Below are positions 1 to 28,705 of a stretch of DNA of 28,705 nt, piece after piece. The stretch is from IMG/VR virus record IMGVR_UViG_3300025000_000344, positions 1-28,705 of that record; one strand, written 5' to 3'. The notes beneath the pieces were generated by a model. The model was not told the origin of the DNA and did no database searches. It saw only the letters and a program-made list of their open reading frames with translations. The DNA is from a virus. Made by a program: the position numbers and the translations under genes. How positions within the stretch are numbered: position 1 is the stretch's first letter; each line of letters begins with the position of its first letter.

Positions 1-86
1 GCTATAATTGCATTCGCCATCGGAGTCGCTGGATTGCCTGGATCAACAAGTTCCTCTACAGGAAATTCAAAACCATTATTAGCCAT
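1..86 (-). CDS. Start of a structural gene, probably portal protein (partial)
   Basis: The reading frame starts at an ATG read leftward at 86-84 and runs off the window; it begins MANNGFEFPVEELVDPGNPA. An AGGAA-like ribosome site lies just upstream on the minus strand. It is the next gene downstream of the large terminase in the same direction. In most tailed phages that place is taken by the portal protein, but the 28 visible residues carry no diagnostic motif, so portal is an inference from position only. Confidence 0.6.
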   Translation of the reverse strand, partial: MANNGFEFPVEELVDPGNPATPMANAII

Positions 87-109
87 TTATGTTTTCCTGT
101 AAGTTTGTG

Positions 110-138
110 TATAAATATATCAAGTAAAAGAGTGTCAA
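110..138 (-). promoter_or_regulatory. Possible leftward promoter between terL and the next gene
   Basis: On the minus strand a perfect TTGACA (138-133) is followed after 17 nt by TTTATA (115-110), with TATACA as an alternative two bases further on. The -10 match is weak. The gap between terL and the following gene is about 110 nt, which is long for this genome, so a separate promoter for the structural genes is plausible. Confidence 0.35.
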
Positions 139-159
139 GTGGAAGAGGGTAAAGTGTAG

Positions 160-172
160 GCGACTTCGTCGC
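160..172 (-). other. Small hairpin downstream of terL
   Basis: GCGAC-ttc-GTCGC forms a 5-bp stem with a 3-nt loop in the gap after the terL stop. There is no U-run after it in the leftward direction, so it is not a standard terminator; it may be an RNA processing or stability hairpin. Confidence 0.3.
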
Positions 173-198
173 TTGCAATACCTTATATACTTAAATTA

Positions 199-1668
199 TT
201 AATATCCAGTGACTAGACTTGCTTCTTGGTGATTATATAGTTCAGATTCTTCCCATGCCTGAAACTCCCAATATGGTTTCGCGATTGCACGTTTCAAGCC
301 AGACATAATCAGATATCGAGTACAATCCATAAGATGATCCTTGTCTTTAACTATCTGACCGTTCTCATCCCGGCGATAAATTCTAAACTCTGAGAACCAA
401 TTAACCAGCGAACCAAATACTTTCAGCCGGTTGGTGCTAAGCATTTGCCACACAGCATATAGGCCAGCCTCGACTGATTTGTTTGCATTCTCAAGGTCCA
501 GCCCTAAACCAAAGTATTGTTCAAAAAGTTGCTTGCCATCATCTTGCGAACGACCATGTGCAGCTGAATCCACCACGCCTGGAATCCAATTTCCCCGAGC
601 CTTGATTGCATCCGCATGGATAAGTGGCAACTGTTGGCCTTGATAATATTCGGAATACAAATAAGTTATATTGCTGGTAGGATCTGTGGCTGCCCAAACA
701 GTTGCAGTCTTCTTCCAGCCAACATCCAACGCATAGCAGCGGAGCCAATGATCGGGAATGGCAAAGTCAGCGACAGTGATATTACTTTCGAGGATTGGAT
801 AAATTGCACCAGAGCCAAGCTGAGGTACGCCTTTAGACCTGGCGTCTCTTTGATGAGGAGGTAAGGCTGCCCAGAGTTTATCTTTCTGTTCAGTGGTTAA
901 GTGTGGAGCATCGTCCCATGTCGCCTGGATTAAGAACTTGCTGCCTTCCTGGTTGTCTTCTATTTTGCCGTTCGGCATAAACTGAAGAACAGTATCAGTT
1001 AGGCCCTCTAACGGTGTGAAGGTAAGCATGATTAGACCATTCGTCGTCATGGTCCGAGTTATACATTCAGTATATATTGGCAATGGACATTCTTCGTCCA
1101 GCCAGATCAGGTCTTGCTCAGTTCCTTCAAAAGACTTTCTGCCCTCAGCATAAGACTTGATCTTAATCCGAGATATACCGCCGGAGATATGCTTGACCAA
1201 AATCATATCGATGGCGTTGGCAACTCCGCCAGCCTTCGGACTAGTTTTGATTATGTACTTTTCTGGTATGAGCCCAGTTCCGTATTCTTCGGGATTGCCA
1301 ATAAGTTTATATTGAACGATATCTCTGGCAGTTGTGCTGGTCGTACCACATGCCCAAATGGAAACTGGTTTGGTGAATCTCTTGCCTGTCCACCAACCTG
1401 GATAGCGACCTGTTGCATGAAGAGTTGTTTCGTATGCACCAATCCCCTCGGACTTGCCTATGCGGTTTGCAGCCATGATGCAACGCTCAGAAAAATCTGC
1501 GCCGGCTGCAAAGAACTGCATGTGCTTAGGGTAGTTATTTCGACTTAGCGGACCGTCATCTGGATAATATTGTACTATCTTATTTTGTTTTATCCTGCTG
1601 TTCTTGGCTTGCAATAGTTTTAAATATTGCTCTTTGCGATCTCTATCAAGGTGGGAAAGATCCATCAT
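199..1668 (-). CDS. terL: Terminase large subunit (ATPase and nuclease)
   Basis: 489 aa motor that packages DNA into the prohead and cuts the concatemer. The N-terminal ATPase shows a Walker A-type loop ANRIGKSEG at about residues 67-75, a Walker B LIWLDEE at about 187-193 (D191, E192), and the coupling-type stretch LTFTPLEG near 216-222. The C-terminal RNase H-like nuclease has acidic residues in YALDVGW (about D315), GVVDSAA (about D367) and HLMDCTRY (about D448). The overall pattern resembles T7/podovirus-type large terminases (Terminase_6). The start overlaps the stop of the upstream terS by one base (TAATG), so translation is probably coupled. Length is normal for the family. Confidence 0.95.
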   Translation of the reverse strand: MMDLSHLDRDRKEQYLKLLQAKNSRIKQNKIVQYYPDDGPLSRNNYPKHMQFFAAGADFSERCIMAANRIGKSEGIGAYETTLHATGRYPGWWTGKRFTKPVSIWACGTTSTTARDIVQYKLIGNPEEYGTGLIPEKYIIKTSPKAGGVANAIDMILVKHISGGISRIKIKSYAEGRKSFEGTEQDLIWLDEECPLPIYTECITRTMTTNGLIMLTFTPLEGLTDTVLQFMPNGKIEDNQEGSKFLIQATWDDAPHLTTEQKDKLWAALPPHQRDARSKGVPQLGSGAIYPILESNITVADFAIPDHWLRCYALDVGWKKTATVWAATDPTSNITYLYSEYYQGQQLPLIHADAIKARGNWIPGVVDSAAHGRSQDDGKQLFEQYFGLGLDLENANKSVEAGLYAVWQMLSTNRLKVFGSLVNWFSEFRIYRRDENGQIVKDKDHLMDCTRYLIMSGLKRAIAKPYWEFQAWEESELYNHQEASLVTGY

Positions 1669-2354
1669 TATGACCTTTTAATATTATGAAAGGGATCAAA
1701 TGATAGGTCTTCTAAAATTGAGGTGTCTTCCATCAAGAGGGGTTCTTCAAAAGATTCGTCAGGAATAAATAGGCCAGCTTGTTCTTCAGTACAGAACAAA
1801 TCTTCCAGAGATAAATCATCCTCGTTAGCAGGCGTCGTGACAACAGCATGATCTGAAGCAAGAGGAATGGTCGTAAAGGAGAGGTTTTGTTTTAAGGACT
1901 TTTTAACCTCTGGAAGATTTTTACCACCTGTGCGGTTGATAGCTTCTTCTATGGCTGCTATTTCAGCATCGAGTTCTTCATCAGTTTTGGTTTGCAGCGT
2001 CATGTCAATGTTCAACCGATCGGGAGCTTTATATCCATTGCGATCTAGAACGTCTTTTGCGGCGTTAAACTGTACTGCTGCTGGAACAGCTTTGCGAGAA
2101 CTAGAGTTGAGAAGGTGCTCAAAGGTTGCAAGAGCTTCTTTATTGAGGCTGACTAACTTTTTTCTGACATCCAAAGTTGCTTCGTGCGCCCTGTCTTGAA
2201 GGCCATTCAAGTAGGCTTGCCCAAGAGGTGAACGAAGAATGGTAGATACAGATGATTGTGCCATGCCAAGACGCTCAGCGATTTCCTGATTTTTGTACCC
2301 GTTGAAGGCCATCTGAATTATGTTACGATGCTGAGATTTGAGCTCTTTCAACAT
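1668..2354 (-). CDS. terS: Terminase small subunit (DNA recognition)
   Basis: 228 aa. The N-terminus carries a helix-turn-helix (about residues 18-45, containing NQEIAERLGMAQSSVSTIL), as in phage small terminases that bind the pac or cos site. A helical middle (about 55-110) would suit ring oligomerisation and the acidic C-terminal third would suit contact with the large subunit. It lies directly upstream of terL with a one-base overlap. No clear Shine-Dalgarno is seen before the ATG. The identification rests on the HTH plus position; sequence alone would also allow a generic HTH regulator. Confidence 0.85.
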   Translation of the reverse strand: MLKELKSQHRNIIQMAFNGYKNQEIAERLGMAQSSVSTILRSPLGQAYLNGLQDRAHEATLDVRKKLVSLNKEALATFEHLLNSSSRKAVPAAVQFNAAKDVLDRNGYKAPDRLNIDMTLQTKTDEELDAEIAAIEEAINRTGGKNLPEVKKSLKQNLSFTTIPLASDHAVVTTPANEDDLSLEDLFCTEEQAGLFIPDESFEEPLLMEDTSILEDLSFDPFHNIKRS

Positions 2355-2392
2355 GGTTGGCAGCTTTACAGGTGAAGTGGGTTAAATGGATG

Positions 2393-2421
2393 TTGTGAAC
2401 CTTTTGGAATTGTCCTATAAT
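2393..2421 (+). promoter_or_regulatory. Rightward sigma70-like promoter with perfect -10
   Basis: TTGTGA, 17-nt spacer, TATAAT (2416-2421). The -10 is a full consensus match and the -35 matches 4 of 6. It would start a long untranslated leader (about 700 nt) across the control region, or a non-coding transcript. Confidence 0.45.
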
Positions 2422-2615
2422 AATGAAACATATTATGGTGGAAAGTGCAACATTAAAATGCATAAGGACTTAATTTTCCTGCTTTTTCCATAATGCCGGC
2501 AAACATATTGAGCCTCCTATAATATACAAGGGCTGGCTGTTTTGATAATTCGTACAGTTTGTCTAATAGTAACAAGTTGAATAGTTGGCTAATCAAAATT
2601 GTTCCCTGACTGGAT

Positions 2616-2629
2616 GTTCATAAATGAAC
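2616..2629. promoter_or_regulatory. Operator-like dyad GTTCATAAATGAAC
   Basis: Perfect 6-bp inverted repeat around a 2-nt centre. Read on the minus strand it is GTTCATTTATGAAC, matching two other copies (7698-7711 and 20380-20393) to the consensus GTTCAYTTRTGAAC. Its place in the divergent control region fits a regulator-binding site, but no repressor was identified. Confidence 0.4.
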
Positions 2630-2805
2630 ACAGCTATTGAGGTGGGCAAGGTTGGTGAATGTCCGGATTGACGGCAATGTGAAATTGATTATTTCTGCAA
2701 CTCTATATAGAAAGCCTAATCCACTACAGGAGGATCGAGGCATCCACACATGAGCAGGTCACGCACAAGAACAATTGTTCCCCTGGCAAGCAGGTACACA
2801 CGCAC

Positions 2806-2921
2806 ACAAGTTGCACCAGGCGAACAGGTAAATAATATAAAAATGGTGGACCTAGCAATCTGGCGAGCATCATACAAGTTGCACCAGGCTATATTGCCAA
2901 TGACCAGGCAAGTTGTACCAG
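2806..2921 (+). repeat. Short direct repeats ACAAGTTGCACCAGGC
   Basis: Two identical 16-nt copies (2806-2821 and 2874-2889) and a degenerate third (CAAGTTGTACCAG, 2909-2921) lie upstream of the early promoters. They could bind a regulator. Nothing else identifies them. Confidence 0.55.
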
Positions 2922-2945
2922 ACATAATGTGGAACAGAATAACTC

Positions 2946-2974
2946 TTGACAGGCTGGACATGGCGAGTTATTAT
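2946..2974 (+). promoter_or_regulatory. Strong early rightward promoter
   Basis: TTGACA (2946-2951), 17-nt spacer, TATTAT (2969-2974): consensus -35, 5 of 6 at -10. It directs transcription into the first early genes starting at 3130. Confidence 0.7.
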
Positions 2975-3025
2975 AAGTGTGAAAGGCAGGACAAGTAGAA
3001 AATGAAACAAGGTGAAAAATAATTC

Positions 3026-3054
3026 TTGACATAGCTTTCCCGGTTTGGTACAAG
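3026..3054 (+). promoter_or_regulatory. Second early rightward promoter
   Basis: TTGACA (3026-3031), 17-nt spacer, TACAAG (3049-3054). The -35 is consensus and the -10 matches 4 of 6. It shares the context TTCTTGACA/CTCTTGACA with the sites at 2946 and 3319, suggesting tandem early promoters recognised by host RNA polymerase. Confidence 0.55.
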
Positions 3055-3129
3055 TAAACATGATTAAGATTTATAGTTGGCTGAGACTGGATAGTTTGAG
3101 TGGTTAAACCTTTTGAATGGAGAAACATT

Positions 3130-3315
3130 ATGAAACAAAACGACCTTTATGCATTTGAGATAGTACACGACCTTACCAGAGCTATTGCTGGCTTAGAGAT
3201 AAAAGGAAACAAAGATGTTATTGAAAAGGTGGAAAGTCTTTTAGATAACTATGATAAAGAAGGAAAGCTTGCCATTGACTTCGTTCGGAAAATAGTAGAA
3301 TATTATAATGATTAA
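3130..3315 (+). CDS. Small early protein, unknown
   Basis: 61 aa, beginning MKQNDLYAFEIVHDL; charged and probably all-helical. The ATG at 3130 is preceded by GGAGA at good spacing, which I prefer to an in-frame GTG at 3100 that has none. It is the first gene after the tandem early promoters, the usual place of small host-takeover proteins, but no family is recognised. Confidence 0.75.
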   Translation: MKQNDLYAFEIVHDLTRAIAGLEIKGNKDVIEKVESLLDNYDKEGKLAIDFVRKIVEYYND

Positions 3316-3318
3316 ATC

Positions 3319-3347
3319 TTGACAAGCCTTGAAACATAATATACATT
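3319..3347 (+). promoter_or_regulatory. Third early promoter, upstream of the 135-aa gene
   Basis: TTGACA (3319-3324) directly follows the previous stop codon. TACATT lies at a 17-nt spacer and TATACA at 15 nt, so the exact -10 is uncertain. It would feed a leader of about 80 nt before the gene at 3430. Confidence 0.5.
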
Positions 3348-3374
3348 GGAGATATTAAGAGACAGATAGTTAGT

Positions 3375-3392
3375 TTCCTGGATAACCGGGAA
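3375..3392 (+). other. Leader hairpin before the 135-aa gene
   Basis: TTCCTGG-ataa-CCGGGAA forms a 7-bp stem (one G-U) with a 4-nt loop in the untranslated leader. Such 5' hairpins can stabilise highly expressed phage mRNAs. Confidence 0.4.
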
Positions 3393-3429
3393 TAGTTAGA
3401 AACAACCTTAACATTGAAGGAGTTTTATC

Positions 3430-3837
3430 ATGGCACAATCTATCTTTGTAACACTTGACACCCTCAAGACGGAAACCTCAGTCCCGGCAGTTGGCACGAT
3501 GGTAAGTCATACTTTGCCCCGGTCAATCTTTCCGACCAGCGAACAGTTTGCAGACGAACAGAAATTGGTAGCTTGGGCAAAAGAAAGCGGATGCCTGCAT
3601 GCCTGTCTGCAAAAAGGTGTTCAAGCAAAACTTATTGATGCCAGGGCAACCTTTAAGGCTACCAAGAAAGGTGCGGAGTGGTCAGCGGCATTAGGTCAAG
3701 AAAACGTGGACAAGATGAAATGGGAACCAGCCGAACGACCTGCAAGCGCAAAGAGTGACGAACAGAAAGCGATTGAGGCTATGGCCAAACTTAGCCCGGA
3801 ACAACTTGCGGCAATCATTGCAAACCTTGGCAAGTAA
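3430..3837 (+). CDS. Conserved-type phage protein with the shared C-terminal motif
   Basis: 135 aa, unknown function. The ATG has a strong AAGGAG site, its own promoter and a leader hairpin, and codon use is richer in G and C than in most neighbours, so high expression is likely. The middle is rich in Ala, Lys and Trp. The last 25 residues contain KAIEAMAKLSPEQLAAII, which resembles the ends of the proteins encoded at 8277, 16557 and 23332. The protein at 16557 may be a distant relative over more of its length. It could be an abundant DNA- or protein-binding early factor, but that is a guess. Confidence 0.85.
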   Translation: MAQSIFVTLDTLKTETSVPAVGTMVSHTLPRSIFPTSEQFADEQKLVAWAKESGCLHACLQKGVQAKLIDARATFKATKKGAEWSAALGQENVDKMKWEPAERPASAKSDEQKAIEAMAKLSPEQLAAIIANLGK

Positions 3838-3856
3838 CTATTACGCAACCATCTAA

Positions 3857-3887
3857 CTCGGGCATAGTCCATGCGATTGTGCCCGAG
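3857..3887 (+). other. Intercistronic stem-loop
   Basis: CTCGGGCA / TGCCCGAG form a perfect 8-bp stem around a 15-nt loop directly after the 135-aa gene. No U-run follows; a GGAGG ribosome site for the next gene starts three bases later. It is more likely an mRNA 3'-end stabiliser or attenuator than a simple terminator. Confidence 0.5.
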
Positions 3888-3902
3888 CCTGGAGGTATAG
3901 CC

Positions 3903-4028
3903 ATGAAATATTCAAAACGCTTCCTGGCATTCTTTAACCGAAAATCGGCGCCTTACCTGCCTGAATGGATGATCGAAGCATGGTATGTGCAATTCAATGA
4001 TGTTGACTTCCACCTGGTGAAAATATGA
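3903..4028 (+). CDS. Very small early protein, unknown
   Basis: 41 aa (MKYSKRFLAFFNRKSAPYL...). A GGAGG site precedes the ATG at good spacing and the stop overlaps the next start as ATGA, so the pair is translationally coupled. Basic N-terminus with aromatic residues; no family recognised. Confidence 0.6.
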   Translation: MKYSKRFLAFFNRKSAPYLPEWMIEAWYVQFNDVDFHLVKI

Positions 4029-4240
4029 AAATTACTAAACTTGCAAAAGATGTTACTTACGGAATTAGTTTTGCTAAAGCGATTAAGTTGACTTCAGATA
4101 GGGAAGAAATGAAAATCGTGCGGTGCATCTTATGCCAGGACTGCCACAATGTTTCTCGTGTGCTGAAGTATTTGGGCTTGATGCCTGAACGTTACAACAA
4201 GGCCATTCAGACTGGCATCTGCATTGAGCTATCAAGATAA
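4025..4240 (+). CDS. Small cysteine-containing early protein, unknown
   Basis: 71 aa. It contains RCILCQDCH at about residues 38-46, which gives Cx2C plus a second Cys and a His, so it might bind a metal. The start overlaps the previous stop (ATGA). It is the last gene before the terminator at 4282. No family recognised. Confidence 0.7.
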   Translation: MKITKLAKDVTYGISFAKAIKLTSDREEMKIVRCILCQDCHNVSRVLKYLGLMPERYNKAIQTGICIELSR

Positions 4241-4281
4241 TTATCCTAGCTATCCAATTGCTGATTAGCAAAACTTATAAG

Positions 4282-4312
4282 GCCAGTAGCATTGATTTGT
4301 TGCTGGCTTTTT
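4282..4312 (+). terminator. Rho-independent terminator of the first early operon
   Basis: GCCAGTAGCA / TGTTGCTGGC pair as a 10-bp stem with two G-U pairs and a 6-nt loop, followed at once by TTTTT. This is a textbook intrinsic terminator about 40 nt after the last gene of the first early block. Confidence 0.8.
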
Positions 4313-5034
4313 GCGTTTAGCCATATTGAAATTGCCTAACAAACTGTAAAATGCCTAACAAACTCGCTTGCATGACTAGCGATTAGAAGATGGTTGTATG
4401 GGCGTTCGATGGTGAACAGTGACATAGTGTGTTCAAAGGTGTCCAAGTGGTGCCAAACGTAACCAAAGGTGGACACATGGACACACATAATTGGCACCAG
4501 ACGGCCACAAAACATATACTAAACGTAACCACCTGGCACCGGCTGGACACGTATAATTGGCACCACCTGGCACCACATTAACACTAACTGGCACCACATG
4601 GACACAGGTAAGCTAAAAAAAAGGTAAGCATTTCAAATAGTTGCATTCCTGTGTGTCCAAACGTGGCCAATAGTGTCCAACCGTACACCACCCCCCTGTG
4701 TCGTGAAGGAGAGGGTGTCTGTTTTAGTATTTAATTTTTTTATTAAATACTTAAATACCAGGTCCAGAGACGGGGGGTGGTGTACGCGCGGACTCTTTTG
4801 ACGCCAACCGTACACAGCCCTCAAATTCCCCAACAATATCAACCACTTACACAACCAACCTGTCACCAACCGTAACCAACCGTCACCAAAACATTACCAC
4901 CCGTAACCAAAAACCGTCACCACCAGGCACCAAACCATTGACAACCGGCACCAACCCATGTTACACTGTCACCAACCGTACACCCTTGCAAGCCACCTAC
5001 GCTTGCTAAACAACCATTCATAAGGAGCCCAACC
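4313..5034 (+). repeat. Non-coding iteron-like tract, candidate replication origin
   Basis: About 720 nt without a credible gene, filled with short interspersed motifs: TGGCACCA (about six copies from 4491 to 4580, variants further right), TGGACAC/GTGTCCA, and AACGTAACCA or ACCAACCGT(A/C)ACC (many copies, 4515 and 4804-4982). Two longer near-copies read TGGACAC-(2-4 nt)-ATAATTGGCACCA near 4478 and 4544. The right half is very poor in G on the plus strand (about 16 G in 4801-4980 by my count). Iteron clusters plus strand asymmetry plus the palindrome at 4682-4786 are typical of replication origins or partition sites; no experiment or homology supports this yet. Confidence 0.55.
4682..4786. repeat. 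Nested perfect inverted repeat
   Basis: Outer arms CGTACACCACCCCCC (4682-4696) and GGGGGGTGGTGTACG (4772-4786) are perfect 15-bp complements. Just inside the right arm lies AGAC (4768-4771), complementary to GTCT (4717-4720). At the centre AGTATTTAAT (4726-4735) and ATTAAATACT (4742-4751) form a perfect 10-bp stem with a T6 loop. A GC-rich outer clamp around an AT-rich central hairpin suits an origin or initiator-binding structure. Confidence 0.85.
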
Positions 5035-5613
5035 ATGTCAAGCCCCCACATGTCCTTTCGCCTAAACCATTACCAACTAGCCAAAGCATTAAGAAGCTTA
5101 GTCACGTTAGAACCAGATCAACCCATAGCATCATTATCCCAGGCAATGAAAATTATAATCACTGACTGGATATCAAAGCATTCAATCAACGCACCATTAG
5201 AATGTGCTCAAGCAGATATAAACGCAGTTAAGTTAATACTCACATTACCTGTTGATCAAATAGATCCATATACAACCATTCGGCAGATTATGGCACAAGC
5301 AAAGGCGCAATCTCAACCATTCCAGGCACAGCAAGAATTTCAGATAAAAGAACAGGCAAAGAAATCAGCCCAGCAGATACAAAGAGATATCGAAGATACC
5401 AGACTCTTTGAACAGCTCAGACGTGAACATGCATTAAAAGAAGCACAAGAAGCAAAAGATAAAGAGATTGATACACAAATAGAGTTATCTTTGCAAACAA
5501 GAAAACCACTTCCCAAACCGTCAGAATTTCATGATCCAAACATCACAGAATCAGATATAACCACTGTAACTGACTTCAGCCCATCGAAAGATTGGATAGA
5601 CAGCGAGGAATAA
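5035..5613 (+). CDS. RHH-like DNA-binding protein with coiled-coil tail
   Basis: 192 aa. The N-terminal 50 residues (FRLNHYQLAKALR, then SLSQAMKIIITDWISK) have a strand-helix-helix pattern like ribbon-helix-helix proteins and are closely matched by the smaller protein at 9080 (FRLTPHQLARGLQ, SLNQLVKIIYTDYLAK). Residues about 90-150 are rich in Q, E and K and probably form a coiled coil; the C-terminus is acidic. The ATG follows AAGGAG. The gene sits between two iteron-rich non-coding tracts, so it may bind them as an origin, partition or autoregulatory factor. No ParA-type ATPase is seen next to it. Confidence 0.75.
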   Translation: MSSPHMSFRLNHYQLAKALRSLVTLEPDQPIASLSQAMKIIITDWISKHSINAPLECAQADINAVKLILTLPVDQIDPYTTIRQIMAQAKAQSQPFQAQQEFQIKEQAKKSAQQIQRDIEDTRLFEQLRREHALKEAQEAKDKEIDTQIELSLQTRKPLPKPSEFHDPNITESDITTVTDFSPSKDWIDSEE

Positions 5614-5627
5614 GCCCAACTAATGAG

Positions 5628-5671
5628 CGGGCATAACGTGGTGGAATTACACAGTTTTTATGTTATGCCCG
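5628..5671 (+). other. Stem-loop after the RHH-like gene
   Basis: CGGGCATAAC and GTTATGCCCG form a perfect 10-bp stem with a 24-nt loop, 15 nt after the stop codon. Without a following U-run it is only terminator-like. Confidence 0.5.
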
Positions 5672-5872
5672 TTACAACGACCACGACACGCTACACGCCA
5701 CGTTCCCGGGCCGTCCATGCAACCGTACCAACCGTCCCGGTCCGGCCTGTCACGGCGATCCTACGCCCTTCCTGGCCCTATTCCGCCCGACCACCATACT
5801 ATATACACGCCACCGACCGACTACCACAACGTAGCACACACCACAACCGTAAACCGCCTACGTGTTTTCCTG

Positions 5873-5901
5873 TTGACAAACCCTATTGTATACGTTACAA
5901 T
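5873..5901 (+). promoter_or_regulatory. Strong promoter for the second early block
   Basis: TTGACA (5873-5878), 17-nt spacer, TACAAT (5896-5901): consensus -35 and 5 of 6 at -10. It drives the long gene block that starts at 5979. Confidence 0.75.
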
Positions 5902-5978
5902 AACACAAGATACAACCATACCCTTTGCCCAGGCAGCCATCCTGCCAATATGAACCATCCAACCTTGGGAGACACTAC

Positions 5979-6230
5979 ATGAAACCAAAACATGACATTG
6001 TCAAGATGACAGACATTTCAGAAGCAATAAGAGCTTTTCGTAGGCCAGTAGAAACAAACTACTCCAAATCAATACCATCCGTCCTCTACGACCCTCGCGG
6101 ATCACTTTCTATCCGACGAGTGTTAAACGCAGCCAGAGAAAAACTCATGGAATGTGAATGCCAGGATCAAGATAACCTAATGATTACCATTCTCGACCTT
6201 GAATACATAATCTCAAAAATAGATGGTTAA
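5979..6230 (+). CDS. Small early protein, unknown
   Basis: 83 aa (MKPKHDIVKMTDISEAIRAFR...). The ATG at 5979 has a GGGAG site 7 nt upstream and lies just after the strong promoter; longer in-frame starts upstream would overlap that promoter. The C-terminal half looks helical. No family recognised. Confidence 0.75.
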   Translation: MKPKHDIVKMTDISEAIRAFRRPVETNYSKSIPSVLYDPRGSLSIRRVLNAAREKLMECECQDQDNLMITILDLEYIISKIDG

Positions 6231-6251
6231 TTCAATTCACCAGGAGCTATC

Positions 6252-6428
6252 ATGAGACTAACTCAAGCAAACTATTATCTTGTAATTCGCCAACTTAAAA
6301 ACACTACTAGCAGAGGAACAGTTATTGCAGGATATAAGACTAAAGAGCAGGCAGACCAGGACAAACTTGATTATCTAAAACGGCTGCCAAATCATAACGT
6401 CTGGGTAATAGCCAGAGAAGATTATTAA
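6252..6428 (+). CDS. Small protein, unknown
   Basis: 58 aa, beginning MRLTQANYYLVIRQL, with CAGGAGC before the ATG. The pattern YYLVIRQLKN...AGYKTKEQADQDK...VWVIARED suggests a small alpha/beta fold in which strands flank a helix. No family recognised. Confidence 0.65.
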   Translation: MRLTQANYYLVIRQLKNTTSRGTVIAGYKTKEQADQDKLDYLKRLPNHNVWVIAREDY

Positions 6429-6438
6429 GGTTACAAAT

Positions 6439-6726
6439 ATGAACACAACCTTTTATTATGGCCTTATCCCAAGTGAGCTCTTCCACCTGCAAGAACAATG
6501 CACAATCTGGATGCCAGAAACCCAGCCACTCGACCAAGCAATTTGGGAGCCAAACCAGATCATAGCTACCTGCGATCTGAGCTACTTGTTCCAAGTTGCA
6601 GAAAAGATCAAGATTGGAGCCATCACACCAGGTGAAGTCATCTGGATTGAAGTAAAGAACCAAACAGCGACAGCTTACACATTTGGCAATGACGGCAAGA
6701 TTGCAAACTTCTTCAGAATTGTTTAA
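6439..6726 (+). CDS. Small protein, unknown
   Basis: 95 aa, starting MNTTFYYGLIPSELF, with a weak AAGG site. Mixed alpha/beta composition with several Trp. It follows the previous gene by 10 nt in the same operon. No family recognised. Confidence 0.7.
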   Translation: MNTTFYYGLIPSELFHLQEQCTIWMPETQPLDQAIWEPNQIIATCDLSYLFQVAEKIKIGAITPGEVIWIEVKNQTATAYTFGNDGKIANFFRIV

Positions 6727-6795
6727 CCAATCCAAGCAACGAAGTTGCCCGCTTTTAACCACCAGCCATTATTAACACCAGCCAAGGAGAAAGCA

Positions 6796-7104
6796 ATGGA
6801 AAAATTTATTTCAGGCGGATTTATAGAGAATCATGGAAATAAAAATTACAGAACCTTTCATCTTCGCCATGAACTGGTAAAGAAAAACAAATGGTTTTCT
6901 TCCGAATATTCAATCGGCGAAGATGAGGTTTTACCACTTACCATGACGACAAGCAAGGCAATATTAGAAATCCCTGGAGTTAAAAATCTTTCAATAAAGC
7001 CATATGAGCTTAGTATCGAAAAAGCTGAAGCATTTACCTGGAAAGAACTCATGCCACAAATTATACTTGCCATGAGTAAGTACTTACCAGCAAACTACGC
7101 CTGA
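6796..7104 (+). CDS. Small protein, unknown
   Basis: 102 aa, starting MEKFISGGFIENHG. AAGGAG lies 6-7 nt before the ATG at 6796, so I reject an in-frame TTG at 6745. Soluble and lysine-rich; no motif recognised. Confidence 0.7.
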   Translation: MEKFISGGFIENHGNKNYRTFHLRHELVKKNKWFSSEYSIGEDEVLPLTMTTSKAILEIPGVKNLSIKPYELSIEKAEAFTWKELMPQIILAMSKYLPANYA

Positions 7105-7148
7105 TTATCAACCAAGCTTGCTTATTAGTCATACAAGGAGCAACCATC

Positions 7149-7361
7149 ATGCCATACACCACACACAACTTTCGAACCAAGAAAGAAATTAAACTTGCCC
7201 TTGCAGCCGGAACAAAGATAACTTGCTTCCAACCAGGACCTTTTGGGCCATCCATTCCTGCGAACGGAACAATCTATTTAGAAGGTCCACACTTTCCAGA
7301 GCCTCACAAATGGTACGGTCAAGGCCAGATGAAGGATGGCCAGTTAATCAGTATTAAATAA
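7149..7361 (+). CDS. Small protein, unknown
   Basis: 70 aa with an AAGGAGC ribosome site. The sequence GTKITCFQPGPFG...NGTIYLEGPHFPEPHKWYGQG looks like a small beta-barrel-type domain with many Gly and Pro turns. It resembles small phage proteins I recall from proteobacterial phages, but I cannot name a family. Confidence 0.7.
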   Translation: MPYTTHNFRTKKEIKLALAAGTKITCFQPGPFGPSIPANGTIYLEGPHFPEPHKWYGQGQMKDGQLISIK

Positions 7362-7363
7362 GA

Positions 7364-7434
7364 TTGACTACCTAATCACCAGGTCAAAGCCTTTGCAAGT
7401 CTAATGGTTTTTGACCTGGTTATGAGTTAGTCAA
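7364..7434 (+). other. Long imperfect stem-loop between operon genes
   Basis: ACCAGGTCAAA (7378-7388) and TTTGACCTGGT (7410-7420) are perfect 11-bp complements, and TTGACTA (7364-7370) pairs with TAGTCAA (7428-7434) outside them. The extended hairpin occupies almost the whole gap between two small genes. TTTAAT follows, so it may terminate weakly, stabilise or process the message. Confidence 0.55.
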
Positions 7435-7462
7435 TTTAATAACCTCAACAATGGAGCCAGCC

Positions 7463-7663
7463 ATGAAAGCTAAGCCACGCAGCAATAAGAATCATTTCAC
7501 TCCGATTGAAACCATTAATGTTGAAGCTGTTTGCCTTGGAATTCTTTGGACATTCGGGGCAATATCCATAGTTGCTTTGCTAGTCTTCTTTGGAATTCAC
7601 GAAATAAAGGAAGTATTCCAACTAATCGTTAAAGCCCTGCAAGTTCAGCCAACTATTAAGTAA
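7463..7663 (+). CDS. Small single-pass membrane protein
   Basis: 66 aa. A basic N-terminus (MKAKPRSNKN) is followed by one hydrophobic segment at about residues 24-46 (CLGILWTFGAISIVALLVFF), then a helical tail. The ATG at 7463 with TGGAG upstream is preferred to the ATG at 7451. Charge placement favours N-terminus inside. Function unknown. Confidence 0.7.
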   Translation: MKAKPRSNKNHFTPIETINVEAVCLGILWTFGAISIVALLVFFGIHEIKEVFQLIVKALQVQPTIK

Positions 7664-7697
7664 AAATAAGCTATATTGCCAAATGTTTAGTTTAGCT

Positions 7698-7711
7698 GTT
7701 CACTTGTGAAC
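7698..7711. promoter_or_regulatory. Operator-like dyad GTTCACTTGTGAAC
   Basis: Perfect 6-bp inverted repeat with a TT centre, preceded by AGCT, lying about 40 nt before the next gene. It matches the dyads at 2616 and 20380. It could be a regulator-binding site or a small RNA hairpin. Confidence 0.4.
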
Positions 7712-7753
7712 GTCCATTATAAAAACTTCACACTTAGGGAGAACCCAGCAATT

Positions 7754-7942
7754 ATGAAAGGCAAAACAGTTCGTTTCTACAACAGATTTGGAACTCATAT
7801 GGGATGGAAATATCTTGCCAATGTGACATACTTTGAACTTATTAACTGGCTCAAGGCTGGCAACACACTAAGATTCCAGAAGCAAACACTTACTAAGGAA
7901 TCCACCAGTAATGAAATCTTCAAAATCTTACGGAGGCCATAA
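7754..7942 (+). CDS. Small protein, unknown
   Basis: 62 aa (MKGKTVRFYNRFGTHMG...). AGGGAG lies somewhat far (about 12 nt) upstream; an in-frame GTG at 7706 would lie inside the dyad and has no ribosome site. The stop overlaps the next start by one base (TAATG). No family recognised. Confidence 0.65.
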   Translation: MKGKTVRFYNRFGTHMGWKYLANVTYFELINWLKAGNTLRFQKQTLTKESTSNEIFKILRRP

Positions 7943-8265
7943 TGACAATGACAACAGAAGAGATTATATCTTTCCAAGGGCATGAGTTTATATATATGTT
8001 TGAAGATGAAGATACAATGCAGGCATATATTAAAAAGATAGATTTAGAGGAAGAATTATTAACTTATTGGAGCCTTTCCTTAAGAACAGATAAAGGATAT
8101 AAGTTTACTCCACTAGATGAGGAAGAAAAAACTGAAGGTGCTTGTTGTTTAGGTTATGAGGATAACTTAGCTGATATTATTAAAATGCTGACAGAAATAA
8201 AAATGACGAAAAAGTATTTACCTACACAAACAGGTTCTGGCTATTTTAATGGTTGTCCATTCTAA
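7942..8265 (+). CDS. Small acidic protein, unknown
   Basis: 107 aa, Glu- and Asp-rich, with GGAGG before the start and a one-base overlap with the previous gene. Third codon positions are mostly A/T, unlike the C/A-ending codons of the preceding gene. No family recognised. Confidence 0.7.
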   Translation: MTMTTEEIISFQGHEFIYMFEDEDTMQAYIKKIDLEEELLTYWSLSLRTDKGYKFTPLDEEEKTEGACCLGYEDNLADIIKMLTEIKMTKKYLPTQTGSGYFNGCPF

Positions 8266-8276
8266 GGAGCTTAGAC

Positions 8277-8726
8277 ATGAAAAAACTTTGTCCAGTTTGC
8301 AACACTCTCAATGACGCAATCGGCTTCAACTTAACAGAAAAAGAAATTCATAACATTAGCAAAATCGGATTATCAGAACATCTTTGCAAGACTTGCTACC
8401 AGAAAGAGCTTGCAAAATTGTTAGAATCCACCAAGGCTGAAATCATTCCACTGAACAAAGAAAAAGAAATTACTCAAATTGCCTATCATAAAGCCTATGA
8501 AGCCTGGAAAGACGTAGCAACCTTGTACCAGGCAATAGATTATAATCTCAGCCTAATGAAGCATGTAGTCAAGCAGAAAGAAGCCATCACAGCTAAGAGA
8601 GTTCCCAAAGAAGTTGATCCAATCAATGCAGAGCTGTTCTGCAAACAGTTTCTTGCTTCTCTAAGTAAAGAACAACAGCAGGCGATCATTCAAACCTTTA
8701 AAGCAACTCAAACTATTGGTATATAA
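8277..8726 (+). CDS. Zinc-ribbon protein with the shared C-terminal motif
   Basis: 149 aa. The N-terminus has CPVC (about residues 4-7) and CKTC (about 38-41), a likely four-cysteine zinc site. A helical, lysine-rich middle follows. The end contains FLASLSKEQQQAIIQTF, resembling the C-termini of the proteins at 3430, 16557 and 23332. The ATG at 8277 follows AAGGAG; an in-frame TTG at 8253 is rejected. It may be a nucleic-acid-binding factor; no family is recognised. Confidence 0.75.
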   Translation: MKKLCPVCNTLNDAIGFNLTEKEIHNISKIGLSEHLCKTCYQKELAKLLESTKAEIIPLNKEKEITQIAYHKAYEAWKDVATLYQAIDYNLSLMKHVVKQKEAITAKRVPKEVDPINAELFCKQFLASLSKEQQQAIIQTFKATQTIGI

Positions 8727-8728
8727 TC

Positions 8729-9052
8729 ATGACTAAAATAGACCAATTATTTATTAGAGCATGTAAAAGTAAAGATCCTTATAAAAGACTTAAATCTATT
8801 CGTCGTCGTTTCTACATTCGCCTTAATGATGATGATAAATATATTACTATGAAATTGGCTGAAATATGTGATACATACATTCCAGTTAAATCCATTAAGA
8901 TATTTGAAGAACTTACTCATCCATTTATAATGCGTAATGCCACTATTCAAGATAAGTTATTTCGTCTTTTCTTGAATAACATCAGATTTGCTGAAGTAGC
9001 TGCATTTCCTGGCATGATACCGCCTGCGATGTTTAGAAAAGTTAAAGATTAA
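8729..9052 (+). CDS. Small basic protein, unknown
   Basis: 107 aa. Arg/Lys-rich near residues 12-30 (KSKDPYKRLKSIRRRFYIR), predicted helical. The ATG comes 2 nt after the previous stop with no clear ribosome site, so translation is probably coupled. AT-rich codons. It could bind nucleic acid, but that is inferred from charge only. Confidence 0.65.
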   Translation: MTKIDQLFIRACKSKDPYKRLKSIRRRFYIRLNDDDKYITMKLAEICDTYIPVKSIKIFEELTHPFIMRNATIQDKLFRLFLNNIRFAEVAAFPGMIPPAMFRKVKD

Positions 9053-9079
9053 ATATTTTTCAACTATTGGGAACTAATC

Positions 9080-9376
9080 ATGAGCAGTCCAGTCATAACA
9101 TTTCGCCTCACTCCCCATCAGCTGGCTCGCGGCCTTCAGATTGTTCGCAGCCTGGAACCGAACTTTCAACTTACGAGTCTTAATCAATTAGTTAAGATAA
9201 TTTACACAGATTACCTGGCAAAAATGACCCTTGGCCAAACAGATGAAGTTGACCAAGACATTATGCAAGAAATTCAGATGTTTATCAGCACTCCAAAGAA
9301 AAAGGAAATCAACCTAGCATCACTGGCTGATGAGGAAAACTTCACTCCAGCAGTTAAGTCAAGAGGTATAATATGA
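9080..9376 (+). CDS. RHH-like protein, short paralogue of the protein at 5035
   Basis: 98 aa. Residues 1-50 align with the N-terminus of the 192-aa protein at 5035 (shared MSSP, FRL..xQLA, LEP, SL.Q..KII.TD). The long coiled-coil tail is missing; instead a short acidic/lysine tail follows. Probably a DNA-binding dimer. The stop overlaps the next start (ATGA). It and the genes at 9597 and 22373 make a set of four RHH-like proteins in this window. Confidence 0.7.
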   Translation: MSSPVITFRLTPHQLARGLQIVRSLEPNFQLTSLNQLVKIIYTDYLAKMTLGQTDEVDQDIMQEIQMFISTPKKKEINLASLADEENFTPAVKSRGII

Positions 9377-9594
9377 AAAAATTATTTATTGCATTATTCA
9401 TTTGTCTATTTATTACCTCATGTGGAGGAGGTGATCATATAGGAACTACTAAATCAGGCAAAAATAAATGGGATATTATTTGTATTGATAATGTAGAATA
9501 TTTAATTAAAACTGGAGGTTATAGTGGATATATGTCCCCACATTTAAAAACTGATGGTAAGCCTTATTTATGTAATAGTTTAAAGGAGTCATAA
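9373..9594 (+). CDS. Small lipoprotein
   Basis: 73 aa. The signal sequence MKKLFIALFICLFITSC has a basic start, a hydrophobic core and the lipobox ITSC; the mature part would begin at Cys17. Three later cysteines may form disulfides in the periplasm. The remainder (VEYLIKTGGYSGYMSPHL) resembles the short phage lipoproteins that I recall from enterobacterial phages. A role in superinfection exclusion is possible but not shown. AT-rich codon use differs from its upstream partner. Confidence 0.75.
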   Translation: MKKLFIALFICLFITSCGGGDHIGTTKSGKNKWDIICIDNVEYLIKTGGYSGYMSPHLKTDGKPYLCNSLKES

Positions 9595-9596
9595 CC

Positions 9597-9854
9597 ATGA
9601 GTAAAGCCCGCGTAGTTTCAACCCGAATGACCATTGAAGACCTCGCAAAAGCACGTGATGGCCTACTTGCCAAAGGTCTCGATCCAGCTTACCTAACAAC
9701 AAGTCAGATCATCAAAACTACTTTCTACTACGGAATCCTTTATCTCTGCCAAGATCCAAAATCTCCACCAAGTCAAGAATCTACAGACTTTGTACGACAG
9801 AAATTCAGCCAAACTAAAGTAACCAGAGGACTGAACTTAACTGATTTGGAATAA
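9597..9854 (+). CDS. RHH-like protein
   Basis: 85 aa. STRMTIEDLAKARDGLL then LTTSQIIKTTFYYGILYL gives a strand followed by two helices, as in ribbon-helix-helix proteins and in the paralogous pair at 5035 and 9080. It has a strong AAGGAG site. The tail is polar and ends in LNLTDLE. Likely a DNA-binding dimer; target unknown. Confidence 0.6.
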   Translation: MSKARVVSTRMTIEDLAKARDGLLAKGLDPAYLTTSQIIKTTFYYGILYLCQDPKSPPSQESTDFVRQKFSQTKVTRGLNLTDLE

Positions 9855-9885
9855 CAATCATTAATAATTATTAACGGAGCTTATT

Positions 9886-10032
9886 ATGTGCGAATCTATC
9901 AAAGAAGTCCTAATGCGACGTGACGGCATATCTGCACTTGAAGTACAAGATTTGATCAATCAAGCCAGGGAAGCCTTACAAGATTACATAGCTTCTAATG
10001 ATTTTGAATCCGCCAATAGTGTTTGTGAATAA
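9886..10032 (+). CDS. Small phage protein cut short by an in-frame stop
   Basis: 48 aa as it stands (MCESIKEVLMRRDGISALEV...). It has CGGAGC before the ATG. After the TAA at 10030-10032 the same frame continues for 13 codons as YFGLEPDYLVELM to a TAA at 10072-10074. I recall a small phage family ending in a motif like CEE(W/F/Y)FGLEPDY..(D/E)LL, and here the stop takes the place of an E codon (GAA to TAA is one change). The gene therefore looks like a recent nonsense mutant or a readthrough case. Function of the family unknown to me. Confidence 0.65.
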   Translation: MCESIKEVLMRRDGISALEVQDLINQAREALQDYIASNDFESANSVCE

Positions 10033-10088
10033 TATTTTGGCCTGGAACCAGATTACTTAGTTGAATTAATGTAAAATGGATCATTATT

Positions 10089-10322
10089 ATGTGGGACTTC
10101 ACTAAAAATGAACAATATTCTTTTCGTACTTTTTACATCCCTGAACGTATAATGTATGGATTGGAGCGTTACATTGAAGGACACATTGAATCAGGAGGTT
10201 TTCTCTCAGCAGTTCTTAAAAATGATCTTCGCGGTGCTATTAACAATGCAGATGACGAAAACATTCAAAATCTGCCAGCATACATAGGCTTCCTATATAA
10301 TGAAGCACCAAGCATATGTTAG
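10089..10322 (+). CDS. Small phage protein cut short by an in-frame TAG
   Basis: 77 aa as it stands. The body (IPERIMYGLERYIEG...GGFLSAVLKNDL...ADDEN...YNEAPSIC) matches a common small phage family as I remember it, in which the pattern continues CWGS.EKV..WL. Here TAG (10320-10322) stands where W (TGG) is expected, and the frame then reads GSEKKFKDWLSNK to a TAA at 10362-10364. One G-to-A change would explain it. It is the second such case in a row. Function of the family unknown. Confidence 0.7.
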   Translation: MWDFTKNEQYSFRTFYIPERIMYGLERYIEGHIESGGFLSAVLKNDLRGAINNADDENIQNLPAYIGFLYNEAPSIC

Positions 10323-10410
10323 GGAAGTGAAAAGAAGTTTAAAGACTGGTTAAGTAATAAATAATCGCCATGAAAAAAAATCTTCCAATATAATAAAAGG
10401 AGTAATTATT

Positions 10411-10629
10411 ATGAAACAATATGCTAAAGTTGAAGACTTGATTAATGATGTAAGAAAGATTGACTCCGCTGCGGCTGATTATATTAGTAACGATGCTCAA
10501 AAGGATTTTTATTGGATATGGGAAGGAGATGATAATGATCTATCTACAGCCTTTAATTGGGGAGCATCTCCTCAAGGCAGAGATTACTGGATAAAAATCT
10601 ACCACTTATTGGGCGGTACATGCTTATGA
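10411..10629 (+). CDS. Small acidic protein, unknown
   Basis: 72 aa with a strong AAAGGAG site. Rich in Asp and Trp (YWIWEGDDND). Its end overlaps the next start (ATGA). The upstream sequence contains TTCCAATATAATA, also found before the ligase gene. No family recognised. Confidence 0.7.
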   Translation: MKQYAKVEDLINDVRKIDSAAADYISNDAQKDFYWIWEGDDNDLSTAFNWGASPQGRDYWIKIYHLLGGTCL

Positions 10630-10862
10630 AAAAACTTCCACATTATAAGACACCAACTAACTTCCTGTGTCCAGCCTGCCATCAACCCTGCAAGATAATT
10701 GCCTTAGACGATTCATTTAGCTACTCAGGCACCCATTGCACAGCCGGCCAAGCAGGCATTCACTATCCATCTGATTATGGCTCGCCTGTAACTGATTGCT
10801 GCGAGGCAGGTGTACCTGATGCTGAAATGGATGAATCAGATTATTATGATTACGGAGACTAA
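10626..10862 (+). CDS. Small zinc-finger-like protein
   Basis: 78 aa. FLCPACHQPCK (about residues 13-23), THCTAGQ and the late pair VTDCCEA supply four or more cysteines plus His, a likely zinc site, followed by a very acidic tail. It resembles phage proteins of the CPxC...SYxGTHC...DCC type that I recall, of unknown function. The ATG at 10626 lies within the previous gene's last codons, so translation is coupled; longer in-frame starts are inside that gene and rejected. Confidence 0.75.
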   Translation: MKKLPHYKTPTNFLCPACHQPCKIIALDDSFSYSGTHCTAGQAGIHYPSDYGSPVTDCCEAGVPDAEMDESDYYDYGD

Positions 10863-10865
10863 GCT

Positions 10866-11162
10866 ATGTCAGATTTATTTCGAAAAGAACTAATTCATAC
10901 TAATCCAGGTATGAAAATAGAAGATTTTATGCTTGCCATAGATAATACTGGTGGTTGGCCAATTGGATATAAATGTGTTCAGTTTTATCATGCTGTTGAT
11001 TATACTGGGCGTAGCTGTAAGTTTACTAACACAGATATTAATACTGGTTGGTGGACAACTGTATGCAGAGCTGATGATTATTACTGGTGGAAGCTTTCTG
11101 AATTTAAAAAAACTGAAGTATTAAGAGAAGCTCGAAGACAATTAATTAGGCAGTTATATTAA
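10866..11162 (+). CDS. Small protein, unknown
   Basis: 98 aa, starting 3 nt after the previous stop. Rich in Trp and Tyr (GWWTTVCRADDYYWWKL), ending in a basic helix. AT-rich codons. No family recognised. Confidence 0.7.
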   Translation: MSDLFRKELIHTNPGMKIEDFMLAIDNTGGWPIGYKCVQFYHAVDYTGRSCKFTNTDINTGWWTTVCRADDYYWWKLSEFKKTEVLREARRQLIRQLY

Positions 11163-11188
11163 GATACATTTAAAAAAGGTAGCCTGTC

Positions 11189-12742
11189 ATGGTAATGAAA
11201 TACAAAGGTAAAACTCTTACCACCGAACAAGAATCGCACGTTAATACCATTCTTGACGGCAACAATTATGCAATCCAAGCCCCACCAGGTTCGGGCAAAA
11301 CCTTCTTGTTGCTTGCAATGGCTCGCAAAATGTCAGGATATGGACTATCCATTTCATTCAATAAACTTCTCGCCCAAGAAGCTGCAACCAAGTTTTCCAG
11401 TAACATAATGTGCAAAACCGGCCATGCGTTAGCTTACGGAGCTATTGGTTACAAGTACAAGAGAAAGCTCAGCAAATTGACAGGCAAACAACTAGCAGAT
11501 ACTTTCGACATCGGAGAATGGCAGTTATATAATAGTCCAGCCAACAAAGGATACTTAATTCTCAATACGATTCGCAAGTACTGTTATTCCAGCGATGAAG
11601 TTATTCAGTACAAACATTTGCCAAGACTAACAATTCTTCAAGATGCAGACTTAGATATTATGCGTGAAGATTTAGTTCAACATGCCAATCTTGTATTTAA
11701 CGAAATGACCGACGTTAATAAACCTATGCCAATCACTCATGATGTTTATCTCAAAATTTGGGCACTTACAAACCCAATAATTAACAAAGACTTTATCTTC
11801 TTTGACGAATACCAGGATAGCAATCCAGTAATTGCACAGGTTATCAAGAATCAATCTTGCCAAAAGATCTTTGTTGGCGACTGTTTCCAGCAAATCTACA
11901 GTTGGAGAGGGGCCGTAAATGCACTCCAGGATGACAATCTAGCAAAGCTATACATCACTAGAAGTTTCCGATTCGGTGAAAACATCGCCAATATGGCAAA
12001 CACCATAATTACTGGCTATTATCCATATCAATTCGAGTATGTGCCATTTCATGGCAACGACGATGTTATGTCTTCAATTCATTATGAACCCCTTCCAGCT
12101 GTAGACGCGATCCTGTGCCGAACAAACAAAGGAGTTATTGCAGAAACAATCGAAGCGCTGGGCAAAAATCTTTCTGTCCACATCCTAGGTGGAACGCAAC
12201 AACTTACATACCTTATCAATTCTATAATTCAGCTCAAGCTCCAAGGATATTCAAATCATCCAGACCTCTTCTTATTTAAGAACTTTATCGATCTTGTTGA
12301 ATATTCCAATTCTCCAATGGGCGGGGATATTAAACCCATCTTAAAGTTAATCGAACTCTATGGTAGGGAACGTCTTCTAAGTATTTTGGAATCAACTGTG
12401 GAAGATCCAAATGAAGCCGATGTTACCATAACTACTGCACATAAAGCAAAAGGTTTAGAATGGCCTAGAGTGAGGCTGGCCAATGATTTTAAGGTTCCAT
12501 CCGACCAGGGGAATCCAACAACTGAAGAAACCAATATATTATATGTAGCCTCATCCAGGGCACTACATCAACTCGATGTGAGCAAATGCGAAGCTTGTTG
12601 GCCACACACATTTGACAAGGCCCGCAAGGTTGCCTATGAACAATGGCAAGTAGATCAAATGAGTGAACGTGATACTAATACTATGTTTAAAGAAGTTGTT
12701 AGTAAGCATATTAATGATCTTGAAAATGATGTTAAGTTTTAA
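11189..12742 (+). CDS. SF1 DNA helicase, UvrD/Rep type
   Basis: 517 aa ATP-dependent DNA translocase, probably acting in replication or recombination. Motifs in order: Q-motif region LTTEQ (about 10-14), Walker A APPGSGKT (31-38), Walker B/motif II FDEYQDS (about 206-212), motif III VGDCFQQIYSWRGA (about 230-243), motif IV ITRSFRFGENIA, motif V TITTAHKAKGLEW (about 413-425), motif VI NILYVASSRA (about 449-458). It is shorter than cellular UvrD (about 700 aa), so the 1B/2B insertions must be reduced. The DEYQD form of motif II and the compact size recall the phage and F-box-helicase-like branch. ATG 11189 and an in-frame ATG at 11195 are both possible starts. Confidence 0.93.
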   Translation: MVMKYKGKTLTTEQESHVNTILDGNNYAIQAPPGSGKTFLLLAMARKMSGYGLSISFNKLLAQEAATKFSSNIMCKTGHALAYGAIGYKYKRKLSKLTGKQLADTFDIGEWQLYNSPANKGYLILNTIRKYCYSSDEVIQYKHLPRLTILQDADLDIMREDLVQHANLVFNEMTDVNKPMPITHDVYLKIWALTNPIINKDFIFFDEYQDSNPVIAQVIKNQSCQKIFVGDCFQQIYSWRGAVNALQDDNLAKLYITRSFRFGENIANMANTIITGYYPYQFEYVPFHGNDDVMSSIHYEPLPAVDAILCRTNKGVIAETIEALGKNLSVHILGGTQQLTYLINSIIQLKLQGYSNHPDLFLFKNFIDLVEYSNSPMGGDIKPILKLIELYGRERLLSILESTVEDPNEADVTITTAHKAKGLEWPRVRLANDFKVPSDQGNPTTEETNILYVASSRALHQLDVSKCEACWPHTFDKARKVAYEQWQVDQMSERDTNTMFKEVVSKHINDLENDVKF

Positions 12743-12753
12743 GGAGAATAAAA

Positions 12754-13023
12754 ATGTGTGATGATATTAAAAATCCTGCAATAATAAAACCCAAAGATGG
12801 TTGGGAATCAAGATGTTTTTATGTAGTAGAGGTTAAAATTGCACGCAATAATCCTTTGCATAAATCATTATTTTATAGTGGTTATTTAGATAGAATAGGC
12901 GTTCCTAGTAGTTATAATCAAATTATGAATCCAACTTATGATTATCCAATTGATTTACAACGAGTTTATTATTTGAAGGTGATTAAGAATCTCGGACCTT
13001 TACTTGATGGAAAACTTGATTAA
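12754..13023 (+). CDS. Small protein, unknown
   Basis: 89 aa with AAGGAG before the ATG, 11 nt after the helicase. AT-rich codons. Mixed alpha/beta composition with an internal YVVEVKIARNN strand. No family recognised. Confidence 0.7.
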   Translation: MCDDIKNPAIIKPKDGWESRCFYVVEVKIARNNPLHKSLFYSGYLDRIGVPSSYNQIMNPTYDYPIDLQRVYYLKVIKNLGPLLDGKLD

Positions 13024-13038
13024 CTTATAGGAGATCTT

Positions 13039-13230
13039 ATGAAAGTTCATGAACTAATAACTAGGCTACAAAACTTTCCTATGGATGCTGATGTATATTG
13101 CTTACATGAAGGCTCTGATTATGTTTTTAATGGTGAATATTCTGAAGAAGTTACTACAGTAGAGGAAGGTTTAGTTGAAGAAGTAGTTGCTAGAATTCCT
13201 GGATATAATGATGCAGTTATTATTAAATGA
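13039..13230 (+). CDS. Small acidic phage protein
   Basis: 63 aa. The opening MKVHELITRLQNFPMDADVYC matches the start of a frequent small phage family (MKV.ELI..L...P.DA.V) as I remember it; the rest is acidic and ends in a beta strand. Function unknown. It has a TAGGAG ribosome site. Confidence 0.72.
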   Translation: MKVHELITRLQNFPMDADVYCLHEGSDYVFNGEYSEEVTTVEEGLVEEVVARIPGYNDAVIIK

Positions 13231-13242
13231 GGAGAAATCAAA

Positions 13243-13662
13243 ATGGGATATTCAATCTATATAGGAGAACTAATCTATAGTGCTGAAATAGAAGATTTTA
13301 TTGTAGAAAAGGTTTGTGTTGATAAAGCACCAGAATTTTCAGGTGATTTTATGTCAGCTAAAAATAATTCAAGGCATCCTTCTTATGGAGGTTGGTCATC
13401 TTTTTGCAAAGAAACTGATCTATATGATTTATTTTTTAATTCAGAAAATGGTTTAATGCACGAACATCCTGGATGTGTAATAATTCAAAAGCAGCATGGA
13501 ATTATTATAAAAAAGGCTTTATTAAAACGTCAGCAAGCATCAAATCTTCCTCCAGGTTTTAATCCTAATCAAGATCCAATACTTGCTAGATTAATATGGC
13601 TTGATTATTGGGTATCCTGGGCATTAGAAAATTGCAAAAATCCAGCAATTTATAATAATTAA
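13243..13662 (+). CDS. Conserved phage protein, unknown function
   Basis: 139 aa. The pattern MGYSIYIGE...AP.F..D.M....NSRHPSYGGW..FC....LYDLFF...GLM..HPGC resembles a widely spread phage protein family that I recall but cannot name. GAGGAG precedes the ATG. The N-terminal half looks beta-rich, and the C-terminal helix contains WLDYWVSWALE. Probably cytoplasmic. Confidence 0.75.
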   Translation: MGYSIYIGELIYSAEIEDFIVEKVCVDKAPEFSGDFMSAKNNSRHPSYGGWSSFCKETDLYDLFFNSENGLMHEHPGCVIIQKQHGIIIKKALLKRQQASNLPPGFNPNQDPILARLIWLDYWVSWALENCKNPAIYNN

Positions 13663-13677
13663 TACGGAGTCTAACCT

Positions 13678-13845
13678 ATGAACAAACGACAACTAAAGAA
13701 AATAATCACCCTATATCGAGAAGGATTATCTTGTGAAATCTGTCTATCTGTTATGCTTGACCTCATGCGAGGTAAAAACACCCTTGAGATAGCAATGGCA
13801 ATTCATGTTTTTTATGAAACAATATTTGAGCTTAAGGAGAAATAA
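13678..13845 (+). CDS. Small protein, unknown
   Basis: 55 aa (MNKRQLKKIITLYREGLSCEICL...). ACGGAG precedes the ATG at normal spacing and the stop lies 1 nt before the next start. Two predicted helices; two close Cys (CEIC at about 19-22). No family recognised. Confidence 0.65.
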   Translation: MNKRQLKKIITLYREGLSCEICLSVMLDLMRGKNTLEIAMAIHVFYETIFELKEK

Positions 13846-13846
13846 T

Positions 13847-14152
13847 ATGGAAACAAAATTCACTCCAGCACCTTGGAAAAGAGGTAAAGGAAGTTTTATA
13901 ATAACTGAACATAAGACTGAAAACACATTTGGAAATGATCCTATGGATTTTGATTATTATGAAGGATATTTAATCTGTGAAACAGTTCATGAGAAAAATG
14001 CTACACTTATTGAAACTGCACCAGACTTATTTGCTATTCTTTCTGAAGCTCTGGATGAAGAACTTGCATATGAAGCAGGAGAACGAGTTTATGGTAAATG
14101 GATTGAGAAAGCTAAACAAGTTTTAGCTAAAGCTCGTGGGGAGGTAGAATAA
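13847..14152 (+). CDS. Phage protein of the FTPAPWK type
   Basis: 101 aa. KFTPAPWKRGKG at the N-terminus and NATLIETAPDLFAIL in the middle match a very common small phage family as I recall it (F.PAPW...NA.LI..APDL...L), followed by a helical tail. Function unknown. AAGGAGA lies at the end of the previous gene; the ATG at 13847 is preferred to in-frame starts inside that gene. Confidence 0.8.
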   Translation: METKFTPAPWKRGKGSFIITEHKTENTFGNDPMDFDYYEGYLICETVHEKNATLIETAPDLFAILSEALDEELAYEAGERVYGKWIEKAKQVLAKARGEVE

Positions 14153-14153
14153 T

Positions 14154-14372
14154 ATGTTTACCATAGGAAATGATGAACTCAAAAATAACCCTTCGCTTGG
14201 AGACTTTATTTTATGTCCTCACTGTGGAGAACGTCACATAATTCAACATGGAGATGAGATTTTACCTGATGGTACTAAGAAAAAATCAAAACTTTTATCT
14301 TTTTATAAATGCAGAGATAAATGTTTTCTTGCTGGAGTTAATGGTAAGAATATTATGAGTAAATTCAAGTAA
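14154..14372 (+). CDS. Small zinc-ribbon phage protein
   Basis: 72 aa. CPHCGERH (about residues 21-28) plus CRDKC (about 52-56) gives a likely four-ligand zinc site. The framing MFTIGNDEL and FYKCRDKCFLAGVNGK resembles a recurring phage family of unknown function. It starts 1 nt after the previous stop, with GAGG upstream. Confidence 0.75.
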   Translation: MFTIGNDELKNNPSLGDFILCPHCGERHIIQHGDEILPDGTKKKSKLLSFYKCRDKCFLAGVNGKNIMSKFK

Positions 14373-14383
14373 CGGAGCCAATT

Positions 14384-14554
14384 GTGATCAAACGCAAATT
14401 CTTGCCAGAACTCCTCGGAATGAATCTTTACCAGACTGGTCGCAACGAAAGTTTTTATGCATGGAATCATAAACATGCCATCAATAAAAGGCCAAACGAA
14501 TTGATTTACTTTGTTACAGATGTTGGGAGAAGAATATTAATTATTAATAAATAA
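14384..14554 (+). CDS. Small protein with GTG start, unknown
   Basis: 56 aa, starting at GTG 14384 after CGGAGC at good spacing; the frame has no better ATG nearby. The sequence (MIKRKFLPELLGMNL...RNESFYAWNHK) is basic. No family recognised. Confidence 0.55.
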   Translation: MIKRKFLPELLGMNLYQTGRNESFYAWNHKHAINKRPNELIYFVTDVGRRILIINK

Positions 14555-14569
14555 CCTAGGAGATAAATT

Positions 14570-14731
14570 ATGGATAAAATTTCAATAAGCACAATAATTT
14601 TTTTAGTTATATTAGTATTTAGTAGTATAATTTATTTAGAAATAAAAAAAGATAAGTGCCATGATTTAGGAGGAATCTATATAGATACTCAATGTTTTAA
14701 AGCTGATTTAATTAAATTAGATAGTAAATAA
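14570..14731 (+). CDS. Small membrane-anchored protein with two cysteines
   Basis: 53 aa. One hydrophobic segment at about residues 7-24 (STIIFLVILVFSSIIYL), then a polar tail with CHDLGGIYIDTQC, whose two Cys may form a disulfide in the periplasm. AGGAGA precedes the ATG. First of a run of mini membrane proteins. Function unknown. Confidence 0.65.
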   Translation: MDKISISTIIFLVILVFSSIIYLEIKKDKCHDLGGIYIDTQCFKADLIKLDSK

Positions 14732-14747
14732 CTTGGGGGAATAAAAT

Positions 14748-15008
14748 ATGCAAAATGGTAGAGTAATATGTGGTGTAGGTATAATTTTTGGTTTAATAAT
14801 AATGTTTTTTGCTCTTAAAGCTGATTTAGAGAAAAATAAAACAATTGCTGAACTTGAAAAGAAATTAAACCTCGTGCCTATCATAACTGTTGACGCTCTA
14901 GGCATTTGTAAAGTAACTCAAGGAGGCAAAACATACATGTTGATTGATGTTACTAATGAAACGAAAGCACTTGAGAAAGTCGTACAAAAAGTTAATAAGG
15001 AGAAATAA
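14748..15008 (+). CDS. Small membrane-anchored protein
   Basis: 86 aa. Hydrophobic segment at about residues 6-23 (VICGVGIIFGLIIMFFAL), then a charged coiled-coil-like stretch (ADLEKNKTIAELEKKLN), then a short beta-rich piece and a helical end. GGGGGA lies upstream. The layout resembles inner-membrane anchors of spanin-like or exclusion proteins, but no call is justified. Confidence 0.65.
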   Translation: MQNGRVICGVGIIFGLIIMFFALKADLEKNKTIAELEKKLNLVPIITVDALGICKVTQGGKTYMLIDVTNETKALEKVVQKVNKEK

Positions 15009-15118
15009 TGTGCGAAAGATTACTCGAATACTTCATGCTTTTCTTACTTATTTGCACAAGACTTTTCATCTTCCTATACATAAAAGTAAAAGCTCTTATG
15101 ATCATAATAGGAAAATAA
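15008..15118 (+). CDS. Mini membrane protein
   Basis: 36 aa (MCERLLEYFMLFLLICTRLF...), almost entirely one hydrophobic helix. The start overlaps the previous stop by one base (TAATG) and GGAG sits at the end of the previous gene. Such short hydrophobic frames can arise by chance, but the tight coupling supports it. Confidence 0.45.
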   Translation: MCERLLEYFMLFLLICTRLFIFLYIKVKALMIIIGK

Positions 15119-15152
15119 TGCGAATAGCCAGATTACATATTTGGAGGGTAAA

Positions 15153-15311
15153 ATGAATACTACAAAAAATACTTTATTCTTCCTTGCATCTTTTATAATC
15201 GTAGGATTATTTGTGCTTCTCATTGATCAAATGTTTCCTGCACCTCCGATTGATCAAACAGCTTTGCAACCTTATGCAAGTAAAAACCTTCTCTCAGAAT
15301 TAAGCAAATAA
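15153..15311 (+). CDS. Small membrane protein
   Basis: 52 aa with a hydrophobic segment at about residues 8-24 and a short Pro-containing tail (MFPAPPIDQTA). GGAGG lies 6-7 nt before the ATG. A 12-codon micro-frame (15118-15156) joins it to the previous gene through TAATG and ATGA overlaps, which may pass ribosomes along. Confidence 0.6.
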   Translation: MNTTKNTLFFLASFIIVGLFVLLIDQMFPAPPIDQTALQPYASKNLLSELSK

Positions 15312-15313
15312 CT

Positions 15314-15502
15314 ATGATTATTCCTATCGAAGCTATACGTGCAGCCAGAGATGCACTTGAACTACAGTATATAATAGCCTCAAGTAAAGAAAGCCTAAAT
15401 AGTTGGGGATTACCCTACAGAAAGATACAAGAAGAAATTAACAAGACAAACAAGCGATATCTTGCTGAACTGGATAAGTGGCTAAAGGAGGTGGAGAAAT
15501 GA
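15314..15502 (+). CDS. Small helical protein, unknown
   Basis: 62 aa, highly charged and probably two helices forming a hairpin (ARDALELQYIIAS...KRYLAELDKWLKEVEK). Starts 2 nt after the previous stop and overlaps the next start (ATGA). No family recognised. Confidence 0.65.
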   Translation: MIIPIEAIRAARDALELQYIIASSKESLNSWGLPYRKIQEEINKTNKRYLAELDKWLKEVEK

Positions 15503-15714
15503 ATGTATATTTGCTTTATCGTATTGACTCTGTTGGATATGATGAATATGAAGCCAAAGTAATTATTGCCTTTACAGAAAGTGAGGCCCGTTCATTAGCG
15601 AATGTTAAAACTGCTGATGAAGGTCCAATCTGGAATGATCCCACCAAAGTTGCTTGTGCAAACTTGGATTTAACTGTTGCTCGGGTGGTGCTAGAAGCAT
15701 TTAAGGCAGGGTGA
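15499..15714 (+). CDS. Small phage protein, unknown function
   Basis: 71 aa. VYLLYRIDSVGYDEYEAKVIIAFTESEARSLA matches a frequent phage family as I remember it (YLL...YDEYD..VV.A.SE.EAR..A...W.DPS.V). GGAGG in the previous gene's last codons serves as ribosome site. End of the small-gene block before the HNH gene. Confidence 0.75.
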   Translation: MNVYLLYRIDSVGYDEYEAKVIIAFTESEARSLANVKTADEGPIWNDPTKVACANLDLTVARVVLEAFKAG

Positions 15715-15742
15715 AAAAGAATAAAAAGAGGGCGAAAAACGC

Positions 15743-15771
15743 TTGACAGGGGGGTCTTTTTCGGGTAAGGT
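15743..15771 (+). promoter_or_regulatory. Promoter of the HNH gene, inside the inverted repeat
   Basis: TTGACA (15743-15748), 17-nt spacer, TAAGGT (15766-15771). The spacer is almost exactly the left arm of the inverted repeat at 15750-15827. Transcripts from here would start near 15778, to the right of that arm. Confidence 0.55.
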
Positions 15772-15827
15772 GGGTGAATAAAATTTACGGCAAACGACGA
15801 TAACCCTTTAGCCCGAAAAAGACTCCT
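15750..15827 (+). repeat. Inverted repeat abutting the HNH start codon
   Basis: GGGGTCTTTTTCGGG (15751-15765) pairs with CCCGAAAAAGACTCC (15812-15826) over 15 bp with one G-U, extendable by G-U pairs at both ends. The right arm ends directly before the ATG at 15828. Only messages that read in from upstream carry both arms. A plausible cis-regulator of HNH translation. Confidence 0.75.
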
Positions 15828-16478
15828 ATGAGTAATGAGTTTATAACTGATAAACAGTGGTATGATATCTTACATGAAAAATATTTTTGTCTTCCAGATA
15901 TTGGAATTTTAATAGATAAAAAAACTTTTGATCTCGTGGGAACATTAAATGCAGATGGTTATATTATAACTTCTTTACAAGGTAAAACTGTAGGTGTTCA
16001 TAGAATAGTTTTTTGTATGTTTCATGGATATTTTCCAAAAATAACTGATCATATTAATCGAAATAGAGCAGACAATAGAATTGAAAATCTTCGTGAAATT
16101 TCTGCTTCTGGAAATGTTATAAATACAGATGTACATAAGGATAATCATTCAGGTATTAAGGGAGTTAGATGGTTACGTTATGATAAGCGTTGGAAAGTAA
16201 CTATCACTTATAATAATAAATCAATTTTTATTGGAAATTTTGTAAACTTCATAAATGCTGTAAGAGCTAGATATTATGCAGAGCAAAAACTTGGTTACAA
16301 CGAATATGACATAGTAAGCTCTGCTCAAAAATATCTAATGTGTATTGGCAAATTTTCTTTTAGTTCTAATATTGAAATAGATAAGGAGGAAAGATACAAT
16401 AAAAATTCAGTTGATAATGAATGGAACTTTTTTTGTTTAGAGAAGAAACAAAAGATTGATAAACTTATTAAAAAGTAG
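15828..16478 (+). CDS. Free-standing HNH homing endonuclease with AP2-like domain
   Basis: 216 aa. The HNH core (about residues 54-85) reads VHRIVFCMF..YFPKITDHINRNRADNRIENLR, with the invariant H-N-N pattern. It is followed by an AP2/ERF-like DNA-binding domain (about 103-155: NHSGIKGVRWLRYDKRWKVTI, FIGNF, AVRARYYAEQKLGY). This architecture is typical of phage mobile homing endonucleases that make a site-specific cut near their own insertion point. Codons are strongly AT-rich, unlike the next gene, which fits transfer. The ATG has no clear Shine-Dalgarno; its upstream region is the right arm of the inverted repeat. Confidence 0.9.
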   Translation: MSNEFITDKQWYDILHEKYFCLPDIGILIDKKTFDLVGTLNADGYIITSLQGKTVGVHRIVFCMFHGYFPKITDHINRNRADNRIENLREISASGNVINTDVHKDNHSGIKGVRWLRYDKRWKVTITYNNKSIFIGNFVNFINAVRARYYAEQKLGYNEYDIVSSAQKYLMCIGKFSFSSNIEIDKEERYNKNSVDNEWNFFCLEKKQKIDKLIKK

Positions 16479-16485
16479 TTTGTTT

Positions 16486-16525
16486 GGTGTTTTGTATAAC
16501 ACCTACCAATTGGGCATGTCGCCCA
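16486..16525 (+). other. Two short hairpins after the HNH gene
   Basis: GGTGTT-ttgtat-AACACC (16486-16503) and TGGGC-atgtc-GCCCA (16511-16525) stand in tandem between the HNH stop and the next start. The second is followed only by TTCT, so termination would be weak. They may mark the right edge of the HNH insertion. Confidence 0.4.
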
Positions 16526-16556
16526 TTCTACAAACCCCTAATTAGGAGATTCAAAA

Positions 16557-16919
16557 ATGAGCATGATCAAAGTAGTTAGCAACCAGGCCAGCAGGGAAAT
16601 TACCGTAACTGAGCCGGCAGTCCTTAACCTCGGAACCATTGAAGAAATGGTACAGGCTCTCGGTGAGGATCTTACCGTGAACATGATTAAGAACCAGCTG
16701 AAGGTCAGTTTCCGCGCAGTTATTCGTCGCAAACTTGAAGAGAAAGACGACAATAACGAGTTCAGCAATACTGATGAAGCCATCACGGCTGAGGATTTCA
16801 GCGACTGGAAGCCGACCCTTCGGATTACTAAGACTCCCGAGGAGAAGGCTCTGGAAGCTCTTGGCAATCTGCCTCCGGAAATTCGCGATGCAGTTCTGGC
16901 CCAGTTCAACAATCGGTAA
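16557..16919 (+). CDS. Phage protein with the shared C-terminal motif
   Basis: 120 aa. TTAGGAG precedes the ATG. Codon use is more GC-rich than in the flanking genes, as for the genes at 3430 and 19810, which suggests strong expression. Most of it is helical (IEEMVQALGEDLTVNMIKNQL...). The end carries KALEALGNLPPEIRDAVLAQF, related to the C-termini of the proteins at 3430, 8277 and 23332. Function unknown; it may belong to the same family as the 135-aa protein at 3430. Confidence 0.85.
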   Translation: MSMIKVVSNQASREITVTEPAVLNLGTIEEMVQALGEDLTVNMIKNQLKVSFRAVIRRKLEEKDDNNEFSNTDEAITAEDFSDWKPTLRITKTPEEKALEALGNLPPEIRDAVLAQFNNR

Positions 16920-16965
16920 TTAATTATATTAGATCCTGCCCTGGAGTTTAATGTAATTAATTATT

Positions 16966-17089
16966 TGGTGAGTGGCGGAATAGGTAGACGCAGGTTCAGG
17001 TTCCAGCAAAGTGAGATGATTTATAATCAAAGAACTCCGTTTGAGCCAGGAATGTCTTTGCATGTAAGGTGCAAATCCTTATCTCACCA
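16966..17089 (+). tRNA. tRNA-Leu-like RNA, abnormally long
   Basis: The 5' half matches class II tRNA-Leu very well: acceptor TGGTGAG, TG at 8-9, D stem GCG/CGC around GAATAGGTAGA. The 3' half has a variable-arm hairpin (ATGT-cttt-GCAT, 17052-17063), a T arm TAAGG-TGCAAAT-CCTTA (17065-17081) and CTCACCA pairing with the 5' end over 7 bp. GGTTC (16993-16997) can pair with GAGCC (17043-17047) as an anticodon stem, but 45 nt lie between them instead of 7. There is also one extra base in the T-arm/acceptor joint. Total 124 nt against about 85-87 expected. The anticodon is not assignable; TTCAGGT (CAG) near 16995 resembles the E. coli Leu loop but is not well framed by a stem. Confidence 0.5.
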
Positions 17090-17092
17090 AAT

Positions 17093-17317
17093 TATTTAAT
17101 TTTAATGCCGGAAACGCATTGGATAGCAAGTCCATGCGCACCATTCGACCTGAATTGACAGGTATCGCCAGCATGACGATGTTGGAATCGGCTTCTTAGT
17201 TAAAAGCATACCGAAACTTATAATTGAAAGTTTAAATAATTATAGGTTGGTGTTAAATCGGGTAGCCAGATATGACCTAACTCTGGCATTTTTAAATTCA
17301 ACGAGAGGATTTCTCAA
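17093..17317 (+). ncRNA. Hairpin-rich untranslated region, possible structured RNA
   Basis: 225 nt without a gene, between the tRNA-like RNA and the nuclease gene. Stems visible: CGCAT(t)GGA/TCCATGCG with a 7-nt loop (17115-17138), ACCTG/CAGGT (17148-17163), CCAGCAT-gacg-ATGTTGG (17168-17185), closed by GCCG (17107-17110) with CGGC (17189-17192), so the three hairpins form a cloverleaf-like unit of about 86 nt. AAACTT/AAGTTT and a terminator-like stem follow. It could be a riboswitch-like leader, a degenerate tRNA or a phage RNA. It does not match any tRNA I can complete. Confidence 0.35.
17265..17295 (+). terminator. Terminator-like hairpin before the nuclease gene
   Basis: GCCAGA (17265-17270) and TCTGGC (17282-17287) form a 6-bp stem with an 11-nt loop followed by ATTTTTAAA. 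The loop bases GACCTA can also pair with TAGGTT (17243-17248), which would make a pseudoknot or an alternative fold. It would end the tRNA-like transcript or attenuate the nuclease gene. Confidence 0.4.
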
Positions 17318-18289
17318 ATGAATTTTTACGAAAAAATAGACTACAGTGCATTATCCACCTATCTCACGTGTCCACGCAGGTTCCTGTTCCAATATGTAAT
17401 GAACCTCAAGCCTGCCGGACAATCCATCCACCTTGTGTTTGGCTCATGCTGGCATTACGGCCTAGAAGCCACGTACAACATCTTAATTAAGGATTCTTCA
17501 CCATCTGTTCTTGATGCCACTGAAATCTCCATCAAAGCATTCCATAAGCTCTGGAAGCTTGATGGTGAACCATTTTGGAAAAATGAAGATGCAATCTTTC
17601 CCAAATCTCCCGGACATGCCGCTAACATGTACAAAGGCTATTGGGATCGCTTTCTTGTAAGTGATGTAAAAAATCGTTCAATCCTGGCTGTTGAAGCACC
17701 ATTTTCCATCGACCTATCTGTAAAAGGATTGAAGTTGCCAAATTATATTGGTCGCATCGACCTGATCTTTTCCAGTGGTGAGAATGGAATTGATATTCTC
17801 GACCACAAAACCGCTAAAGCTATCTACTCTACTACGCCACAAACTTTTGAAATGTCATTCCAGTCAGACGGTTATTTAACCGCTGGCAGAATTTTTTATG
17901 ATAAAATCCCAACCATTACGTATCGTGTGGCTCTTTGTCAGAAAAGCAAGATTGACTTCGTCCCAATTACAATTAACAAACGATCCGCTGCTATTGAGCA
18001 CTTCCTGTCTGATCTTTGTCATTATGCCGATGAGATTCAGCACAACTTAAACCTGCTTGAAGAGGATAAGGTTAACTGCCGGGAACGTTCGGATGTATTG
18101 CAATCCTTCCACAGGAATCCAGGCTATGCTTGTACAACCTTCAGCTCAACTTGTCCTTATTATGATCTTTGCAGACTCCGAAATAATCCATTGCACTGGA
18201 TGGAAAAAGCGCCTCAAGGATTTATTCATTCTGAATGGGACCCAGATAAACATGAAGCAAATACTAAGCAAAGATTAATGGAGGTATAA
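17318..18289 (+). CDS. Cas4/RecB-like PD-(D/E)XK nuclease with four-Cys site
   Basis: 323 aa exonuclease-type protein for DNA recombination or end processing. The fold signature is N-terminal SALSTYLTCPRRF (Cys18), then GRIDLIF (about D148), then DILDHKTAK (D162, K164), then QSDGYLTA, as in the PDDEXK_1/RecB-Cas4 family. Three more Cys near the end (C272, C279, C285 in CTTFSSTCPYYDLC) complete the 1+3 arrangement that holds a 4Fe-4S cluster in Cas4 and AddB. It lies upstream of a Sak4-like ATPase and a DUF669-like protein, a known recombination grouping. Its ribosome site GAGAGGA sits in the loop of a small hairpin (GAGA/TCTC, 17303-17315). Confidence 0.9.
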   Translation: MNFYEKIDYSALSTYLTCPRRFLFQYVMNLKPAGQSIHLVFGSCWHYGLEATYNILIKDSSPSVLDATEISIKAFHKLWKLDGEPFWKNEDAIFPKSPGHAANMYKGYWDRFLVSDVKNRSILAVEAPFSIDLSVKGLKLPNYIGRIDLIFSSGENGIDILDHKTAKAIYSTTPQTFEMSFQSDGYLTAGRIFYDKIPTITYRVALCQKSKIDFVPITINKRSAAIEHFLSDLCHYADEIQHNLNLLEEDKVNCRERSDVLQSFHRNPGYACTTFSSTCPYYDLCRLRNNPLHWMEKAPQGFIHSEWDPDKHEANTKQRLMEV

Positions 18290-18291
18290 TA

Positions 18292-18618
18292 ATGGACTTA
18301 CAAGAACTAGAAAAAGTTACTGTAATGATTAATAGTCTTGGTGATAAAGCACTTGATGGGTTTACATTATTTATTGGAGCTAATTTTATAACTAATGTCA
18401 TTAGTTATGGAGTTGGTGTATTAGCTTTAGTTCTAGTATTTAAATTAGTTAAACTCACTTTAAACGCTGTAAGCATTAACATGAAAGCTATTGCAGCTTT
18501 ATGCAAATTGCGTACTATACTAAAAGTTGGTTGTGCAGGAACATTAGTTGATTCAGAAATTGATGAAATAGTTAAAAAAGTAACACTGTTAATACAATGT
18601 GAGAAAAATAATTCTTAA
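18292..18618 (+). CDS. Small membrane protein, unknown
   Basis: 108 aa. Hydrophobic segments at about residues 23-33 and 34-55 (ISYGVGVLALVLVFKLVKL); the rest is amphipathic with three Cys. AT-rich codons, quite unlike the two flanking recombination genes, so it looks like an inserted extra gene. GGAGG lies before the start, overlapping the end of the nuclease gene. Confidence 0.65.
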   Translation: MDLQELEKVTVMINSLGDKALDGFTLFIGANFITNVISYGVGVLALVLVFKLVKLTLNAVSINMKAIAALCKLRTILKVGCAGTLVDSEIDEIVKKVTLLIQCEKNNS

Positions 18619-18653
18619 ACATTGTTTATTAAAATCATTTAAAGGAGTTTTAA

Positions 18654-19460
18654 ATGAATCCACAGGCAGCTACAGTACCAAATTTCAACAAAACAAAGCT
18701 AACTGAAAAGCAACGAATCTTTAATCTCAAATTTCTACTGACCGGCAATTCAGGTTCTGGCAAAACCCACTTCACAGCAACCTACACCAAGGGACCACTT
18801 CACTACTATATGTTCGATAAAGGAGGCGAAAAGACAATAGAGAAAATAGCATCCAAAAGAACTGACATCACCATAGATAATTTCTCAGCCGACTCTTTAC
18901 TCTTTTCCGATTTTTGGCGTACCTTCCAGGAGGATGAAAAAAATGGTTTATTCCAATGGCTGAAGGAACAGTCAGGCATGTTAGTTCTGGACTCTCTGAC
19001 TAATGCAAACAAAAAGGCAATCCACGAAATCGAAAAGAAATCTGGTATCACTCCATCTGGCATCGGTAAAAAGATTGACATGAAGATGGGCATGGCGCCT
19101 GCTCATTGGGGCCAGTTACTTAATTGGATGAGTACTTTAGTAAGTTCACTCCAGGAACTTCCTTGTGCAGTTGCAGTAACTGTCCATTTGCATACACTTA
19201 TGAATTCTGATCAAGAAGTAGTAGCAAGATATCCCGCAGTCAACGGTCAATTCCGTCAGTTGCTTGCAGCAGATTTTGACGAAGCCTACCTATTGACGAC
19301 ACAAGGAACTAAGAGGCAGATATTCTTTACTGAAAAACTTGCATTTGAAGCAAAGTCACGAGTGTTTGATATGCCAAAGGTTGAAGGAATATCAATGGAT
19401 CAATTGGCAGCAGCTTATTTGGCAGGCAAAACAGTTATTCCACAATCCATCTCAGCGTGA
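18654..19460 (+). CDS. Sak4-like RecA-fold ATPase (recombination)
   Basis: 268 aa. Walker A GNSGSGKT at residues 31-38; Walker B GMLVLDSLTNA with D113; a later VTVHLHTLMN segment and ADFDEAYLLTTQG are typical of the phage AAA_24/Sak4 group. These proteins are short RecA-core ATPases that assist single-strand annealing and recombination together with a phage ssDNA-binding protein. A DUF669-like gene follows 350 nt downstream, which supports this. AAAGGAG precedes the ATG. A role as a generic phage nucleotide-binding protein is the alternative. Confidence 0.88.
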   Translation: MNPQAATVPNFNKTKLTEKQRIFNLKFLLTGNSGSGKTHFTATYTKGPLHYYMFDKGGEKTIEKIASKRTDITIDNFSADSLLFSDFWRTFQEDEKNGLFQWLKEQSGMLVLDSLTNANKKAIHEIEKKSGITPSGIGKKIDMKMGMAPAHWGQLLNWMSTLVSSLQELPCAVAVTVHLHTLMNSDQEVVARYPAVNGQFRQLLAADFDEAYLLTTQGTKRQIFFTEKLAFEAKSRVFDMPKVEGISMDQLAAAYLAGKTVIPQSISA

Positions 19461-19491
19461 CTAATTTAGATTAATTAAAGGAGTTTTAATT

Positions 19492-19692
19492 ATGAAAATT
19501 GGATTCAAACCAAAAAGTTATAATGACGTTATATGTTTTGAGATTCCTAATAAAGAGGATGACCAATTTATAGATGATATTTTTAATTCTATTTCAGTAA
19601 GTTCAGAAGGAGAGCTTGACTTTGTAGTAACAGTCACAGGTAAAAAGCCTAATACAGATGAATATGTTAACCCAAAAGATGAAAACAAATAA
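19492..19692 (+). CDS. Small acidic protein, unknown
   Basis: 66 aa with a strong AAAGGAG site. Acidic, beta strands likely (DFVVTVTGKK). AT-rich codons. It separates the ATPase from the DUF669-like gene. No family recognised. Confidence 0.68.
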   Translation: MKIGFKPKSYNDVICFEIPNKEDDQFIDDIFNSISVSSEGELDFVVTVTGKKPNTDEYVNPKDENK

Positions 19693-19752
19693 AAAGGAGA
19701 AAACAAGACACTCAAAACAAAAACTAATAATTAACTAAAAGCAACCAACTTT

Positions 19753-19777
19753 TGACTGAAGAATAGTTCTTTAGTCA
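19753..19777 (+). other. 11-bp hairpin in the leader of the DUF669-like gene
   Basis: TGACTGAAGAA-tag-TTCTTTAGTCA pairs fully with one G-U and a 3-nt loop. No U-run follows. It stands about 30 nt before the start of a probably highly expressed gene, so mRNA stabilisation or processing is likely. Confidence 0.5.
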
Positions 19778-19809
19778 CGCATCAAAAACAATTTAAAGGA
19801 GTATTAACT

Positions 19810-20232
19810 ATGTCTATGATTCCTAATCTGTCCGAAATTCCTGACAAAGCACCTGTTGAAGCTGGCGAATATGACCTGACCATCTCTAAGGTCAAAGAGA
19901 CCAAGTCTCAGCGAACCGGAAGATATGGTTGTCAACTCATTATTAACGTCGACGGAGAAGATAACGCATCAACTATTTTTCATACTCTCTGGTATGGCAA
20001 CTACAAAGATTATCAGGGCGATGATGAAGAAAAGAATAACCTCATGTGGCGGATGGTTAAAGATTTCCTTCGTGCCCTGGGGCTTGATCCCGACCAGGAA
20101 ACCGACGAATCTGATCTGGTTGGACTCAACTTTACGGCTGAACTCAGTTATAACGATGGTATGAGTACTGACGATGACGGTAATCTAGTTCGGGTTGGTC
20201 AGCCAAGGAATGAAATTGCTCGTGTAGTTTAA
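19810..20232 (+). CDS. DUF669-like protein, putative ssDNA-binding protein
   Basis: 140 aa. The pattern PVEAGEYDLTISKVKETKSQRTGRYG...LIINVDGEDNASTIFHTLWYGN...FLRALGLDPDQ...DLVGLNFTAEL is that of the DUF669-type phage proteins found next to Sak4 ATPases and proposed to be OB-fold single-strand binding partners. The acidic segments and position after the ATPase agree. Codon use is GC-richer than its neighbours and AAAGGAG precedes the ATG, so it is probably abundant, as expected for an SSB. Binding is inferred, not shown. Confidence 0.8.
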   Translation: MSMIPNLSEIPDKAPVEAGEYDLTISKVKETKSQRTGRYGCQLIINVDGEDNASTIFHTLWYGNYKDYQGDDEEKNNLMWRMVKDFLRALGLDPDQETDESDLVGLNFTAELSYNDGMSTDDDGNLVRVGQPRNEIARVV

Positions 20233-20244
20233 TAACGGAGCTTT

Positions 20245-20328
20245 ATGTTCAAGTTTAATTCGATATTAGAGTCTAGTTACCACTTTCAGTTAGCTAGGTC
20301 TGGCATTGCCGGAACAATGTCATTCTGA
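20245..20328 (+). CDS. Possible mini-protein
   Basis: 27 codons (MFKFNSILESSYHFQLARSG...) after AACGGAG at good spacing, 12 nt downstream of the previous stop. Nothing else supports it; it could be a chance frame in the structured gap. Confidence 0.3.
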   Translation: MFKFNSILESSYHFQLARSGIAGTMSF

Positions 20329-20558
20329 ACGAGGCGTTGATGTGACGCCTACAAGATATCGGAATAAGCAAAACATGCTGTTCACTTATGAACGAACTGT
20401 TGAATGATTCGCAAGTAAGTGAACAGCAACTTTTCTTTTCTTGTGAGCCAATACTAGGATGACAACCTAACATCATTCCTCGTCAGAATTGATGGGTATT
20501 GTCTCACAAGAGTAGAAAAGTAGGAAAAGATTTTTTCCAATATAATAGGAGCTCACCT
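20329..20558 (+). other. Structured non-coding gap before the ligase gene
   Basis: Holds the hairpin AGGCGT-tgatgtg-ACGCCT (20332-20350), the long stem described next, and GGAAAA-gatt-TTTTCC (20523-20538). The last is followed by AATATAATAGGAGC, in which TATAAT has no -35 at normal spacing. An in-frame ATG at 20499 upstream of the ligase lies in this gap and lacks a ribosome site. Confidence 0.45.
20376..20440 (+). terminator. Long-stem terminator containing the GTTCA dyad
   Basis: TGCTGTTCACTTA (20376-20388) and TAAGTGAACAGCA (20416-20428) form a perfect 13-bp stem with a 27-nt loop, followed by ACTTTTCTTTTC. This probably ends the recombination operon. The left arm also contains the near-dyad GTTCACTTATGAAC (20380-20393) shared with 2616 and 7698, so the same bases could serve protein binding. 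Confidence 0.6.
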
Positions 20559-22367
20559 ATGAATCACGAACAACTCATAAAAGAAATCTCCCAAGCAAAC
20601 ATGGCCTATGCTTCCGGCATACCATTCATGACAGACTCTGAATACGATCTGTTATGGCAACAACTTTATGCAATAGACCCTCATAACAATATCCTCTACC
20701 ATACCGCACAAGGTCGTACTGCTCTTACTGGCAAAACCTGGCACAAGCATCCAATCTATGGAACGAACAAAGCATTCAACATGCTCGACCTTAAGCCATT
20801 TCTTACAAGATTTGGCAGCTACAAACTTCGGATCGAACCCAAATACGATGGTTGTGCAGCAGTTATAACCCTTACAGATACTGGAGTAAATATAACCCTT
20901 GAGGGTGACGGCAGATGTGGACGAGACATAACTCACTTAATGCCATACATTACGTTTCCATTTCAGCTGCGGCATTTTCAACCAGTCGAGATTCTCATCC
21001 CACTGAACGAGTGGAATCCAGATTATGGAGCAAACCCAAGAAATGTAGTCGCCGGCTGGTTAGACCGCAAATATGACAAGCCTTCTGCCATGATGACAGC
21101 AATACCCCATAATCATGGCGACCTATTTGAAGAGTATACTTACTCCGGTAGCTTAGAAGCTATGGGAGATTTTCTGCTTGATACATATAACAAATGGTCA
21201 AAAATCTATCCCATGGATGGACTTATGATTAAGGTAGCTGATGAAAAAGTTAGGCTAGTCGCAGGTAATAATGGACAGACCAATAACTGGAGCATAGCTT
21301 GGAAGCCTCCAATTCAAGTTAAAGAAACAAAAGTTGTTAATATCGAATGGAATATTAGTAGGCTCGGCAGGGCAATACCAACAGTTGTCTATGAACCAAT
21401 TGAGCTTTGTGGCACAACTAATAACCGAGTAACAGGCAACAATGCTCAGTGGGTTAAAGATCGTAATATCATGGTAGGTTCAACTATATCTGTGGGCAAA
21501 GCAGGTGAGATAATCCCTAAGATCCTGGAAGTTAACAATAATGATTTAAGAAATCAATCAATGGCATTAGCTTTTAAAAGTAATTATGGACCTAAAGATT
21601 TAACAGATATTTCTATTAATTTACCAATTCATTGCCCAAAGTGTAGTGAAATTCTCCAGTGGGAAGGAGTACACCTTGTCTGTAATGGAAACAATTGCAT
21701 AGCTAAGTTGATCGTTTCCATTGCTTACTTCTACTCTCAGAAGGGTATCAAAATCGACGGGGTTGGCGAAGGCATTATAGAAAAGCTACTCCAGAATGAA
21801 AAATGCTATTCAGTTCTTTCAACCAAGCCTTGGGCCTTACTTGATCCTCTTAGCTACGATCTTGTGCCGGACATTATAAATACAATCGGCGTAACAATTT
21901 ATAGTAACATCGCTGAACAAGTATTTTCAATGAATAATCAATGCACAATGGCACATTTTGTAGCCGGGCTTGGCTTACCAGGATTAGCTTATAAGTCCTC
22001 TTTGAGGCTTTGCCAATATTTAAGAACCGGCCAAATTAATATTCACATAACTGATAATGCAAAACGTAGCTTTGTTGAAGCTGCTACTATTTATACCGAA
22101 GCAATTAAGGAAATGAAAAACTTCTCCTTCGCCACATTACCTAGTGAAGCGAAAGCAATTTATTGCATTACCGGATCGTTAAGCCAGTCACGAGAAACTA
22201 TGATTGAAATTTTGAACGGTTATGGATATGAATTTTCATCTGGAGTAACGAGGGAAACAAATTACTTGGTCGTCGGAGATGACCCAGGCAGAACTAAGAT
22301 AGAAAAGGCAACTCGTTACAACATCCCTCAGATAACTGAGGAACAACTTTTTAACCTTTTACGGTGA
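20559..22367 (+). CDS. ligA: NAD-dependent DNA ligase
   Basis: 602 aa. Seals nicks using NAD+. The order of domains follows LigA: N-terminal Ia-like helices (about 1-45), adenylation domain with EPKYDG (catalytic Lys95) and EGDGRCGRDIT, PMDGLMIKV, OB fold (SIAWKPP...NISRLGRAIPTVVYEP...VGSTISVGKAGEIIPKI), four-Cys zinc finger (HCPKC near 358, then C and C), helix-hairpin-helix region (YSQKGIKIDGVGEGIIEKL), and BRCT from about 530 to the end (CITGSLSQSRETMIEIL...TNYLVVGDDPG). Slightly shorter than bacterial LigA (about 670). The ATG at 20559 with AGGAGC is preferred to 20499. The stretch 21540-21640 is more AT-rich than the rest. Confidence 0.93.
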   Translation: MNHEQLIKEISQANMAYASGIPFMTDSEYDLLWQQLYAIDPHNNILYHTAQGRTALTGKTWHKHPIYGTNKAFNMLDLKPFLTRFGSYKLRIEPKYDGCAAVITLTDTGVNITLEGDGRCGRDITHLMPYITFPFQLRHFQPVEILIPLNEWNPDYGANPRNVVAGWLDRKYDKPSAMMTAIPHNHGDLFEEYTYSGSLEAMGDFLLDTYNKWSKIYPMDGLMIKVADEKVRLVAGNNGQTNNWSIAWKPPIQVKETKVVNIEWNISRLGRAIPTVVYEPIELCGTTNNRVTGNNAQWVKDRNIMVGSTISVGKAGEIIPKILEVNNNDLRNQSMALAFKSNYGPKDLTDISINLPIHCPKCSEILQWEGVHLVCNGNNCIAKLIVSIAYFYSQKGIKIDGVGEGIIEKLLQNEKCYSVLSTKPWALLDPLSYDLVPDIINTIGVTIYSNIAEQVFSMNNQCTMAHFVAGLGLPGLAYKSSLRLCQYLRTGQINIHITDNAKRSFVEAATIYTEAIKEMKNFSFATLPSEAKAIYCITGSLSQSRETMIEILNGYGYEFSSGVTRETNYLVVGDDPGRTKIEKATRYNIPQITEEQLFNLLR

Positions 22368-22372
22368 ACAAA

Positions 22373-22582
22373 ATGCTCAAAGAAGAATGTAAAGTAACTG
22401 CACGAATAGATAAAGACTTGTATGATCAAGTCCAGGAACACTTTCACCATGGCCAGCAGACAAAACTGTTCAGGCAAATATTCCTTTCGTTGAAAAGCAT
22501 CATTAATGGTGGAAAACTGAATGAGGTCCTTGACTATATGTATAAGGGTAAGGCATTAACTTTGCCCGGTATAGAGGAATAA
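22373..22582 (+). CDS. RHH-like small protein
   Basis: 69 aa. KVTARIDKDLYDQVQEHFHHGQQTKLFRQIFLSLKSII gives a beta strand and two helices, the ribbon-helix-helix pattern of Arc/MetJ-like DNA-binding proteins. A GTG at 22364 overlapping the ligase stop is an alternative start; neither has a strong ribosome site, so coupling to the ligase gene is likely. Target unknown. Confidence 0.6.
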   Translation: MLKEECKVTARIDKDLYDQVQEHFHHGQQTKLFRQIFLSLKSIINGGKLNEVLDYMYKGKALTLPGIEE

Positions 22583-22586
22583 CATT

Positions 22587-23069
22587 ATGAGTGATATGGG
22601 CTGTCCATATAAAAAATGGCATTGGCATGATGGTGGTCCAGATCATGCATGTACTAAAGATGGTCTTCAGAACACATCTTGTAAAGATAGTTATTCTGAT
22701 TGGTATCAATGTGAAGAAGTTAAGACTACGAAGGATAATATAATGACATTTAATGAATACCAAAGCCTGGCAAAATCAACTGACATTTATCCACCCGACA
22801 AAGCGTTAGTTTGCCATACTTTAGGTTTAACCAATGAAGCTGGTGAAGTAGCAGGCAAGATTAAAAAGATTTATCGTGATAATAATGGAAAACTTTCTAC
22901 TGAGAAAGAAGATGAAATCGCTCAAGAACTTGGAGATGTTCTTTGGTATTTAGCTCGTTTAGCTAATGATATTAGATATAATCTTGATACTATAGCTACT
23001 ATAAATATTAACAAACTTTCTGATCGTAAAGAACGCAACAAGCTAGGTGGTTCTGGAGATCATAGATAA
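22587..23069 (+). CDS. MazG-like nucleotide pyrophosphohydrolase with Cys/His-rich N-terminus
   Basis: 160 aa. From about residue 53 the MazG fold is clear: MTFNEYQSLAK, LGLTNEAGEVAGKIKK (EAGE, about 83-86) and EIAQELGDVLWYLARL (ELGD), the EExxE-ExxD type metal site. Phage MazG enzymes hydrolyse (d)NTPs or alarmones. The first 52 residues form an extra segment with four Cys and four His (CPYKKWHWHDGGPDHAC...) that could bind zinc. An internal ATG at 22743 behind AAGGA could yield the MazG domain alone. Confidence 0.85.
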   Translation: MSDMGCPYKKWHWHDGGPDHACTKDGLQNTSCKDSYSDWYQCEEVKTTKDNIMTFNEYQSLAKSTDIYPPDKALVCHTLGLTNEAGEVAGKIKKIYRDNNGKLSTEKEDEIAQELGDVLWYLARLANDIRYNLDTIATININKLSDRKERNKLGGSGDHR

Positions 23070-23078
23070 GGAGAACTT

Positions 23079-23315
23079 ATGCCTATAGTAGCTAAAGAAA
23101 AACTTAATGAGTTAAATCAAGAGTTGAGAATAAGATTTTCAACTTTATCTCAAGCTTTATCTCCAAGAGAACTTAAAAGTAGTAATGAAGGTGCTGGTAG
23201 AGGACAATGGAGTCATCCTGAAAGATTGGCTGCAACTGAAGCTAACACCATGCAACTTCATCTTGCTGTAGAAGACTTTAAAAATATTTTAGCTGAAATT
23301 AAAAAGTTAAAATAA
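23079..23315 (+). CDS. Small helical protein, unknown
   Basis: 78 aa with AAGGAG before the ATG. Charged, likely coiled coil at both ends. The middle SPRELKSSNEGAGRGQWSHPERLAA contains an odd WSHPE. AT-rich codons. No family recognised. Confidence 0.68.
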   Translation: MPIVAKEKLNELNQELRIRFSTLSQALSPRELKSSNEGAGRGQWSHPERLAATEANTMQLHLAVEDFKNILAEIKKLK

Positions 23316-23331
23316 TTAATGAGGCCCAATG

Positions 23332-23622
23332 ATGCCACTAATGGATCGTATTTACTGCCGATCATTCTTAGAAATGTCTTATCCTGAGCAAGCCAGATTG
23401 ATTGAACGCGTTCGGACTATGCGAACATCTGCGCTGAATGCAGCACTTGTTAAATCTCAGAAAATCACTAAGTCTGCCATGAAGAATATTTCTAAGAACT
23501 CTGGAACAAAGCGCGGCAAGAAGATGCTGGCTGATCCTACTAAGAATGCAACAGACTTGCTTGGTAAACTTTCAGCAGAGCAAATAGAGTTAATCAAAAG
23601 GCAGTTTCAAAATTTAAACTAG
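23332..23622 (+). CDS. Small basic protein with the shared C-terminal motif
   Basis: 96 aa, strongly Lys/Arg-rich in the middle (ITKSAMKNISKNSGTKRGKK), so nucleic acid contact is likely. It ends with DLLGKLSAEQIELIKRQF, resembling the ends of the proteins at 3430, 8277 and 16557. GAGG favours the second of three clustered ATGs (23329, 23332, 23341). It uses TAG as stop, rare in this window. It directly precedes the methyltransferase gene. Confidence 0.75.
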   Translation: MPLMDRIYCRSFLEMSYPEQARLIERVRTMRTSALNAALVKSQKITKSAMKNISKNSGTKRGKKMLADPTKNATDLLGKLSAEQIELIKRQFQNLN

Positions 23623-23631
23623 GTTAAAGCT

Positions 23632-25062
23632 ATGCAATTATTTCAGATAGAAGAAAGAAACGTCTCAGACATTATAATCAAAGATCGCGCACGTTCAGCA
23701 GTAGGTGACATCTCCAGCTTGGCTGATTCAATCTCGATGGTTGGCCAACTTCATGCGATCCTCATAGATTCTAATAATGTCCTAATCGATGGCTTACATC
23801 GCATTGAAGCCTTTAAGAAACTCGGCAGGGAAACAATTGAAGTCCGCGTCTTCGACGGTATTACTGAAGACGATCATTTTTTGATTGAACTTCTTAGTAA
23901 TATGGATCGTAAGGAATTCTTGTGGCATGAGGAAATAGACCTCAAGTATAAGCTGCATAACTATTGGGTAGAAGCCGCAGGCAAGGAAGGCAAATCTTGG
24001 GGATATCGTGAAACAGCCAAGAGGCTCAAGTGCAGTCTTGGCGGCTTATCTACTGATCTAGCATTCGCAGAAGCCCTCAAAGTATTCCCGATCCTCAAAG
24101 AACAGTCTACTAAAGGCCGAGCTAAGGAAGCCTACAAAGCTCTTGGTGAACAAGCTAAGGCTCTTCAGCGAATGGGAAGTTTTACCGATACAGAAAAGGA
24201 ACGCTTAGTTGCATTACAGAGCGGATTCATGACAGCCCCTATAAAAAATACGGTAACTCAGAATGTATTTGAGAAAACCAAGCAGGCTAAAGAAAGACTT
24301 GTTGAGGTCGATGAAGATGATGAAGACCTTAACGATGAGCAAGAACCAATCAGATCTAACATCCAAGTAATTTATGTAGCTGAAAATTACAAAACTTTCC
24401 TCGACAAGATTCCTAACAACTCTGTGGGAATGGTAGAACTCGATCCACCATATGCGATTGACTTTAACGATAACTATGGTAAGACAAACAAGATCGAATG
24501 CAAAGCCCAAGATTGGGATGAAAAAGAACTTTATGATTTCTACTTCAATTATCTTCCCTTAGTATATGAAAAGATGCTTGACTGTAGTTGGGCTTTAGTC
24601 TGGACAGGCAAAGAACATTTTATACAGATTAACAATATTGCACGAGAGATCGGGTTTGGCGTTCAGTCTCCCGGTTCATGGAACAAAGTTGGTGGCAGCA
24701 CCAATAAGCCGAAAACAAACATGGTGAGCAACTGGGAAATGTTCCTCTTGCTGCGTAAGGGAAATGCACAGTTCAATACTCCTAGCTTATCATCTTCAAT
24801 TAACATAAGTACAGTCAGCTCTAGTCAACGCATTCACCAGTGGGAAAAGCCTATAGAGCTTTATGATCATTTCTTAAAAGCATTAGGTAAGCCTGGCACA
24901 TTATTTATGAGTCTCTTTGCTGGATCTGGTAACTGCTTAATTAGTGCAGCTAAAGAAAAAATGATGCCAGTTGGTTGTGATAAGAGCCAGAAGTATATTC
25001 CAGAATTTTATCAGCGGCTTGAAAATTATCTTGGGATAACTGCTGAAGTAGAAGGACTTTAA
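23632..25062 (+). CDS. ParB-domain/DNA methyltransferase fusion
   Basis: 476 aa. Residues 1-190 are ParB/Srx-like: IIKDRARSAVGDISSLADSIS, then IDGLHRIEAFKKLG near 52-65 with the GxHR-type site, then a helical HTH-like part (WGYRETAKRLKCSLGGLSTDLA). After an acidic linker (about 222-240, VDEDDEDLNDEQE) comes an adenine- or N4-cytosine-type methyltransferase with motif IV DPPYAIDF (about 270) before motif I FAGSG (about 428), i.e. the permuted beta-class order. The likely role is modification of phage DNA against restriction. The linked ParB domain may aid sliding or targeting; similar fusions occur in phages. Recognition sequence unknown. Confidence 0.9.
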   Translation: MQLFQIEERNVSDIIIKDRARSAVGDISSLADSISMVGQLHAILIDSNNVLIDGLHRIEAFKKLGRETIEVRVFDGITEDDHFLIELLSNMDRKEFLWHEEIDLKYKLHNYWVEAAGKEGKSWGYRETAKRLKCSLGGLSTDLAFAEALKVFPILKEQSTKGRAKEAYKALGEQAKALQRMGSFTDTEKERLVALQSGFMTAPIKNTVTQNVFEKTKQAKERLVEVDEDDEDLNDEQEPIRSNIQVIYVAENYKTFLDKIPNNSVGMVELDPPYAIDFNDNYGKTNKIECKAQDWDEKELYDFYFNYLPLVYEKMLDCSWALVWTGKEHFIQINNIAREIGFGVQSPGSWNKVGGSTNKPKTNMVSNWEMFLLLRKGNAQFNTPSLSSSINISTVSSSQRIHQWEKPIELYDHFLKALGKPGTLFMSLFAGSGNCLISAAKEKMMPVGCDKSQKYIPEFYQRLENYLGITAEVEGL

Positions 25063-25063
25063 T

Positions 25064-25243
25064 ATGATTATAAAATATATAATTATGTTTTTATTAAGAA
25101 TAATATTTTTTCCATTTATTATAATACCAATTATAGGAACTGCTTTAATTGAGTTTATGAGTGTTGATAGTGATTGGAGATATTGGAAAATGCATAATAA
25201 ACATTTTATTGAATTACTTCCATGGGCTAAATACAAGAGTTAA
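25064..25243 (+). CDS. Small membrane protein
   Basis: 59 aa. Very hydrophobic N-terminal 30 residues (MIIKYIIMFLLRIIFFPFII...) and a polar tail with several Trp. Starts 1 nt after the methyltransferase stop, so it is coupled. Extremely AT-rich. Function unknown. Confidence 0.55.
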   Translation: MIIKYIIMFLLRIIFFPFIIIPIIGTALIEFMSVDSDWRYWKMHNKHFIELLPWAKYKS

Positions 25244-25256
25244 ATGGGATTAAGTT

Positions 25257-25526
25257 ATGACAAAATATAAAGTAGGCCAACTATCCGAACAGAAAGCTCC
25301 CATCACGCCTGGTTCTAACTGTTGCCTACACAAAAACATCGTGCCACTCGAAATAGGATTTGCCTCCAAGAGCTGGCCAAACGGCTATAAAAATGAGCCA
25401 AACTATAACTTTGCTATCAACATCATCAGTGCAAATGTTATCCGGGTTCGTTCTTATCTTTGCTTAGACTGTAAACAGGAAATAAAAGCTCCGAACCCAG
25501 GAGCATTGACAAAGGATAGGATATGA
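25257..25526 (+). CDS. Small cysteine-containing protein, unknown
   Basis: 89 aa. SNCCLHKN (about 21-28) and YLCLDCKQE (about 67-75) supply CC..H and CxxC, a probable zinc site. No convincing ribosome site; the stop overlaps the next start (ATGA). No family recognised. Confidence 0.7.
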   Translation: MTKYKVGQLSEQKAPITPGSNCCLHKNIVPLEIGFASKSWPNGYKNEPNYNFAINIISANVIRVRSYLCLDCKQEIKAPNPGALTKDRI

Positions 25527-25726
25527 AAACAGTTCATAAAGTTATTACAGATTATGAAATACAAAATATTACTGTACCTCATACATCACTGGCTGTACAT
25601 ATAAGATTTATTTTAAAAGCTGCCGGATTTAAATTTAAAGATAATGGAAAACCTATTGGTGATTTTAATACATGGTATGATGTTGAAAAATGTGCTACTC
25701 ATTATGAGCAAACATATGAGGATTGA
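25523..25726 (+). CDS. Small protein, unknown
   Basis: 67 aa, AT-rich codons, starting within the previous stop (ATGA) behind AAAGGAT. It has alternating beta and helix propensity (ITVPHTSLAVHIRFILKAAG). No family recognised. Confidence 0.68.
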   Translation: MKTVHKVITDYEIQNITVPHTSLAVHIRFILKAAGFKFKDNGKPIGDFNTWYDVEKCATHYEQTYED

Positions 25727-25728
25727 AT

Positions 25729-25911
25729 ATGAAAATTCCTAGTATATTAACTATATCAACTAAGGATAAAGAATTAAATATCTATAAAAAGTTAAATAAA
25801 AGATTAAATAAAGAAGCTTCTTTTATTTATATTGATCTTAAGGGTGATGATGAATCCTTTAGTGATATGGATATTCAAACAATGTACTTGATGGATGAAG
25901 ATGGATATTAA
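25729..25911 (+). CDS. Small acidic protein, unknown
   Basis: 60 aa. Lys-rich first half, Asp-rich second half (DLKGDDESFSDMDIQ). GAGGA at the end of the previous gene serves the ATG at 25729. The opening MKIPSILTISTKD resembles the start of the polymerase that follows (MIIPSISTTASPQ), which may be chance. Confidence 0.6.
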   Translation: MKIPSILTISTKDKELNIYKKLNKRLNKEASFIYIDLKGDDESFSDMDIQTMYLMDEDGY

Positions 25912-25946
25912 AATACAATAATTTAATACAAGTTAATAGGAATTTT

Positions 25947-28469
25947 ATGATAATCCCAAGCATATCAACTACAGCATCTCCGCAGAAAGAAGGTTCTTTC
26001 AATGCATTAGCTGTAGAGTGCGCTCCAACTGATAACATACTTACTGCCGAAATCGCCATGGTTGGCGAAGCTCCAGGCGAAATCGAAGTCCTGAAGAACG
26101 AACCATTCGTCGGGCCGACAGGATCTCAGCTTAATCGCATCTGTGCAGCCGTCAGACTAGCAAGATATAAAATCTATCTAACTAATGCTTGCAAAGCCAA
26201 GTTTCCAAAAAACAATACCGCTGTCTTATGGACAGATAAAGGCTACCGCCATCCAAACTGGAGCAAGTTGCAAGCAGCATTAATTGATGAGCTTGCTCAA
26301 TTTCCAGGCAAAGTCATAATGTTGCTCGGTGCAACTCCAATGAGACTATTGCTGGATGAACCTAAGTTTGATTCAATCACAAAGTATCGCGGTTCATTCT
26401 ACCATGCTGAAGACTTCCCACACTTAAAAGAAAAACTGGCAGGCAAGATAATCGGTTTGTCTTATCATCCATCTTTCACCCTCCCATACGGGCAGCCTAT
26501 TCACTTCTATACAATGATTGCAGACTTTACAAAAGCTCTGCGGATCATTGAAGATCCAGAATTGCTAGTTGATAATGTAGAAATAAAAATCAAGCCTAGC
26601 TTTGAAGAAATCATGCAGTTCTACGCATTGATTAAGACAAAGCAATATGTAGCATTTGACATCGAGGCTACGCCAGAATTTATTACCTGCTACTCATTGG
26701 CTGTATATCACGATAACAAGATCCTCTCCATGTCTGTGCCTCTAATGAACAACCAGGGCAACTATTGGGCAACAGCAGAAGAGATAAAGATATGGATTGG
26801 CCTAGCCGAAATACTTAATGATGAAGCTATCGGTAAGATTTGTCAAAATGGAATGTTCGACATCATGTTTACTTTCCGTACCATGATGATTAAAACAGAT
26901 AACTTTTATTTTGATACAATGCTTGCACAACATATATGCTATACTGAACTTCCAAAGGGGCTTGATTATCTAACTTCGACCTACACATACTTTCCATACT
27001 ATAAGGACGAAGGTAAGCAATCGCACCTTAAGGCTATCAAAAACTGGCCACAATACTGGACTTATAATGCCAAAGACTCAGCCTACTTATTGCCAATAAC
27101 TGAGAAACTCCTTGAAGAGTTAAGTGAATTCGATTCTATGGATGCTATGGATTATACAATGAACCTCCATAAGCCACTCATAGAAATGGAATTCAACGGA
27201 ATCCTGACTGATCAGAAAGAAATTAGTAAAAGAAAAAAAGCCCTTGAAAGAATACTTAGACTTCTTCAATATAAGTTAAATAAATTAACTGGTAAAGAAC
27301 TTAACCAAGGTTCATCAAAGCAAATGATTGCGTATTTTTATGGCATTTGCATGATCAAGCCATATGTTAATCGCAAAACTGGAGCGATCTCTTGTGATGC
27401 TGTAGCCATGCATAGAATAGCAAAGAAAGGCATTAAGGGTTCTGAAGAAGCTAGACTTATTATTAAAATGCGAAAATATCAAAAGCTTTTATCTACTTAC
27501 TTTAATGTTACTGTAGATGAAGATGATAAAATTAGATGTAATCATAAAATAACTGGCACAGTTTCAGGACGTATTGCTACAGAACAGACTTACCAAGGTA
27601 CAGGAACAAATCTGCAAAACCAGCCTTATATGTTTAAATATTATCTCATTGCTGATCCTGATTGGATTATGTGTGAGTGTGATCTTGCTAAGGCTGAAGC
27701 TCATGTAGTTGCATACCTTACTCAAGATGCCAACATGATTCAATCATTCGAATCAGGGATTGATGTGCATAGTTTTAATGCAAGCAAAATTTTTGGCGTT
27801 CCAATTGAAGAAGTTATTTATGAGGCAAAGAATAAAAAGGCTGATCAGAAATCTACCATGCGTTACATGGGCAAGAAGGTTGTACACGCATCTAACTATA
27901 GCATGGGACCTCAAACATTCTCTGACAATCTTGCAAAAGAAGAAGTTTTTATGTCTCAATCAGAATGTAAACGACTTCTCGATAATTATTCTGATCGCTT
28001 TCCTGGACTCAAACGCTGGCATAGATCAATCGAAGAAGAAGTACAGAAAAACAGGGTTCTTTACAACTTATTTGGCCGGCCTCGCCGATTCTTAGGTGAA
28101 ATGAATGCAGCACTATTCAGAAATGCCTATAGTTACAAGCCTCAATCAACCGTAGCAGAGTTGCTCAATCGTGGAATGATTAAAGTAGTGAATGATCCCA
28201 GGCTCGGCAAAGATGGTTTTGACATTCGTTGCATGACAACTGTTCATGATTCGTTTGTATTTAGATTTCATAAAAGCCAGATTTCAAACTTACCTCAAAT
28301 TTTGTTAATTATTAAAGATCACTTGACACATACATTCACGTATAAGGGAAAGAGTTTCACAATTGGCTTGGATGCTAAGGTGGGTACTCAATGGGCCGGT
28401 AACACGGCTGAAATCAGCAAGTTTACTCAGGAAGAATGTGACAAGGCTATTGAGAAGATAGGATTTTAA
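25947..28469 (+). CDS. DNA polymerase, family A, with N-terminal UDG-like domain
   Basis: 840 aa replicative polymerase. Residues about 30-200 resemble family 4/5 uracil-DNA glycosylases: MVGEAPGE (about 37-44), PFVGPTGSQL, a central LTNACKAK, and SYHPSF late. A DEDDy 3'-5' exonuclease follows: FDIEAT (about 237), QNGMFDIMF, YNAKDSAYLL. The polymerase domain has motif A CDLAKAEAHVVAYL (about 577), motif B KKVVHASNYSMG (about 641) and motif C TVHDSF (about 764). Order and length fit phage PolA fusions. GEAPGE keeps the first UDG motif, but whether the domain is catalytic or only binds DNA cannot be told. The last 11 residues are repeated in the next gene. Confidence 0.93.
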   Translation: MIIPSISTTASPQKEGSFNALAVECAPTDNILTAEIAMVGEAPGEIEVLKNEPFVGPTGSQLNRICAAVRLARYKIYLTNACKAKFPKNNTAVLWTDKGYRHPNWSKLQAALIDELAQFPGKVIMLLGATPMRLLLDEPKFDSITKYRGSFYHAEDFPHLKEKLAGKIIGLSYHPSFTLPYGQPIHFYTMIADFTKALRIIEDPELLVDNVEIKIKPSFEEIMQFYALIKTKQYVAFDIEATPEFITCYSLAVYHDNKILSMSVPLMNNQGNYWATAEEIKIWIGLAEILNDEAIGKICQNGMFDIMFTFRTMMIKTDNFYFDTMLAQHICYTELPKGLDYLTSTYTYFPYYKDEGKQSHLKAIKNWPQYWTYNAKDSAYLLPITEKLLEELSEFDSMDAMDYTMNLHKPLIEMEFNGILTDQKEISKRKKALERILRLLQYKLNKLTGKELNQGSSKQMIAYFYGICMIKPYVNRKTGAISCDAVAMHRIAKKGIKGSEEARLIIKMRKYQKLLSTYFNVTVDEDDKIRCNHKITGTVSGRIATEQTYQGTGTNLQNQPYMFKYYLIADPDWIMCECDLAKAEAHVVAYLTQDANMIQSFESGIDVHSFNASKIFGVPIEEVIYEAKNKKADQKSTMRYMGKKVVHASNYSMGPQTFSDNLAKEEVFMSQSECKRLLDNYSDRFPGLKRWHRSIEEEVQKNRVLYNLFGRPRRFLGEMNAALFRNAYSYKPQSTVAELLNRGMIKVVNDPRLGKDGFDIRCMTTVHDSFVFRFHKSQISNLPQILLIIKDHLTHTFTYKGKSFTIGLDAKVGTQWAGNTAEISKFTQEECDKAIEKIGF

Positions 28470-28471
28470 TT

Positions 28472-28666
28472 ATGCTTATACCAATAATTACAAAGGAAAA
28501 TATTAAAAATTTAAACACAAATATTAAAGATGACTTTGGAAATGAAACTACTAAAGGAATATTTCATATCTTCTGTAAAAAGCATAATATTTATTTTGAT
28601 TGTAGAATAGGTTGTTTATTATGTTATAAAGAATGTGATAAAGCAATTGAGAAGATAGGTTTTTAA
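28472..28666 (+). CDS. Small Cys-rich protein sharing the polymerase C-terminal tail
   Basis: 64 aa starting 2 nt after the polymerase stop. FCKKHNIYFDCRIGCLLC offers four Cys and a His for zinc. The last 11 residues, ECDKAIEKIGF, are identical to the polymerase C-terminus; the codons differ at four synonymous sites and nowhere else. AT-rich codons in the rest. Whether it is a true gene is supported by this conservation of the amino acids. Confidence 0.65.
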   Translation: MLIPIITKENIKNLNTNIKDDFGNETTKGIFHIFCKKHNIYFDCRIGCLLCYKECDKAIEKIGF

Positions 28667-28681
28667 TTAAGAGATAATAAA

Positions 28682-28705
28682 ATGGGAAAGCCCATTCAAC
28701 AATCG
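28682..28705 (+). CDS. Start of the next gene (partial)
   Basis: ATG at 28682 after AAGAGA, reading MGKPIQQS to the window end. Too short to identify; it continues the same operon. Confidence 0.45.

Follow-up and report, generated by a model that had tools for sequence, protein, structure and literature searches.

A phage replication operon with an HNH endonuclease gene in its 5' leader, and a promoter–leader inverted repeat that appears private to one lineage

Results

An HNH gene between a promoter and the leader of a replication operon

The record, a virus contig of 28.7 kb, was analysed over its whole length and is referred to hereafter as the window. Its DNA gave no match to named phages. 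Profile searches indicated that it encodes a terminase, a UvrD-like helicase, a PDDEXK nuclease, a Sak4-like ATPase, an NAD ligase, a methyltransferase and PolA. At 15828–16478, on the plus strand, lies a free-standing homing endonuclease gene of the HNH_3/phrog_99 type, whose 216-aa product matched Pfam HNH_3 (E = 5.8e-14) and the phrog_99 HNH endonuclease profile (E = 5.1e-44). The product carries the motif DHINR...DNRIENLR, and DHIN.R..DNRI.NLRE is invariant across the HNH lineages described below. A search of named phages with the nuclease returned just three distant matches.

The HNH gene is preceded on the same strand by a sigma70-type promoter (15743–15771) that matches its pattern with zero mismatches: TTGACA at 15743–15748, a 17-nt spacer and TAAGGT at 15766–15771. 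It is followed by a plus-strand hairpin, GGGC-loop-GCCC (16513–16527), in the leader of a conserved 120-aa gene (16557–16919, plus strand), the first native gene behind the promoter. The 120-aa protein was found at 42 viral-contig loci at 46–100% identity, with and without an HNH gene, while searches of Pfam, PHROG and named phages gave no match to it; no relative was found in genome contigs searched for a host. The GGGC..GCCC hairpin lies about 30–50 nt upstream of the 120-aa ATG in nearly all relatives, and in the most distant of them it shows A-U for G-C changes (GGATC..GATCC and similar). The leader hairpin may serve the 120-aa protein as an RNA operator.

The first-pass annotation had remarked on the missing Shine-Dalgarno (SD) sequence of the HNH gene. 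This was upheld: no SD-like match was present in the 18 nt upstream of the predicted ATG at 15828, while 31 of the 41 open reading frames surveyed in the window possess one. By inspection, none was seen before the predicted HNH starts of the related phages L014, L015 and L058 either.

The promoter precedes the operon with and without the HNH gene

The locus was compared with about 30 related IMG/VR phages. An HNH gene is present at this site, between the promoter and the leader hairpin, in three diverged lineages: the window with L014 and L156; L012, L013, L015 and L078, whose HNH products are about 50% identical to that of the window; and L058. It is absent from L002, L003, L006, L007, L016, L022 and others, which keep the same promoter and leader. 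This presence and absence at one site points to a mobile homing endonuclease insertion, homing itself being read from the pattern.

In the HNH-free relatives, the 120-aa gene is preceded by a promoter of the form TTGACA-17-TAnnGT, itself behind A-rich sequence. The GGGC..GCCC hairpin and then AGGAG come after this promoter; the distance from the -10 hexamer to the ATG is typically 103–110 nt. About 28 distinct relatives have an equivalent promoter, with a 17-nt spacer, ahead of either the 120-aa gene or the HNH gene. Comparison of these 28 promoters showed conserved hexamers and variability at most spacer positions. They had been picked by eye, and an objective scan of spacer lengths was run as a check. 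A spacer of 17 alone was clearly enriched: scores of 10/12 or more were reached in 18 of the 29 upstream regions, as compared with 0.62 expected. No enrichment of TTGACA/TAAGGT-type patterns, as of a repeated phage promoter, was seen within the window.

Because the promoter precedes the 120-aa gene both with and without the HNH gene, and because the spacer of 17 is enriched at the operon loci, the comparison indicates that it is an ancestral promoter, native to the replication operon downstream, and does not belong to the HNH gene. The description of this element as the HNH gene's promoter thus stands as to the promoter but fails as to its owner. Across the relatives, the promoter, the position of the insertion and the missing SD are all conserved at the sequence level.

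An inverted repeat joins the promoter spacer to the HNH start

Two 15-nt arms on the plus strand, 15751–15765 and 15812–15826, are 93% complementary and separated by 46 nt. The geometry that the first-pass annotation had proposed was borne out in each respect: the repeat exists at its claimed length of 15 bp, its left arm lies inside the spacer of TTGACA-17-TAAGGT, and its right arm, in the leader stretch preceding the HNH gene, stops one base short of the ATG. The predicted RNA stem reaches further than the arms, pairing roughly 15750–15774 with 15794–15827, and the minimum free energy (MFE) of 15735–15860 is -38.6 kcal/mol (z = -4.3; none of 200 shuffles as low).

These features could have arisen by chance, if a promoter spacer that is GC-rich and then T-rich happened to complement an A/GC-rich leader; such an origin is compatible with the explanation preferred below, and we regard it as an even call. 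Among 60 shuffles of the whole 28.7-kb window, 15 to 20 (25–33%) held a repeat of this length within 110 bp, and four longer inverted repeats occur elsewhere in the real window, at 4682, 7363, 20376 and 20429. Against chance, none of 400 shuffles of the 135 bp preceding the HNH start matched the length of the repeat, and its arms coincide exactly with promoter and start codon, a coincidence judged after the fact. The repeat is locally striking and less special at the scale of the whole window.

The pairing is not shared by related phages

If the repeat served the HNH gene, it might be expected to travel with it, a check that had been suggested with the original proposal. It does not. L014 and L156, the nearest relatives with an HNH gene, have the leader and the HNH type of the window, but their spacers, AAGCACCGGGTTCCGGT and AAGTACCGGGTTTCGTT, are unrelated to the window's GGGGGGTCTTTTTCGGG, and no comparable pairing of spacer and leader was found in any of the HNH-bearing L014, L156, L012, L015 and L058. 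A hairpin travelling with the HNH gene was rejected on this ground; the pairing is poorly conserved at homologous loci, an outcome that the proposal had itself named as adverse to it.

Inspection by eye had hinted, in L003, L006 and L016, that all relatives might pair spacer with leader in changing sequence. For 29 relatives, five of them with an HNH gene, the duplex energy of the cognate promoter and leader was compared with the energies that the same promoter gave with all the other leaders. There was no excess of own-partner pairing over swapped partners (3009 of 5000 permutations were at least as strong), and this candidate was also rejected. L014 pairs with its own leader at -14.3 kcal/mol, and 23 of 29 swaps rank above it. 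Only the window stands out, at -33.9 kcal/mol (z = -4.57 against shuffled leaders). A non-cognate swap, the L014 promoter with the L065 leader, reaches -33.7 kcal/mol, so that a single case of -33.9 among some 30 loci is not compelling; swaps as strong as this made up 1 of 812, which, with about 30 loci examined, favours chance.

A leader resembling the right arm, AGCCC-AAAAAAGCC, also occurs in the HNH-free L021 and, less closely, in L020. Since these phages carry it without an HNH gene, the right arm appears to be ancestral leader rather than part of an HNH cassette, and its sequence seems to be older than the insertion. The upstream flank of the window matches L015 and L078 while its leader matches L014 and L156, which suggests that the window is a mosaic. 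Its right arm differs from the corresponding sequence of L014 at three bases, and each of the three creates or strengthens a pair with the window's left arm. These changes would fit either a quasi-palindrome template switch or recent selection for pairing. Scanning viral contigs for the pattern of either arm yielded 41 stretches, none with the 120-aa gene and none from a related locus; the sole HNH match among them was one of 34% in L182.

The comparison was confined to IMG/VR relatives, and as the searches may leave out records very near the window, near-identical phages with the hairpin may exist; among the relatives compared, the long pairing appears to be private to this window.

Discussion

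A probable promoterless cassette on a borrowed promoter

We consider it probable that the HNH gene is a promoterless cassette in the 5' leader of the operon, living on a borrowed promoter, and that the repeat is private to this lineage and no established regulatory part. The gene would have inserted downstream of the operon's sigma70-type promoter and ahead of the hairpin in the leader of the first native gene. It would then be transcribed from the operon promoter, in addition to any read-through from upstream genes, and probably poorly translated, for want of an SD. The repeat would have arisen in this lineage alone, through divergence of the fast-changing promoter spacer, recombination within it, or a quasi-palindrome template switch, and it may incidentally lower HNH translation from read-through RNA. 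Two observations tell against this reading, namely the local strength of the pairing, in both the shuffled-leader and the 400-shuffle comparisons, and the fact that all three right-arm differences from L014 favour pairing.

Quasi-palindrome template-switch mutations produce near-perfect inverted repeats, and the window's repeat resembles such products in being near-perfect and limited to one lineage. The proposed cassette fits, by analogy, with the way in which existing promoters are harnessed in phage T4, where seven free-standing endonucleases use upstream promoters and half of the free-standing endonucleases are without a recognisable translation initiation region (PMC2988022). Like those genes, this one is intergenic, has the orientation of its neighbours and would use an existing phage promoter (PMC2988022). 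It differs from them in its HNH_3/phrog_99 type, in sitting directly behind an operon promoter and ahead of the first gene's native leader, and in belonging to unrelated phages.

The first-pass annotation had proposed a switch like those of phage T4, in which read-through RNA carries both arms and hides the HNH start while RNA from the local promoter begins past the left arm and is translated. The folding predictions for the window agree with its geometry. The MFE is -47.5 for read-through RNA and -11.6 for local RNA, and the mean unpaired probability around the AUG is 0.22 and 0.56, respectively, so that the start is predicted to be covered in the former and freer in the latter. The low z-score of the fold points the same way, as does the run of annotated-looking genes from 5035 onward, which lie upstream of the HNH gene and all on the same strand. 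The precedent is established in T4 (PMC2988022, PMC3014915): as in I-TevI, I-TevII, I-TevIII, segB and Aeh1 mobE, the hairpin would form only on read-through RNA, and the promoter lies within the left-arm stretch.

Other results speak against such a switch. The pairing is conserved in none of the five HNH-bearing relatives, including those that share the leader, and in the four of these that were folded the predicted unpaired probability was 0.42–0.52 for read-through RNA as compared with 0.56–0.58 for local RNA. The promoter appears to be the operon's own and is of sigma70 type, whereas those of the I-Tev systems are phage late or middle promoters. In I-TevI, II and III, moreover, the hairpin conceals a consensus SD (PMC2988022); the comparison with T4 is weakened because there is no SD here to hide. 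A T4-like switch is physically possible in this lineage according to the fold predictions, without evolutionary support from the relatives; we judge it unlikely, and the hairpin is probably no established switch of the phage T4 kind. Less likely again is the specific version in which the borrowed sigma70 promoter has a fast-evolving spacer that became tuned for pairing with the start region of the endonuclease gene, as a recent, SD-independent form of T4-style silencing. If the hairpin were a switch, it would offer a recent and testable origin of such translational silencing.

The repeat might instead act as DNA, as a palindromic operator whose two arms are bound by a repressor, or by the HNH protein itself, with regulation of the promoter. 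The operator through which I-TevI represses its own gene overlaps the late promoter of that gene (PMC2988022), and here one arm overlaps the promoter. With arms 46 bp apart, and with a left arm that is not conserved in relatives carrying the same HNH type, we hold this to be highly improbable.

Under the cassette reading that we prefer, the three diverged lineages at one site suggest that a homing endonuclease can persist in first position behind the promoter of an essential operon. The locus also carries a caution, in that a promoter-hairpin arrangement which looks convincing in one genome can be private to its lineage.

Other structured elements in the window

A known RNA family or a group I intron was considered for the region and rejected: no Rfam match was obtained at gathering level, nor at E <= 0.5 in 15700–20600.

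Upstream of the NAD ligase reading frame lies a hairpin at 20375–20432, in which a near-symmetric GAA/CAA internal loop separates an outer stem of 15 pairs from an inner stem. At least 13 distinct relatives have the hairpin at the corresponding place, and its GAA/CAA loop is likewise conserved. Eight of its 20 pairs have changed on both sides (29 double-changed cells, as compared with 10.6 ± 3.3 in shuffles). Pairing holds in 92% of cells, as compared with 31–44% when slid. The hairpin had no match in Rfam. By this evidence from sequence comparison it appears to be a much better RNA element than the repeat at 15751–15826, and it is possibly an undescribed structured RNA or replication element. 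Directly after it, at 20425–20525, a long hairpin (-37.4 kcal/mol) overlaps the listed TTG start of the ligase reading frame, which suggests that the true start of the ligase lies further in.

Two intergenic hairpins lie upstream of the HNH locus. That at 4675–4795 (121 nt) is very stable (-57.7 kcal/mol), with arms ACCGTACACCACCCCCC and GGGGGGTGGTGTACG, and part of it matches L156. The other, at 7358–7440 (83 nt, -32.7 kcal/mol), is near-perfect and was otherwise found only in L155 and L156, at 85–89% identity. Behind the 120-aa gene, 16966–17092 holds a tRNA-Leu-like sequence, GGTGAGTGGCGGAATAGGTAGACGCAG ... GGTGCAAATCCTTATCTCACCA, for which ARAGORN made no call. L006 has separate matches to its 5' and 3' parts, and L012 a match to the 5' part; the sequence is possibly a decayed or interrupted tRNA.
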